A DNA stretch of 64,000 bases from Methylobacterium sp. WL119 (GTDB lineage Bacteria > Pseudomonadota > Alphaproteobacteria > Rhizobiales > Beijerinckiaceae). The notes beneath the pieces were generated by a model. The model made no database searches and was not told the origin of the DNA. It was given only the letters and a program-made list of their open reading frames with translations. The translations under genes and the position numbers were made by a program. The stretch is from NCBI RefSeq assembly GCF_008039875.1, contig NZ_VRUU01000017.1, forward strand, positions 1 to 64,000, read 5' to 3'. Below, piece after piece: positions 1 through 64,000 of the stretch (position 1 is its first letter; each line of letters opens with the position of its first letter).

Positions 1-273
1 GCCGCCGTCGCCGCGGCTCCCGTCGTCGAGGCGCCGCCGCCCGCGCCGGAACCGGCCGCAGCCGAGCCGACGCCGGAGCCTGCAGCCGTCCACGCACCGG
101 AGCCGGAAGCCGCCGAGACGCCGCCTCAGGATGCGCGGATCGACGACGTGATCGAGAGCCTGTCCCAGGCCCTCGGCGCCGCGATCCAGCAGCCGCAGGA
201 GCCCGCCTCCGACGATCCGGCCTCGACCTTCGAACGGTGGACCGTCCGCCCCCGGCGCACGCAGCAGACCTGA
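1..273 (+). CDS. C-terminal end of a Pro/Ala-rich protein (5' truncated by window edge)
   Basis: Open from the first base in frame 1 to a TGA at 271-273, giving 90 residues. The first ~40 residues are an Ala/Pro/Glu-rich linker. The remainder is a short, more ordinary tail with the segment IDDVIESLSQALGAA and a basic end. This looks like the disordered tail of a larger protein, but nothing identifies the family. A hairpin about 40 bp downstream probably ends the transcript. Confidence 0.55.
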   Translation, partial: AAVAAAPVVEAPPPAPEPAAAEPTPEPAAVHAPEPEAAETPPQDARIDDVIESLSQALGAAIQQPQEPASDDPASTFERWTVRPRRTQQT

Positions 274-311
274 GCGTCTGCCGCTTCGGACGCCGACGTC
301 ACCGACCTTCG

Positions 312-343
312 AGGACCGCCGTTGCCCCCGCAGCGGCGGTCCT
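312..343 (+). terminator. Stem-loop terminator after the truncated gene
   Basis: A perfect 10-bp GC-rich stem, AGGACCGCCG (312-321) pairing with CGGCGGTCCT (334-343), with a 12-nt loop. It lies between two convergent genes. There is no long U tract, so it may act in both directions or only weakly. Confidence 0.5.
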
Positions 344-362
344 TCGCGTTCGGCGGGCGACC

Positions 363-788
363 TCAGTTGCGGATGATCACGCTGGCGCCGCCATGGCTGC
401 GGGCGAGGCCGAACAGCCGGCTGGCATGGCCGGGCGCGAGGCGGATGCAGCCGTGGCTGGCGCGCCGTCCGAGATGGCCCACCGCGTAGGTGCCGTGGAT
501 CGCGTAGCCGCCCCGGAAGAACATCGCGTGCGGCATCGGCGAGCCGTGATACTTGTGCGAGCGCCACATCGGTGCCATCAGCCCGACCCGGAAGTTGCCG
601 TTCGGGGTGACGTAGCCGTTCCGTGCGGTCGAGACCGGCCAATCGTGCGAGAGCGCCCCGTCGACGTAGACGCGCATGCGTTGGCGCGACTGGTCAATCT
701 GGGCGACGATGCCGGCGCTCGCGGGAACGACGAGGGCCAGGCTCAGGAGACCGCTCGCGGCGTTGAGGACGGCACGGACGAGGGGCAC
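363..788 (-). CDS. L,D-transpeptidase (YkuD family), secreted
   Basis: 141 residues with an N-terminal hydrophobic signal segment (about residues 8-25) followed by a compact YkuD domain. The catalytic signature is visible: His98 in IHGTY and SHGC at 111-114 with Cys114 as nucleophile, followed by IRL. Such periplasmic enzymes form 3-3 peptidoglycan cross-links or attach proteins to peptidoglycan. The protein is little more than the catalytic domain, with no LysM or peptidoglycan-binding module. It is convergent with the upstream truncated gene and divergent from dctA. Family assignment is secure; the exact reaction is not. Confidence 0.88.
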   Translation of the reverse strand: MPLVRAVLNAASGLLSLALVVPASAGIVAQIDQSRQRMRVYVDGALSHDWPVSTARNGYVTPNGNFRVGLMAPMWRSHKYHGSPMPHAMFFRGGYAIHGTYAVGHLGRRASHGCIRLAPGHASRLFGLARSHGGASVIIRN

Positions 789-1034
789 GACGAAGCTCCG
801 GTGCTCGGAAAGGTCGGCCGACGGACGCGGACGTCCGGCGTCGACTTCGACGCGACCGCGATGACTTCAGTGCCCACTGTACTCTGCCGCGAAAAGACCG
901 TTTTTCCTGTAGGAACAGGTTTTTGTCACACCTTCGGCGTGTCGAAATACTCAGCCGCCGTTGAGGCCCGAAGCCAACTTCGCTAGCCTCCGGCCAAATG
1001 GGAGGGTGCACGGCAAGCGTGCACGGGCGAGATC

Positions 1035-2438
1035 ATGGCGCAGGCGATGCACGGTTCGACGAACGTAGCGGTGACCGAGAAGGCGATACGCCCGGATCCC
1101 TGGTACAAGGTGCTCTACATCCAGGTGCTGATCGCGATCGCGCTCGGCATCCTGCTCGGCTACCTCAGCCCCGATTGGGGCAAGTCGATGAAGTGGCTCG
1201 GCGACGGCTTCATCGCCCTGATCAAGATGATGATCGCGCCGATCATCTTCTGCACCATCGTGCACGGCATCGCCTCGATCGGCGACCTGAAGAAGGTCGG
1301 CCGCGTCGGCCTCAAGGCGCTGATCTATTTCGAGGTCGTCTCGAGCTTCGCGCTGCTGATCGGCATCATCGTCGGCGAGGTGGTCCGGCCGGGCGCAGGC
1401 TTCGGCGCCGACCTGTCCAAGCTCGATGCCAAGGCGGTCGAGGGCTACGCCAGCAAGGCGGCCGCCGACTCCACCGTCGCGCACATCCTCGGCCTGATCC
1501 CGAAGAGCTTCTTCGACGCGATGGCGACCGGCGACCTGTTGCAGGTGCTGCTGATCTCGATCCTCACCGGCTGCGTGCTGACCGGGATGGGCGCGAAGGG
1601 CGAGGCGATCACCCACGGCATCGACGCGGCTGGCCAGGTGTTCTTCCGCATCATCGGCCTGATCGTGAAGCTCGCTCCCATCGGCGCGTTCGGCGCGATG
1701 GCCTTCACGGTGGGCCAGTACGGCATCGGCAAGGTCATCGACCTCGCCTGGCTGGTCGGCACCTTCTACACCACCTCGCTGCTGTTCATCTTCGTGGTGC
1801 TCGGCGGGATCGCGGCCTTCTGCGGCTTCTCGATCTTCAAGTTCCTCGCCTACATCAAGGACGAGCTCCTGATCGTCCTCGGCACCTCCTCGTCGGAGAC
1901 GGTGCTGCCGCACATGATGACCAAGATGAAGCGCCTCGGCGCCTCGGATTCGGTCGTCGGCCTCGTGATCCCGACGGGCTACTCGTTCAATCTCGACGGC
2001 ACCAACATCTACATGACGCTCACGACGCTGTTCCTGGCGCAGGCGGTGGGCGCGGACCTGACCTTCGGGCAGTACGCGACGATCTTCCTCGTTGCGATGC
2101 TGACCTCGAAGGGCGCCTCGGGCGTCACCGGCGCGGGCTTCATCACCCTGGCGGCGACGCTGGCCGCGATCCCGGGCACCCCGGTGCCGGTGGCGGCGAT
2201 GACGCTGGTGCTCGGCGTCGACAAGTTCATGTCCGAGTGCCGCGCGCTGACCAACCTGATCGGCAACGGCGTCGCGACCGTGGTCGTCTCCCGCTGGGAG
2301 GGCGAGCTCGACAAGGCCAAGCTCAACCAGGTGATGGCGCACCCCGTCTCGATCGGCACGCACATCTCCGACGAGACGCCCGAGTTGATGACGGTCGAGA
2401 GCGGTCCGCGCGCGCCGAAGGTCGCCGCCGCGGAGTGA
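1035..2438 (+). CDS. dctA: C4-dicarboxylate:cation symporter DctA
   Basis: 467 residues, the usual DctA length, with multiple membrane helices starting near residue 27 ([19 protein letters not shown]). The family hallmarks are present: a serine-rich hairpin ([10 protein letters not shown]), the [15 protein letters not shown] stretch, and the later segment [18 protein letters not shown]. It should import succinate, malate and fumarate across the inner membrane with Na+ or H+. The ATG follows a GGGCGAG ribosome site. The downstream ROK kinase GTG overlaps its stop (GTGA), so the two are translationally coupled. No sigma54 -24/-12 promoter of the kind used by rhizobial dctA was found upstream. 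Confidence 0.93.
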
Positions 2439-3361
2439 GCGCATCGCATACCGGGGCGGCCCACCGCCTCGGCATCGATCTCGGAGGCACCAAGACCGCC
2501 GGCATCGTCCTCGATGCCGGCGGTCGCGTTCTGGCCGAGGCCCGCCTTCCGACACCCCGGAACGATTACGCCGGCACGGTGCGAACGATCGCGGACCTCG
2601 TCGCCAGGCTGGAGGCGGAGGCGGGCGGCACCTGCACGGTCGGCGTCGGGATGCCGGGCGCGATCTCGCCGGCCACCGGCCTCGTGAAGAACGCGAACTC
2701 GCACTGGCTCAACGGGCAACGGTTCGGTGCCGATCTCGAGACCGCGCTCGGACGGTCCGTCCGCATCGAGAACGATGCGAACTGCCTCGCCGTGTCCGAG
2801 GCGGTCGACGGCGCAGGCGCCGGGTCGAGCCTGGTCTGGGCGGTGATCCTCGGGACCGGCGTCGGATCGGGCATCGCCTGGGATCGGCGCCCGCTCGCCG
2901 GCCGCGGCCGCATCGCCGGGGAATGGGGCCACAACCCGCTGCCGCGGCCTGGCGACGACGAGCGGCCCGGGCCGGCCTGCTATTGCGGACGTCGCGGCTG
3001 CATCGAAACCTGGGTGTCGGGGCCGGGCCTCGCAGCCGACCACGCCCGCCGCACCGGCATCGCAGTCTCGGCCGAGGCGGTGGTCGCGGCGATGCGCGAG
3101 GGCGACGTCGTCGCGACAGCGACCTTCGCCGCCTATCTCGACCGGCTCGGACGCAGCGTCGCGCACGTGGTCAACATCCTCGATCCCGACGTCCTCGTGA
3201 TCGGCGGCGGGCTCTCGCGGGTCCCGGAACTGATCGCCGGCCTGCCGGCGGCGACCGCACCGCACGTCTTCTCGGACCGCTTCGACACGCCGATCCGCGA
3301 GAGCCTGCATGGCGACGCCTCGGGCGTGCGCGGTGCAGCCTGGCTGTGGAACGCCGGATAG
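2435..3361 (+). CDS. ROK-family sugar kinase (Mak/NagK-like)
   Basis: 308 residues from a GTG that overlaps the dctA stop codon. It shows the phosphate-binding DLGGTKT (15-21), the substrate-loop ENDANC, the second phosphate loop GTGVGSG, and the ROK zinc motif [10 protein letters not shown] preceded by GEWGHNPLP. The GEWGHNPLP...CYCG arrangement is closest to fructokinase (Mak) and N-acetylglucosamine kinase (NagK) of enterobacteria. It probably phosphorylates a hexose or amino sugar with ATP in the cytosol. Coupling to a dicarboxylate carrier gives no clear clue to the substrate. Confidence 0.85.
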
Positions 3362-3394
3362 CCCGGCGCCCGCCCGCCACGCGCGAAAAGACAC

Positions 3395-3434
3395 TTGTCA
3401 CCAGCCGCGATCGCACATAAAGATATCTTTATGT
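3395..3434 (+). promoter_or_regulatory. Promoter and 20-bp palindromic operator of the SAM-cycle regulator
   Basis: A perfect palindrome, ACATAAAGATATCTTTATGT, occupies 3415-3434 and includes the ATG at 3431-3433. A sigma70-like pair, TTGTCA (3395-3400) and TAAAGA (3418-3423), is spaced 17 bp, so the -10 lies inside the palindrome and transcription would start at about the ATG. This suggests an autoregulated and possibly leaderless gene. The symmetric AT-rich site is what an ArsR-family dimer would bind. The sequence is observed; binding by the adjacent gene product is inferred. Confidence 0.65.
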
Positions 3435-4441
3435 CTAACGATCGCGCCAGCCCGACGGCACCGGTCTCCTTCCCCGACGCGCTGGGCGTGTTGCGGGCGG
3501 CGGCGGAGGAGACGCGCCTGCGCATCCTGGCGCTGCTGTCCGAGGGCGAGCTCTCGGTCTCCGACCTCACCGACATCCTCGGCCAGTCCCAGCCGCGGAT
3601 CTCGCGCCATCTCAAGCTCCTGGTCGAAGCCGGGCTGATCGAGCGCCACCGCGAGGGGGCTTGGGCGTTCTTCCGGCTCGCGGAGACCCGCGCCGGCCTG
3701 GTCGACCCGCTGATCGCCGGCCTGTCGCGCGACGGCGCGCCGTTGTCCGAGGATCGCGCCCGCCTCGACGCGGTCCGCAACCAGCGGGCGGAGACCGCAA
3801 AGACCTTCTTCGCGCGGCTGGCACCGAAATGGGACGAGCTGCGCTCGCTCCACGTGCCCGAGGCCACCGTCGAGGCGGCGGTGCTCGCGGCCTTGGGCAA
3901 TCGTCCGGTCCGCAGCCTGATCGATCTCGGGACCGGCACCGGGCGGATGCTCGGGTTGCTGGCGCCGCTCGCCGGCCGGGCGACCGGGCTCGATTCGAGC
4001 CACGCCATGCTCTCGGTCGCGCGCGCCAACCTGGAACGGATGGGGTTGGCGCGGGTCGACCTGCGCCAGGGCGACATCCACGCCCCGCCCTTCGCCCGCG
4101 GCAGCTTCGACCTCGTGGTGGTGCATCAGGTGCTGCATTATCTCGACGAGCCGGCGCGGGCGCTGCGCGAGGCCGCCCGCCTCGTCGCGCCGGGCGGCCG
4201 CCTGCTGGTGGTCGATTTCGCCCCGCACGACCTCGAGTTCCTGCGCGAGTCGCAGGCCCACCGCCGTCTCGGCTTCGCCGCCGATCAGGTCTCGGGCTGG
4301 CTGTCCGAGGCCGGGCTCGACACCGTGGTGACCCGCGACCTCGCGCCGACCGAGCAGGCCCAGCTCACCGTCACCCTCTGGCTCGCGGCGGACGGCCGTG
4401 TCGCCCCCGAAGCCATCCAGCCCGAACGCGCCGTCGCCTGA
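3431..4441 (+). CDS. ArsR-family regulator fused to a SAM methyltransferase domain (SahR-like)
   Basis: 336 residues from the ATG inside the palindromic operator; an in-frame start 36 bp upstream is possible but has no better ribosome site. Residues ~15-95 form an ArsR winged helix (ETRLRILALLSEGELSVSDL, then QPRISRHLKLL). Residues ~150-290 are a class I methyltransferase fold with LIDLGTGTGR near 163 and a Methyltransf_11-type core. ArsR proteins with this fusion, placed beside metF/metH, are known in Proteobacteria as SahR-type regulators sensing S-adenosylhomocysteine, so the domain may be a sensor rather than an enzyme. The metF start follows 56 bp after the stop, suggesting one operon. 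Confidence 0.8.
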   Translation: MSNDRASPTAPVSFPDALGVLRAAAEETRLRILALLSEGELSVSDLTDILGQSQPRISRHLKLLVEAGLIERHREGAWAFFRLAETRAGLVDPLIAGLSRDGAPLSEDRARLDAVRNQRAETAKTFFARLAPKWDELRSLHVPEATVEAAVLAALGNRPVRSLIDLGTGTGRMLGLLAPLAGRATGLDSSHAMLSVARANLERMGLARVDLRQGDIHAPPFARGSFDLVVVHQVLHYLDEPARALREAARLVAPGGRLLVVDFAPHDLEFLRESQAHRRLGFAADQVSGWLSEAGLDTVVTRDLAPTEQAQLTVTLWLAADGRVAPEAIQPERAVA

Positions 4442-4497
4442 GGCGGCCGACGCCCTTCCACGATCGTCTGAACCGAACGACATTGAGGACGAAGCCC

Positions 4498-5418
4498 ATG
4501 CCGAACGCCAACCGCCACCGCGCCAGCCGCGACGGCTACCACCCGATCCGCGTCTCGATCGAGTTCTTCCCGCCGAAGACCGAGGAGATGGAGAAGATCC
4601 TGTGGTCCTCGATCGAGCGGCTGGCGCCGCTCGGGCCGAAATTCGTCTCGGTGACCTACGGGGCCGGCGGCTCGACCCGCGAGCGCACCCACAACACCGT
4701 GGCCCGCATGGTGACCGAGACCGGCCTCAAGCCGGCCGCCCACCTGACTTGCGTGGATGCGACCCGCGACGAGATCGACGCGGTGGTGCAGTCCTACTGG
4801 GATGCCGGCGTGCGCCACATCGTGGCGCTGCGCGGCGATCCCGCCGAGGGCGTCGGCCACGCCTATCGCCCGCATCCCGGCGGCTACGCGCAGACCTCGG
4901 ACCTCGTCGCCGGCATCAAGCGCATCGGCGACTTCAAGGTCTCGGTCTCGGCCTATCCCGAGAAGCACCCCGAGGCCGCCTCGCTCGACGCCGACATCGA
5001 CGCGCTGAAGGCCAAGGTCGACGCCGGCGCAGACCAAGCGATCACGCAGTTCTTCTTCGAGAACGACGTCTACCTGCGCTACGTCGACAAGGTGCGCGCC
5101 GCCGGCATCGACATCCCGATCATCCCCGGCATCCTGCCGGTGCAGAACTTCAAGCAGGCCGCCAACTTCGCCCGCCGCACCGGCGCTTCGGTGCCGTATT
5201 GGCTGGCGGCGCGCTTCGACGGGCTCGAGGGCGACGTCGAGACCCGGCGGCTGGTGGCGGCGGCGGTGGCGGCCGAGCAGGTGCTCGACCTCGTCGACGA
5301 GGGCGTCAACGACTTCCACTTCTACTCGATGAACCGCTCGGACCTCGTCTACGCGATCTGCCACCTGCTTGGCCTGCGCGCCCAGGCACCGAAGGTGGCG
5401 ACGGCGAAGGCGGCCTGA
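4498..5418 (+). CDS. metF: 5,10-methylenetetrahydrofolate reductase
   Basis: 306 residues. The N-terminal SIEFFPPKTEEME, VTYGAGGSTRERT, and HLTCVD stretches, LRGDP with the substrate/flavin loop, QFFF, and IPGILP are all classic MetF signatures of the FAD-containing TIM barrel. It makes 5-methyl-THF for methionine synthase. The start is the ATG at 4498 behind a GAGGAC ribosome site; the longer open frame upstream runs antisense-like through the regulator gene and is rejected. It sits between the SahR-like regulator and metH, forming the methionine-regeneration block. Confidence 0.95.
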   Translation: MPNANRHRASRDGYHPIRVSIEFFPPKTEEMEKILWSSIERLAPLGPKFVSVTYGAGGSTRERTHNTVARMVTETGLKPAAHLTCVDATRDEIDAVVQSYWDAGVRHIVALRGDPAEGVGHAYRPHPGGYAQTSDLVAGIKRIGDFKVSVSAYPEKHPEAASLDADIDALKAKVDAGADQAITQFFFENDVYLRYVDKVRAAGIDIPIIPGILPVQNFKQAANFARRTGASVPYWLAARFDGLEGDVETRRLVAAAVAAEQVLDLVDEGVNDFHFYSMNRSDLVYAICHLLGLRAQAPKVATAKAA

Positions 5419-5431
5419 TCGATCGACCTCC

Positions 5432-5469
5432 CGTCATCCCGGGGCGCCGCGGGCGCGCCCGGGATCCAG
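5432..5469 (+). repeat. REP-like palindromic unit, copy 1
   Basis: A 38-nt GC-rich imperfect palindrome beginning CGTCATCCCGGGG and ending CCCGGGATCCAG, downstream of metF. It resembles the copy at 5536-5573 in inverted orientation (after reversing, both begin CGTCAT-CCGGGG and end CCGG-ATCCAG). Such extragenic units are widespread in alphaproteobacterial genomes. Confidence 0.6.
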
Positions 5470-5535
5470 ACGCGCGAACCTTGCCGACAAGTCTTTGACG
5501 GCAGCCGAAACCGGCCTTCCGGACCCGTCGCGGTT

Positions 5536-5573
5536 CTGGATTCCGGGCTCCGCTGCGCGGCCCCGGAATGACG
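5536..5573 (-). repeat. REP-like palindromic unit, copy 2 (inverted)
   Basis: Reads CTGGATTCCGGGCTCC to CCCCGGAATGACG on the + strand, i.e. the reverse orientation of copy 1. The pair brackets 66 bp, a BIME-like layout. Its last bases supply an ATG (5568) in frame with metH, which makes that upstream start suspect. The pair could attenuate or stabilise a metF-metH transcript. Confidence 0.6.
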
Positions 5574-5585
5574 AGTGAGACATCC

Positions 5586-9338
<3,753 letters not shown>

Positions 9339-9402
9339 GCCGCCTCGACTTTGCGGCTCCGGCCTCCCGATCTATCCTCGTGACGGACATCGGGAGGTCG
9401 GC

Positions 9403-9657
9403 ATGTCGAACATCGCGAAGATCATCCGATCGGACGGGGAGGAGGCGGTACAATTGCCACCCGGTTTCCAGTTCGAGGGCGACACGGTGCGGATCCGACG
9501 CGACGGCGAGGCGGTCATCCTCGAACCGATCGTGGATGAGTGGTCTTGGCTCGAAGCCATCGCCGTCAAGCTCGACCCTGACGTCCTCGATGCCATCCTG
9601 AAAGCCACGGATGAAGATGTGCCGCAGCAAGACCGCCCGGCGCTCGACGAACTCTGA
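9403..9657 (+). CDS. VapB-type (AbrB-fold) antitoxin
   Basis: 84 residues behind a strong GGGAGGT ribosome site. The N-terminal ~45 residues read as a swapped-hairpin AbrB/MazE domain (EEAVQLPPGFQFEGDTVRIRRDGEAVILEP), the usual DNA-binding half of VapB. The C-terminal half is acidic and would wrap the toxin. Its TGA overlaps the toxin ATG by one base (TGATG). It should neutralise the toxin and autorepress the pair. Confidence 0.88.
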   Translation: MSNIAKIIRSDGEEAVQLPPGFQFEGDTVRIRRDGEAVILEPIVDEWSWLEAIAVKLDPDVLDAILKATDEDVPQQDRPALDEL

Positions 9658-10058
9658 TGCTCTATCTGCTTGATACCAATGTCGTAGTGGCTTTGCTGAA
9701 GCAACGACAACGGGTTTGGGAGCGGTTGCGAGCACATCGGCGGCGCGATTTCGGCGTTTCGGCGATCGTTTCGCACGAGTTGTTCTTCGGTGCCTATCAT
9801 GGTGATCGCCAAGACGAAACGCTCGCCGGGATCGATGCCCTGCGCTTCCCCGTGATCGATTTCACCGTCGCCAACGCCCGCCAGGCCGGCGAGATCCGTG
9901 CGGTCCTCGCCGCGGCCGGAACGCCGATCGGCCCCTACGACGTCCTGATCGCCGGGCAGGCGCTCGCGCGCGACGTGACGCTCGTCACCCGCAACGTCCG
10001 CGAATTCTCGCGCGTCCCCGGCCTGCGGGTCGAGGATTGGGAGGGCGGCGGCGCATAA
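9657..10058 (+). CDS. VapC-type PIN-domain toxin ribonuclease
   Basis: 133 residues covering a full PIN domain. The acidic metal-binding residues are visible: Asp6 in LLDTN, Glu41 in SHELFFGA, and Asp95 in GPYDVLIAGQA, with TRNVREF near the end. Type II VapC toxins cleave tRNA or rRNA; the target here cannot be told. It is translationally coupled to the antitoxin and lies alone between metH and a lipoprotein gene, so it is a chromosomal pair with no sign of a larger island. Confidence 0.9.
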   Translation: MLYLLDTNVVVALLKQRQRVWERLRAHRRRDFGVSAIVSHELFFGAYHGDRQDETLAGIDALRFPVIDFTVANARQAGEIRAVLAAAGTPIGPYDVLIAGQALARDVTLVTRNVREFSRVPGLRVEDWEGGGA

Positions 10059-10153
10059 GCCTGCGCCTGTGTCCCGGCGGAGCTTGACCGGGCGGCCCTC
10101 GCGGCTTCAATGCCCGTGCGGGTCGTCCGCGGGTCAGTTGCGTGGAGACGGGT

Positions 10154-10600
10154 ATGAAGCGGCTGGCGTTTGTCATCGCCGTCGCGACGGGCCTCGCGGT
10201 CACCGGATGCACCGGGTTTTCCCACATCTCCAAGACCTATGTCAGCCTGACGCCCCAGGTCGTGACGATCTCCTGCAACGACCCGTACGAGGTCTACGAC
10301 CAGCGCAAGCAACGACGGATGCTGATCGTCTCGAACGCGGTGCGCGAGTTCACCGGCTGCGGCATCGGCGACCGCTATGCCGACCGCGACCCCGGCGAGA
10401 CGCGGGCGGCGCGCTTCCGCCTGGCGGCGCGGACCTACCTTGACGAGACGGTGCGCGAGGATTGCAGGATCACCGGCGAGACGGTGTTCACCGACCTGCA
10501 GACCGAGTTCGTCTACGCCTGCGGCGCCCCGATCGAGCCGCGCACCGCGAAGGTGCCGCGCCTGCCCGGGCGCACCAATCCCGGCATCGGGCTGCGTTGA
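10154..10600 (+). CDS. Putative lipoprotein of unknown function
   Basis: 148 residues from ATG 10154; an ATG 12 bp upstream is also possible. The N-terminus MKRLAFVIAVATGLAVTGC has a basic start, hydrophobic core and a lipobox-like VTGC, so it is probably lipidated and anchored in the envelope. The mature part has several cysteines (SCNDPYEVYD, TGCGIGDRY, REDCRITGE, VYACGAP) that could form disulphides. It matches no family I can name. Confidence 0.7.
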   Translation: MKRLAFVIAVATGLAVTGCTGFSHISKTYVSLTPQVVTISCNDPYEVYDQRKQRRMLIVSNAVREFTGCGIGDRYADRDPGETRAARFRLAARTYLDETVREDCRITGETVFTDLQTEFVYACGAPIEPRTAKVPRLPGRTNPGIGLR

Positions 10601-10604
10601 GTCG

Positions 10605-10838
10605 CTATCGCTTGGCGGTCTGCGGGAAGCTGCGCTCTGCGGCGTCGCCCGAGGCGGCGAGCAGCGTGCGGGCGAAGGCGCGCGCCTCCGCCCGGCTCAG
10701 GCTGAGGATGGCGGTGACCGGTTTTCCGTCGAGGTCGGGCAGCCCGAGCTCGAGGCGCACGCCGTCGCCCGCCGCCGCCGCGGACAGGCTCCAGCCGCGT
10801 TCGCCCGCGGGGCCCGGTTCCTGCTCCGGATCGCTCAT
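10605..10838 (-). CDS. Small conserved hypothetical protein
   Basis: 77 residues from ATG 10838 (MSDPEQEPG). A longer upstream reading exists but is compositionally unlike protein. The body, with SLSAAAAGDGVRLELGLPDLDGKPVTAILSL and an alanine-rich helix after it, looks like a small beta-sheet plus helix. It is convergent with the lipoprotein gene, whose stop lies only 4 bp away. No function is proposed. Confidence 0.5.
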   Translation of the reverse strand: MSDPEQEPGPAGERGWSLSAAAAGDGVRLELGLPDLDGKPVTAILSLSRAEARAFARTLLAASGDAAERSFPQTAKR

Positions 10839-11017
10839 CGTCGTGCATTCCCGTTCGGTCGCCGTCCTGCATGACCGATCGCGCCCGCGGAGGCCAGAGC
10901 CGGCGCCGGGCTTTATCGAGGCGGCCGCCCGGTCCGGCGGTTGACGAAGCCCTCCGGGGATGATGTCTGCGCGGCCGACCGCGCCTCGCCGGGGCGCCGC
11001 TTCCAAGGCCGAGAGAC

Positions 11018-11557
11018 ATGTCCGAGATCTGGTTCCGCACGGGCGAGGCGACGGTGCTCGCCGCCGAGGGGCAATACACCGACGCGATGCCCGAGGTGCT
11101 GATCGGCTCGACGCGGGGCCCGGTCGGCCAGGCCTTCGCCGGCATGATGGGCCAGGTGCAGGGCCACACCCGGATGTTCGTGGTGCGCGACCTCAACCAG
11201 CTCGTGCGCCCGGCGACGATGATGACCACGAAGGTCACGATCCACACCGCGGAATACGCCGAGCTTCTCGGCGGCGTGGTTCAGGCCGCGACCGGCGACG
11301 CGATCGTCGATTGCGTAATCGAGGGCATCCTGCCCAAGGACGGCTTGGACGAGCTGTGCATGATCATCATGATCTGGCTCGACGAGCGCTGCGGCGCCGA
11401 TCCGAACGTGGACCGCAAGGACCTCTACCGCACCAACTACGAGGCGACGAAGCTCGCCATCGGCCGCGCCATACGGGGCGAGCCGACGATCGAGGAGCTG
11501 ATCGCCAACCGCAAGACGGTGAAGCACTACGCGCTCGAGGACGTCGTCGAGTACTGA
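11018..11557 (+). CDS. Formaldehyde-activating enzyme (Fae) paralogue
   Basis: 179 residues. Family segments are clear: MMTTKVTIHTAEYAELLGG, VIEGILPKDGLDEL, and TNYEATKLAIGRAIRGEP (compare YNYEATKLSIQRAVNGEP in genuine Fae). Fae condenses formaldehyde with tetrahydromethanopterin in methylotrophs. In this copy the N-terminal segment that should carry the catalytic His before the I/L-I-I-G strand reads AMPEVLIG, so Met24 occupies that position. This is therefore probably one of the divergent Fae-like paralogues (Fae2/Fae3 type), with uncertain or no condensing activity. It stands alone here with no other C1 genes nearby. Confidence 0.82.
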   Translation: MSEIWFRTGEATVLAAEGQYTDAMPEVLIGSTRGPVGQAFAGMMGQVQGHTRMFVVRDLNQLVRPATMMTTKVTIHTAEYAELLGGVVQAATGDAIVDCVIEGILPKDGLDELCMIIMIWLDERCGADPNVDRKDLYRTNYEATKLAIGRAIRGEPTIEELIANRKTVKHYALEDVVEY

Positions 11558-11566
11558 GGCGAACGC

Positions 11567-12192
11567 TCAGGCGGTCCTCCGCGCGCGTGCCAGCGAGGTG
11601 CGCGCGTAGAGATCGACGACCCGGCAATCCAGGCCGGCGGCGGGCAGGATCAGGCGCTCGCCGGGATCGGTCAGGCGTCGCGTGATCCAGCCGCCCGCGT
11701 CGCGGATGGCGAGCGTCACCGCGACGACCCGCTGCTCGATCAGCAGGACGACGTCGCACATCGGCAGGGCCTGGTAGCCCGCCAACTTGATCGCGATCTT
11801 CCCGCGGTTCGAGCCCGAGGGCTTCCGGCGGTCGCTGGGGGAGATGATCTCGGCGGCGAGGTAGCAGGTCCCGGAAACGCTTCCGCCGGGCTCGACGTCG
11901 GATCGATCGATCACGGCGGCGTCGGGAACGTAGGCGTTCCCCTCGATCACCGGCCGCAGGTCGATCGCCGGGTTCTGCAGGACCACCCGGTCCGAGCCGA
12001 TCCGTCGAGGCCCTCACTCAGCCGCCGGTCGAGGTTTCCGGCGATGATCTGATGATCGATGCTCGGCTGCGCCTGCATGACGAAACGCCCTTCGATGAGT
12101 TCCCATTTCTCCTCGTCGGGGCGGGACGCGACGAAGTCCCAGAAGCTTCGATGCGCGTCGAGGCGGGAAGCATCCGTCAGCAAGGCGGGCAT
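11567..12192 (-). pseudogene. Frameshifted Uma2-family (DUF820) nuclease gene
   Basis: Two adjacent frames together make one Uma2 protein. The first (start 12192, perhaps upstream at 12258) encodes EEKWELIEGRFVMQ and a helix ending LSEGLDGS. The second, from about 11999, encodes VVLQNPAIDLRPV...YLAAEIISPSD and the C-terminal strand-helix. The break is near 11995-12010, where a CTCGG/ATCGG-like short duplication would explain the shift. Uma2 proteins have a restriction-endonuclease-like fold and are of unknown role. A sequencing error cannot be excluded. Confidence 0.7.
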
Positions 12193-12259
12193 GATGGGCT
12201 CCGTGCCGAGAACGTCTGCGAGAGAGATCGGCCCGGCCGCACGACCGGTCAAGCGCATG

Positions 12260-12697
12260 TCAGCCCGGCGGGATGCGGCCGACCGAGCAGAGGGTGCGGA
12301 TCGAGCCGGTGCTGTCGGTGTAGCAGCTCGCCGACCAGCCGTTCTGCTGGACAAACGACTTGCGCCGCTCCGAGAGCGCGGTGGCATGTGCCGTGGCGAT
12401 GATGGCCTGGACCGCGCCGGCCGACTCGCCGACGAGCAGCTCGGAGGCGATCGACAGGTCGCGGAAGAAGGCGGCCGACGGCGTCGTCTCGCCGGAGCTC
12501 GCCTGGACGATCGGCTCGGCCCGGCAGGTCAGGTCGAGCTTGATCGCGCCGGGCACCCGGATGTCGATGCTGGGGCCGGCGCGGCGCCCGACCTTGCCGC
12601 CTGTGGCGGCGGCGATCCTCAGGGCGAGGCCGTCGCATTCGTCGGCGCGGGCAGCGGCGGGGATCAGCAGGAGGCAGGCGAGGGCGAAGCGAAGCAT
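12260..12697 (-). CDS. Secreted hypothetical protein
   Basis: 145 residues with a clean signal peptide (MLRFALACLLLIPAAARA, likely cleavage after ARA). The mature protein has three cysteines and a central helical part. It carries the repeated motif of a conserved periplasmic hypothetical (DECDGLALRIAAATGGKVG, then DIRVPGAIKLDLTC). It lies 53 bp downstream of dnaE2 on the same strand but is not a usual member of that cassette. Function unknown. Confidence 0.7.
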   Translation of the reverse strand: MLRFALACLLLIPAAARADECDGLALRIAAATGGKVGRRAGPSIDIRVPGAIKLDLTCRAEPIVQASSGETTPSAAFFRDLSIASELLVGESAGAVQAIIATAHATALSERRKSFVQQNGWSASCYTDSTGSIRTLCSVGRIPPG

Positions 12698-12750
12698 GGC
12701 CGCACCATACGCGCAGCCGGTCGGCTGTCGAGGCTCGGCGCGCGGCGCCC

Positions 12751-16070
<3,320 letters not shown>

Positions 16071-16074
<4 letters not shown>

Positions 16075-17642
16075 GCGAACAGCCCGTGCACGAACCAGGC
16101 GGCCGGCCGGTCGGCCAGGTTCGGGCCGTCGCGGTAGAGCCAGAGCCGGCGGCCGGATTCGCACTCGACGACGTAGTAGTCGCGCGGGACGCCGGCCTCG
16201 CGCCACCATTCGGGCTCGATCCGTTCCGGCCCTTCCGAATGCGCGATCCGATGGAGGCGGGACCGCCAGCGGAAACGGCGCGGCGGCCCCTCCGGCACCA
16301 GGGCGATCACGTCCTCGGCCGCCTCGCCGCGGTCGAACAGCACCAGCGGCCGGGGACCGATGCCGGCATCGGGATCGGGCCAGTGCAGGACGACGCGCTC
16401 GATGCGCCAAGGTTCGGTGCGCCAAGGTTCGGTGTGCCAAGGGGCGATGCGGTCGGCGCGCTCGGGCACGTGGCTCGCACGGGGGCTCAGGCGGATCACG
16501 GGTCGGCCGAAGCGCTGGCGCAGGGCGTCGGCGAGGCCGGCGGTCCGGTCGTCCTGAGGGGCGGGGCCGGTGGCGAGGGTAGCTTGCCGGCCGGGCATCG
16601 GGCCGGTGGCGGACACGTCCAGGCGGACCGTCTCGAAGCCGAAGCCCGCATCCAGGCCAGAGCCGAGCCGTTCGAGCCGAAGCTGCAGCAGGCGCGCGAC
16701 GTGGTCGGGGCTGCGGCTCGGCTCGGACAGGCCGAGGTCGAGGGCGCGCACCACGTCGTCGACCCGGTGCAGCGACAGGCGAAAGCCGCGGGCGCCGAGC
16801 CCGTCCGCCTCCAGGCGCGGCGCGATCTCGGCCATCAGCCGCCGCACCGTGGCGACGATGATCTCCTGGCTGCCGATCGGATCGAGGAAGCCGCGGGCGG
16901 CGCCGTAGCGCACGGGCTCCGTGACCGGGACGAGCGGCTCCGGCCGGCACCCGGCCGCCTGGTCGAGGCGAACGAGGAGCGCCGCGCCGAAGCGGCGGGC
17001 CAGCGGCGGGCGCGGCGCGTCGAGGACGGCGCCGATCCTGCGCAGGCCGAGCCGCTTCAGGGCGACGGCGACGGCTGGCTCGCAGCGCAGGGCCTCGACG
17101 GGGAGGGGCCTCAGGGCCTGCTCGGTCCTCTCCGATGGGACGCACATGGTCTCGCCGCGCCCGTATCGCGCGAGGGCGAAGGCCGCGCCGGGCGTGTCGG
17201 CGAGCGCGATCCGTGCCGGGATCCCGGATCGCGCGAGGCGCGCGGCGAGGTCCGCGACCAGATCGGCTTCGCCGCCCAGGAGGTGGGCCGCCCCCGTGAC
17301 GTCGAGGTACAGGCCGTCGCAGGCCTCGGCCGGGCCGAAGGGGACGACGCACGGCGTGTAGCGCTGCGCCCAGAGGCAGAGCCTGGCGAACGCCGCTGCG
17401 TCGGCGGCCGGATCGGCTGGGTGGACGTGGAGCGGGGTCGAGATCCGCGCCCGCACGCGGCCCAGCGGCTCGCCGCGTCGCAGGCCGAGGGCGGCTGCGG
17501 CGGGGTTCACGGCGGTGAGCCGCAGGCCGCCGGCCCCGGCGGCGGCGATCACCAGGGGGACGCCGTCATCCGGCGCGGCTCCCGCGCGCATCAGGCGCGC
17601 GACGGGCCACTCCGTCAGGCAGATCGAAACGATGCGCGGCAT
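16071..17642 (-). CDS. imuB: ImuB, Y-family polymerase-like mutagenesis factor
   Basis: 523 residues from ATG 17642 ([17 protein letters not shown]), the standard ImuB beginning. It has the Y-family fold (palm/finger, helix-hairpin-helix region [25 protein letters not shown]). The position of the palm catalytic acidic pair appears lost, as in other ImuB proteins, which act as a scaffold bridging DnaE2 and the beta clamp rather than as a polymerase. The 5' end overlaps the imuA 3' end by 77 bp, and the 3' end overlaps dnaE2 by 4 bp. Confidence 0.92.
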
Positions 17643-18342
17643 GATCCCACTCCAGGAGCCAGTCGCCCGGCCGGCCATTGCGGCAGCGGTCGAGCCGTGC
17701 GCGCCAACGGGGACGCAGGGTGCAGCCGAACCGGTCGCGCGCCGCGCCGCCGGCCGCGATCCGCCAGCGCGTCGCCGCGCCGTTCGGCAAGTCGGCCCGG
17801 CCGGGCCGCAGGATGAGGAGAAGGGGCGGCGCGGTGCCGAAGGATCCGGCGGCCAGCTGCAGGCGCCGGCCCGGCTTCAGCGGAAGCCCATCCGCGACGA
17901 GCCCGGCCACCGCCGCGAGGTGCCCGGCGCGCAGCGTCTCCTCGAGGGCTCCAAACACGGAAGCGTCGGCCTCGGCCTCCAGCAGCAGCAGGCGCCCCGG
18001 ATCGAGCCCGAGCCCGGTGAGGCCGTGGCCGTAGGGGATGGGATGGCCGGGGGCGACGACGAGGAGGGCGTCGCCCGCCGCCCGCGCGAGATGGCGGGCG
18101 ACCAGGGCCAGCACGAAGCCGAGGGCCGAGGCTTCGTCGCCCGCGCCCTCGGGGGCGACCTCGTGCAGGAGGCCGAGGCCGAGGCCTCCGCCTGGAAGTC
18201 GGGCGTCGAGGTCGACGACGCCCAACGGCAGCACGCCGCCCGCGCCGGGGCGCCGCTCCGCGTCGAGGCGGGCCCGCAATTCCGCGAGCCGTTCCGCCGT
18301 GGACGGTCCCTGCTCATCCGGCTCGTCACGCGACCGCTCCAT
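17566..18342 (-). CDS. imuA: ImuA, RecA-like SOS mutagenesis protein
   Basis: 258 residues from ATG 18342 (MERSRDEPDEQGPSTAERLAELRARL). The fold is RecA/SulA-like: a leading helix, GGVLPLGVVDLDARLPGGGLGLGLLHEV, a helix ending GDALLVVAPG, and a core strand LLLLEAEADASVFGALEETLRAG. The longer upstream reading runs through the promoter and is rejected. A LexA box lies about 32 bp upstream, so the imuA-imuB-dnaE2 operon should be induced by DNA damage. Confidence 0.9.
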   Translation of the reverse strand: MERSRDEPDEQGPSTAERLAELRARLDAERRPGAGGVLPLGVVDLDARLPGGGLGLGLLHEVAPEGAGDEASALGFVLALVARHLARAAGDALLVVAPGHPIPYGHGLTGLGLDPGRLLLLEAEADASVFGALEETLRAGHLAAVAGLVADGLPLKPGRRLQLAAGSFGTAPPLLLILRPGRADLPNGAATRWRIAAGGAARDRFGCTLRPRWRARLDRCRNGRPGDWLLEWDHAAHRFDLPDGVARRAPDARGSRAG

Positions 18343-18373
18343 CCCGTCCCAGCTCCGACATGACGTCAGATAA

Positions 18374-18388
18374 GAACAAAACAAGAAC
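18374..18388 (-). promoter_or_regulatory. Alphaproteobacterial LexA (SOS) box
   Basis: On the minus strand the sequence reads GTTC-TTGTTTT-GTTC, an exact match to the GTTC-N7-GTTC operator of alphaproteobacterial LexA. It lies 32 bp before the imuA start codon, a position from which LexA would block the promoter. The site is AT-rich inside a very GC-rich background. Confidence 0.9.
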
Positions 18389-18562
18389 ACTTTCAAACGG
18401 TTTCGCACCGCCCGAAAATAGTCCCACCGGGGCAGCAGCTTGGCCTGTGGACGGGTGTGGAAGGGTGTGGATCGGCTCCATTTGGAGGCGGCCATGGCCA
18501 GGGTTGACCCCGGTGGCAGCCGGGCGGCAATGTCCCGCCGCCGCGCGATCCGGCGGCGGGGA

Positions 18563-19426
18563 ATGTCCGACATGATCCTTCATCGCGCGCGCTTCGCCAC
18601 GCTGATCGCCGGATGCCTGGTCCTCGCCGGCCGCGCGCAGGCCCAGCAGCCGGCAGCGCCGGGACTCGATGCGCCCGCCGCGTCCGCACCGGCCCGCCAG
18701 CGTGCGCGTCGGCCTCAAGCGCCCTCCCAGCCGATCATGGTCTACGACGCCCGCATTGAGGCCGGCGACCTGCGGATCTCAGGTTCGGTGCGCAAGGGCG
18801 GCGCCGTCGTGGTGATGGACGAGGACGTGTCGGTGATGGCCGATTCCCGCGGCCGCTTCCTGTTCCGTCTGCCCTACCGACCGGGCAGCTGCGTCGTGTC
18901 GCTGAAGAGCAACGAGGACGAGCGCGAGTCCGTGATCGCCAACTGCGCCCCCGAGGGACAGGCCGGCGCCAAGGGCGAGACCGGGGTGCGCGGCGAGCCC
19001 GGCCCGCAGGGCGTGGCGGGGCTTCCTGGCCCGGCCGGACCGGCGGGCGAGGCCGGCCCGAAGGGCGAGACGGGTCCCAGAGGCGAGATGGGTCCTAAGG
19101 GCGAGACGGGTCCGAAAGGGGAGGCGGGCCCCAGAGGCGCGGCCGGCCCCCAGGGAGATGCGGGACAGAAGGGGGAGGCCGGCCCGGCGGGACCTGCCGC
19201 CGCCGCGCTCCCTGCCGCGGCCCCAGCAACGCCGTTCCGGGCGGTACGGAGCGAGACCTGCCCGGCCACCGGCTGCGAGATCGCCTGCGCGGGCGGCGAG
19301 GTCTTCGTCTCGGCCTACTGCCTCAAGGCCGGCACCCCGGTCTTCTCGCAAGGCACCGACGGGACGGCAACCGCTTCCTGCCCGTCGGAAGCCGCCGGCA
19401 TGGTCGGGTTCTGCGCGCGGATGTGA
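18563..19426 (+). CDS. Secreted collagen-like protein
   Basis: 287 residues with a signal peptide ([28 protein letters not shown]). A Pro/Ala linker is followed by a small beta domain (about 55-130, with a [20 protein letters not shown] strand pattern). Then come 27 perfect Gly-X-Y triplets (about 132-212) rich in [11 protein letters not shown]. The cysteine-rich C-terminal domain (six Cys: [27 protein letters not shown]) could trimerise or cap the helix. It is divergent from the SOS operon. Prokaryotic collagen-like proteins act in adhesion, biofilm or spore coats; the role here is unknown. The start was chosen at the ATG after GGCGGGGA; three upstream in-frame ATGs exist. Confidence 0.85.
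18956..19198 (+). repeat. Collagen Gly-X-Y repeat tract
   Basis: 27 consecutive GGN-led codon triplets, with recurring 9-bp and 18-bp units such as those encoding GPKGET and [12 protein letters not shown]. The near-identical DNA units make the tract prone to length change by slippage or recombination. Confidence 0.85.
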
Positions 19427-19467
19427 CGGTCGCGTCACCGGATCGATCGCGCGAGGCACGGCACGCT

Positions 19468-19487
19468 CCCTCTCCCGTGGGAGAGGG
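19468..19487. repeat. Palindromic GAGAGGG element
   Basis: CCCTCTCCCGTGGGAGAGGG is a perfect inverted repeat (8-bp arms CCCTCTCC.../...GGAGAGGG with a short loop), followed by TTGGGGTGAGGGG. This composite is a common dispersed extragenic element in GC-rich Proteobacteria. Between two convergent genes it may also act as a terminator. Confidence 0.5.
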
Positions 19488-19613
19488 TTGGGGTGAGGGG
19501 CGTGACTCCTCCGCAAAGCTCACGCCCCTCAACCTGTCCTTCTCCTTATGGGAGATGGGACCCGCGCTTCGAACCGGCCGGTCGGTCGCGCAGGGGATGA
19601 AGTAATTCCAGCC

Positions 19614-20297
19614 TCAGCCGCGGCCGGAACGTACTGCGAGCCAGATCACGTGGCGGGCGCCGCCCTTTCGGCCGTTGGCACGGGTGGCGACCTCCTCGAC
19701 GCTCAAGCCCGCATCGTGCAGGCGGCGGCCGAAGCTGCGGTCAGGCCCCGCGGACCAGACCGCGAGGACCCCGCCCGGACGCAGGGCGGCATGGGCGGCG
19801 CCGAGGCCGGCCGGATCGTAGAGCCGGTCGTTGGAGGCCCGCGTCAGGCCGTCCGGCCCGTTGTCGACGTCGAGCAGGATCGCGTCCCAGGCGGCCGGCC
19901 GCTCGCCGATCGCGCGCGCCACGTCCACCTCGCGCAAGGTTACGCGGGGATCGTCGAGAATGCCGGCGAACACGTCGGCGAGGGGGCCGCGCGCCCAGGC
20001 GGCCACAGCGGGCACGAGCTCGGCCACCGTCACCGCCGCCCCGGGAGGCAGCGCACCGAGCGCGGCGCGCAGGGTGAAGCCCATGCCGAGCCCGCCGATC
20101 AGCACGTGCGGCGCCCTGCGCGATGCGATCCTGCCGCAGGCCAGGGTCGCCAGCGCCTCCTCCGAGCCGCTGAGCCGGCTGTTCATCAGCTCGTTCTGGC
20201 CGAGCATGATCGCGTACTCGGTGCCCCGCCGCCGCAGCCGCAGGGTGCCGCCGTCGCCGGGGATCGAAGCGGTGTCGAGGTTCTCCCAGGGGATCAT
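19614..20297 (-). CDS. Spermidine synthase-like methyltransferase-fold protein
   Basis: 227 residues from ATG 20297, which overlaps the upstream gene's stop by 4 bp (ATGA). The Rossmann core is visible: HVLIGGLGMGFTLRAAL (motif I), VTVAELVPAV, and WDAILLDVDNGPDGL (a conserved Asp-Asn-Gly). This resembles spermidine synthase-like SAM-fold proteins that lack the polyamine-specific N-terminal domain. Substrate unknown. It forms a two-gene unit with the BaiN-like flavoprotein. Confidence 0.75.
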   Translation of the reverse strand: MIPWENLDTASIPGDGGTLRLRRRGTEYAIMLGQNELMNSRLSGSEEALATLACGRIASRRAPHVLIGGLGMGFTLRAALGALPPGAAVTVAELVPAVAAWARGPLADVFAGILDDPRVTLREVDVARAIGERPAAWDAILLDVDNGPDGLTRASNDRLYDPAGLGAAHAALRPGGVLAVWSAGPDRSFGRRLHDAGLSVEEVATRANGRKGGARHVIWLAVRSGRG

Positions 20298-21586
20298 GCG
20301 GCGCTCACGTCCTCTCGTCCGGCAAGCCACGCCGCCATCCCGGCCGCCGCCGCCCGACCGCTGCTGATCGCGCCCTGGAGCAGGTAGCCGCCGGTGGGCG
20401 CCTCCCAGTCGAGCATCTCGCCGGCCACGAACAGGCCTGGCCGCTTCCGAACCATGAAGCCCGCGTCGAGCCCGTCGAAGCCGACACCGCCGGCGGTGGA
20501 GATCGCACGCTCGATCGGCGCCATCGCGTGCAGGCGCAACGGTGCGGCCTTGATCAGCCCGGCGAGCGCATCCGGGTCGGCCGGCAGCGCGACGCCCGCA
20601 GCCTCGCGCAGCACCCCCGCCGCCACCGGCGACAGGCCGGCCCCCTTGCGCAGGCGCGTCGCCATCGATTCGCCGGGCCGCGGGTCGGACAGCCGGTCAG
20701 CGAGGGCGCTCGCGCTGAGGTCGGGACGCAGGTCGAGCACCAAGCGCGCGGCGCCCTTGCTTCCCGCGTCCTTCCCGTTCCTGTCCTGGCGCTCGATCAT
20801 CGCGCGAAGGGCCCGCGACACCGCGTAGATCGCACCGCCCTCGATGCCGTCGGCGGTGATCAGCGCCTCCCCCCGCACGATCACGCCGTCGGCGGTCAAC
20901 CCGATCCGCTTCAGGGGCTGCCCGGCGAAGCGCTCGCGGAAATGGTCCGACCATGCCACCGCGAAGCCCGCATTGGCCGGGCGCAGGGGCGCGACGGCGA
21001 CGCCGAGATTCGCCAGCATCGTCACCCAGGCTCCGTCCGAGCCGAGGCGGGGCCAGCTCGCGCCGCCGAGCGCCAGCAGCACCGCCTTCGGCCTCGTCCA
21101 GCTCTTCCCGTCCGGCGTCTCGAACACCAGCGTGCCGTCCTCGACGGCCACGAGCCGGTGCCGGGTGCGGATGCCGACGCCCGCGCCCTCGAGGCGGCGC
21201 AGCCAGGCCCGCAGAAGGGGCGAGGCCTTGAACGCCTTCGGGAACACCCGCCCGCTCGATCCGACGAAGGTCGGCTCCCCCAAGCCATCGCACCAGGCCC
21301 GCAACGCATCCGGCGGGAACGCCGCGATCGCCCCGGCCAGGCTGCCGGACGGGTGGTAGCGCCGCAGGAAGTCCGGGACGGGCTCGCTGTGGGTCAGGTT
21401 CAGGCCCCCGCGGCCGGCGAGCAGGAATTTCCGGCCGACCGACGGCATCCGGTCGTAGATCGCGACCCGGTGCCCGGCCGCGGCCAGCACCTCGGCCGCC
21501 GCCAGCCCGGCGGGGCCGCCGCCGACGACCGCGACCTCGTTCCGGGAGGCGTCGTCCTGCGCCACGTCGTCGTCTCGCATGTCCAT
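20294..21586 (-). CDS. BaiN/HI0933-like FAD-dependent oxidoreductase
   Basis: 430 residues from ATG 21586 (MDMRDDD); an ATG at 21634 would add 16 residues. The dinucleotide-binding VAVVGGGPAGLAAAEVLAAAGHRVAIYDR is followed by SVGRKFLLAGRGGLNLTHSEP, the signature of the HI0933/YhiN family. The C-terminus has GFMVRKRPGLFVAGEMLDWEAPTGGYLLQGAISSGRAA, the FAD-closing motif. Such flavoproteins are of unclear physiological role; one member (BaiN) acts in bile acid metabolism. It is translationally coupled to the methyltransferase-fold gene. Confidence 0.85.
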   Translation of the reverse strand: MDMRDDDVAQDDASRNEVAVVGGGPAGLAAAEVLAAAGHRVAIYDRMPSVGRKFLLAGRGGLNLTHSEPVPDFLRRYHPSGSLAGAIAAFPPDALRAWCDGLGEPTFVGSSGRVFPKAFKASPLLRAWLRRLEGAGVGIRTRHRLVAVEDGTLVFETPDGKSWTRPKAVLLALGGASWPRLGSDGAWVTMLANLGVAVAPLRPANAGFAVAWSDHFRERFAGQPLKRIGLTADGVIVRGEALITADGIEGGAIYAVSRALRAMIERQDRNGKDAGSKGAARLVLDLRPDLSASALADRLSDPRPGESMATRLRKGAGLSPVAAGVLREAAGVALPADPDALAGLIKAAPLRLHAMAPIERAISTAGGVGFDGLDAGFMVRKRPGLFVAGEMLDWEAPTGGYLLQGAISSGRAAAAGMAAWLAGREDVSAA

Positions 21587-21792
21587 CGCAGCGGAAGGCG
21601 TCCGATCGTCCCCGCTGTCAAGGCATGCCTGCATGGACCGGCATCGCTCGAGCCCGCCCTTGATTCGCCGCGTTCGGGTCTTTAACTGCCGCTCATCGGC
21701 TGCGGGCCCCTCTGGCGGGATGCTCTCTCAAGATGCTTCCGTGATGTCGGAGCCGATGCTTTCCTTGCAAAAGAAGCATCACGGTCCCGCTC

Positions 21793-22809
21793 ATGGTCGA
21801 TTTCATGTACGTCGAGTGGCTCGGCAAGCCGATCTGGATGTGGCTCGGGTTCCACGCCCTTGTCGCCGCCCTGCTCGCCTTCGATCTCGGCCTGCTCCAT
21901 CGCGACAAGGAGCACGAGATCGGCGTCAAGGAGAGCCTTCTCCTCACCGCCTTCTACTTCAGCCTCGGCCTCGCCTTCGGCGGCTGGATCTGGTGGTACC
22001 TTGGCGCGCAGCCCGCCCAGGAATACGTCACCGGGCTCGTGGTCGAGAAGTCGCTGTCGATGGACAACGTCTTCGTCATCGCGGTCATCCTGTCGGCGCT
22101 CGGCATCCCGCTCGCCGCCCAGCACAGGGTGCTGGTCTGGGGCATCCTCGCCGCGGTGCTGCTGCGCGGACTGATGATCGGGCTCGGCGCCGCCCTGGTG
22201 CATCAGGCCGCCTGGGTGCTGTCGCTGTTTGCCGCCTTCCTGATCTATGCCGGCCTGAAGATGCTGTTCTCCAAGGAGGAGGACGGCGGCGACTTCCAGG
22301 ATCACGCCGCCGTGCGGTGGCTCAGGGCGAAGCTGCGGATCACGCCCGAGCTTCACGGCCAGCATTTCCTGGTGCGGAAGACCGATGCCAGGACCGGCAA
22401 GACCGCCCTGTGGCTCACTCCGTTGGCGCTCGCCCTGGTGCTTGTGAACGGCGCCGACGTGATCTTCGCGGTCGACAGCGTGCCGGCGATCTTCGCGATC
22501 ACGACCGATACCTTCGTGGTCTACACCTCCAACATCTTCGCGATCCTCGGGCTTCGCGCGCTCTACTTCGCGCTGGCAGCAATGGTCGATCGCTTCGCCT
22601 ACCTCAAGACGGCGCTCGCCTTCATCTTGATCTTCATCGGCACGAAGATCGTCGTCGCCGACACCTTCGGCCTCGTACACGTGCCGCCGTGGGTGTCGCT
22701 GGCGGTGACCGTGGTGCTGCTGACGATCGGCATCCTCTACAGCCTGTGGCGCACCCGGGGCGAGGCGCATGCGGATGCGCGCGAAGCCGAGCTGCACGGT
22801 CGGGCCTGA
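21793..22809 (+). CDS. TerC/Alx-family integral membrane protein
   Basis: 338 residues with about nine membrane helices. Family signatures are SLSMDNVFVIAVI (acidic membrane residue in a helix) and NGADVIFAVDSVPAIFAITTDTFVVYTSNIFAILGLRALYF. Alx/TerC proteins of this type export manganese or act in metal loading of exported proteins. The Mn2+-sensing yybP-ykoY riboswitch that precedes E. coli alx was looked for in the 157-bp leader and not seen. The reading frame starts with ATG at 21793; a second ATG lies four codons on. Confidence 0.88.
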   Translation: MVDFMYVEWLGKPIWMWLGFHALVAALLAFDLGLLHRDKEHEIGVKESLLLTAFYFSLGLAFGGWIWWYLGAQPAQEYVTGLVVEKSLSMDNVFVIAVILSALGIPLAAQHRVLVWGILAAVLLRGLMIGLGAALVHQAAWVLSLFAAFLIYAGLKMLFSKEEDGGDFQDHAAVRWLRAKLRITPELHGQHFLVRKTDARTGKTALWLTPLALALVLVNGADVIFAVDSVPAIFAITTDTFVVYTSNIFAILGLRALYFALAAMVDRFAYLKTALAFILIFIGTKIVVADTFGLVHVPPWVSLAVTVVLLTIGILYSLWRTRGEAHADAREAELHGRA

Positions 22810-22818
22810 GCCGGAGGG

Positions 22819-23106
22819 TCAGCCGCCCCGGTGGTAGACGCCGCTGAAGCTGACGTTCATGCCGCCGCAAGCCCTGTCGCGGCAGGCGGGCGCGAGGCTC
22901 GAGCAGGTGGGGTCCGCATCATCCGACCCGAGGAATTGCACGTGCCCCTCCGCCACGACCCGTGCGACTTGGAGCGGCCGGCCGAGATCCGGCAGGTCCG
23001 GACGGGTCGCGGCGGGCGCAGCCGAATTCATCGACGCCCTCCCGCCCGCATTCTGGGCCGAGGCCGGGGCGGCGAGGGCGGCCAGCAACGCGAGTCCGGC
23101 CGACAT
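22819..23106 (-). CDS. Small secreted cysteine-containing protein
   Basis: 95 residues with a signal peptide (MSAGLALLAALAAPASAQ). The mature part has an Ala/Pro linker, then VARVVAEGHVQFLGSDDADPTCSSLAPACRDRACGGMNVSFSGVYHRGG with three cysteines. It is convergent with terC (9 bp between stops) and downstream of the amidase/djlA pair. Function unknown. Confidence 0.6.
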   Translation of the reverse strand: MSAGLALLAALAAPASAQNAGGRASMNSAAPAATRPDLPDLGRPLQVARVVAEGHVQFLGSDDADPTCSSLAPACRDRACGGMNVSFSGVYHRGG

Positions 23107-23146
23107 GGGAGGGAGGCGATCCGGCGATCGCGCCCTGACGGCCGCC

Positions 23147-23893
23147 TCAGCTTGGCCGCGACGCGATCAGGTCGCGCAGGGTGGTGATGGTGGAGGCGTC
23201 GGCGATGCCGTCGACCCGCGCCTGACGGAAATGGCGCTGGAACGCGGTGACGACGTCCCGCATGTGGCGATCGAATGTGCCCGTCAGAGGCTGCTCGTAG
23301 CCGTAAAGCGCGAGCATCGCCTGCAGCGCCTCGATCGGCTGCCCGGAATCGCCCTCGGCGAAGAAGCGCCCGTCGCGCAGCGGCACTTCCGGCACGTGAT
23401 GGCCGACGCCGTCCGCCGCGAGCCGGCCCCAAGGGAAAGTCTCGCCCGGATCCTCCTTGCGGCCGGGCGCGATGTCGGAATGCGCCAGCACCCGGTCGGC
23501 CGGGATCGCCCAGCGCGAGACGAGGTCGCGCGCGAGCGCTGTCACGGCGGCGATCTGCGCCTCCGGGTAGGGCGGCAGGCCGCCGGCATGGCCGGGATGG
23601 ACGATCTCGATGCCGAGCGAGCGGGAGTTCACGTCGCGCTCGCCGCGCCAGGACGCCCGCCCCGCATGCCAGGCCCGGCGGCTCTCCGGCACCATCTGCC
23701 AGATCGCGCCGTCCTCCAGCACGACGTAATGGGCCGAGACCTCGGCGATCGGGTCGGCGAGCCGCTGCATAGCGGCGGCCGCGCTCGTCATGCCGGTGTA
23801 GTGCAGGATCAGCATGTCCGGCCGCGGGCCGAGGCGCTCGCCGTGGTTCGGCGAGGGCTGGATGCGGGTGGCGAGCGGGCTGTCCGGTGTCAT
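23147..23893 (-). CDS. N-acetylmuramoyl-L-alanine amidase with peptidoglycan-binding domain (AmiD-like)
   Basis: 248 residues. An Amidase_2 domain (about 20-160) shows the zinc ligands in LILHYTGM and in HSDIAPGRKEDPG, plus HAGRASW and NSRSLGIEIVHPGH. It is followed by a PG_binding_1 domain (about 185-245, ALQAMLALYGYEQPLTGTFD...VVTAFQRHFR). There is no signal peptide, which fits either a cytosolic recycling role (AmpD-like) or an unusual export. The ATG overlaps the djlA stop (ATGA), so the two are coupled. Confidence 0.88.
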   Translation of the reverse strand: MTPDSPLATRIQPSPNHGERLGPRPDMLILHYTGMTSAAAAMQRLADPIAEVSAHYVVLEDGAIWQMVPESRRAWHAGRASWRGERDVNSRSLGIEIVHPGHAGGLPPYPEAQIAAVTALARDLVSRWAIPADRVLAHSDIAPGRKEDPGETFPWGRLAADGVGHHVPEVPLRDGRFFAEGDSGQPIEALQAMLALYGYEQPLTGTFDRHMRDVVTAFQRHFRQARVDGIADASTITTLRDLIASRPS

Positions 23894-24633
23894 GGCGAAC
23901 CGCCCTCCACCGCGGCGGCGCCGTCCGCGAGGATCCGGTCGTGGGCCGCGTTGATCGCGGCGAGGCGCTTGGTGGCGATCGCCACCGCCTCGGGCGGCAG
24001 GCCGCGGGCGATGGCGCGGTCGGGGTGGTTCTCGGCGACGAGCTGGCGGTGGCGCGCCTTCACCGCAGCCGGGTCGGCGCCGTGCTCGAGCCCGAGGACG
24101 AGGTAGGGGTCGTCGGCCAGCCGCACGTGCCGGGCGGCGATGCGGCGGAACGCGGCGTCGTCGAACCCGAAGATCTCGGCCACCGCGCGGAGATAGGCCT
24201 CCTCCGCCTGATGGATCGCGCCGTCGGCGGTGGCGATGTGGAACAGGCCGTCGAGGACGTCCTCGAGCAGCGACGGCTCGTCGTGGAAGGCGTTGGCGAG
24301 CTGCCGCGCATAGGCCTCGTAGCCGTTGGTCGTCCGCTTCGCGAGGTCGAACAGCCGGGTGACGCGGGCGCGCTCCGCCTCGCCGACCTGCACGACCTTG
24401 CCGAAGGCCTCGACCTCGGACGGGGTCACCACCCCGTCGGACTTCGCCATCTTGGCGGCGAGCGCGACGAGGCCGGTGGTGAAGACCACGTCGCGCGGCA
24501 TCGGCCCGAACAGCGCACCCTCGCGGTCGACGAGGTAATGGCCCGCGAGGCCGCCGACGAGCCCGCCGAGCGGGCCGCCGATGGCGAGGCCGATCCCGGC
24601 GCCGCCGATCTTGCCCCAGATCCCCGAGCTCAT
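23890..24633 (-). CDS. DjlA-like membrane J-domain co-chaperone with TerB domain
   Basis: 247 residues: an N-terminal glycine-rich membrane hairpin (GGAGIGLAIGGPLGGLVGGLAGHYLVD), then a TerB/DjlA helical domain (about 50-165, KMAKSDGVVTPSEVEAF...IATADGAIHQAEEAYL). A C-terminal J domain carries the HPD motif (AENHPDRA) followed by the long helix IATKRLAAINAAHD. It should stimulate DnaK at the inner membrane. It is co-transcribed with the amidase. Confidence 0.9.
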   Translation of the reverse strand: MSSGIWGKIGGAGIGLAIGGPLGGLVGGLAGHYLVDREGALFGPMPRDVVFTTGLVALAAKMAKSDGVVTPSEVEAFGKVVQVGEAERARVTRLFDLAKRTTNGYEAYARQLANAFHDEPSLLEDVLDGLFHIATADGAIHQAEEAYLRAVAEIFGFDDAAFRRIAARHVRLADDPYLVLGLEHGADPAAVKARHRQLVAENHPDRAIARGLPPEAVAIATKRLAAINAAHDRILADGAAAVEGGSP

Positions 24634-24765
24634 CGGGACCCGGCGGGGATGTTTCGGAGATGCGGAACGGTCACCGGCAGGCCTCTATGCGGTGCCGCCG
24701 GGGACCCTGACGGGATCCGGCGACGACAAGCCGCCGGGGATACAGGCTCGACCGGAAACGCGGAA

Positions 24766-24833
24766 GGGCCGGAGCGCTCGGCTCCGGCCCAGGCCTGGAA
24801 CGAAGAAAGGGCCGGAGCGCTCGGCTCCGGCCC
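24766..24833 (-). terminator. Two identical tandem terminator hairpins
   Basis: The 25-nt palindrome GGGCCGGAGC-GCTCG-GCTCCGGCCC occurs identically at 24766-24790 and 24809-24833, 18 bp apart. On the minus strand they follow the glycine-zipper gene. The hairpin nearest the gene is embedded in AAAGGGCC...GGCCCTT, so a short U run follows on either strand. The pair probably ends the upstream transcript. Confidence 0.65.
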
Positions 24834-24859
24834 TTCGACGTTCGGTCGGCGGCGAGGCC

Positions 24860-25129
24860 TCAGCGGCAGTACACGTCGCCGTAGGCGTCGCGGTAGGTGC
24901 CGTAGGGGCAGCGCGGCGCGGTGGAGGCGCCGACGATGGCGCCGCTCGCGCCGCCGATCGCGGCACCGGCGAGGGCGCCGCCGGCGCGGCCGGTGGCGGC
25001 TCCGCCGATCGCGGCACCGGCGAGGGCGCCGAGACCGGCGCCGCCGAGGGCGCGGTCCTGCGGCGTGTTGCAGGCGCCGACCGAGAGGGCGAGGGTGCCT
25101 GCGAGGGCGACGGCGATGAGCTTCTTCAT
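24860..25129 (-). CDS. Glycine-zipper outer-membrane lipoprotein
   Basis: 89 residues with a lipobox at LSVGAC (Cys20) after a basic, hydrophobic leader. The mature core is a glycine zipper: GGAGLGALAGAAIGGAATGRAG and again GALAGAAIGGASGAIVG, two repeats that are also near-identical in DNA. The C-terminus CPYGTYRDAYGDVYCR is a typical small-lipoprotein ending. It resembles osmotically inducible lipoprotein B-like proteins. Role: envelope, otherwise unknown. Confidence 0.8.
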   Translation of the reverse strand: MKKLIAVALAGTLALSVGACNTPQDRALGGAGLGALAGAAIGGAATGRAGGALAGAAIGGASGAIVGASTAPRCPYGTYRDAYGDVYCR

Positions 25130-25444
25130 GAGTCCGTGACTCCCTTGTGCATCCGGTCCGGCATTTCGCCGTGGTGATGGTGCGGTCCGAGCTTAGCCTT
25201 ATCGGCCATGAAATGCACTTGCCACGGCCAAGGTTCCGTCGAGATCGGCGACGGGCACCGGAAAGCTGGGCTCGGCCCGACCTCGTGCCGGCGACCGCGA
25301 TGACTGGCCGCGCCGCGGTTCCCGTGGCCGGCCGCGCGCGAATGGGCCTCGGCACGGCGCATCGTGCGGGGTAAGAGCCTGCGGATGCGGGTTCCGCGAG
25401 GCCCGAGCCTCGTTCCTTCCGATCAACGCCTGAGAGAGGGTGCC
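25130..25444. other. Noncoding 315-bp interval
   Basis: Lies between the divergent lipoprotein and ureE genes and should hold both promoters. No convincing -35/-10 pair, operator or hairpin was recognised. The GGAGAGAGGG-rich end supplies the ureE ribosome site. Confidence 0.5.
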
Positions 25445-26056
25445 ATGCCGAGAGCCACCACGATCGTCCGCAAGGCCGCGGTCCGCCCCGACGCGGTCGT
25501 CGACACGATCAGCCTCGATCATGCCGGGCGCCAGGCGCGGCACGGACACCTCCACAGCGCCGGCGGCCTGCACATCGACCTCGCCCTGACCAAGGCCGCC
25601 GGGCTCGAGGACGGCGACGCCCTGCGCCTCGACGACGGCCGCCTGGTCGCGGTCAAGGCCGCCCCGGAGGCGCTGCTGGAGATCCGCGCCGAGAATCCGG
25701 CCCGCCTGATCCGCCTCGCCTGGCAGCTCGGCGGCAATCACGTCCCGGCCGAGATCGGCGCCGAGGTGCTCCACGTCCCGGCCTCGCCGGCCACGGCCGA
25801 GCTCGTCCGCGGCCAGGGCTGCACCGCGAGCCCGGTCGACCGCGCCTTCCGGCCCGAGCGCATGGCGCACGACCACAGCACCTGCGGCCACGACCATTCG
25901 CATGATCACCACGATCACGCGGCCCACGCCGATCGCGACCATGGCCACGACCACACGCACGCGGACGATCGTGGCCACGATCACCACGCGCACGATCCCG
26001 CGCCCCACGATCACGCGCCCCACGTGCATGGCCCCGGCTGCAGCCACGATCACTGA
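25445..26056 (+). CDS. ureE: Urease accessory nickel chaperone UreE, with a long His-rich tail
   Basis: 203 residues. The core (1-140) carries the UreE peptide-binding domain (TISLDHAGRQARHGHL) and metal-binding domain ending AWQLGGNHVPAEI. The last ~64 residues hold about 23 histidines in HDH/HAH units, able to bind several nickel ions. UreE donates Ni2+ to urease. No ureABC, ureF, ureG or ureD is nearby, so this is an orphan in the window. GAGAGGG precedes the ATG. Confidence 0.85.
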   Translation: MPRATTIVRKAAVRPDAVVDTISLDHAGRQARHGHLHSAGGLHIDLALTKAAGLEDGDALRLDDGRLVAVKAAPEALLEIRAENPARLIRLAWQLGGNHVPAEIGAEVLHVPASPATAELVRGQGCTASPVDRAFRPERMAHDHSTCGHDHSHDHHDHAAHADRDHGHDHTHADDRGHDHHAHDPAPHDHAPHVHGPGCSHDH

Positions 26057-26153
26057 CACGCCCCGCCGCCGACCGCGCCGGCCGACGACGCTTCACGGGA
26101 TCGCAAGCCTCGCCTGCGATCCTGATACGGCGACGAGGGATCGAGGTCGGGAC

Positions 26154-27896
26154 GTGAAACCAGCGCAAGCGCCGTCGACGTCGCTGCGCGACCGGATCGC
26201 GGGATCGGACCCGCTTCGGCGCGCCCTCCTCGCTTGTACGGCCGTGATGCTGGCGGCCGCGCTCGGCCTGCCGCAGGTTCTCGCGCTCCCGCCGACGATC
26301 ACCAACTACTTTTTCGTCACCGACGCGTTGTGGCTCACCGGCATCGCCTTCATCCTCGCGCTGGGGGCGACCGTCACGATCCCGGAAGGCCTCGGGCGCT
26401 GGGTGCGCCTCGCGCAGGCGCCGGCACGCAGCATCGGGATCGTCGCGTTCCTCGTCGTGCTCGTTACGCTAATCGGAACGTTCGTCGTGTTCCACGGCGT
26501 TCCGTTGTCCTACGACGAGGTGATGGCCGACTTCGATGCGAAGGTGTTCCTCGGCGGGCACCCGATCGCGCCGATCGCGCCGGAATGGCGGCACAGCGTG
26601 CCGGCGCTGGCGACGAGCTTCGTGCTGCCGGTGCCGAACGATGCGGCCTGGGTCTCCGCCTACCTGCCGGTCAACGCGGTTTTCCGCGCGTCCTTCGCCC
26701 TGTTCGCATCGCCGACGCTCACCGGCCCGGTTCTCCTCGCGGTCGCCGTTCTCGCGCTCGCCGGGATCGCACGCCGCCTGTGGCCCGATCGGCCGGACGC
26801 CGCCCTCGTCGCGGTCTTGATGCTGGCCACGAGCCCGCAGGTGCTCATAGCGGCAATGACGCCCTACGCGATGACCGCGCATCTGGCGCTCAATTTCGTC
26901 TGGCTGCAGCTCTTCCTGCGCGGCGGACGCCACGGGCATGGCGGCGCGATCGCGACCGGATTCCTCGCCTGCGGCCTGCATCAGGTGATCTTCCATCCGC
27001 TCTTCGCGCTGCCGTTCCTGGTCGGGCTCATCACCGGCCGGCGCTGGCGCCTCGCCGCCCTCTATCTCGCCGCCTATGCCGCCATCGGGGCCTTCTGGAC
27101 GCTGTACTGGCACGGCCTCCTGGTCGCGACGGGCTACGCCGGGCAGGGCGAGGCGGTCGGTTGCGGCTTCATGGTCGAGCGCGTCGCCATGCTGCTGCGG
27201 GATTTCGAGTGGCGCGGCCTGGAGACCATGGCGATGAACGTCGTCCGCTTCGCCGCATGGCAGAGCCCGCTCCTCCTGCCGCTGACCGCTTTGGCCTGGC
27301 CGGCGATCCGTCGCGGCGAAGGTCTCGCCCGCCCGCTCGCGGCGGGCCTCTTCATCACGGTCGGAGCGATGTTCGTCCTGCTTCCCTACCAGGGGCACGG
27401 ATGGGGCTACCGCTACCTCCACGGGCTGATCGGCAATGCGAGCCTGCTCGCGGCTTACGGGTGGATCCGCATCACCGGGACACCGGCCCCGCACCGGCGA
27501 AGCGTGGCCGCCGCCATCCTCGGCCTCGGCTGGATCGCTGCCGTGCTGATCCTGGTGCCCGGCCGCGCCCTCGAAGCGAACCGCTTCGCCGCACCCTATG
27601 CAAAAGCCGTCGAGGCCATCGCCCGGTCGCCGGCCGACATCGTCCTCGTCGACGATGCGAACCTCGTCTACGGCATGGATCTCGTCCGCAACGACCCGTA
27701 CCTGCGTGAACGCCCGACCGTGCTTCTCCTGCGCCGGCTGTCGACGGAGAAGCTCGCCGAACTCTGCGCCACTCGGACGATCGCGCTGTTCGGACAGACC
27801 GAAGGCGCTCGGTTCGGCATCGCCCTCGCGCAGGAACTTACGGCGCCCGCGGTCCCGGCCATACCCTGCTCGGTGGCTGCCGTGCCCGTCCCCTAA
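26154..27896 (+). CDS. Polytopic membrane protein, possible glycosyltransferase (GT-C fold)
   Basis: 580 residues from a GTG behind GAGGTCGGGAC. Roughly 11-13 hydrophobic helices are followed by a ~100-residue soluble C-terminal part (RSPADIVLVDDANLVYGMDL). A first-loop acidic motif PLSYDEVMADFDAKVFLGGH resembles the catalytic DE/DD loops of GT-C mannosyl- and arabinosyltransferases, and the His-rich GGRHGHGG loop is typical of the class. The neighbouring methyltransferase and glycosyltransferases support a role in surface polysaccharide or lipid glycosylation. Specificity unknown. Confidence 0.55.
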   Translation: MKPAQAPSTSLRDRIAGSDPLRRALLACTAVMLAAALGLPQVLALPPTITNYFFVTDALWLTGIAFILALGATVTIPEGLGRWVRLAQAPARSIGIVAFLVVLVTLIGTFVVFHGVPLSYDEVMADFDAKVFLGGHPIAPIAPEWRHSVPALATSFVLPVPNDAAWVSAYLPVNAVFRASFALFASPTLTGPVLLAVAVLALAGIARRLWPDRPDAALVAVLMLATSPQVLIAAMTPYAMTAHLALNFVWLQLFLRGGRHGHGGAIATGFLACGLHQVIFHPLFALPFLVGLITGRRWRLAALYLAAYAAIGAFWTLYWHGLLVATGYAGQGEAVGCGFMVERVAMLLRDFEWRGLETMAMNVVRFAAWQSPLLLPLTALAWPAIRRGEGLARPLAAGLFITVGAMFVLLPYQGHGWGYRYLHGLIGNASLLAAYGWIRITGTPAPHRRSVAAAILGLGWIAAVLILVPGRALEANRFAAPYAKAVEAIARSPADIVLVDDANLVYGMDLVRNDPYLRERPTVLLLRRLSTEKLAELCATRTIALFGQTEGARFGIALAQELTAPAVPAIPCSVAAVPVP

Positions 27897-28041
27897 AGGC
27901 GCGAGGCAGGCGCCGGCTCGCGTTCCGAATGCCGCCGGTCGTCAAGGCGACGGCCCCCCGGGAAAGCCCCTTACGCCGTTTCGGGCGGGATCGTTAACCA
28001 AGGCGACCTAATTTCCGGTTCCCTTCGGAGTTGCCCATCCC

Positions 28042-28896
28042 GTGATCGAACGCACGCTCCTTCGCGACTTCATGGCGGCCTACCCCGCACAGCCGGCGAC
28101 CGCGTTCTGGCGTGCGATCGAGATCGGCGCCCTTGTTCGGCACGGCCTGCCCGAGGGGACAGGCCTGGACTTCGGATGCGGCGACGGCATTCTGACGGAC
28201 ATCTTGCTTCGACATGCCGGCTCGCGGCCCCTGATCGGCATCGATATCGATCCGCTGGAGATCGCCGCCGCACGGCGATTCCCGTTCTACGAACGACTGC
28301 ACCACAGCCCTGACGGATCGGTTCCGGAGCCGGACGGCAGCCTTGACTTCGCCCTCTCGAACTCGGTGCTGGAACACGTCGACGACCTCGATGCAGCCTT
28401 GGCCGAGATCGCGCGTGTCCTGAAACCCAAGGGACGCTTCTTGTTCACGGTGCCGGCTCCGGCCTTTCGCGACCTTCTCGCCGGGAGCGTGCTTCCCGGT
28501 GCGGATCGCGAAACCTATCTGGCGACCCTCGACCGGCGGATCGCGCACCGAAATTATCTCGATGGGCCGGCTTGGACGAAAACGTGCTCGGCCCACGGCC
28601 TCGATGTGGAAGCTTGCGAGACGTATCTCGAGGGCCGGCAGGTCCGACGCTGGGAGAACCTGTCGCGGATGACCGGTGGCCTGCTCTATACGATTCTGGG
28701 CGAACGTAGCCGGCCGATCGAGATCCAGCGCGACCTTGGACTGCGTGACCCGACACGACCCCGCCAGTGGCCGGCCCCGATCGCGAGCCTCCTCGGCAAT
28801 ATTGCCGCCTTCGGCATCGATCTCGCGCCGCCGCGTGACCAGCCGCTCGCTCCCGATGCAGCGGCATGCCTTCTCGTCTTCGGAACGCGGGCATGA
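28042..28896 (+). CDS. SAM-dependent methyltransferase
   Basis: 284 residues from a GTG. A class I fold with LDFGCGDGILTDILL near 47, a second motif LIGIDIDPLEIAAARR, and the SNSVLEHVDDLDAAL stretch, as in Methyltransf_11/UbiE-like enzymes. The C-terminal part (150-280) is a separate helical extension. It lies between a membrane glycosyltransferase-like gene and two glycosyltransferases, so it may modify a sugar or lipid intermediate. Substrate unknown. Confidence 0.7.
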   Translation: MIERTLLRDFMAAYPAQPATAFWRAIEIGALVRHGLPEGTGLDFGCGDGILTDILLRHAGSRPLIGIDIDPLEIAAARRFPFYERLHHSPDGSVPEPDGSLDFALSNSVLEHVDDLDAALAEIARVLKPKGRFLFTVPAPAFRDLLAGSVLPGADRETYLATLDRRIAHRNYLDGPAWTKTCSAHGLDVEACETYLEGRQVRRWENLSRMTGGLLYTILGERSRPIEIQRDLGLRDPTRPRQWPAPIASLLGNIAAFGIDLAPPRDQPLAPDAAACLLVFGTRA

Positions 28897-28906
28897 CAGG
28901 TCGGAT

Positions 28907-30082
28907 CTACCCGGCCGGGTCCGCACGGTAGGAAGCGACCACCCGATCGAGGGACGATGCCAGCGACAGGCTGGACGCGTGGCACCCGAACCAGGCGGCC
29001 GTTGACAAGCGAAGCGTATGACCGGCCGCCGCGACGCGCAGGATCGCCTCGGCCAAGGCTTCGGGCGATGCGCTATCGGCGACGAACCCGTTGACGCCAT
29101 CCTCCACCAGTTCCGTCGCAGCGTTGTCCGCTCCCCGGACGAGGATGCTCGGCGTGCCGAGGGCGGCTGCCTCGACCACTACGAGGCCGTATCCCTCCCG
29201 CTCGGACGGATGAATGAGGCAGAGCGCGCGCGCGAGATGTTCGGTCATTGTCTCGGCGGACACGAAGCCCGGCACGTCGATGCGATCCCCGAGACCCTCC
29301 CGATCGACAGCGTCGAGCACCTCGCCCCGTGCCGGTCCGTCGCCGAGGATGAGGGCACGCAGGTCCGGCCGCTCCGCGACGGCCAGGGCGAGCGCCGGGA
29401 CGATCGCGGCAGCCTGCTTCTCAGGAATATGGCGGCCAGCGAACAGGACGACGGGATCCGCGCGGGACGGCTCCCGAGACGTCGGCAACTGCGCGCAGAG
29501 CCCACGAAGGATCTCCGGCCGAGCCCGCAGCCCCTGCGCCGTCAGGCGTCGCGCGACGAGGATGGAGAAGCAGAAGGCATTCTGGGGCAAGCGCAGGCAG
29601 AGTCCCTGAACGAGCCACCCGATGCGACCGCCCAGCCGGCCGAGGTAGCGCGTCCAATAGGAGAACGACCAGAATTCGAACCAATCCACCGATACGCGAT
29701 AATGATGGATCGGCTGCAGGAGGCCGATGGCGAGTAAGGAGAAATACGGGAAAGACGCGGTATGGATCGCGTCGTAGCGTCGCCCGTGGCGGAGCAGATG
29801 CCATAAAACGCCGAGGCCGAAGACGATGGGCGGCAATACCCTGCGGTTGCCTCCGGCCCCGTAGAGGGCCATCCGCGGGCCGACCGCAACGACGTCCACG
29901 TTCGGGACCTGCGCAGTCTCCCCCTCGGGCCATTGACGCAGCGTGAGATAGGTGACGCGGTGCCCCGCCGCCGCCAGAGCGTCGCCGAGATTGCGGTACC
30001 AGCGCTCGGCGCCGCCGATCGTGTGCGGGTAGAGGCAATCGTAGACGAGGCACACGTGCCGCTTTGTCTGAGCGGTCGCCAC
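28907..30082 (-). CDS. Glycosyltransferase family 4 (GT-B)
   Basis: 391 residues from GTG 30082; an ATG at 30133 would overlap the upstream gene by 47 bp. The N-terminal fold begins HVCLVYDCLYPHTIGGAERWYRNLGDAL, a typical acceptor-domain start. The donor-binding domain shows VVLFAGRHIPEKQ, LGDGPAR, and the E-x7-E type HPSEREGYGLVVVEAAALGTPSI followed by GADNAATELVEDGVNGFV. It would transfer a sugar from a nucleotide donor in the cytosol. It is downstream of the GT2 enzyme with a 4-bp gap. Confidence 0.82.
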   Translation of the reverse strand: MATAQTKRHVCLVYDCLYPHTIGGAERWYRNLGDALAAAGHRVTYLTLRQWPEGETAQVPNVDVVAVGPRMALYGAGGNRRVLPPIVFGLGVLWHLLRHGRRYDAIHTASFPYFSLLAIGLLQPIHHYRVSVDWFEFWSFSYWTRYLGRLGGRIGWLVQGLCLRLPQNAFCFSILVARRLTAQGLRARPEILRGLCAQLPTSREPSRADPVVLFAGRHIPEKQAAAIVPALALAVAERPDLRALILGDGPARGEVLDAVDREGLGDRIDVPGFVSAETMTEHLARALCLIHPSEREGYGLVVVEAAALGTPSILVRGADNAATELVEDGVNGFVADSASPEALAEAILRVAAAGHTLRLSTAAWFGCHASSLSLASSLDRVVASYRADPAG

Positions 30083-30086
30083 GCGC

Positions 30087-31397
30087 CTAAGCCGCACGGC
30101 GCAAGCTACGCTTGCCGATCCGATCGGGATCAACCTCGTTCGAGGCGCCTTCGATCAAGTTGGAAGACTTGTCACGAGCGAGAAACGCCGCCTCGTTGCC
30201 ACCGATGACGGCGAGGAGGAAGCCACCGAGCCCGGTCTGCGTTCCGACGACCAGCAGCGAGGTGCCGACAACGGCGGGCAGCATCGTTCCGATTGGGCCG
30301 TAGCCGTTGTGTGACCAATAGCCGACGACGCCGAGAAGGACTGCCAGCCCCGCAGCGAAGCAGGCGGTGCCCCCGGCGAGCATCGTCTCGAGGGACACCC
30401 AGCGCGACCACCGAACGAGCGAAGCCGCTGGCCGGCGATACCCGGCGCGCACCCCGTACAAGTGTGTCGCCGCGGCCAGCAGCGCCGTGCTATGGCCGAG
30501 GCCGACGAGGGCGCCGGCGAGGATGACCCAATAGTTGCCGAACAGGATCTGGGTCGGCTCCGCGACGAACAGGCTGATCCCAGCGGCCAGCAGGATGAGC
30601 AGGCCCGCACCGCCCATCACGCCTGCCGGGACCGCGAACGCCCAGGTCGGGCTCAGCATCAGCAGGTAGCGCAGGTGGCGCCAGCCGTCGCGCCAGGGGC
30701 GCAGGTGCGGCGGGCGGCCGCGCACGTCGCGCGAGAGCGTGGCCGGCACCTCGGCGATGCGCTCGCCCTTCAGCGCCGCTTTGATCACCATCTCGCTGGC
30801 GAACTCCATGCCGCTGCCGCGCAGCGCCAAACGCTTGACGCAGCCCTTGGTCAGCGCCCGCAGGCCGCAATGCGCGTCGTCGACGCCGGTGCGGAACAGC
30901 AGGTTAAGGATGCTGGTGAGCACCGGGTTGCCGATGTAGCGGTTCTTCCACGGCATCGCGCCGGGCGCGATCCCGCCGCGGAAGCGCGAGCCCATGCACA
31001 GGTCGGCGCCTCCCTGCAGAGCCTCGACCATCGCGACGGAGTCGCGGAATTCGTAGGAGCCGTCGGCGTCGCCCATCACCAGGTAGCGCCCGCGCGCCGC
31101 CTGGAAGCCGCCGGCGAGGGCCGCGCCGTAGCCGCGCTCCGCGACCGGCACCACCCGCGCGCCGAGGCTTTCGGCCAAAGCTTGGCTGCCGTCTGTGCTG
31201 CCGTTGTCGGCGATGACGATCTCCCCGGCCAAGCCTTTGGCGGCGAGGGTCTCGAGGGCGGCGCGCGCGCTGGCGATCGCGGTCGGCAGGGCACGCACCT
31301 CGTCGAGGCACGGCATCACGATCGAGACGTCGATCGTGGCCGCCGCCGCGTCGGCGGCGATCTCCCGGTTCTGCCCGCCCCGGTCCTGCCCGCCCAT
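30087..31397 (-). CDS. Membrane-anchored polyprenyl-phosphate glycosyltransferase (GT2, DPM1-like)
   Basis: 436 residues from ATG 31397; an ATG at 31514 overlaps glgX and is less likely. The GT2 core is visible: VSIVMPCLDEVRAL, IVIADNGSTDGSQ, YLVMGDADGSYEFRD, and GSRFRGG. Four or so membrane helices follow in the C-terminal half (LLMLSPTWAFAVPAGVMGG onward). This is the architecture of dolichol/undecaprenyl-phosphate mannose or glucose synthases that feed GT-C transferases, which suits the putative GT-C protein at 26154-27896. Confidence 0.82.
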   Translation of the reverse strand: MGGQDRGGQNREIAADAAAATIDVSIVMPCLDEVRALPTAIASARAALETLAAKGLAGEIVIADNGSTDGSQALAESLGARVVPVAERGYGAALAGGFQAARGRYLVMGDADGSYEFRDSVAMVEALQGGADLCMGSRFRGGIAPGAMPWKNRYIGNPVLTSILNLLFRTGVDDAHCGLRALTKGCVKRLALRGSGMEFASEMVIKAALKGERIAEVPATLSRDVRGRPPHLRPWRDGWRHLRYLLMLSPTWAFAVPAGVMGGAGLLILLAAGISLFVAEPTQILFGNYWVILAGALVGLGHSTALLAAATHLYGVRAGYRRPAASLVRWSRWVSLETMLAGGTACFAAGLAVLLGVVGYWSHNGYGPIGTMLPAVVGTSLLVVGTQTGLGGFLLAVIGGNEAAFLARDKSSNLIEGASNEVDPDRIGKRSLRRAA

Positions 31398-31470
31398 GCC
31401 GCTTCCACCCGCGTCTCGCCCGGGCGGCAGGATGGTTTGCAAAGCGTTGCGATTCGGTTTCGGCGGCCGC

Positions 31471-33606
31471 TCAGGCGCTGACGAAGCGGCCCGACGCTCG
31501 CGCGGGTCGGGCATCGGCCTCGGCCAGCACCAGGATCGCGCGGCCGGGCAGCGGCACGATCGCCTCCGCCGCGTGCGCGGCGGCGTCCGGTGCGACCGCG
31601 CCGGTCGCGGCGGTGGTGTCGAGGACCGTCTGCCACGGCCCGCCGATCACCGCGGCGAGGCGGAAGTCGCAGGGCTGGGGATCGGCATTGATCAAAATCA
31701 GGATGCGGCCGTGATCGAGGTCGTTGCCGATCTGCATCCCGAAGGCGCGACGGCTCTCGTCGGCCCAGGCGTCGGAATTCATCTCCGCGCCGCAGGGCGA
31801 GAGCCAATGCACGTCGCGCAGGGTGCTCCCGGGGGCGATCGGCGTGCCGTCGAAGAACTGCCGACGGCGAAGGGCCGGCCTCTCCCGACGCAGGCGCGTG
31901 AGGTTCGAGACGAAGGCGCCGAGATCCGGGTCGGGATCGGTCGACCAGTCCATCCAGCTCGTCGGGTTGTCCTGGCAATAGGCGTTGTTGTTGCCGCGCT
32001 GCGTGCGCGAGCGCTCATCGCCCATCAGCAGCATCGGCACGCCCTGCGCCAGCATCACGGTGGCGAGCAGGTTGCGCTTCTGGCGGGCGCGGATGGCGAG
32101 GATCGCCGGGTCGTCGGTCGGCCCCTCGACGCCGTAGTTGCGCGAGACGTTGTGGCCGTGGCCGTCGCGGTTGTCCTCGCCGTTCTCGGCGTTGTGCTTC
32201 TCCTCGTAGGCAACCACGTCGGCGAGCGTGTAGCCGTCATGGGTCGCAGCGAAGTTGATGCTGGCGAGCGGCGAGCGGCCCGACGGCGCGAACACCTCGC
32301 GCGAGCCGGTCAGCCCCTGGGTCAGCTTGGCCAGCTGGCCGGCATCGCCGCGCCAGAAGCCACGGGCGGCGTCGCGGAACTGATCGTTCCACTCGCTCCA
32401 GCCGCGCGGATAGCCGCCGAGGCGATAGCCGTTCTCGCCGAGGTCCCAGGGTTCGGCGATCATCTTCACCCGCGCCAGCACCGGATCCTGCGCCACCGCC
32501 TGGAAGAATGCGGCCTCGGCCGAGAATGCGGAGGGCGCCCGGCCGAGGCTGGTGGCGAGGTCGAAGCGGAAGCCGGCGATGCCGTAGGCGGTCGCCCAGT
32601 GGCGCAACGAATCCAGCACCATCTGCATCACCCGCGGGTGAGCGACGTCCAGGGTGTTGCCGCAGCCGGTGCAATCGACGTCGCGGCGGGGATTGTCGGG
32701 GTCGAGCTTGTAGTAGCTGGCGTTGTCGATGCCACGGAACGACAAGGTCGGCCCGGCATGGCCGGCTTCGGCGGTGTGGTTGTAGACCACGTCGAGGATC
32801 GTCTCGATGCCGGCGGCGTTCAGCTCGCGGATCGCCGCCTTCAGGCCGCCGAGGCCGCCGTCGCCGAGATAGCGCGGATCGGGCGCGAAGTAGCCGAGCG
32901 GCGAGTAGCCCCAGAAGTTCACCAGCCCCTTGTCGACCAGGAAGCGGTCGTCGGCGAAGGCTTGGATCGGCAGCAGCTCGAGCGCGGTGACGCCGAGCTT
33001 CCACAGGTGCTCGACGATCGCCGGATGGGCCAGCGCCGCATAGGTGCCGCGCTCGGCTTCCGGCACGGCCGGATGGGTCATCGTCAGCGCCTTGACGTGC
33101 GCCTCGTAGATCACCGTCTCGGAGAGCGGGCGGCGGATCGGCTGCAGCGCGAGGTTCGGAACCTCCGGCGCGGTGACGACGGATTTCGGCATGTAGACCG
33201 CGCTGTCGCGCAGGTCGATCTGATCCTCGCGCTGCAGCCCGCGGCGGTGGCCGTACAGGGCGTCGTGCCAGCGGATCCGTCCGCGGATCTCGCGGGCATA
33301 AGGGTCGAGGACGAGCTTCGACGGATTGAAGCGGTGGCCGCGCGCCGGCTCCCACGGCCCGTGCACCCGGTAGCCGTAGAGCTGGCCCGGCAGGACGCCG
33401 CGGAGGTAGCCGTGCCAGATGTCGTCGCTGCGGCAGGGCAGGCGGATCGTGCGGCTCTCGTGGCGCTCGCCCGGCTCGAACAGGCAAAGGTCGACCGCCG
33501 TCGCGTGCTCGGAGAAGAGCGCGAAGTTGACGCCGCGCCCGTCGAAATGGGCGCCCAGAGGCGCCGGCACGCCGTCGTCGACGGCGATCATGCGTGACTG
33601 CGACAC
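31471..33606 (-). CDS. glgX: Glycogen debranching enzyme GlgX
   Basis: 711 residues. A CBM48-like N-terminal domain (GVNFALFSEHATAVDLCLFEPG) precedes a GH13 barrel with LDVVYNHTAE, the nucleophile region GFRFDLATSLGR, the acid/base region IAEPWDLGENGYRLGGYP, and FAATHDGYTLADVV with the third acidic residue. It cleaves alpha-1,6 branches of limit dextrin. It is upstream of the GT2 gene, on the same strand as otsA, and no glgA/glgB/glgC is visible here. Confidence 0.93.
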   Translation of the reverse strand: MSQSRMIAVDDGVPAPLGAHFDGRGVNFALFSEHATAVDLCLFEPGERHESRTIRLPCRSDDIWHGYLRGVLPGQLYGYRVHGPWEPARGHRFNPSKLVLDPYAREIRGRIRWHDALYGHRRGLQREDQIDLRDSAVYMPKSVVTAPEVPNLALQPIRRPLSETVIYEAHVKALTMTHPAVPEAERGTYAALAHPAIVEHLWKLGVTALELLPIQAFADDRFLVDKGLVNFWGYSPLGYFAPDPRYLGDGGLGGLKAAIRELNAAGIETILDVVYNHTAEAGHAGPTLSFRGIDNASYYKLDPDNPRRDVDCTGCGNTLDVAHPRVMQMVLDSLRHWATAYGIAGFRFDLATSLGRAPSAFSAEAAFFQAVAQDPVLARVKMIAEPWDLGENGYRLGGYPRGWSEWNDQFRDAARGFWRGDAGQLAKLTQGLTGSREVFAPSGRSPLASINFAATHDGYTLADVVAYEEKHNAENGEDNRDGHGHNVSRNYGVEGPTDDPAILAIRARQKRNLLATVMLAQGVPMLLMGDERSRTQRGNNNAYCQDNPTSWMDWSTDPDPDLGAFVSNLTRLRRERPALRRRQFFDGTPIAPGSTLRDVHWLSPCGAEMNSDAWADESRRAFGMQIGNDLDHGRILILINADPQPCDFRLAAVIGGPWQTVLDTTAATGAVAPDAAAHAAEAIVPLPGRAILVLAEADARPARASGRFVSA

Positions 33607-33709
33607 GGAATGGTCCCCCCGGCCCGGAGCCGGTGTGGACGCATCCGCGATCCCGGATCAAGCCGCCGGGCCGCATGGGCCGTGGAGAACGACGACGTCC
33701 GCCCCGAGA

Positions 33710-35131
33710 TCACTCCGCCGCGGCGGCCGTCGTCGGCGGCTCGCGCTCGACGGTGCGGAAGTTCTCGAGCTCGGAGAGGAAATTGCGCGCCCACCAATCG
33801 ACATCCTCGCGGGTCATGCGCTCGACCATCGGCTTCCAGCGCTCCAGGCGCTCGCTGCGCGGCATGTACAGGGCCGTCCGGATCGCCTCCGCGACCTCGA
33901 AGCGGTCGTAGGGGTTCACCATCAGCGCTTCGGGCAACTGCCGTGCCGCACCGGCGAATTTTGAGAGCACGAGCACGCCGGGATCGTCCTCGCTCTGGGC
34001 GACGACGTATTCCTTCGCCACGAGATTCATGCCGTCGCGCATCGGCGTCACGAGGCCGACGCGGGCGGCGCGATACAGCCCGGCCAGAACCGGGCGCGGA
34101 TAGGCCTTGGTGACGTACTGGATCGGCGTCCACGCCGGGTCGCCGAGCGCGCCGTTGATCTCGCCGACCGTCTCGTTGACGGTGCGCGAGAGCTGCTCGT
34201 ATTCCGGCACCTCGCTGCGGGACTTCGGCGTGATCTGGATGTAGGTGACGTTGCCGCGCTGGTCGGGGTTCGAGGCGAAGAAGCGCTCCACCGCCTCCAT
34301 CCGCTCGGGCACGCCCTTGGAATAGTCGAGCCGGTCGACGCCGATCAGCAGCTTGCGGGTGCGCAGGCCCGCCATCGTCTCGCGCACCACCTTGTTCGAG
34401 CCCGCCTTCTCCGCCGCGTCCTTGAAGCCGGCGACGTCGATGCCGATCGGGAAGCTGCGGATCCGGGTCCGGCGCCCGTCGACCATCAGCGAGCCGCCGC
34501 CGAGCGGGATCGCCCGCAGGGTGTCGATCAGGTTGCGGGACAGGTTCTGCACGTCCGGGTCGGTCTGCAGGCCGATCAGGTCGTAGTCGGCGATGGCGCG
34601 GAGCAGGTCGTTGCTCGCCGGCAGCGTGTTGAACACGTCGGCGGCCGGCCACGGGATGTGGTGGAAGTAGCCGATCGGGTTGGCGAGGCCGAGGCCGCGA
34701 AGCTCGGCGGCCATCGGCAGCAGGTGGTAGTCGTGGACCCAGATGATGTCGTCGGGCTCGACGAGCTTGGCGAGCGCCCGCGCAAAGATGCGGTTGACGC
34801 GGCAATAGCCGGCGTAGTCCGAGCGCGAGAACGCCCCGAGACCGAGCCGGTAATGCATGATCGGCCACAGCGCCCGGTTGGCGAAGCCGGCGTAGTATTC
34901 CTTGTGATCCTGCGGCGATAGGTCGACCACCGCGTATTGGACGCGGTCCCGATCGATCAGCGTCGGTTCCTCTGAGGGCTCCTCGCTGATGTTGCCGCTC
35001 CACCCGAACCAGAGACCTTCGTAGGCGGTGAAGGCCTCCTTCACGGCGACGGCGAGGCCGCCGGCGGCGACCGCCTTGCCGCCTTCTTCCGGAACCGCAA
35101 CGCGGTTCGATACGATCACAAGGCGTGCCAC
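33710..35131 (-). CDS. otsA: Trehalose-6-phosphate synthase OtsA
   Basis: 473 residues from ATG 35131 ([13 protein letters not shown]). GT20 signatures: the N-terminal [41 protein letters not shown] (UDP-glucose site), and [16 protein letters not shown]. It makes trehalose-6-phosphate from UDP-glucose and glucose-6-phosphate, the first step of osmo- and stress-protectant trehalose. No otsB phosphatase is visible. It is 103 bp upstream of glgX on the same strand, and its promoter region faces the stress operon. Confidence 0.95.
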
Positions 35132-35479
35132 TCAGGTGGGCTCCGGATCCTCAAGCGCGCCGGCGTGGAACGCGCAACGTCAACGTTTCTTGCCATCGTG
35201 AACGCGCGAGAGGTCGGCGCGATCCGTAGGGTTAGCCAAGCGCGAATGACTGCCGCGGGTCAAGCGATCGTTTGCGGCCGTCACGACGAAATCCGGGGCC
35301 TGTCCCCGCATCCGTCCCCGCCGCGCGGGGCGGCGGAGGCAGGAGCGAACCTTGGCCGATCGCCCCTGAACGGAGGCTGAGCCGCGGATGTGCCGTCGTC
35401 CCCGGAACCCCCGGACGTGGACGATGTTACTCAGGCGAACATCGCCCCGCTAAGACCCCGTGTTCGAAGGAGTCCCCTC
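35132..35479. other. 348-bp divergent noncoding region
   Basis: Separates otsA (minus) from the stress operon (plus). Besides the EcfG-type promoter on the plus strand (35404-35428) and the ribosome site GAAGGAG, no hairpin or riboswitch is apparent. On the otsA side no good sigma70 or EcfG-type sequence was found. Confidence 0.5.
35404..35428 (+). promoter_or_regulatory. EcfG-type general-stress promoter
   Basis: GGAAC (35404-35408), then 17 nt, then GTT (35426-35428). The GGAAC-N16/17-(c)GTT pattern is that of the PhyR/EcfG general stress response promoter in alphaproteobacteria, including Methylobacterium. A start near 35435 would leave a short leader before the ATG at 35480. The four following genes are typical stress/envelope proteins, which supports it. 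Confidence 0.65.
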
Positions 35480-35959
35480 ATGGCCGCGTCCGAGATCCCC
35501 CACCCCGATCCGGCCAAGGCCGCAGCCAGCGAGCAGGCCGAGTGGCGCGGCCTGAAGGGCGACGTCGAGGGGTTGGCCGACGTCGCGGCCGAGCGCGGGC
35601 GCGGCCTGATGGATGCAGCTCGGGTTCAGGCGCAGACCTTCGTCGAGGGCCGCAAGAACGACGCGGCGCAGTCCGTCCACGATCTCGCCAAGACCCTGCG
35701 CGATTCGAGCAAGGACTTCGAGGATCGCCCGAACATCAAGGCGTTCTTCGACAGCGCTGCCGACGGCCTGAGCCAGCTCGGCGGCTCGATCGAGTCGCGC
35801 AGCTTCGCCGACTTCTACGGCGATGCCGAGGCCTTCGCCCGCCGTGCACCGGTCGCGGTCGCGGTAGGAACGTTCGTCGCCGGCTTCATCGCCGCGCGCT
35901 TCATCAAGTCGTCGAGCCTGCCGCCGGAAGGCGACGCCCGCGACAGCTTCCGCGCGTGA
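35480..35959 (+). CDS. Stress-operon membrane-anchored protein
   Basis: 159 residues behind GAAGGAG. Long amphipathic charged helices (residues 1-115) are followed by one C-terminal membrane segment (APVAVAVGTFVAGFIAARFIK). It resembles tail-anchored, DUF883-like stress proteins. First gene of the four-gene set ending at 37605, directly behind the EcfG-type promoter. Confidence 0.7.
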   Translation: MAASEIPHPDPAKAAASEQAEWRGLKGDVEGLADVAAERGRGLMDAARVQAQTFVEGRKNDAAQSVHDLAKTLRDSSKDFEDRPNIKAFFDSAADGLSQLGGSIESRSFADFYGDAEAFARRAPVAVAVGTFVAGFIAARFIKSSSLPPEGDARDSFRA

Positions 35960-35970
35960 GCGGCCCGGCC

Positions 35971-36402
35971 ATGTCGACCGGATCGCAGACCCCACCCCCC
36001 GGCTCCTCCGGTGCGTCGCCCGCCGGCAGCATCCAGAGCCTCATCGGCGACGCGCTGCGCGAGACCAACGACCTCGCCCGCAAGGAGATCGCCCTGTTCC
36101 GCGCCGAGATGGCGCGGAACGTCCGCTCGCTGATCATCGGCATCGTCTGCCTCATGGCTTCGGCGGTCTTCTCCGTCGTCGCCCTGCTCGTGCTGATCGG
36201 CGCCTTCGTGAAATGGCTGGCGACGATCGTCGGCTCGGAATGGCTCTCGGCCCTCATCGTCGGCGGCGTCCTCCTGGTCGTTGCGATCGGGATGGCGCTG
36301 TGGGGACGCAGCGCCCTGTCGTTCTCGACGCTCACGCCCACCCGTACCGGCCGGCAGGTCCGCCAGGACGCCCGCGCCCTTTCCGAGAGAGTGTCCGGAT
36401 GA
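35971..36402 (+). CDS. Phage holin superfamily III-like membrane protein
   Basis: 143 residues from ATG 35971 (a GTG at 35956 overlapping the upstream stop is possible). The helix IGDALRETNDLARKEIALFRAEMARNVRSL is followed by two membrane segments (IIGIVCLMASAVFSVVALLVLIGAF and LIVGGVLLVVAIGMALWG). This is the Phage_holin_3_6/YqjE architecture, found in chromosomal stress operons rather than phages. Its TGA overlaps the next ATG. Confidence 0.75.
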   Translation: MSTGSQTPPPGSSGASPAGSIQSLIGDALRETNDLARKEIALFRAEMARNVRSLIIGIVCLMASAVFSVVALLVLIGAFVKWLATIVGSEWLSALIVGGVLLVVAIGMALWGRSALSFSTLTPTRTGRQVRQDARALSERVSG

Positions 36403-36779
36403 GTTCGATGAACGAGATGGAGCGGGACATCGAGGAGAGCCGCGCGCGCCTCGACGAGACCATCGACCGCATCCAGGGCCGCCTCTCGGTGTCCAGCCTC
36501 GTCGACGAGATGCTCGGCAACGCCCGCCGCGCACCCGCCGTCAGCGGTGCCTACGACGGAGCGCTCGAAGCGGTCCGCCGCAATCCGGTTCCCGTCCTGC
36601 TGATCGCCGCCGGCGTCGGCTGGCTGCTGCATCGGATGTCCCAGGACGCGACGCGCCGCCGGACGCAGGCTTCGGCCGAGCGCGTCCCGGTGCTCAACGA
36701 CGGGGCGGCCCGGGTCTACGATCCGGATCTGCCCACCCGCCAGCCGAAACCCTCGCTGATGGACGAAACCCGCGCCTGA
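36399..36779 (+). CDS. DUF3618 stress protein
   Basis: 126 residues with the DUF3618 signature MERDIEESRARLDETIDRIQGRLS at the N-terminus, then a membrane segment PVPVLLIAAGVGWLLHRM near 75-93. Overlaps the preceding stop by 4 bp (ATGA). Partners in the same operon share a helix-plus-TM design, suggesting a membrane complex. Function unknown. Confidence 0.78.
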   Translation: MSSMNEMERDIEESRARLDETIDRIQGRLSVSSLVDEMLGNARRAPAVSGAYDGALEAVRRNPVPVLLIAAGVGWLLHRMSQDATRRRTQASAERVPVLNDGAARVYDPDLPTRQPKPSLMDETRA

Positions 36780-36834
36780 CGGGCCGCCACCTGCGGACAT
36801 TGCCAGCCGCGTACGAGTTCTGAAGGATCACGCC

Positions 36835-37605
36835 ATGAGCGATACGAGCAAGTCGGCCACGACCGACAACCACCTACCGGACGACCTCGCCCGGGCCGCC
36901 GGCGCGAAGGTCGACCAGGGCCTGCACGCCGCCGGCCTGGACCCGGTCCACCTCGACCCGCATGCGAAGGCGGCCGACCACACCCTGCGGGCGGATCCCA
37001 CGGGCCTCCGCGATCCGATCGGACGGCCCGACGCGTCGCCGCACGATCATCAGGCCGGTCCCGGACCCGATGTCGGCAGCGTCGCCGGTCAGGCTCGCGC
37101 GGCGGCGGGCGATGCGGCGGATCGGGCCGCGGACTTCGCCGATCGCACGCGCGATCGTGCTGCCGACTTGGCCGACGACGTCCGCGATCGCCTCGGCGGT
37201 GCGGCCGACGAGGCCCGCAACTGGGTCTCCGGCGTCCATCGCGACCACATGCGCCGGATCGACGACGCGGTGGTGCGCGGCAGCGACCGGCTCGATCGCG
37301 GTCGCACCGCCGTCGAGCAGTTTGTGACCGAGAACCCGCTGCTGGTCGGCGTCGTCGGCGTCGCTGCGGGCCTGCTTCTCGGCGCGTTGCTCCCGCGTAC
37401 GCGCCAGGAGGACCGCAACATCGGTCCCTATGCCGACGAGGTCCGCGACCAGGGCCTGCGCTACGCCCGCGAGTTCACCAGCCGTGGCCGCGAGTTCGTC
37501 GAGACCGCCCTTGACCCGGACAACATCCAGACCGCGGCGCAGAAGGCCGGCCTCAAGACCGAGCCCACGTATGAGGGCGAAGACCGTACCGCGCACCGGC
37601 TCTGA
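36835..37605 (+). CDS. YqjD/ElaB (DUF883)-like stress protein with a membrane tail
   Basis: 256 residues. The central ~60 residues are an amphipathic repeat of A-D-R-A-A-D-x (heptad-like), and the C-terminal third has ENPLLVGVVGVAAGLLLGALLPRTRQ, the tail motif of YqjD/ElaB/YgaM, which bind ribosomes at the membrane in stationary phase in E. coli. The N-terminal His/Pro/Asp-rich stretch is disordered. Last gene of the stress operon and followed by a strong terminator. Confidence 0.72.
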   Translation: MSDTSKSATTDNHLPDDLARAAGAKVDQGLHAAGLDPVHLDPHAKAADHTLRADPTGLRDPIGRPDASPHDHQAGPGPDVGSVAGQARAAAGDAADRAADFADRTRDRAADLADDVRDRLGGAADEARNWVSGVHRDHMRRIDDAVVRGSDRLDRGRTAVEQFVTENPLLVGVVGVAAGLLLGALLPRTRQEDRNIGPYADEVRDQGLRYAREFTSRGREFVETALDPDNIQTAAQKAGLKTEPTYEGEDRTAHRL

Positions 37606-37630
37606 GCCGGCGCGATCGACCCGATCCGAG

Positions 37631-37663
37631 AGGCGGCACCGCGAGGTGCCGCCTTTCTTCGTT
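37631..37663 (+). terminator. Rho-independent terminator of the stress operon
   Basis: A perfect 10-bp stem, AGGCGGCACC (37631-37640) with GGTGCCGCCT (37645-37654), a GCGA tetraloop (GNRA type), and then TTTCTTCGTT. It is the strongest terminator in the window. Confidence 0.9.
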
Positions 37664-37700
37664 CTCGACCCTCGCGCCGAGAGACGGTAGGCACGCGACC

Positions 37701-38252
37701 ATGAAGACCGCCGATTGCGACATCCTGATCGTTCCGGGCCTGGGCGGCTCGGAAGAGGGCCACTGGCAGGCGCGCTGGGCCGGCCGCATGTCGACCGCCC
37801 GCGTGGTCGAGCAGCAGTCCTGGCATGCGCCCGAGCCCGAGGCCTGGTGCGGCCGCGTCGTCGAGGCGGTCGCGGCCGCGATACGGCCCGTCATCCTCAT
37901 CGCCCACAGCCTCGGCGTCGTCGCCTGCGTCGAGGCGGTGCCGAAGCTTGCCGAAGGACGCGTCGTCGGGGCGCTGTTCGTGGCGCTGCCGGATGTCGAG
38001 GAGACGCCGAACCTGCCCGACAGCGTGCGCGCCTTCGCGCCGCTGCCGCGCGCGCCGCTGCCGTTCCCGTCGCTCTTGGTGGCGAGCCGAACCGATCCGT
38101 ACTGCCGCTACGAGCGCGCGGAGGATTTCGCCGCGGCCTGGGGATCGGCCCTGGTCGACGCCGGCGAATCCGGCCACGTCAACGTCGCGAGCGGCCATGG
38201 GCCGTGGCCCGAGGGGCTGATGCGGCTGGCCGGGTTCATGAAGGATCTTTGA
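37701..38252 (+). CDS. RBBP9/YdeN-like serine hydrolase
   Basis: 183 residues of the small alpha/beta-hydrolase Ser_hydrolase family: DILIVPGLGGSEEGHWQARW at the start, the nucleophile elbow AHSLGV near 70, the acidic SRTDPYCR, and the catalytic His in SGHVNVASGHGPWPEG. It is short and has no lid. Substrate unknown; probable esterase. Placed after the stress-operon terminator with its own ribosome site, so a separate unit. Confidence 0.85.
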   Translation: MKTADCDILIVPGLGGSEEGHWQARWAGRMSTARVVEQQSWHAPEPEAWCGRVVEAVAAAIRPVILIAHSLGVVACVEAVPKLAEGRVVGALFVALPDVEETPNLPDSVRAFAPLPRAPLPFPSLLVASRTDPYCRYERAEDFAAAWGSALVDAGESGHVNVASGHGPWPEGLMRLAGFMKDL

Positions 38253-38352
38253 GCCCGTCGGCTCGATCGCGCCCGGCGGTTAACCTCTCGTTTACCCAAG
38301 CCCGCGCTGATGGGTGCCGGATCACGGGCGATCCGGCCCGCGGGAGATCGAC

Positions 38353-38595
38353 GTGACGCGAAAAGAGCTTCTGGTGCGACTGGACGCCGTGCAGACGGCG
38401 CTGGGCGAGCGCGCCCACACCTCCTTCAACAGCTCGATCTTCGGCGACGCCGCGCTGCTCAAGCGCATCGAGGCGTTCGAGGCCCAGCTCGTGGCCGTGG
38501 AGAAGCCGAAGGTCGCCGACTACACCGGCAACATGTTCACCCGCATCGCGAACCGCCGCAACGTCGAGGCGGTACAGAAGCGCGCGCAATCCTGA
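38353..38595 (+). CDS. Small conserved hypothetical protein
   Basis: 80 residues from GTG 38353 (MTRKELLVRLDAVQTAL) behind GGGAGA; a start at 38314 would lengthen it by 13. The sequence is helical, with a central FNSSIFGDAALLKRIEAFEAQL. It is convergent with the ycjF gene, the stops being 3 bp apart. Function unknown. Confidence 0.6.
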   Translation: MTRKELLVRLDAVQTALGERAHTSFNSSIFGDAALLKRIEAFEAQLVAVEKPKVADYTGNMFTRIANRRNVEAVQKRAQS

Positions 38596-38598
38596 GCA

Positions 38599-39630
38599 TC
38601 ACGGCTTCGGCTCCGGCTCGGCCGGGCGGAGAAGCTCGCCGGCGACAACCGACAGGCGCGGCGGAGCCTCGCGCACGAACGGCAGCGGGCGGCAGACCGC
38701 GAGGGCCGCGAGGCCGAAGCGCGCGGTCATCAGGCCGTTGAGCACGCCCTCGCCGAGCTTGGCCGAGACCCGCGCCGCGATGCCGAGGCCGAGCACCTGC
38801 TGAATCATGCTCTCGCCGACCGCCATTCCGCCAGTGACGGTCAGGTGGGCGAAGGCGGCTCTGGCCAGGCGCAGGAAGCCGAGGAAGCCCGGGCGTCCGC
38901 CGTAGATCGCCGCGATCCGGCGCAGCAGCCGCACGGCGGAATAGATCACGAACGCCACGTCCACGATTGCCCGCGGGCTGAGCGCGGTCACGCCCGAGAC
39001 CTGCTTGGCGGCGGTGGCGATGGCATTGCGCGCCTGCCGGTCCAGCGGGCTCAGCAGCTCGTGCTCGGCGAGGCCGATGCGATCGTCGACGTCGAGGATC
39101 GCGTCGGCGGAAGCCTCGAGCCGCTGCCGGCCCGCCGCCAACGCCGTTCGATCCGCATAGAAGGCGGCGAGATCCCGAACCACCCCCTGCGCCGCACTGT
39201 GATCGCGGGTCGCGATCGCCGCGACGGCGGCCTGGCGCAGGTGCTCGATCTTGCGCTCCCGCCACAGCCCGCGCACCTCGCGCACGATGATCGCCAGGAG
39301 AGCGAGGCCGGCGAGCGCCAGGAGCGCGAGCGCGACGCCGCCGAGCCAGGGCGCCGCCTGGAACAGATCGGCGATCAGCCGCTCGACCGACAAGCCGACC
39401 CCGAGGGAGACGAGGCCGCCCGCGGCCGACAGCAGCAGGCCGCCCCACGGAACGCCGCGCGACTTCGCCACCGGCACGGGCGTGCCGTCGGCGGCGTCGA
39501 GGATCTCGACCGGATCCTCGACGATGCGGACGCCGGTCGGGGCGGCCGGCATCGAAGGGATTCCCTCGACGGCCGGGGGCGCATCGGCGCTGGGGATGCG
39601 GAAGGCGCGCGGGCGCTGGGTCGAGCTCAC
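38599..39630 (-). CDS. YcjF-like (DUF697/TIGR01620) membrane protein
   Basis: 343 residues with an N-terminal hydrophilic arm, two membrane helices near 65-110 (WGGLLLSAAGGLVSLGVGLSVE and APWLGGVALALLALAGLALL), then a DUF697 domain with SPRAIVDVAFVIYSAVRLLRRIAAIYGGRPG. In many Proteobacteria ycjF follows ycjX and both are envelope-stress linked. It is 34 bp downstream of the ycjX-like gene on the same strand. Confidence 0.8.
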   Translation of the reverse strand: MSSTQRPRAFRIPSADAPPAVEGIPSMPAAPTGVRIVEDPVEILDAADGTPVPVAKSRGVPWGGLLLSAAGGLVSLGVGLSVERLIADLFQAAPWLGGVALALLALAGLALLAIIVREVRGLWRERKIEHLRQAAVAAIATRDHSAAQGVVRDLAAFYADRTALAAGRQRLEASADAILDVDDRIGLAEHELLSPLDRQARNAIATAAKQVSGVTALSPRAIVDVAFVIYSAVRLLRRIAAIYGGRPGFLGFLRLARAAFAHLTVTGGMAVGESMIQQVLGLGIAARVSAKLGEGVLNGLMTARFGLAALAVCRPLPFVREAPPRLSVVAGELLRPAEPEPKP

Positions 39631-39664
39631 GGCATCGTCCTCGGGGTTCTCGTCAGAGCCGCCA

Positions 39665-41110
39665 TCACGTCAGCCTGTCGCCGATCAAAAACTGCATGGC
39701 CCGGTCGAGGCGGATCTGCGGCAGGTGGCCCGGACGCCCCAGCGCGTCGGGCTTGATCGATGGCGGGCGGAATCGCGGGAACCGCAGCGAGCCGGGCTCG
39801 ACCGCGCCTTCGAGCACCGCCTCCGGGCGGGCGGGGAGATGGCCTGGGAACACCGCGGCCTCGGCCGTCCCGTCGAACACCTCGTCGCCGACCGTCTCGC
39901 CGGCCTCCGGCGTCCCGGCGACGGCGCGCAGCACGGCGTCGCCGTCGTGGATCGTGGTCTCGCGGGTGGCGCGGACCGACGCCAGGGCCACGGTGCCGAC
40001 ACGGGCGCCGGCGGCCTCCGTCCGGCGCATGGCGCGCGACACCAGCAGGCGCAGCAGCGCTTCGAGCCGATCGTGGCTGGTCTGGTGCAGGTGGTCTGCC
40101 TTCGTCGCGGCGAACATGATCCGGTCGGCCCGCGGTGCGAACAGCCGCGAGAGCAGCGTGTTGCGGCCGATGTTCAGGCTGAGCAGGACGGAATCCAGCG
40201 CCTCCTCCAGCTCCGCCAGCGCCGCCGGCCCGGCATCGACGGCGGCCAGCACGTCGACCAGCACGATCTGTCGGTCGACGCGCTGGAAGTGATCGCGGAA
40301 GAACGGCACGACGACCTTGGCCTTGTAGGCCTCGAAGCGCCGCTCCATCAGCCCGGCGAGCGTGCCCGGCGCGATCGTCTCGGGCAGCTCGTCGAGCGGG
40401 GCGAAGGTCAGGGCCGGCGAGCCGGCGAGGTCGCCCGGCATCAGGAACCGGCCCGGCGGCGTCGTCGCCACCATCTCCGGGCCGGCGCGGAGAGCCGCGA
40501 GATAGGCGGTGAAGGCGGCGCTCGCCCGCTCGGCCACCACCTCGTCTAGAGGCCCCGCCGGATCGAGCCCCCTCAGCATCGCGAGCCACGGCGCGGCCAT
40601 CCCGCCGCGGCCGGCGCGCCGGGTCCCGGCGATGGTCGCCCGCGACCACGCTGTGTAGCTCTGCTCCAGGAGCGCGAGATCGAGCAGCCATTCGCCGGGA
40701 TAGTCGACGACGTCGAGCATCAGCGTGCCCGGGCCGGAGCGCCAGCCGCCGGCGCGCTCGTACTCGATCGCGAGCCGGAACTGGCTGATCCGATCGGTGG
40801 AACGCGGCCAGAGGCGGGACTCCGTCAGCGCCGAGAAATGCTCCTCGAAGGGAAAGCGCGGAACGTCGTCGTCCGGCTGCGGCACGAGGCGGGCGCGGCG
40901 CAGGCGTCCCTCCTGCGCCGGGGCGAAGGCGGGGAGCGCATGGCTCTCGACAAGATGGTGGATGAGGGCGGTTGTGAACACGGTCTTGCCCGAGCGGGCG
41001 AGCCCGGTGACGCCGAGCCGCAGAGTCGGCTGGATCAGGAAGTCGCTCGAAGCTTCCGCGAAGGCCTTGACCGCGGAGCCGGCACGCGCGGCGAAACTCT
41101 GGATGGGCAA
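39665..41110 (-). CDS. YcjX-like P-loop GTPase
   Basis: 481 residues. Start is a TTG at 41110 (LPIQSFAARAG), chosen because no ATG/GTG fits the N-terminus better; its ribosome site is poor. The P-loop GLARSGKTVF is followed by VDYPGEWLLDLALLEQSY, and the nucleotide-base stretch AATKADHLHQ. Members are widespread, membrane-associated via YcjF, and of unclear job. Upstream is the secreted gene at 41209-42330, 98 bp away. Confidence 0.82.
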   Translation of the reverse strand: MPIQSFAARAGSAVKAFAEASSDFLIQPTLRLGVTGLARSGKTVFTTALIHHLVESHALPAFAPAQEGRLRRARLVPQPDDDVPRFPFEEHFSALTESRLWPRSTDRISQFRLAIEYERAGGWRSGPGTLMLDVVDYPGEWLLDLALLEQSYTAWSRATIAGTRRAGRGGMAAPWLAMLRGLDPAGPLDEVVAERASAAFTAYLAALRAGPEMVATTPPGRFLMPGDLAGSPALTFAPLDELPETIAPGTLAGLMERRFEAYKAKVVVPFFRDHFQRVDRQIVLVDVLAAVDAGPAALAELEEALDSVLLSLNIGRNTLLSRLFAPRADRIMFAATKADHLHQTSHDRLEALLRLLVSRAMRRTEAAGARVGTVALASVRATRETTIHDGDAVLRAVAGTPEAGETVGDEVFDGTAEAAVFPGHLPARPEAVLEGAVEPGSLRFPRFRPPSIKPDALGRPGHLPQIRLDRAMQFLIGDRLT

Positions 41111-41208
41111 GGGCGGGCTCGGGGGCTCGGGAAACGCGAAGGGCCAACCGGTCGGCCGTCGCCGCTCAGGTGGCGCGGGGAGGGGGCCGCGACAAGGCTC
41201 GGTGAAGG

Positions 41209-42330
41209 CTACTTGGCCGCATCGGCCGTCGCCGCGGGGGTCGGACCGAGCCGGGCGATCGCCGCCTCCACGAGGGGCGGACCCGCGTGCAACGCGCCGA
41301 GCTCGACCCCCGACATCGCGCGCATGACGGGGGCGAGGTTCGGCAGCGGGCTGCCGTCGGGCGAGAACAGCGCGAGGTCGTCCGTGGCGCGCAGGCCCAC
41401 GCTCCTGGCGATGGCGGCCGCGTAGTTGCCGATCCGGACCTCGTCGTTGCCGCAGAGCGGGGCCGGTGCACGCAGATCCCCCATCGCCAGGCCGGAGACC
41501 ATCATCGGCAACAGGGTCGAATCGGCCACGAGGCGATCCGGCGACGGCACCTTGCGGTCGAGGAGCGCGGCGGGATCGTCCGCCCCGCGCGGGGCCGGAA
41601 ACCGTACGGTCGGCGTCGGCCTGTCGGCGAGGCCGGTCGCGATATCCGCGACGGGTTTCTGCATCGCCCTGGCCTGGATCGACGGGCGCCGGGCCGGATG
41701 GCCGCTCATCCGGGCGAGCGGCGACCAGGGCTGCACCCGCAGGGCGGTGCGCGGCGCCCGCGAGACGCCGCGCCGGGCGCCGCCGGGAAGGTGGCGCGCC
41801 AGGAAGCGGGCCCGAAGCGTGCCCCCGATCCCGCGCGGCGCGAGGGCGGTCGGCTTGGCCCTGGCCGCAAGCGGAGCGGTGGAGACGCCGCAGGAGGCCG
41901 GCGCCCAGCGGCGCACGATCGCCAGGGCCGTGCGGCGTCCATAATCCCGGTAGTATCGCCGGAGCAGCCCGGCCGCGGCGTCGGCGCCGTCCGCCGCGGT
42001 GGCGAAGCCGGTATGCCCCTCGGCGTCGGCACCGATCTCGCCCGACCAGCGCGCGCTCTTGATGCACCAGTAATTGTTGAGCTTGGCGCAGCGTGCGACG
42101 TAGGCCGGCTCGGTGGGTGCCACCTGCGCGACCAGGGCGAGCGAGACCGGCCGAAGCTCGGTACCGGCCTGGCCTCGCCAGTTCGAGACCGCCCGCGCGA
42201 CGTGCTGATAATACGGTGCCGCCTCGACCGACGGCGTTTGCAAGCCGACCGCGTGCGCCCGGAGCGCGTCAACAGACCCTTCGGCCAGCGGCGGCAGCGT
42301 CGTCAGGAGAAGGAGTGCGGCGAGGAGCAC
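41209..42330 (-). CDS. Secreted protein with a muramidase-like/P5-type domain
   Basis: 373 residues; start GTG 42330 is uncertain, and a signal-like hydrophobic segment (LLAALLLLTTLPPLAEG) is at the N-terminus. Residues ~75-150 (CAKLNNYWCIKSARWSGEIGAD...GFATAADGADAAAGLLRRYYRDYGRRTALAIVRRWAPASCG) resemble the NNPGNI-W-G...YG-T-I-RWAP pattern of phage structural protein P5-type lytic domains. The remainder is low complexity with a conserved C-terminal block (SGLAMGDLRAPAPLCGNDEVRIGNYAAAIA). Peptidoglycan-active role is a guess. Confidence 0.5.
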   Translation of the reverse strand: MLLAALLLLTTLPPLAEGSVDALRAHAVGLQTPSVEAAPYYQHVARAVSNWRGQAGTELRPVSLALVAQVAPTEPAYVARCAKLNNYWCIKSARWSGEIGADAEGHTGFATAADGADAAAGLLRRYYRDYGRRTALAIVRRWAPASCGVSTAPLAARAKPTALAPRGIGGTLRARFLARHLPGGARRGVSRAPRTALRVQPWSPLARMSGHPARRPSIQARAMQKPVADIATGLADRPTPTVRFPAPRGADDPAALLDRKVPSPDRLVADSTLLPMMVSGLAMGDLRAPAPLCGNDEVRIGNYAAAIARSVGLRATDDLALFSPDGSPLPNLAPVMRAMSGVELGALHAGPPLVEAAIARLGPTPAATADAAK

Positions 42331-42433
42331 GGGCAGCCGGGAGGAAGCGTTGCGGACGACCAGGAACGGCCGGGGCGCATGGACGGTTCAGTTCGTCGAG
42401 ACGGGTCGCAATGTGGTTTCGGGCGCCGACCGG

Positions 42434-43222
42434 TTACGGGTTGAGAATCGCCAGCGCCGCCGCGTGCATGCGCGGATCGCCGGCGGCGACGATGCGGCCG
42501 CCGCTGGTCGCGGGACCGCCGTCCCAGGCGGTGATGACGCCGCCCGCACCCTCGACGATCGGGATCAGCGCGACGATGTCGTAGGGCTTCAAGCCGGCCT
42601 CGACGACGAGGTCGATCTGGCCCGAAGCCAGCATGCAATAGGCGTAGCAGTCGGTGCCGTAGCGCGACATGCGCACGCGACCCTCGATGGCCCGGAACCG
42701 ATCGGCTTCCGCGCCGTCCGTGAACAACCGCGGATCGGTGGTGGCGAGCATCGCCGCCGACAGGTCGGAGCAGCGGCGGGTATGGAGCGTGCGCTCGCCG
42801 CGCGAGCTTCGCAGGCGTGCGGTGCGTCCATCGCCGGTGAAGCGCTCGCCGAGATAGGGCTGGTGCATCAGGCCGCGCACGGCGCTCCCTTTCCGAGTCA
42901 GGCCGATCAGGGTTCCCCAGGTCGGGATGCCGGTGATGAAGGCGCGGGTGCCGTCGATCGGATCGAGCACCCAGACGCATTCCGCGTCGAGCCGCTCCGA
43001 GCCGAACTCCTCACCGAGGATGCCGTGGGCGGGAAACCGACCGCGGATCATGTTGCGCAGGACCAGCTCGGCGGCGCGGTCGGCCTCGGTCACGGGATCG
43101 AACGCGGCCGTGCCCGCCGCCTTGTCGGTCAGCGCATACTGGGCACGGAAGAACGGCAGGATCGCCTGGCCCGACGCGTCGGCGAGATCGTCCATGAACC
43201 GGCCGAGTTCGACGACGCTCAT
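42434..43222 (-). CDS. hisN: Histidinol-phosphate phosphatase of the inositol monophosphatase family
   Basis: 262 residues from ATG 43222. Metal-site motifs: TEADRAAE, GEEFGSER, WVLDPIDGTRAFITG, and GLKPYDIVALIPIVEGAGG. The spacing and the PTWGTLIGL segment match HisN-type phosphatases of alphaproteobacteria; an inositol- or sugar-phosphatase role cannot be ruled out. Ends the minus-strand group from the AI-2E transporter gene (58-bp gap). Confidence 0.82.
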   Translation of the reverse strand: MSVVELGRFMDDLADASGQAILPFFRAQYALTDKAAGTAAFDPVTEADRAAELVLRNMIRGRFPAHGILGEEFGSERLDAECVWVLDPIDGTRAFITGIPTWGTLIGLTRKGSAVRGLMHQPYLGERFTGDGRTARLRSSRGERTLHTRRCSDLSAAMLATTDPRLFTDGAEADRFRAIEGRVRMSRYGTDCYAYCMLASGQIDLVVEAGLKPYDIVALIPIVEGAGGVITAWDGGPATSGGRIVAAGDPRMHAAALAILNP

Positions 43223-43280
43223 CGGCTTTTCCCCGTTCGATCCTGCATCGCGGCAGGAAGGCGGGTTTCGGCCGTTTCCG

Positions 43281-45251
43281 TCAAGCCTGCGCAGCCACCG
43301 GCATGGGGGACGGCTCCGGCTCGGCGTGCACATGGGCCAGCACCGTGTCGACGGCGCTGGCGAGCGACGAGACGTGCTCGGCCGCCGGGATGCTGCCGCG
43401 GCCGGCGGCATCGTCGTCCGCTTGCCACAGCCCGACGACGATCGGGACGTCGGGCATCCGGCGCCGAAGGCGATCGACGAGCCGTCGCAGGTGCCCCGGC
43501 TCTCCGCTGATCGCCAGGGAGACGATGCAAGTCATCTGCGCCTCGCCGGGGTCGAAATCGGCGATCTTCGCGCGCGACACGTCGCCGAACGGTACGATCC
43601 GCGTCCCGAGCCCGCGCTTGGCGAGGAGCTGTGCGAGGATCGCGGCCGCCGGCGTGTCGATGAAGCCCCGCCCCGCGACGCACAGCACCGCGCCCTCGCG
43701 AGACCACGCCGGCGGGATCTCCTCCCGGCTTGGCTGCGCCGCTTCGGGATCGGCCTTCGCATCCCCCTCGGCACCGTCGTCGGCATCGGCCGCAGGCGCG
43801 ACGGGAACCCGGTCGTCGCGCTCGGCGAGCGCGTCGACGAGCTCGCTGACGGAGGCGCGGATGTCGGTCTTCTGCTCGAGGGTCAGCACGCCGCGGGCGG
43901 CGTCGCGGGCGGCGAGCTCGAGGCCCTTCAGAACCACGTCGTCGTAATAGGCCGACAGCGAGCAGGTCTGCAGGATCAGCTCGGCGTGCTCCTGCGCCTC
44001 TTCCGGGTCGTCGGCGAGGATGCGCTGGTAGAAGTTCTCGACAGGCGTCAGGGCGGCGCGGTTGCCGAACAGCACGTCGAGGAACTCGAGCTTGTCGATG
44101 TGCCGCCCCAGCACGACGAGGCAGACCGTCAGCGGCGTCGAGAGCAGAAGCCCGACGGGCCCCCACAGCCAGGTCCAGAAGAGAGCCGAGATCAGCACCG
44201 CGAACGGCGAGAGGCCGGTGGAATGGCCGTAGAGCATCGGCTCGACGATCTGGCCCGTCAGCGGCTCCAGCACAAGGAACAGGATCGCGGTGGCGATCAC
44301 CATGTCCCAGCCCGGATCGACGGCCGCCGCCAGCAGGAGCGGCAGCAGGGCCGAGAGGAAGGCGCCGATATACGGCACGAACCGCATCATCGCCGAGACG
44401 ATGCCCCACAGCACCGGGTTGGGCACGCCGATGACGTAGAGGCCGATGCCGACCACCAGCCCGAAGGCGGTGTTGAGCGCCAGCTGCACCACGAAGTAGC
44501 GGCTGAGCCGCCGCGCGGCGTCGTCCATCGCGACGGTGGTGCGGTGCAGGTCGCTCGATCCGGCGAGGCGGATCATCCGGTCGCGCAGATCCTCGCGCTG
44601 CATCAGGACGAACAGCAGCACGACGAAGACGATGCCGGTGGTGGCCAGCGGCTGCATCACCGGGGAGAGCAGGGTGCTCGCCGTCTCCAGCGGGCCGGGC
44701 GGCGTCTGGCGCATCTCGACGAGGACGGGAGCCGGTTCCGAGGCCGGCCGCGCCGGCTTGGTTTCGGGGCCGGGCTTCGCCTCCGCCTCGGGCTTCGGCG
44801 CCTTCTCGGTGTTGCCGGCATCGTGGATCGCCCGGCCGATATTGGCGACGTAATCGGTGAGATGCGCGACCGGGCTGTCGCGCAGGCCCTCGATCTTGCG
44901 CTCGATCGTCGAGCGGTAGCGCGGCGCGTCGCCGACGAGGCCGGCGACCTGGACGCCGATCAGCGTCGCCAGGGCGGCGACGATGCCGAGGGTGAACACC
45001 ACCGCGGAGCCGACCGCGACGACGCGGGGCAGGTGCCAGCGGCGCAGGAGCGCGACCAGCGGTCCGAGCACGAAGGACAACAGAACCGCGATGACGATCG
45101 GGATGAAGATCTCGCGCCCGACATAGAGCGCCGCGATGATGATCGCGCTGACGAGGACCGGTGAGACCAGCGCCGATTTCGGGGTCTCGGCGGCGGCGAT
45201 CCGGGTGGGAGACGGCACCGGGATGGGAGGGTCGTCTGTCTTCGTCGCCAT
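43281..45251 (-). CDS. AI-2E family transporter with a C-terminal Rossmann-like extension
   Basis: 656 residues from ATG 45251 (MATKTDDPP). About seven or eight membrane helices (VLVSAIIIAALYVGREIFIP, then GIVFVVLLFVLM, YIGAFLSALLPLLLA) span the PF01594 fold, with the conserved loop PLTVCLVVLGRHI. The last ~200 residues, beyond the usual family length, contain an acidic linker and a flavodoxin/B12-binding-like domain (VLCVAGRGFIDTPAAAILAQLLAKRG...MPDVPIVVGLW). The D-x-H-x-x-G cobalamin motif is absent. Function of the family is debated. Confidence 0.78.
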   Translation of the reverse strand: MATKTDDPPIPVPSPTRIAAAETPKSALVSPVLVSAIIIAALYVGREIFIPIVIAVLLSFVLGPLVALLRRWHLPRVVAVGSAVVFTLGIVAALATLIGVQVAGLVGDAPRYRSTIERKIEGLRDSPVAHLTDYVANIGRAIHDAGNTEKAPKPEAEAKPGPETKPARPASEPAPVLVEMRQTPPGPLETASTLLSPVMQPLATTGIVFVVLLFVLMQREDLRDRMIRLAGSSDLHRTTVAMDDAARRLSRYFVVQLALNTAFGLVVGIGLYVIGVPNPVLWGIVSAMMRFVPYIGAFLSALLPLLLAAAVDPGWDMVIATAILFLVLEPLTGQIVEPMLYGHSTGLSPFAVLISALFWTWLWGPVGLLLSTPLTVCLVVLGRHIDKLEFLDVLFGNRAALTPVENFYQRILADDPEEAQEHAELILQTCSLSAYYDDVVLKGLELAARDAARGVLTLEQKTDIRASVSELVDALAERDDRVPVAPAADADDGAEGDAKADPEAAQPSREEIPPAWSREGAVLCVAGRGFIDTPAAAILAQLLAKRGLGTRIVPFGDVSRAKIADFDPGEAQMTCIVSLAISGEPGHLRRLVDRLRRRMPDVPIVVGLWQADDDAAGRGSIPAAEHVSSLASAVDTVLAHVHAEPEPSPMPVAAQA

Positions 45252-45374
45252 GCCGCCACCGAACCGTAGGCTCACGCCCGCAACGCCCGTGCATTCGCCG
45301 GTGCGAACGGGGAACGGCACGGCGCCGCGAAACGATCCCTCCCGTTGCGGCGGGTTTTCACGGGCTCGTGATCG

Positions 45375-46832
45375 TCAGGCTTGCGCAACCCCTGCGCGAA
45401 TCACGTCGCCGACATCCTTGAGCGTATCGAGCGACCAGCACAGGCTCATCACCCGGCGGGCCTGCGCCGCGGGCAGCACGCCGTCGGCGAGATCGGTGAA
45501 CTTGCGCTCCAGGGCGGCGTCGCTCATCGGACGCTCGACGCTGCCGATCGCGTGCTCGATGCGGCGGTGCAGCGTGCGCCCGTCGGCGAGCGTGACGGTC
45601 ATGTCGACCTGTGCCGCCGCGATCCCCGGCGTGACAACCGGCACGACCTTGTCGCGCAACGCGACGACGACGGGGTCGCGAACGGCGCGGTCGCTGAACT
45701 GCTTCTCGCCGGCCGCGCCTTCGACCAGCGCGACGGCGACCGCGTGGTAGATGCTGAACTTGCCTTCCAATCCCGCCTGCGGGGCGGTCTTGCCGGTGAG
45801 CTCGAGCACGAGGGGATGCACCTTCAGGTCGACGCGCGCGATCTGCTCGGGCTTCAGGTGCTCCTCGTCGCGAAGCTGGATCGCGGCATCGATCGCCGGA
45901 TGCATGACGATGCCGCAGGCGAACGGCTTGTAGGTGTTGAGCAGGCTCTCGTACCGCGTGCCGAGCCCCTCGGTGATCTCGCGATAATCCTGCTTGGTCG
46001 AGACGGTGTTGGTCCAGCCACGCTTGGCCTCGAGCATGCCGTCCGACGAGGTGAAGCCCTTGGCCGCGAGGATCGCGGCGAACAGGCCGTTGGTGGCGGC
46101 GCGGCCGGGGTTGAAGCTCTTGTTCATCGAGCCGAACGATTCGCGTAAGCCCACCGGCTGCGAGGCGGCCAGCCCCAGGGCGAACACCATCTGCTGCTCG
46201 GTGAGGCCCATCAGCTTGCCGGCGGCGGCCGCCGCCCCGAACACGCCGGCGGTGCCGGTGATGTGCCAGCCGACGTCGTAGTGGTTGGGATAGACCGCGT
46301 TGCCGATCCGGCACTCGGTCTCGATTCCGAGCACCAGCGCGTCGAGGAAGTCGCGCCCCGAGACCGGGTGCATCTCGGCATAGGCGAGGATCGCCGAGGC
46401 GACCGGGCCGGCCGGGTGGATGACGGTCTTCAGGTGGGTGTCGTCGTAATCGAAGATGTGGCTCGACACGCCGTTGAGGAACGCCGCGTTCATGATGTCG
46501 AAGCGCTCGGTGCGGCCGAACAGGCCGGCCTGGGGCGGCCCCGAGAACGGTGCGAGTGCGGAGACCGCTACGTCCAGCGTCTCGTGATGCGAGCCGCCGA
46601 TGGCGACGCCGACCCAGTTCAGGAAGGTTCGCGTCGCCTCCCGGCGCACCGCCTCGGGTAGATCCTCGAACCGGGCGTTCACGACCCAGCGCGCCAGCGT
46701 GCGGGTGACGTCCTTCGCCTCGGCTGGCTTCGGTGCAGGAGCATCCGCGGCATGTGCCGAACCCCCGAGGGTGGGGCCTGCGAGCGCCAGACCCGCTGCT
46801 CCGATCAGCGCGCGTCGATCGATCCGTGACAT
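45375..46832 (-). CDS. Tat-exported MmgE/PrpD-family protein
   Basis: 485 residues from ATG 46832. A twin-arginine signal (SRIDRRALIGAAGLALAGPTLGGSAHA) precedes the MmgE/PrpD fold: HIFDYDDTHLKTVIHPAGPVA, GIETECRIGNAV, DVGWHITGTAGVFGAAAAAGKL, with lid VHPLVLELTG later. MmgE/PrpD enzymes are usually cytosolic 2-methylcitrate dehydratases or cis-aconitate decarboxylases, so a Tat leader is unusual. Tat signal and family are seen; substrate unknown. Confidence 0.85.
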   Translation of the reverse strand: MSRIDRRALIGAAGLALAGPTLGGSAHAADAPAPKPAEAKDVTRTLARWVVNARFEDLPEAVRREATRTFLNWVGVAIGGSHHETLDVAVSALAPFSGPPQAGLFGRTERFDIMNAAFLNGVSSHIFDYDDTHLKTVIHPAGPVASAILAYAEMHPVSGRDFLDALVLGIETECRIGNAVYPNHYDVGWHITGTAGVFGAAAAAGKLMGLTEQQMVFALGLAASQPVGLRESFGSMNKSFNPGRAATNGLFAAILAAKGFTSSDGMLEAKRGWTNTVSTKQDYREITEGLGTRYESLLNTYKPFACGIVMHPAIDAAIQLRDEEHLKPEQIARVDLKVHPLVLELTGKTAPQAGLEGKFSIYHAVAVALVEGAAGEKQFSDRAVRDPVVVALRDKVVPVVTPGIAAAQVDMTVTLADGRTLHRRIEHAIGSVERPMSDAALERKFTDLADGVLPAAQARRVMSLCWSLDTLKDVGDVIRAGVAQA

Positions 46833-47010
46833 GGCATCCGCGTCCCTGCTGTTCCGGCTTGGTTCGCGCGCCTCCTCGGAAGGCGACGCGCCGGTATCGG
46901 GGCGGGACATAGCGCACGCCCACCACGAACGGGGACCGCGTAATTTCAATCTTCAGTCTGTGACACGACTTCAATGGAAGCTGCGCCGGGGGCCGGCGCG
47001 ATCGGCCGGC

Positions 47011-48306
47011 TCAGACCACCACCGCCATCGCATCCTGCGCGCCGACGCCGAACACCCGCTTGTAGCGCGCGACGGCGTCCGCCGGCCCCTGCGCCTTGGT
47101 CGGGTTGTCGGAGATCTTCACCGTCGGGCGCCCGTTGGCATGGGTCACCTTGCAGACGATCGAGATCGGATCGAGCCGGCCCTCCGGCACCAGCCCGCGA
47201 AAATCGTTGGTGAGCAGGGTGCCCCAGCCGTAACCGATCCGCAGGCGCCCGTAGAAATGTGCGTGGATCCGCTCGATCGTGTCGATGTCGAGCCCGTCGG
47301 AGAAGATCGCGAGCTTTTCGCGCGGGTCGGCGCCGCGGGAGCGCCAGAACGCGATCGCCTCCTCGCCGCCCTCGATCGGGTCCTTCGAATCGATGCGGAT
47401 GCCGGTCCAGTCGCCGAGCCAGTCGGGCGCGCCGGCGAGGAAGCCGGTGGTGCCGTAGGTGTCGGGCAGCACGACGAGAAGGTTGCCCTCGTAATCCTCC
47501 TGCCAGTCGCGCAGCACGTCGTAGGGCGCGCGGGCGAGCGCCGCATCATCCTCGGCCAGGGCCGCGTAGACCATCGGCAGCTCGTGCGCGTTGGTGCCGA
47601 CCGCCTCGACCTCGCGGCGGAGCGCGATCAAGCAGTTCGAGGTCCCGAGGAAGCGCTTGGAGCCCAAGCCCTCGTCCATCGCCTGCACGCACCAGTCCTG
47701 CCACAGGAAGCCGTGTCGGCGACGGGTGCCGAAATCGGCGATCGACAGGTCGGACAGCTTGCGCAGGCGCTCGATCTTCTCCCAGACCCGCGTCATCGCC
47801 CGCGCGTACAGCACCTGCAGGTCGAGCTTGCCGAGGTCGCGCAGCACGGCGCGCGAGCGCAGCTCGTTCAGGATGGCGAGCGCCGGCACCTCCCACATCG
47901 TGGTCTCGACCCACGGTCCGTGGAAGGTGAGCTCGTACTGCCCGTCCCGCGCCTCGAGCTGGTATTCGGGCAGCCTAAACCCCTCGAACCAGGCGATGAA
48001 ATCGGCCGACAGGATGCGGCGGCGCCCGTAGAAGGCGTTGCCGCGCAGCCAGGTCGCCTCGCCACGCGACAGGCGCAGGGAGCGGGCGTGATCGAGCTGC
48101 TCGCGCAGCGCGCCGGCGTCGACCTCGTCGGCGATGCGGATGCGGGTCGTGCGGTTGTTGATGCCGAAGGTCACCGCCACGTCGCGGTGTCGGCGCAGGA
48201 TCGTCTGCGCCATCAGCAGCTTGTAGAAGTCGGTGTCGAGCAGCGACCGCACGATCGGGTCGATGCCGAAATTGTGGTCGTGCACCCGCCGCGCGAGATC
48301 GAGCAT
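47011..48306 (-). CDS. pncB: Nicotinate phosphoribosyltransferase
   Basis: 431 residues. Signatures: [16 protein letters not shown] at the start, the active-site [27 protein letters not shown], and [38 protein letters not shown] near the C-terminus. It adds phosphoribose from PRPP to nicotinate in NAD salvage, using ATP. The start is ATG 48306. Confidence 0.95.
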
Positions 48307-48394
48307 GTCTTTGGAACCTCGGGGCGGGCGTCACGGAGCCCCGAGGGCGCATGACCGGCGGGCCCGTGTCAACGGAGGCGGCGGCGCGGGCACG

Positions 48395-48427
48395 AAAAAG
48401 GCGGCGCGCCGCACCGGGCACGCCGCC
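48395..48427 (-). terminator. Rho-independent terminator downstream of the stress flavoprotein gene
   Basis: On the minus strand the stem GGCGGCG (48427-48421) pairs with CGCCGCC (48406-48400) across a 14-nt loop, and is followed by TTTTT (48399-48395). It separates the PPOX-like gene from pncB. Confidence 0.75.
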
Positions 48428-48459
48428 TGTCGTCGCGAAGGTGGCTCAGGCCGCCGCGA

Positions 48460-48963
48460 TCAGGCGAGGTCGACCTTCTTGGTCTCCGTCTTCGGGCTCT
48501 CACCGGTGAGCGAGGCCTTCACGTAACCGAACAGGTGCAGCATCTTGCTGTTCGGGCTGTCCCAGTACTCGCCCTGCTCGGGGTGGATGCGGAGCAGCGC
48601 CACCTCGGGGTCGTCCTTGCCGTTCGGGAACCAGGTCTTCAGGCTCTCGGTCCACTTGGCGTCGATGATCGCCTGGTCGCTGACGATCTCCGCCTTGCCG
48701 GCGATGGAGACGTAGGTCTGGCTCGACGGGTCGGAGTACGACAAGTTGATCTGGTTGTCCCGGCCGATCTCGGCGGTCTTGGGCGTGTGCAGCTTGGTGA
48801 AGAACCACAGGTCGCCGTTCTCGTCGATGTCGTTGTTCCACATCGGACGGCTGTTGAGCGTGCCGTCGGAGTCGGCGGTGGTCATCATCGCCACTTTGAC
48901 GTCCTTGACCAGCTCGAACAGCTTCTTCGCGCCCTCGTGGTCGCGGTGATTGCCCTGATGCAT
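48460..48963 (-). CDS. Pyridoxamine 5'-phosphate oxidase-like stress protein (GSP26 family)
   Basis: 167 residues from ATG 48963 behind GGAGAG. The split-barrel FMN-binding fold shows KDVKVAMMTTADSDGTLNSRPMW, DENGDLWFFTKLHTPKTAEI, YVSIAGKAEIVSD and GEYWDSPNSKM, matching the general stress protein 26 / PPOX-putative family. A possible EcfG-like promoter (CGAAC-N16-CGTT on the minus strand, 49057-49033) lies about 70 bp upstream, one mismatch from consensus. Confidence 0.85.
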   Translation of the reverse strand: MHQGNHRDHEGAKKLFELVKDVKVAMMTTADSDGTLNSRPMWNNDIDENGDLWFFTKLHTPKTAEIGRDNQINLSYSDPSSQTYVSIAGKAEIVSDQAIIDAKWTESLKTWFPNGKDDPEVALLRIHPEQGEYWDSPNSKMLHLFGYVKASLTGESPKTETKKVDLA

Positions 48964-49187
48964 CGCGTAGGTCTCTCCAGATGGTGACGGCGCACCGGCT
49001 CTCCCTGCCGCCCGCGCCGGCGGTCGTGTCACAACGGATGACGCATCGGTTGGTTCGATCGCCTGCGCACAGGCGCCGCATGGTGGTAGGCCCGCTTCGG
49101 CTGGCGTTTCCGGCACGGCTGTTTACATGGGCCGGAACCATCCCTTTCGAGATCCAGAGACGCCGGACGCGGCGAAGGAGGCCGACC

Positions 49188-50327
49188 GTGGCGATCACCC
49201 GAGACGACGTGCTGCGCGCGCTGCAAAGCGTGACCATCGATACCGCCGGCACCACCCTGCTGGCGTCCGGCCGCCTGTCGCAGGTGGTCGTCGACCCGAC
49301 CAACCGCGTGATGTTCTCGATCCTGATCGACGCCAGCGAGGCGGCGCGCTTCGAGCCGATCCGCCGGTCGGCCGAGGGCAAGGTGCTGTCGATGCCCGGC
49401 GTCTCGGGCGTGTTCGCGAGCCTCACCTCCGAGCGCGGCCCCGGCATGCCGGAGCAGAGCAAGGCCGCCCCGGTTCCGGTAAATGCCGCGCCGCCGCGTC
49501 CCGGCGCGCCTCCCGGCCAGGGGCCGGCCCTGCCGGGAGTCCGCCACATCGTGGCGGTGGCCTCGGGCAAGGGCGGCGTCGGCAAGTCGACCACCGCCTG
49601 CAACCTCGCCCTCGCCCTGAAGGCGCAGGGCCTGAAGGTCGGCCTGCTCGATGCCGACATCTACGGTCCCTCGGTGCCGAAGCTGTTCGGCCTCTCCGGC
49701 AAGCCGAAGGTGGTCGACAACCGCAGCATGGAGCCGATGGAAGGCTACGGCCTCAAGGTGATGTCGATCGGCTTCCTGATCGAGCCCGAGACGGCGATGA
49801 TCTGGCGCGGCCCGATGGTGCAGTCGGCGCTGACGCAGATGCTGCGCGACGTGCTCTGGGGCGAGCTCGACGTGCTGATCGTCGACATGCCGCCGGGCAC
49901 CGGCGACGCGCAGCTCACCATGGCGCAGGCGACGCCGCTCTCGGGCGCCGTGATCGTCTCGACCCCGCAGGACCTCGCGCTGATCGACGCGCGGCGCGGC
50001 GTGACGATGTTCAAGAAGGTCGCGGTGCCGATCCTCGGCGTGATCGAGAACATGGCGACCTTCATCTGCCCGAACTGCAACCACGAATCGCACATCTTCG
50101 GCCATGGCGGCGCGCGGATCGAGGCGCAGCGCCTCGGCGTGCCGTTCCTCGGCGAGGTGCCGCTGAACATGACGATCCGGGAATCGTCCGATGCCGGCCA
50201 GCCGGTCGTCGCCGTCGCCCCCGACGGACCGCAGGCCCAGGTCTACCGCGAGATCGCGCGCAAGCTCTGGGACAACCTGACCGCGGCACCGGCCGGCCGG
50301 GCGGCGCCCAAGATCGTCTTCGAATAG
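49188..50327 (+). CDS. apbC: Mrp/ApbC iron-sulfur cluster carrier ATPase
   Basis: 379 residues from a GTG behind AAGGAGG. An N-terminal MIP18/DUF59 domain (about 1-95) is followed by a Pro-rich linker and the P-loop deviant Walker A VASGKGGVGKSTTACNL. Downstream are LDADIYGPSVPKLFGL, DMPPGTGDAQLT and the CxxC FICPNCNHESHIFG cluster ligands. It delivers [4Fe-4S] clusters to apo-proteins. Nine bases separate it from mobA. Confidence 0.94.
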   Translation: MAITRDDVLRALQSVTIDTAGTTLLASGRLSQVVVDPTNRVMFSILIDASEAARFEPIRRSAEGKVLSMPGVSGVFASLTSERGPGMPEQSKAAPVPVNAAPPRPGAPPGQGPALPGVRHIVAVASGKGGVGKSTTACNLALALKAQGLKVGLLDADIYGPSVPKLFGLSGKPKVVDNRSMEPMEGYGLKVMSIGFLIEPETAMIWRGPMVQSALTQMLRDVLWGELDVLIVDMPPGTGDAQLTMAQATPLSGAVIVSTPQDLALIDARRGVTMFKKVAVPILGVIENMATFICPNCNHESHIFGHGGARIEAQRLGVPFLGEVPLNMTIRESSDAGQPVVAVAPDGPQAQVYREIARKLWDNLTAAPAGRAAPKIVFE

Positions 50328-50335
50328 GCGCGACG

Positions 50336-50962
50336 ATGCCGCCGGTCCTGGGCCTGATCCTGGCCGGCGGTCTCGCCCGCCGCATGGGCGGCGGCGACAA
50401 GGTGCTGCGCACCCTCGGCGGCCGGACGCTGCTGGAGCGGGTGACCGGGCGCCTGGCGCCGCAATGCCCGGCCGGGCTGATGCTCAGCGCCAACGGCGAC
50501 CCGACGCGGTTCTCCGGCTTTCCGGGGCCGGTTCTGCCCGACGGCGTCGCCGGCCATCCCGGCCCGCTCGCCGGCATCCTGGCCGGGCTGGACCATGCGG
50601 CCGCGTTCCACGCCGACGTGGACGCCGTCGTCAGCGTCTCCTGCGACGCGCCGTTCCTGCCGCTCGACCTCGTCGCCCGCCTCGCCGCAGCCCGAGAGCC
50701 GGCTGCGATCCCGGTCGCCGCCTCGGGCGATCGCGAGCACTACACCGTGGCGCTCTGGCCGATCCATCTGCGGGCAGAGTTGCGTGCCGCGCTCGTCGAG
50801 CGCGGCGAGCGCCGCGTCGGCGGCTTCATCGGCCGTCACGGCGCCGCGGTGGTGCGCTGGCCGATCGAGCCGATCGACCCGTTCCTCAACGTCAACACGC
50901 CGGAGGATCTGAAAACGGCGGAGAGGCTGGCCGAGATCGTCGAGGGATCGAGCGCCACCTGA
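50336..50962 (+). CDS. mobA: Molybdenum cofactor guanylyltransferase MobA
   Basis: 208 residues. Signatures: LILAGGLARRMGGGDKVL (GTP-binding loop), LSANGDP, LPDGVAGHPGPLAGILAGLD, and SCDAPFLPLDLVARL, then NVNTPEDL. It converts Mo-molybdopterin to Mo-MGD. Adjacent to apbC and close to its stop, so possibly co-transcribed. Confidence 0.93.
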   Translation: MPPVLGLILAGGLARRMGGGDKVLRTLGGRTLLERVTGRLAPQCPAGLMLSANGDPTRFSGFPGPVLPDGVAGHPGPLAGILAGLDHAAAFHADVDAVVSVSCDAPFLPLDLVARLAAAREPAAIPVAASGDREHYTVALWPIHLRAELRAALVERGERRVGGFIGRHGAAVVRWPIEPIDPFLNVNTPEDLKTAERLAEIVEGSSAT

Positions 50963-51034
50963 GAGGGCGTCCGCGCAGGCACGAACGGGTCCAGCAGCCG
51001 CGGCTGCGAATCCAGTTCAGACGCTGGGGAGGGA

Positions 51035-51110
51035 TGGTGCCCAGGGACGGAGTCGAACCGCCGACACTGCGATTTTCAGTCGCATGCTCTACCAACTGAG
51101 CTACCTGGGC
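51035..51110 (-). tRNA. tRNA-Phe (GAA)
   Basis: Minus strand 76 nt. Acceptor GCCCAGG pairs with CCTGGGC, the discriminator is A, and CCA is encoded. The D arm is GTAGCTCAGTTGGTAGAGC, the anticodon loop reads CTGAAAA (anticodon GAA), and the T arm carries GGTTCGACTCC. Lies between mobA and yacG. Confidence 0.97.
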
Positions 51111-51209
51111 CTTCGCCGATCCGCGTGGCGGCTCGACAGGGCGGGGGTATAGTCAGTGCCTCCGGGCCTGTCCAGCCTGATCCGGCGCATCGGCCGGATG
51201 ATTTTCCCG

Positions 51210-51404
51210 CTATTCTTGGTCGGGTTTCCGGGCGGCCGGCAACGCGTCCTCGTCCTCGTCATCGGCGGCCGGGATCACGTAGCGGTCGCTGAGCCAGCGG
51301 CCGAGGTCGATGTCCGAGCAGCGCTCCGAGCAGAACGGCTTCAGCTTCGGATCCGCCGGCTTGCCGCAGATCGGGCAGGGGGGCAGCTTCGCGACCGTCG
51401 TCAT
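51210..51404 (-). CDS. yacG: DNA gyrase inhibitor YacG
   Basis: 64 residues. The zinc module CPICGKP...[19 protein letters not shown] matches YacG exactly. The ATG overlaps the maf stop by 4 bp (ATGA), and maf-yacG form a two-gene unit. YacG binds GyrB and inhibits gyrase in E. coli. Confidence 0.9.
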
Positions 51405-52054
51405 GCCATCGCGCCCCAGCCGGCCCGCACCGGGAACCCCTCGCCGTCGAGGAGCGCCATCGTCTCGTAGAGCGGCAGGCCGACGACGGCCGAGTGCGAG
51501 CCGACGAGCTTGACGACGAAGGCGCCGGCCAGCCCCTGGATCGCGTAGCCGCCGGCCTTGCCGCGCCATTCGCCCGAGGCGAGGTAGCTGCTCATCTCGC
51601 GCTGGGACAGGCGCTTGAACCGCACCCGGCTCTCCACGATGCGCTCGCGCCGCGCGCCCTTCGGCGAGAGCAGGCAGATCGCCGTGAACACGCGGTGCTG
51701 CCGCCCGGAAAGCAGGCGCAGGCAGTCGGCGGCTTCGTCGGGCACCTCGGCCTTGGGCAGCACGCGGCGGCCGACCGCGACCACGGTGTCGGCCGCCAGC
51801 ACCCAGCTCTTCCCGCCGTGCTCGTGGAGGTGGAGCGCCCCTTGCGCCGCGGAGAGCTTCAGCCGCGCGAGCCGCCGGGCGAGCTCGCGTGGCGATTCGG
51901 ACTTCAGCGGCGTCTCGTCGACGTCGGCGGGAAGCAGGGCGTCCGGCTCGATGCCGATCTGCTGCAGGAGCGCGAGCCGGCGCGGCGAGGCCGAAGCGAG
52001 GATCAGCCGCGCGGGATTGTCCGCGGGCGCGGCCAGGGGGGAAGGGGCGTCCAT
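51401..52054 (-). CDS. Maf family nucleoside triphosphate pyrophosphatase
   Basis: 217 residues from ATG 52054. Signatures: [76 protein letters not shown] and [16 protein letters not shown]. Maf proteins hydrolyse dTTP/UTP or modified nucleotides and affect septum formation. In many relatives infA precedes this gene; no infA frame was found upstream here. Confidence 0.92.
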
Positions 52055-52343
52055 GGATCTCGGATCGGTCCTCGGCCGGCGCCGCCCACCGGAGGCGGAC
52101 GCCGCACGCATCGTGGGTGCAGGTCCGACGGGTGATAGTGGAACGGCGTCGCCATGGGAACGGATACGGCGGCGATGGCCTGCGCGCGGCGATGGTGTGG
52201 CCGCTGCCGGAGCATCGCGTGCCGGGCTGCCGCGCGAAGAAGATGTTTCGCGAAGACCGTCCATGACCGCAGGACCATCGACCCCGTGGACAACGTCGGC
52301 GGCTCTGCTATGGTCCAGCCGCGCTGCCGAAACGCGGCCCGGC

Positions 52344-52417
52344 GCGGGCGTAGTTCAGTGGTAGAACGTCAGCTTCCCAAGCTGAATATGCGGGTTCGAT
52401 TCCCGCCGCCCGCTCCA
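52344..52417 (+). tRNA. tRNA-Gly (CCC)
   Basis: 74 nt. The acceptor GCGGGCG pairs with CGCCCGC, then T and an encoded CCA. The D arm is GTAGTTCAGTGGTAGAAC, the anticodon stem TCAGC-TTCCCAA-GCTGA gives anticodon CCC, and the T arm is GCGGGTTCGATTCCCGC. Its 3' end abuts the mobile-element region and is the likely attachment site. Confidence 0.96.
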
Positions 52418-52431
52418 TTTACCTTCAAGCA

Positions 52432-52484
52432 CTTAGCTGGTTAACGCTAAGCCCCGACGGGCGGTGATACCAGTTTGATACCAG
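52432..52484. repeat. Inverted and direct repeats beside the tRNA (attachment-arm candidates)
   Basis: CTTAGC (52432-52437) and GCTAAG (52446-52451) form an inverted repeat. TGATACCAG occurs twice at 52465-52473 and 52476-52484. Such repeats close to a tRNA-borne att core can be integrase or excisionase arm sites. This is inference; the second copy of the att core is not in the window. Confidence 0.45.
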
Positions 52485-52526
52485 CCGCAGCCCTGTTGGG
52501 CCGCCCTTATGAGGCTGGTCGCCCTC

Positions 52527-52937
52527 TCATCCCGCCTCGGCGATGAACGCCCGCCACGCGGCCGGCACGGACGGGCCGTCGTCCATCGCGTCGCCTATCT
52601 CCAGCTGCATGTCGATGGCCTGCGCGGCCTCCGTGACCGCCTCGGCCGACATCGAGATCCCCGGCCGGCCCGGGACGATGGCCCGGCCGCGGACCATGCG
52701 CGCGTTCACGGTTTCCTGGGCGTCACCGGTCAGCCAGACCGCGAACACCGCGTCGACGCCGGCATGATCCCGCTCGGGATCGCCCCCGAGGCGGCTGCTT
52801 TCCAGGATCTTGGCGAGCCAAGTCGAGTCCGGGATTTCGGTGTCGTTCACTGTGATGGCCTCCGGGGACGGATTCCATTTCGAGTAACCGTAGGATCTTA
52901 CCTCCACGTAATCATTGCCCCCTATCCAGGGTGCCAT
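52527..52937 (-). CDS. Element hypothetical protein, 136 residues
   Basis: From ATG 52937. The sequence is mixed-strand with no obvious motif (YVEVRSYGYSKWNP, later AEAVTEAAQAIDMQLEIGDAM). It is the first gene inside the element from the tRNA side and points toward the tRNA. Its ATG shares two bases with the ATG of the divergent gene at 52936. No function proposed. Confidence 0.55.
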   Translation of the reverse strand: MAPWIGGNDYVEVRSYGYSKWNPSPEAITVNDTEIPDSTWLAKILESSRLGGDPERDHAGVDAVFAVWLTGDAQETVNARMVRGRAIVPGRPGISMSAEAVTEAAQAIDMQLEIGDAMDDGPSVPAAWRAFIAEAG

Positions 52938-53712
52938 GTCACTTTACCCCTGCGTGCCGATCTCCATGCGACCTCCTTTCTGGGAGGAGAATTTTTATTC
53001 GTATTGGACATCATCCGAGAGCAGGCAGCCCTGGCAAGTCGAGCGGGATGCACAGATCATGGAGTGCCGGCGGGCGGTCTCGACACCGTCGGACCTCCTG
53101 CGGCGCGGGATCGAGATGCGGCGATTGAAGGACGCGCTCGACCGCATGCCCCATCCGTCGTGGGGCAGCGCGCCCTGGATGTCCCGATCCGGTATCAGGG
53201 AGCGTACCTCGCTCCGTTACGTCGGGGACTACGTCGTCGAGCATCTGACCGCCGATGACCGCGCCCACCTCAGGCGCGAGATGATCTTGGCCGACGGAGA
53301 GAGGACCAATCTGTCCGCCTGGCATGACAGCCTGGGAAATTGCGGCATGAGCTCCGGCTGCGGCGGCGGGCGGAAACCGACCCAGGAGGACATGAAGGTC
53401 CTGGTCGAGGACCTGGCCGAGTTCCGCACGGATGAACGGTGCACGTCCGGTGAGTGGGGTTCGCTGATCGACGGTCTGTGCCGAACGAGGGAAGACGACG
53501 CCCGTATCCGCGGCCTGTTCGAGGAGGCCTCGGGCATCACGGACGAAATGCTGTGGGGCCTGAAGGAATCCGTGCAGGCGCACGAGAAGGCACGGGCGGC
53601 CATCGAGGCGCTCAACCAGCGGCGGGAAGAGCTCTACAAGGCGGGCACGGACGCGCCCCGGGCTCACATCAACTGGCGGCGGTTCCACCCGCACGGCGCG
53701 CCCGAGGCCTAG
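52936..53712 (+). CDS. Element hypothetical protein, 258 residues
   Basis: From ATG 52936 with weak AGGG; a start at 52966 (MRPPFWEENF) is also possible. Highly charged, helical C-terminal half (DEMLWGLKESVQAHEKARAAIEALNQRREEL). An antisense open frame of 297 residues overlaps it but is arginine- and proline-rich in the manner of shadow frames, so this strand is preferred. Its TAG lies inside the 3' end of the minus-strand gene at 53709. Confidence 0.5.
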   Translation: MSLYPCVPISMRPPFWEENFYSYWTSSESRQPWQVERDAQIMECRRAVSTPSDLLRRGIEMRRLKDALDRMPHPSWGSAPWMSRSGIRERTSLRYVGDYVVEHLTADDRAHLRREMILADGERTNLSAWHDSLGNCGMSSGCGGGRKPTQEDMKVLVEDLAEFRTDERCTSGEWGSLIDGLCRTREDDARIRGLFEEASGITDEMLWGLKESVQAHEKARAAIEALNQRREELYKAGTDAPRAHINWRRFHPHGAPEA

Positions 53713-54026
53713 AGCACGATGACCCCGCCGGGGAACGCCTTTCGGAAATCGATTGGCTCCCCGGCCGGCGGCTCCGTGCCGAAGACCGCGAGGTGCGCCC
53801 CGCGATTGACGGCACGCTGCTGATCGGGCGTCAGGGTAGCGGCCTGCACCGCGTTCCATTCGACGGTCAGGGCCGCGATCCCCGGCGTCAGAGCACCCTT
53901 CCACGGTTCAGGGTCGACCTTGTCGAAGATGACCGTTCGCGCCATGCCGCGGTCCGTTCGGATCTGCTCGGCTCGCCGATGGTCGTCGACGGTCCACCCG
54001 TTGGTGGTTATCTCGCGATTCGTCAT
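53709..54026 (-). CDS. Element hypothetical protein, 105 residues
   Basis: Distal gene of the minus-strand operon, from ATG 54026. Features: TTNGWTVDDHRRAEQI at the N-terminus and a later TLTPDQQRAVNRGAHLAVF. No family recognised. Ends four bases inside the convergent gene. Confidence 0.55.
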   Translation of the reverse strand: MTNREITTNGWTVDDHRRAEQIRTDRGMARTVIFDKVDPEPWKGALTPGIAALTVEWNAVQAATLTPDQQRAVNRGAHLAVFGTEPPAGEPIDFRKAFPGGVIVL

Positions 54027-54074
54027 GCTCAGGGCTCCCCTCGGTTCAGGATCTCGGTGACGCGTTGCTCAGCG

Positions 54075-54302
54075 TCATGTGAAGAACGACCATCCCTGGC
54101 TCGGGTCGTATGCCTCATCCTCTTCCGCGTCCGGCTGGAACCAGCCCAAATCATCCATCCGCGCCACCTCATCCGTCGTGAGTGGCGTGTCGGTGGCGCA
54201 GACGTTGAACTGGTACTGATCGGACCCGGACTTGTAGTCCGCGAGCTCAGTGAAGTGCTTTGCCAGGATGCCGAGTCCCTCGATGATGTTGGCGAGCATC
54301 AT
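54075..54302 (-). CDS. Element hypothetical protein, 75 residues
   Basis: ATG 54302 overlaps the preceding stop (ATGA). Acidic, with a C-terminal FQPDAEEDEAYDPSQGWSFF. Translational coupling to its upstream neighbour is the main support that it is real. Function unknown. Confidence 0.55.
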   Translation of the reverse strand: MMLANIIEGLGILAKHFTELADYKSGSDQYQFNVCATDTPLTTDEVARMDDLGWFQPDAEEDEAYDPSQGWSFFT

Positions 54303-54877
54303 GCCTGATTCTCCTTGCCCTGGAGGATCTCGGCGACGCGCTGCAGGTCGACGTAGCCGTCGATCAGCGTGAATGCCCGGCCGGTCGGGTTGAGATCCTC
54401 GTCCTGTTCTTCCTCCTGCAGGTCACCGAAATAGAGGGTGTCGTGCTTGGCGGATGCCTTGAACGCCTGGTGGATGGCGTCGACGGTCAGGGCGCGCCCG
54501 GGCGGAATCATCCGCTCGATCAGCACGCAATCCTCGGCCCGGTAGATCTCGTCGGCGCCGACGGCGAAGACCTGAGACGCGACGTCATCCCTGAAGATGA
54601 TCTCGGCCGGAGTCTGGTTCGGGTGGCCCCACCGTTCCGAGGTGATCCACCAGAACTCCCGCCGCTCGACGACAGGCGGCTTGGCGCGCTCGGCCTCCAG
54701 GGCCCTCACCGCGCAGGAACGGCAGCACCGGACGCGCTTCGCTCCAAAGGCCCTCCCGCCGCATACCTTGCAGGTGCCGACGTACCCCCCGGGGGACCAT
54801 CCGTGCGGTTGGAGATCGTCGGCCGTGTAGCCGTCGTCCGCATGATCCCCGTCCGTCATGCTCCATGCGTAGGTCAT
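54299..54877 (-). CDS. Element protein with a CxxC-CC-xxC zinc-ribbon-like motif, 192 residues
   Basis: Start ATG 54877 overlaps the upstream stop (54874-54876); an upstream ATG gives an artefactual extension. Near residue 36 the motif CKVCGGRAFGAKRVRCCRSC, a short zinc ribbon, is followed by WWITSERWGHPNQTP and an acidic EEEQDEDLNP. It could bind nucleic acid or protein through zinc. Function not known. Confidence 0.6.
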   Translation of the reverse strand: MTYAWSMTDGDHADDGYTADDLQPHGWSPGGYVGTCKVCGGRAFGAKRVRCCRSCAVRALEAERAKPPVVERREFWWITSERWGHPNQTPAEIIFRDDVASQVFAVGADEIYRAEDCVLIERMIPPGRALTVDAIHQAFKASAKHDTLYFGDLQEEEQDEDLNPTGRAFTLIDGYVDLQRVAEILQGKENQA

Positions 54878-55383
54878 GCTGCAGGTGGCCTCCCATGCCG
54901 GGCTGTGCCGTCGGGCCAATCCCAGCGGTGGTCGCAATCCGGCTCGAACTCGATGCCGACGATGGTGGCCTTCAGGCGGCGGACCTTCTCCCGAAACTGG
55001 TTGACCGCGTTCCTCTCCATACCGACGACGCCGGCAAGGTCGCTGAGGATCTCGTAGACCTGCCTGGAGGCCTCCTTCATCCGCTCCGGCTCGGTCATGG
55101 TCGTGGGATCAAGCTCGGGCGGAAGCACCTCCTCCAGCTTCGCCCGGCGGACTATCAGGGCGGTCAGCGAGGCGCCCACAGAGCCCTCCTTCCCGATGAC
55201 CTTCCAGTGTTCCGCGGCCTCAAGATGCGATGCCTCACCGACACCTTGGGTGTAGATCAGGACGACGTCTCCGATCTTGTGCCGATCCCAAGTCGCCTTG
55301 ACGAGAACGCCGCGACCGCGACCGGCCAGGGTATGCCAGTCGGTGGTCTTGACCCGGTAGGAATGCGTGGTGCGCTCAGCCAT
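54874..55383 (-). CDS. Element hypothetical protein, 169 residues
   Basis: ATG 55383, which overlaps the preceding stop at 55376. The N-terminal half (YRVKTTDWHTLAGRGRGVLVKATWDRHKIGDVVLIYTQG) resembles the small beta-barrel of ASCH/DUF3850-type domains, weakly. The second half is helical (SRQVYEILSDLAGVVGMERNAVNQFREKVRRLKATIVGIE) with an unusual Asp-rich C-terminus. Not assigned. Confidence 0.55.
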   Translation of the reverse strand: MAERTTHSYRVKTTDWHTLAGRGRGVLVKATWDRHKIGDVVLIYTQGVGEASHLEAAEHWKVIGKEGSVGASLTALIVRRAKLEEVLPPELDPTTMTEPERMKEASRQVYEILSDLAGVVGMERNAVNQFREKVRRLKATIVGIEFEPDCDHRWDWPDGTARHGRPPAA

Positions 55384-55735
55384 GCGCGGACCACACTGCT
55401 GGTAGGGCGGTATCTCGGGTGCGCTCAGATCCATCTGTCCAAGCCACGCCCCGAACCTCGGACAGGAACTCAGCGTGTCCGGCTGGCTTCGGCGTCAGAT
55501 TCGTCCAGAGCTCGTAGCGGTGGTGTCCGGTCGTGGGCTCATCCACGCGGACGATGTTCGCCCCGGGCCGAACGTGTTGGATGACCGCCCGCAGCGCCTT
55601 GGCATCCGCGGCGTGTCGGGCCCGCTCTATGTCGAGCTCGCAGAGGAGCTCCATCACCTGGTGGGCGAGCTCGTCCTTCGTGCGGTTCATGAGAGAGCGT
55701 CGGGTAATGCGGGAGGTGACCTCGAAGACGGGCAT
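55376..55735 (-). CDS. Element hypothetical protein, 119 residues
   Basis: ATG 55735 begins 2 bp after the RNA ligase stop. Helical N-terminus (RTKDELAHQVMELLCELDIERARHAADAKALRAVIQHV) with a coiled-coil look, then a small beta part. It may act with the ligase because of the tight coupling. Function unknown. Confidence 0.55.
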   Translation of the reverse strand: MPVFEVTSRITRRSLMNRTKDELAHQVMELLCELDIERARHAADAKALRAVIQHVRPGANIVRVDEPTTGHHRYELWTNLTPKPAGHAEFLSEVRGVAWTDGSERTRDTALPAVWSAHG

Positions 55736-55737
55736 GG

Positions 55738-56883
55738 TCAGGCGGCCTCATCGAGAGCGTTGTTGATCGCGTAGGACGGAACGTATCCGTCCAGCAGGTT
55801 CCCGTTCGGCCGGATCGTCCGAAGCATGGCCAGCCGTAGCTTCTCCCGGGCCTCGTCGGTGGTGGCCTTGCGGAAGGGAAAGAGGAACGGGCGGATCGGG
55901 TCGGGCACCTCGGACAGGCGCAGACCCAGCTCCTTATCCGAGAGGCCGGCAGCCAACTCCGCGGCAAGGCTCACGCCCGAGATCAGCTTGAGGTACCGGG
56001 CCTGCAGGACGACGGCGATCTGATCGAAGTCCGCCCAGAATTCCTCGGGCAGGTCCCGGCGCATCTCTTCGAGATCCCCGCCGGCGGCCATGACGTCCCA
56101 CACCGCCAGGGGCGTGCAGCGGCTGATCACGCCGTGGAGGCGCTTGTACTCGTCGCCCTTCACCTTGACCCTGGTGCCGTCGGCGAAGCGGATGACGAAG
56201 CCTTCCTTATCCCGGGGCAACGCCACGACCGTGGTGATCATCTCCGCGAGGGATATGAACGCATGGCGCTGGACGACCTTGAAGGCGAAGTGGCTCGCCT
56301 CCCCGAGATCCATGAGCTCGGCGAAGGGCACCTCGCGCCCGGACGCGTCGTAGGCTGCCAGCAGCGACAGGCCCGCCTCCGGGTACCGGACGACGATGAC
56401 GTTCTCCGGGTAGATGGCCTCGAACAGGTAGGTCGTCCCGGGCACCAGGGCCGAGGTGTCCATCGCGTCAAGACGCGCCTGCGCCCACACAGCCTGGGAG
56501 GAATCGAATGCCCCCTTGGTCGCGGTGCGCCACCGGCCGGAGCCAGCGTGGTGGAAGGCGATGATCAGGGAGCCGTCGAGCTTCTCGAACGCCTCGAACG
56601 GCAGATCCGGGACGACGGCGCCCCGCTCGCCGAGGTTGAAGAACTTCGGGAACGGCGTCGCGACGACGGCGCCGGCGTCGTAGTCCACGATCAGGCCGCG
56701 GGCGAGCAGCGAGTACCGGTCCCAGCCGTGGTCGTACACGCAGCGCTGCGTGTAGCAGTAGATGAGTAGCCCGGTCGCCCGGCACATCTTCCGGCTGACG
56801 AAGCCGGCGGCCCGCGCTTTCTCCAGGCCGTCGATCAGGTCGTTGAAGGCCATGGCACGGGCGGGGTGGATGATCGTCCGCAT
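55738..56883 (-). CDS. T4 Rnl1-type RNA ligase (RnlA family)
   Basis: 381 residues from ATG 56883 behind AGGGGAGG; longer in-frame extensions upstream are non-protein-like. Signatures of the covalent nucleotidyltransferase superfamily: motif I KLDGSL with Lys101 as the AMP-accepting lysine, TKGAF downstream, motif IV-like EGFVIRF (near 229) and motif V KVKGDEY. The segment ARGLIVDY then PFPKFFNLGE before motif I is diagnostic of the Rnl1 family, which repairs cleaved tRNA in phage infection. No partner PNKP (end-healing kinase/phosphatase) is visible. The gene is the third member of an eight-gene overlapping operon. This is the firmest enzymatic call in the element. Confidence 0.85.
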   Translation of the reverse strand: MRTIIHPARAMAFNDLIDGLEKARAAGFVSRKMCRATGLLIYCYTQRCVYDHGWDRYSLLARGLIVDYDAGAVVATPFPKFFNLGERGAVVPDLPFEAFEKLDGSLIIAFHHAGSGRWRTATKGAFDSSQAVWAQARLDAMDTSALVPGTTYLFEAIYPENVIVVRYPEAGLSLLAAYDASGREVPFAELMDLGEASHFAFKVVQRHAFISLAEMITTVVALPRDKEGFVIRFADGTRVKVKGDEYKRLHGVISRCTPLAVWDVMAAGGDLEEMRRDLPEEFWADFDQIAVVLQARYLKLISGVSLAAELAAGLSDKELGLRLSEVPDPIRPFLFPFRKATTDEAREKLRLAMLRTIRPNGNLLDGYVPSYAINNALDEAA

Positions 56884-56885
56884 GA

Positions 56886-57332
56886 TCAGGACCTCCCCTT
56901 CGCCGCGGCGGCGCGCTTGGCCGCACGGTTGATGCCCGGGGGAATCCGCATCGCGTTCGGGGTGACCTTCCCGCGCCGGATGCGGTCGGCGATCTTGCCC
57001 CAGGTCTTGAGCTCGTCGGGCGTCAGGCCCTCGGCCGGCGGCGGGGGCGTCGTGGTCGTCACGCCGCGCAGCACCGCGAGCTCGGACTCGGTGGCGACGC
57101 GGAGCCGGATGCCCGCGACCTTCACGGGCGGCCATGCCCGGGGACGGCTGTTGTCGGCCGGGGCGTTGAAGGCGCGCTCGATCTTGCCGACCTTGGGATC
57201 GGCGAGGATCTGGTCGAAGGTCGCCGCGTCCTCGACGTACATGCCGGGCGGCATCGAACCGGGCAGGACCGCTTTCGTAACGGGATCGAGATCGGAAGCC
57301 ACGTAGTGCGGCTTGAGCCAGGTCCTGCCCAT
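56886..57332 (-). CDS. Element hypothetical protein, 148 residues
   Basis: ATG 57332 shares one base with the upstream stop (TGATG). Composition is basic and proline-rich in the C-terminal half (PPPAEGLTPDELKTWGKIADRIRRGKVTPNAM, then KRAAKAAAKGR-type tail), as in nucleic-acid-associated proteins. N-terminal MGRTWLKPHYVASDLDPVTKAVLPG. It ends 2 bp before the RNA ligase start. Function unknown. Confidence 0.6.
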   Translation of the reverse strand: MGRTWLKPHYVASDLDPVTKAVLPGSMPPGMYVEDAATFDQILADPKVGKIERAFNAPADNSRPRAWPPVKVAGIRLRVATESELAVLRGVTTTTPPPPAEGLTPDELKTWGKIADRIRRGKVTPNAMRIPPGINRAAKRAAAAKGRS

Positions 57333-57661
57333 CACGCTGCCTCCTCGACGCGCTGAGGCGGGCACTTGGCCTCCTCGGAAGCGATGGTGATCTCGATGCC
57401 GTCGACCTCGACACCGAGAGCGGCGAGTTCCTGATCGAGATCGGCGATCCTGGTGCGAAGCTCGGCGCGCATGGCCCGGCGGACGGCCTCGACCATCTTG
57501 TCGTCGAACCGGTACCCGAACAGGGTCAGCGCCCCTCCGAAGGGGCCGTAGCTGTTGCCAGGCCCAATCGACGTCTCGCGCCCGATGTCGACGTATGCTG
57601 TGACCCAATCGCGACGGCGCTTAACCAGGTCGTTGGCGAGCGTGACTTCCGACAGCTTCAT
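57332..57661 (-). CDS. Element hypothetical protein, 109 residues
   Basis: First gene of the minus-strand operon. ATG 57661 is at the edge of the noncoding region. Contains DLVKRRRDWVTAYVDIGRETSIGPGNSYGPFGGALTLF and a C-terminal acidic helix (ELRTRIADLDQELAALGVEVDGIEITIASEEAK). No motif assigned. Confidence 0.6.
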   Translation of the reverse strand: MKLSEVTLANDLVKRRRDWVTAYVDIGRETSIGPGNSYGPFGGALTLFGYRFDDKMVEAVRRAMRAELRTRIADLDQELAALGVEVDGIEITIASEEAKCPPQRVEEAA

Positions 57662-58116
57662 GGCTTCCCCCCTCAGGAATCCGAAGGGGGTCCCCGCACC
57701 TGGCCGGGACCCCCTTCATCTCGGCCCACACCGGCAGACCCGAACGCCGCGTGGCGTATCCCCAGAAAATACACCCATCCGTCGATTCGGGGAGCGAACC
57801 TCGTTGACTTCGAACGAAACAAGCTCTTTGCTCACCTTCATCCCCGGCAACGGGGGCAAACCTCGCAAGCGCAGTTCACCGCGCCCATGGTTTTACGTCC
57901 CCCCCGCCGGCAGGGGGGCAACCCTTTGTTTAAGTCGTGGGCTAGTCCCCCGGGTTCACAGTTTCCTTCCCCCAATCACGGGGGGCACACCTTCGACAGG
58001 CCCTGGCATCCGCCGGGGCCTTCGTCGTTCTAGGTCTTGCGTCCGCACCGTGCCTGTTTATAACAGGCACACTAGCGCGTTGGATGAACCGGCGCGGTGG
58101 ATACGAGGGACCCACA
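57662..58116. other. 455-bp divergent noncoding region rich in C-run/G-run hairpins
   Basis: Between the RNA-ligase operon and the plus-strand operon. Four stem-loops: a perfect 12-bp stem 57683-57694/57706-57717 (loop CGCACCTGGCC); CCCCG/CGGGG with a GCAA loop (57842-57855); a CCCCCC/GGGGGG stem around GCCGGCA (57900-57918); and CCCCC/GGGGG around AATCAC (57969-57984). After the last three, a short GCAAACC/GCAACCC/GCACACC box follows on the plus strand. The array is unlike a terminator. It may be a structured leader for the minus operon. Confidence 0.6.
58037..58070 (+). promoter_or_regulatory. Promoter with overlapping 9-bp inverted repeat operator
   Basis: TTGCGT (58037-58042) and TATAAC (58059-58064) are 16 bp apart, a sigma70-type pair. 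The inverted repeat GTGCCTGTT (58050-58058), TAT, AACAGGCAC (58062-58070) overlaps the -10. A repressor bound here would block the gene starting at 58117. The XRE protein of the element is a candidate binder (inference). Confidence 0.6.
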
Positions 58117-58737
58117 ATGAACACTTACATCCGGATCGACACGCCGGCCTACGGCAGCATCTACGCCGTCGCCACCGAGGAGGAGGCCCTCGACCTCTTC
58201 GCCAAGGCCGCCGGCTACAGGGATTACGCCGAGCTCGCCGCCACCCTCGGCAAATCCGTCGAGGAGGCTCGGGACGAGCTCGTCATCTCTCGCGTCACGG
58301 CCGACGACATCGTGCGGGACATCGTCGAGGAGGGAATCGAGAACGAGGTCATGGATTCCTGGAAGGTCGATGAGATCGCCGAGTTGAACGGGCTCGACCG
58401 GGGACCGCTCGTCGCGGCGGCCGACGCCATGCAGACGCGGCGCATGCTCGAAAACTACAACGCCCAGTGCACGATCATCGCCCAGGATCGCGTCCGGCGC
58501 GCTTCCAGCCTCGATGAGGTCTACGCCGAACTTCTGTTGGTCCGCCGGTACTTCGGCGCCGACGGCCTGAGCAAGTGGCTGTATGATACCGGCAGCGGCG
58601 AGGTGCCGACCTTCGGCCCTGCACCTGTCGACGTGGGCAGTCTCATCTCCTGGGATGCCGAGCGGGTCATCGTCAGGGACGAGAATGCGCCCGACTTCTC
58701 GATCTGCATCGAGTCCCGGCTGGACGTCGCCGCCTGA
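58117..58737 (+). CDS. Element hypothetical protein, 206 residues
   Basis: ATG 58117 follows ACGAGGGA. Acidic, with TEEEALDLFAKAAGYRDYAELAATLGKSVEEARDEL near the start and FGADGLSKWLYDTGSGEVPTFG later. No motif recognised. First gene behind the palindromic promoter, so likely regulated by a repressor. Confidence 0.6.
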   Translation: MNTYIRIDTPAYGSIYAVATEEEALDLFAKAAGYRDYAELAATLGKSVEEARDELVISRVTADDIVRDIVEEGIENEVMDSWKVDEIAELNGLDRGPLVAAADAMQTRRMLENYNAQCTIIAQDRVRRASSLDEVYAELLLVRRYFGADGLSKWLYDTGSGEVPTFGPAPVDVGSLISWDAERVIVRDENAPDFSICIESRLDVAA

Positions 58738-58803
58738 TCCGATTGGACGATGAGCATTCCGGGGCGGGCCATGAGGCTCGCCCCTTTTCCGTTCGGAGGA
58801 CCC

Positions 58804-59322
58804 ATGAAGATCATCCTGAAATCCGTGCCCGATCAGGCCGAGGGGATAGCCGTCGGCACGCTCGACGGATTCCCACTCTACTATGTCGGCCGGACCGCTC
58901 ACGTGGACGGGCGGGCCCTGCAGCACGGCGATATCGCCGAGGCCATGATCGACGCCGTCGACTACGCGGCCGCGCAGGTCCTTGGGGGCGAGTGGTCGAA
59001 ACCGCTGGCTTTGGTCACCGGCCTGAACGCGCGGACGTGCAACCGCGACAGGATCAGGCAGTGGGGCCTGCCGCCGTGGGTCCTAGTCTTGCTGGGCAGG
59101 GCATCCGAGCATCGTCATGCCCGGGCGCTGGGCTTCATCCTGCAGGGCGCCGCCATGGTGTACCGCGATGTCGGTCCATTTTCCGATGAGGAGAAACGGG
59201 ACCGGATCGGGGAGATCACCGATCCACTTGCGTTCATGGCGAGCCTGTCGAAGACCGCCGACGAGATGGTCGCCTACGCCCGACGCGAGCGCGAAAAGGC
59301 GGCCGCCGCCCGGGGCGCGTAA
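58804..59322 (+). CDS. Element hypothetical protein, 172 residues
   Basis: ATG 58804 behind GGAGGA; an upstream ATG 58750 is less likely. Ends in a charged helix (AYARREREKAAAARGA). Middle region LVTGLNARTCNRDRIRQWGLPPWVLVLLGRASEHRHARALGFILQGAAMVYRD. Unassigned. Second gene of the plus-strand operon. Confidence 0.6.
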   Translation: MKIILKSVPDQAEGIAVGTLDGFPLYYVGRTAHVDGRALQHGDIAEAMIDAVDYAAAQVLGGEWSKPLALVTGLNARTCNRDRIRQWGLPPWVLVLLGRASEHRHARALGFILQGAAMVYRDVGPFSDEEKRDRIGEITDPLAFMASLSKTADEMVAYARREREKAAAARGA

Positions 59323-59401
59323 CCGAACCTTAAGACACGACCTCTAGTCTCGCCCACCTGCCGTCGGTCTTCACCGGCGGCCCGGACCAGGAATCCCGAT
59401 C

Positions 59402-61003
59402 ATGCGACAGTCCCCCCGAAACGGGGTGGGCGCGCCGTCTCTGCGCGCGCTGCTCCGCGGCACCCCCATCCATCGCGGCAGTCATGCCCGCCAGCTTCAG
59501 GCCGAGATCCTCTCGACCGTCCCGGGAATTTTCAGCGCCGGCCGGGCCGAGCTGATCCGACAGTGCGCGGACTCGCCGCTTTTCCACGAGCTCGTCGTCT
59601 CCCTCTGGAAGTCGGCTATCGCCGCCCTCTCGATCAGGCCGGATGAGGCCGCCAAGGAGGGCCGGTTCATCACCGCGATCTATGAGGCGTGGCTCGTCCT
59701 CAGGCGGACTGTGGGCGTGCAGTCCGCCATCGATGCCGATCTCGATCTCTCGTTCCACGACCGCCAGGAACAGGAGATGCTGGATCTGGTCACGCTTCTG
59801 CTCGCCGACCTCGGCGAGGGCGTCGCCCGCATGGCGTACGTCGATCTCGCATGGCGCCATGCACGCGAGCGTGAGCCCGACCAGGACGACCTGCTGTACG
59901 GCGCCATCGGCGCGAGCCTCTACGCCGGCGAGAGTTGGCGCTTCGAGGGCAAGCGCCCTACCGGCATGCCATCCGGTTTCGCCCTTCAATGCATCGAACT
60001 CGGCAGGCAGGCCTTCACGGGCACGCTCCCGCAGCCCGAGCCGGCATGGGCGAAGGAGGCCAAGGCCGCGTCCGGCCTCCGCGCCATCGAGGCCGCACGT
60101 ATCGACGCCGGACCGTCGCTCTTGGTGTTGGCGTCCGTCGACCACCTTCCCGGGTCCGCCACCGGTGGCGAGGGCCGCCCCGGCGGCAGCGTCGGTACGA
60201 CGGCCCGGGCCGAGTGGGCCCCGATGGCGGGCAAGCGCCTCCCCCTGGTCGTGGTTCCCGATCTCGCCCGAGTGAAGAGGAGGCTCGTGCGGGAGTTCCC
60301 GGACTGCGAGCGGATCATCGACGCGGTGCTGGCGCCCATCGCGGGACGGCAGTTTGCCTACCTGTCGCCCTTCCTGCTCGTCGGGGCGCCGGGTTCGGGC
60401 AAGAGCCGCCTCGCCCGCCGGATCGGGGAAGAGCTCGGGCTCGCCGTCACGGTCTACGCGTGCTCGGGGGTCAGCGACTCCTCGATCATCGGAACCAGTC
60501 GAATGTGGAGTACGGGTCGCGCATCCGTCCCGCTCCAGGCGATCCGTCGCGCGGGCGCCGCCTCGGTGCTGATCGTCCTCGACGAGATCGCACGCGCCGG
60601 CACCCGCACCGACAACGGCAAGCTCACCGACGGCGTCCTCGGGCTGACGGAGCGGGAGACCGCCCGGGCGTACCAGGACCCCTACTTGGAATGCCCGGTG
60701 GATCTGTCGGCGGTCTCGTACGTCGCTACGGCGAACACGGTGGACGGTCTCGATCCGGCGCTCCTGTCCAGATTCCGGGTCTTCGAGATGCCGATGCCGA
60801 CGGCGCGGTCCCTGCCGGTCCTGGCCCGGGCCATCGTTGCCGAACTCCGGGTCGAGCGCGGCCTCGATGCGGTGTGGCTCCCCGACCTGACGCCCGACGA
60901 GCTCGAAATGATCGGCTCGCACTGGTCCGGAGGCAGCGTCCGCGTCCTGCAGCAACTCGTGGAAGTTGCCGTGGACGGTCGCGACCTCGGCCAGGCCAAC
61001 TAG
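59402..61003 (+). CDS. Lon-like AAA+ ATPase without a protease domain
   Basis: 533 residues. The N-terminal ~320 residues are unassigned helices. The AAA+ module begins with LLVGAPGSGKSRLARRIGEEL (Walker A near residue 327), has VLIVLDEIARAG (Walker B near 390), then YVATANTVDGLDPALLSRFRVFEMP (sensor 1 and the Arg finger), and a C-terminal helical lid VRVLQQLVEVAV. The FIATAN-type sensor and LLSRF resemble Lon, but the serine-lysine protease domain is missing. It could be a remodelling ATPase of phage/element origin. Operon with the small genes that follow. Confidence 0.72.
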   Translation: MRQSPRNGVGAPSLRALLRGTPIHRGSHARQLQAEILSTVPGIFSAGRAELIRQCADSPLFHELVVSLWKSAIAALSIRPDEAAKEGRFITAIYEAWLVLRRTVGVQSAIDADLDLSFHDRQEQEMLDLVTLLLADLGEGVARMAYVDLAWRHAREREPDQDDLLYGAIGASLYAGESWRFEGKRPTGMPSGFALQCIELGRQAFTGTLPQPEPAWAKEAKAASGLRAIEAARIDAGPSLLVLASVDHLPGSATGGEGRPGGSVGTTARAEWAPMAGKRLPLVVVPDLARVKRRLVREFPDCERIIDAVLAPIAGRQFAYLSPFLLVGAPGSGKSRLARRIGEELGLAVTVYACSGVSDSSIIGTSRMWSTGRASVPLQAIRRAGAASVLIVLDEIARAGTRTDNGKLTDGVLGLTERETARAYQDPYLECPVDLSAVSYVATANTVDGLDPALLSRFRVFEMPMPTARSLPVLARAIVAELRVERGLDAVWLPDLTPDELEMIGSHWSGGSVRVLQQLVEVAVDGRDLGQAN

Positions 61004-61012
61004 GGGGCGATC

Positions 61013-61255
61013 ATGCGGCATCGCTCCCACGCCCCCGTCCTCGACTACTTCTTGGAGATCCTCAGGGCGCACCGCGCCTCGGGACGTCTCCACGCTCAAG
61101 TCGCCCACGGGATGGAGGCCTACGTCCTGCACGTCACGCGGCTCGCAGACGAGCATGTCCTCACCGGCGTCGAGGCCCTCGTGGCGGCCAATCGCGCCGT
61201 GACGCTGGCGCTCGCACTCCCGCAGCTTCCGGAGGATCGCCATGAACCGCGGTGA
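61013..61255 (+). CDS. Element hypothetical protein, 80 residues
   Basis: ATG 61013 follows GGGGGCG, 9 bp after the AAA+ ATPase stop. His-rich N-terminus (MRHRSHAPVLDYFLEILRAHR). Overlaps the next gene by 14 bp. Function unknown. Confidence 0.5.
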   Translation: MRHRSHAPVLDYFLEILRAHRASGRLHAQVAHGMEAYVLHVTRLADEHVLTGVEALVAANRAVTLALALPQLPEDRHEPR

Positions 61256-61472
61256 CCTCGCGACGGCGGCAGCGCGGATTCGCGCGGCCTGGGTGCCCGG
61301 TCGGGAATGCCGGCTCCGTCCCCGCCGGGCCCGGCTCTACGTCCTGAAGGTCGCCCGGCTCGATGCGGACGGCCTGATCCGTCCGGAGCGGGCCGAGGCG
61401 GTCGCGGCCCGGGCGCAGGTCCTGGCCGAGGAGATGGAGGGCGCCCGATGCCCGACGTCTACCGAAATTTGA
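61242..61472 (+). CDS. Element hypothetical protein, 76 residues
   Basis: ATG 61242 behind GGAGGATCG. Basic, alanine- and arginine-rich helix pair (GDLATAAARIRAAW, then RPERAEAVAARAQVLAEEM). Overlaps its neighbours by 14 and 25 bp. Function unknown. Confidence 0.5.
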   Translation: MNRGDLATAAARIRAAWVPGRECRLRPRRARLYVLKVARLDADGLIRPERAEAVAARAQVLAEEMEGARCPTSTEI

Positions 61473-61777
61473 CCCGAGCCTGCTGGTCCGTCCGCGTCAA
61501 AAATCGGGTCGTCGGCCACGTCCCCGCGCTGGTTCTCCGGGACGTCGCGTTCATCGTCTCCCTCCCGGGCGTGCGTCGGATTCGGCTGCGGCAGGCCCGC
61601 GAAGTCATCGCCTACGCCCGGGGCGTCCCATCCGAATCCGGCCTCCCCAACGGCGCGCTGCAGGTGCGCTTCTGCCCCTACCGGTCGACAGATTTCACGC
61701 TTCCCGATTGCAGCCCGATCCGCGCGGCCGCCGTCGCCTCCTTCCTCCCAGACGGCTCGTGCTGGGCCGTCCTTTGA
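61448..61777 (+). CDS. Element hypothetical protein, 109 residues
   Basis: ATG 61448 behind GGAGGGC, inside the end of the preceding gene. The block VYRNLTRACWSVRVKNRVVGHVPALVLRDVAF and RIRLRQAREVIAYARG recurs in small hypotheticals of alphaproteobacterial temperate phages, as I recall, which supports a phage origin. Function unknown. Confidence 0.6.
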   Translation: MPDVYRNLTRACWSVRVKNRVVGHVPALVLRDVAFIVSLPGVRRIRLRQAREVIAYARGVPSESGLPNGALQVRFCPYRSTDFTLPDCSPIRAAAVASFLPDGSCWAVL

Positions 61778-61792
61778 TCCGGGGATACCGTC

Positions 61793-62185
61793 ATGCTCCA
61801 CGTCGTCGTCTCATCCCTCCTGTTCCTGCTCGCCGGCGCGGCCGCGGTCGCCGACGAGGGTCCATGGTCCCAGCCGCGGTGGTATGTCGAGACGACGGAG
61901 GCACACGGGCCCTTCACGCACACCACGGGGATGTCGGTCTCCCAGAACGCCAAGGCCGGCCGCGATGACGTCGAGGTGATGTGCCAGGTCACCGACGTGC
62001 GGGCTCCCCGGGATGCCATCGTCGTCCGCCGAAGGGGTAAGGCCTTGTTCCGCCAGGACGCGTGGTGCGGGGACGCCGGTGACCTGGGGTCCTGGTGCGT
62101 GGCCTTGGAGGAAGGGGCGGTCATGACGTGGTACGGGAAGACGATCTGCGCGGGCGGGCAGGCGACGTTCTCGACGGGCGACTGA
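61793..62185 (+). CDS. Small secreted element protein
   Basis: 130 residues with a signal peptide MLHVVVSSLLFLLAGAAAVADEG. The mature part has four cysteines (VMCQVTD, AWCGDAG, SWCVALE, TICAGGQ), suggesting disulphides. Secreted proteins of this sort occur in temperate phages as lysogenic conversion or superinfection factors; that role is only inferred. Followed by the terminator hairpin at 62197. Confidence 0.55.
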   Translation: MLHVVVSSLLFLLAGAAAVADEGPWSQPRWYVETTEAHGPFTHTTGMSVSQNAKAGRDDVEVMCQVTDVRAPRDAIVVRRRGKALFRQDAWCGDAGDLGSWCVALEEGAVMTWYGKTICAGGQATFSTGD

Positions 62186-62196
62186 CCAAAAGGTAA

Positions 62197-62225
62197 GGGC
62201 CTGTTTCCTCAATGGAAACAGGCCC
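62197..62225. terminator. Strong hairpin between convergent genes
   Basis: A perfect 12-bp stem, GGGCCTGTTTCC (62197-62208) and GGAAACAGGCCC (62214-62225), with a TCAAT loop. No U tract on either side, but it sits between the last plus-strand gene and the minus-strand antirepressor gene. Confidence 0.75.
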
Positions 62226-62259
62226 CATGTGTAGTGATCAGGCTTCGACTACGCTTTAG

Positions 62260-63078
62260 TTACGCGGCGTTCCCGAACAGGTCCCGCGGCCCCTCGGGCA
62301 TCATCGTGTGCCTCTGCCACTTCTTGGCGAGGTACTGGAGGCCGTAGGGCGTGACGAAGGTCTGGGCCCGGGCGACGTCGCCGTCGAGGAACGGATGGAC
62401 GGTGAAGATCGCCATCTTGACGAAGGCCGCCTTAGGCATGAGCTCGCGCCCCTGGTAAAACAGGTAGGTCCCCTTCAGCCAGTCGACGAATGCCTTGGGC
62501 GGGGCGCCGATGGACCGGGCGGCGTTCTGCAGGCCGTAGTGCCCGTCGGCGTTGGCGAACCGGTCGAAGAACTCGACCTTCGGGGCGGCCGTGGCGAGCG
62601 CCGATTCCGACACCGTCAGGGCCTGGGAGATCTGGGCGTTCTCGGCCTTGAGGGCGAGGTTCGCTTCGGCGTACCCGAGCAGGACGACACGCAGGGAGGC
62701 CGGGTCGTTCGGGTCGAACGGCGGCGGCTGGCGGCGGCGAAGCTCCTCCTCCATGGCGTTGAAGGCCGAGATGTAGCCCACCTTCCAGATCGTGGCCGCG
62801 CTGCCGTTGAACCCCATCACCGCCAGGGTGAAGCCGTCCCTGTCCATGAGGCAGTAGCGCTCCTGCCGGACGCCGCCGTTGGGCATCCGGGTCGGCGCCG
62901 ATGTAAACGCAAAACTGCGTTCACATGCGCCGGGCAGGGTCTTCATCAGGCCATCGATGGCCCGGAGGACGTCGGCGTGCCGCTTGCCGAACACCTTCGC
63001 CAGTTCCCGGCTGTCGGCCCGGACCTGTCCGTCGATGACGCTGACGATGGGATCGGTCGACGTGACGAGGGCGCTCAT
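62260..63078 (-). CDS. Rha/KilAC-type phage antirepressor
   Basis: 272 residues from ATG 63078, sharing two bases with the upstream stop (TGATG). N-terminal Rha domain (VIDGQVRADSRELAKVFGKRHADVLRAIDGLMKTL, RYCLMDRDGFTLAVMGFNGSAAT), then a charged hinge and C-terminal KilAC/ANT domain (APKVEFFDRFANADGHYGLQNAARSIGAPPKAFVDWLKGTYL...AQTFVTPYGLQYLAKKW). Antirepressors of this kind relieve lysogenic repression or interfere with host regulation. A clear phage marker. Confidence 0.9.
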   Translation of the reverse strand: MSALVTSTDPIVSVIDGQVRADSRELAKVFGKRHADVLRAIDGLMKTLPGACERSFAFTSAPTRMPNGGVRQERYCLMDRDGFTLAVMGFNGSAATIWKVGYISAFNAMEEELRRRQPPPFDPNDPASLRVVLLGYAEANLALKAENAQISQALTVSESALATAAPKVEFFDRFANADGHYGLQNAARSIGAPPKAFVDWLKGTYLFYQGRELMPKAAFVKMAIFTVHPFLDGDVARAQTFVTPYGLQYLAKKWQRHTMMPEGPRDLFGNAA

Positions 63079-63215
63079 CAGTGCATCCCCCGCAGCCGGA
63101 TGGAGGTCGCCAGCGCGGCCCGGCGTGCGGCCACCTTGGCTCGCTCCTGCCAGAGGCACTCGGCGAGGTAGGCGGACTGCTCGTCCACCGTCATGAGGCG
63201 GCACGCCTGCAGCAT
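63078..63215 (-). CDS. Very small element ORF upstream of the antirepressor
   Basis: 45 residues from ATG 63215 (MLQACRLMTVDEQSAYLAEC...); ATG 63194 gives 38 residues. The stop overlaps the antirepressor start (TGATG), which argues for translation. A basic C-terminus (RRAALATSIRLRGMH). No ribosome site is obvious for 63215. Function unknown. Confidence 0.4.
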   Translation of the reverse strand: MLQACRLMTVDEQSAYLAECLWQERAKVAARRAALATSIRLRGMH

Positions 63216-63435
63216 GGCATGCAGGTCATCGTCGGGAGTGGTATCGGTCGTCTAAGCCTTGGACACGGGTCGCTCCGTCGTCGAGGGTCAGGCCGGGATG
63301 TGAGAGGCGTTGGACCCTCTCTGCCCGGCCGACACCGAATGCCCTCGTGGTGAATCTGCGTTAACCACAATGTGAGGCATGGGAATATAAAAATCAACCT
63401 TGCCACGGGAAGTCCGGGAAGGCATGGTGTAACGC

Positions 63436-63720
63436 ATGGTCACGAATAGTCAGATCCGCGCCGCACGCGCCCTCCTCGGCATCAAGCAGAGCGACCTCGC
63501 CGAGTGGTCGGGCGTCAGCCAAGGCACCATCGCGAAGTTCGAGCTCGGGTTGAGGACGCCGTTCGCGCCGAACCTCGCCGCGATGGAGCGGGCCCTGGAG
63601 GAGCACGGCGTCATCTTCCTCGCCGCCACGGATGACCGCGGGCCCGGCGTCTGCCTCGCCGCGGAAGGGTCTGCACCGGACGCAGACCCCTCAGGATCGG
63701 GCGCGCTTGAGCAGGTATGA
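63436..63720 (+). CDS. XRE-family HTH transcriptional regulator (Cro/CI-like)
   Basis: 94 residues with an HTH domain: QIRAARALLGIKQSDLAEWSGVSQGTIAKFELGLRTP (helix-turn-helix about 8-45), then a dimerisation helix AAMERALEEHGVIFLAA. The tail is disordered. No ribosome site with a canonical GGAGG; ATG 63436 is the only start. Probable repressor of the element. Overlaps the convergent gene by 30 bp. Confidence 0.82.
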   Translation: MVTNSQIRAARALLGIKQSDLAEWSGVSQGTIAKFELGLRTPFAPNLAAMERALEEHGVIFLAATDDRGPGVCLAAEGSAPDADPSGSGALEQV

Positions 63721-63996
63721 AGGTGGCTCGCCCCACCGGGCCTTGCAGGCCTCGACGCCATGGGATGCGAGCAGCTTCAGGACTGCGGCGCGGGTGGGCT
63801 GAAATTTCAGCTTGTCGTCCCAGGAGACGTTCCAAGCCGAGGGCTCGCCCCGGTCGTATCGAATCCGCGAGAGGCGATTGCTCACCAGGCCGGGCGTGAC
63901 GCCCTTCAGCTTGGCGTAGGCCGCGAGGGAACCGGCGGCCGCGATCCCGGCCTCCACCTCATCGTCGTTGAGCAGGCGTTCCCGGCGGTAGCTCAT
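63691..63996 (-). CDS. Element hypothetical protein, 101 residues
   Basis: ATG 63996 lies four bases before the window edge. Has AGIAAAGSLAAYAKLKGVTPGLVSNRLSRIRYDRG, a helical segment resembling an HTH core (AYAKLKGVTPGLVSNRL), then a second domain with VLKLLASHGVEACKARWGEPPSY. Likely phage or element DNA-binding protein, not confirmed. Confidence 0.55.
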   Translation of the reverse strand: MSYRRERLLNDDEVEAGIAAAGSLAAYAKLKGVTPGLVSNRLSRIRYDRGEPSAWNVSWDDKLKFQPTRAAVLKLLASHGVEACKARWGEPPSYLLKRARS

Positions 63997-64000
63997 CAGG

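Follow-up and report, generated by a model that had tools for sequence, protein, structure and literature searches.

Lon is a textbook protease, and several described ATPases come close to the protein treated here. BrxL, from the BREX system, is a Lon-named AAA+ protein that lacks a conserved Lon active site, binds DNA, carries an N-terminal domain with no clear homologues and ends in a Lon/RadA-like domain (PMC10164562). The anti-phage ATPases of the IetA/IteA type are AAA ATPases paired with another enzyme, and Thermus virus P23-45 encodes a 270-residue Lon-type AAA protein named “chaperone/ATP-dependent lon protease” (A7XX79). Combining profile searches, structure prediction and comparison across congeneric genomes, our work here describes a protein that has the motor of Lon and differs from each of these systems. 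With a probability of roughly 0.45, we read it as a protease-less Lon-type unfolding motor that belongs to an operon of its own, carried by Methylobacterium islands that are tRNA-associated and satellite-like or prophage-derived, and whose most likely use is conflict. The motor is of a known kind, whereas its protease-less, diversified, operon-bound island form appears new, no description of it having been found in the openly licensed PMC literature.

The window analysed is a stretch of 64,000 nucleotides from Methylobacterium sp. WL119, on a contig (C87) of 69,215 bases in a genome of 5,705,445 bases and 261 contigs. The features that matter here are the following:

52344-52417, + strand: tRNA-Gly (ccc), a probable island boundary
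55738-56883, - strand: T4 Rnl1-type RNA ligase in a divergent leftward operon, an occasional neighbour
58117-58737, + strand: first gene of the rightward operon, 206 aa, with no family match and no cluster partner
58804-59322, + strand: k2, a 172-aa partner with a predicted helix-turn-helix (HTH)-like region (residues ~65-88), directly upstream of the AAA gene
59402-61003, + strand: protease-less Lon-type AAA+ protein, 533 aa (Pfam, NCBIfam, PDB profile, AlphaFold2, 77-homologue alignment)
61013-61255, + strand: k1-type small helical protein, 80 aa, sub-cluster c8
61242-61472, + strand: second k1-type small protein, 76 aa, sub-cluster c2, overlapping the preceding gene
61448-61777, + strand: k4, 109 aa, PF25735 (Phage_L5_gp82; Pfam, 51.8 bits against a cut-off of 27)
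61793-62185, + strand: k21, 130 aa, with an N-terminal signal-like stretch (by eye) and a conserved C-terminal end
62260-63078, - strand: Rha/KilAC-type phage regulatory protein, part of the island setting (Pfam, PHROG)

The 59402-61003 frame opens with ATG, and its 533-aa product has two parts, a variable helical N-domain (residues ~10-236) and a Lon-type AAA+ module (~241-533), the identity of the latter being firm. Pfam returns AAA_5 (41.3 bits, residues 324-458) and AAA (41.4 bits), and the top NCBIfam match is lon, at 57.5 bits against a cut-off of 608 and confined to residues 325-464. A profile built from 30 homologues matches LONP1 and PDB Lon chains at E 1.9e-36, in an alignment to LONP1 that spans the Lon-like F-D-x-Y-L-x-x-P-V-D-L-S. 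The likeness to Lon (LonA/LONP1) covers the entire AAA+ module: the AlphaFold2 model (mean pLDDT 83.4, pTM 0.56) matches Lon with Z ~22 and an rmsd of 4-5.5 Å over ~285 residues, in a model range of 245-533 that runs to the last residue. The phage protein A7XX79 likewise matches the model (Foldseek E 9.3e-7, rmsd 4.7 Å over 241 columns) but is without a comparable N-domain. In an alignment of 77 homologues K334, E395, N445 and R457 are invariant, D394 is present in 76 (the single exception being E) and R514 in 76 (the remaining row being a gap); which of these six residues serve as sensors or arginine finger is presumed from the Lon alignment. Together with the profile and structure matches, this near-invariance bears out the first-pass annotation, which had called the Walker A and B, sensor and arginine-finger residues intact and Lon-like. 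Position 369 is aromatic in all 77 homologues (W in 72, Y in 5) and falls, in the profile alignment, on the Y of HRRTYVG in LONP1, which we take to be the pore-loop 1 residue that grips the polypeptide. Retention of an aromatic residue at this position favours a protein-threading motor, and ATP-driven protein unfolding is its likely activity.

What separates the protein from Lon lies outside the motor. It terminates after the AAA+ lid, at the AAA/protease border, so that the Ser-Lys protease is missing, as had been noted from the sequence at first reading; Lon_C (PF05362) is absent from the locus, its sole match in the genome being the housekeeping lon on contig C206. A Lon N-terminal substrate-binding domain was not found in the 533 residues by Pfam at E up to 1. 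The protein thus has the AAA+ module of Lon and lacks both the protease and the N-terminal domain, and, unlike Lon, it belongs to an island operon of its own with k2 and small proteins. A relation to MoxR, the possibility that had been raised against the original proposal, was not borne out, and MoxR identity was rejected (AAA_3 at 12.2 bits, under a cut-off of 27). The nearest named relatives come from Methylobacterium and Methylorubrum, and no record in the phage and plasmid collections searched covers 80% of the query. The same genome holds three more paralogues whose similarity is limited to the AAA half.

The N-domain is all-helical in the AlphaFold model and matches no Pfam, PHROG or NCBIfam family. 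It had been described as 320 residues without a recognisable domain; the lack of a match stands but the length does not, since the Lon-like module starts at around residue 241-245 and leaves ~235 residues without an assignment. Among the matches listed in a fold search with the full-length model, all were to AAA domains. Sequence change is quicker in the N-domain than in the motor: in 231 pairwise comparisons between k2-type loci the motors average 57% identity, the N-domains 30% and k2 37%, against 22% for shuffled N-domains. Profile comparison of the N-domains of k2 sub-clades yields 97.7% for A-B, 100% for A-C and 48% for B-C, which points to related N-domains in these three and thus, at least there, to fast divergence of a single domain. 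The N-domain of sub-clade D matches the megaplasmid group alone (74.5%).

A census at E 1e-28 or better found 129 AAA loci spread over 73 of 111 congeneric genomes, and their conserved partner is k2, which is absent from the first-pass annotation. Always upstream and on the same strand, k2 lies within 2.5 kb of the AAA gene at 55 of the 129 loci; 56 of the 71 k2 matches in the 111 genomes adjoin an AAA gene, and k2 is present at 28 of the 29 best AAA matches. Its predicted fold (pLDDT 90.5) has strands at the N-terminus followed by helices, with R77 kept in all 47 homologues and R83 in 46 of them. The middle part resembles HTH proteins (NatR antitoxin, Z 4.4; ClgR, 4.3; C.Esp1396I, 4.1) in weak matches with which unrelated long helices tie; from these and a motif seen by eye, k2 is predicted to be HTH-like. 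A viral fold search with the k2 model gave no match at E 0.001.

k2 is exchanged next to near-identical motors. Loci L045 and L046 are 97% identical in the motor and 93% in the N-domain, with k2 at 26%; L052 and L053 are 92% identical in the AAA protein and 88% in its N-domain, with k2 at 31%. In five locus pairs the continuous DNA similarity sets in no more than 13 bp from the start codon of the AAA gene, a figure that takes the L046 start 39 bp further in, and L052 and L053 additionally have a 122-bp stretch in common where k2 begins; three other pairs stay similar through k2. The AAA start codon is thus a place where recombination borders often fall. N-domain and k2 co-vary only loosely (r 0.29), a finding that speaks against a simple lock-and-key relation between the two.

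Upstream of the AAA start, within 130 bp, the motif [CG]TTAA[CG] (STTAAS) is found at 17 of the 22 loci of the discovery set in which k2 was called, seven copies overlapping the end of k2 and ten lying in the spacer proper. It occurs at none of 30 loci without a called k2, among which L056 does have a k2 that the gene caller missed, and upstream of k2 at none of 22, with a background of 0.023 per 130 bp. When 25 further loci were scored upstream of the AAA gene, two more being left out of the count, just 3 were positive, and upstream of k2 the motif was found in 8 of the further loci, with a background of 0.077. The motif was therefore dropped as a general operator, and may instead serve a single clade as a promoter element; with that failure, control of operon expression is an unproven candidate role for k2. 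The window copy lies at 59329-59334, and in several spacers the motif stands ~10 bases before a TAG-containing stretch.

The gene order in the window is k2-AAA-k1-k1-k4-k21, and neighbour clustering over 59 loci (12 duplicates removed; 52 with a called AAA of the same family) confirms that the small downstream genes, which had been pointed out at first reading, recur at the loci of relatives. The recurrent neighbours are k1 (~78 aa, 24 loci), k2 (~178 aa, 23), the metallophosphoesterase k3 (20), k4 (18), k6 (~199 aa, 12) and the secreted-looking k8 (11) and k21 (4). In other members of the operon family the k21 slot holds a different protein, k8; the two are unlike secreted-looking families in the same operon position, with a common C-terminal S[ST]GD end. 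k6 (up to ~200 aa) has conserved KEKFGTLRWY-like and CExCGxPG motifs, one tested copy being without a Pfam match, and adjoins AAA relatives at L037, L039, L040, L042, L060, L078, L080, L083, L088, L090, L100 and L103. At L057 and L058, over ~10.2-19 kb, a k2-type AAA operon is followed by a metallophosphoesterase, and UmuC-like, OLD-like and DUF2235-like proteins were read by eye from the sequence of the same loci.

More distant relatives of the motor have enzymes as neighbours. In Mesorhizobium composti and a Rhizobiales genome (loci L079, L081 and L082), the Lon-type AAA gene is followed by an FtsH-like AAA, an M41 peptidase and a metallophosphoesterase, and the FtsH-like AAA/M41 region behind the Lon-type AAA has these coordinates:

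L079, 11619-13079: FtsH-like AAA/M41 region
L082, 13229-13780: FtsH-like AAA/M41 region

The M41 peptidase scores 61.9 bits in L082, and the L079 copy, as called, begins past the HEAGH motif. An FtsH-like AAA with a separate M41 peptidase behind the Lon-type AAA is a split-protease-like arrangement. On plasmids of Microvirga, Bradyrhizobium and Polaromonas the AAA gene has an annotated metallophosphoesterase as its direct neighbour or no more than 1.5 kb away. This recurrence of a protease-less motor beside a peptidase or a phosphoesterase suggests that its product may be handed over to partners.

Genes of known defence systems occur near some of these loci. For LmuA (Lamassu) the 111 genomes gave 22 strong matches, after two weak ones were set aside, and five of the 22 lie 1.8-15.3 kb from an AAA locus, one of which (G024) is k2-type; under uniform placement each would have a chance of ~0.7%, giving a binomial P of 3e-7, although accessory genes cluster anyway. 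Among 85 neighbours picked by eye towards accessory genes, PADLOC recognised LmuA, LmuB, type II restriction-modification (R-M), DndC and CapP models, one protein each. The sample having no matched control, this link to defence genes is suggestive only. The AAA protein itself has IetA as its best PADLOC match, at 22.4 bits over 43 residues (322-364) around Walker A, and nothing meaningful was returned for the operon proteins. The match to IetA is thus limited to the Walker A region, and the genes at 61013-61777 and 61793-62185 contain no protease-like family in Pfam that could correspond to an IetAS-type protease partner; it is the FtsH-like neighbour in Mesorhizobium L079 that matches IetA at 84.8 bits. 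The first-pass view of such ATPases as cores of defence or anti-defence systems therefore has some backing as an association (LmuA within 16 kb in 5 of 22 cases, and the PADLOC neighbours), while the role itself is one that we infer for a protein whose own best match stands at 22 bits.

We suggest that the AAA+ subunits would assemble as a ring whose N-domain may capture a fast-changing target protein, and that the motor would unfold this target or extract it from a complex. Having no protease, the motor would then release the product or pass it to locus-specific partners, for which the small helical and secreted proteins are candidates in the window, and in relatives either a metallophosphoesterase or the pairing of M41 peptidase and FtsH-like ATPase; the HTH-like k2 may control expression. 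The most likely use of such a machine would be on behalf of the island or its host against competing phages or mobile elements. A more specific form of this proposal is that the locus represents a new island-borne conflict system, in which the diversifying helical domain would recognise invader proteins, the HTH-like regulator would be exchangeable, and metallophosphoesterase, M41 peptidase with FtsH-like ATPase, or small helical and secreted proteins would act as interchangeable effectors; this we hold to be possible but doubtful.

The island setting bears on whether the motor serves conflict or the life cycle of the island, two roles that we regard as about evenly balanced. The scan for tRNA genes covered 23 AAA loci, the window included, and placed one 2.8-7.8 kb upstream with matching orientation at 13 of them; at the other ten the tRNA lies elsewhere (one) or is absent from the examined stretch (nine, two of these ending at contig ends). 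The upstream tRNAs are of varied kind (Gly, Met, Arg), and their orientation means that the 3′ end faces the operon. Sequence to the left of the window's tRNA is partly matched in all 59 congeneric genomes searched. A search for an attachment site in the examined sequence of 14 loci found no exact tRNA-end repeat longer than 13 bases, and one match of 13 bases. In the window the island carries the Rha/KilAC protein and an HTH protein, genes that adjoin the operon, and an endolysin follows on the contig past the window. A set of 94 proteins, drawn from the window and five other islands, contains exonuclease, Holliday-junction resolvase, helicase, endolysin, spanin and DNA-polymerase-like families; the 25 PHROG families listed, out of 28, and the 11 Pfam families include no terminase, capsid or integrase. 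One Tad2-like protein (Thoeris anti-defence) and one VbhA antitoxin match were also seen in the set formed by L045, L047, L048, L049, L059 and the window. We read these islands as prophage-derived or satellite-like.

On such an element the motor could instead act on a protein of the island itself or of a helper phage, remodelling a repressor or a replication or packaging factor, for example at induction. This tentative alternative also fits the regulatory neighbours, the lysis genes and phage-type nucleases, and the phage family PF25735 of k4. It is harder to reconcile with relatives that reside on plasmids too, beside R-M-like, toxin-antitoxin or repair genes, and with N-domain diversification, for which a purely internal function has no need. 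Terminases, moreover, are seldom near the AAA gene in the two families covered: GpA_ATPase lies within 18 kb at 2 loci of the 111 genomes, and PHROG 2 within 60 kb at none among the 26 matches listed on AAA contigs, the window contig ending at 69215. The IMG/VR record G099 (behind locus L121) does have terminase, portal and head genes, with its AAA block at the far end, across a tRNA-Met from the phage structural block; the intervening tRNA suggests that the AAA block may be a separate element and that the viral contig may join two.

A less probable reading takes BrxL as the precedent and has the Lon-type motor work as a ring on DNA, not protein. The DNA binding described in PMC10164562, by a Lon-named protein without a conserved Lon active site, and the predicted HTH-like nature of k2 would suit it. 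It is opposed by the aromatic residue at the Lon pore-loop position in all 77 homologues and by the structural match to Lon itself at Z 22; moreover, the C-terminal Lon/RadA-like domain that this source gives for BrxL is missing from a protein that ends at the AAA+ lid, and PADLOC returned no BrxL match.

Turning to the leftward operon, the layout in the window is indeed divergent, with leftward genes at 53709-57661 and rightward genes from 58117, and the RNA ligase 2.5 kb away is the only T4 Rnl1-type ligase of the genome; this could suggest an RNA-repair system of which the AAA protein is the ATPase. In G111 a ligase 80% identical to that of the window again stands divergent next to an AAA gene, of a different subfamily. 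Ligase matches occur in 13 of the 111 congeneric genomes, and across the 129 AAA loci a full-length ligase is found at two (the window and G111), while three more have in that position a gene that matches its first ~83 residues only. The divergent arrangement that the first-pass annotation had reported is thus real in the window and not conserved across loci, and the co-occurrence of ATPase and ligase that it had proposed as a check failed. So rare a pairing marks the ligase as a passenger of the divergent region and not a conserved partner, and a shared repair system is very improbable. Least probable of all is a functionless, decaying truncated Lon copy, as the missing protease and the internal stop of paralogue C17 might suggest, a reading that is refuted by conservation: many genomes keep an open frame of comparable length, the motor residues are invariant across 77 homologues and the operon neighbours are kept.

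Returning to the unfolding motor, a large family in which the motor is retained, the protease lost and the N-domain diversified would mean, if this account is true, that the Lon motor has been taken over by mobile elements as an unfoldase module, an idea for whose direct testing W369, the N-domain and the k2 swaps provide handles.
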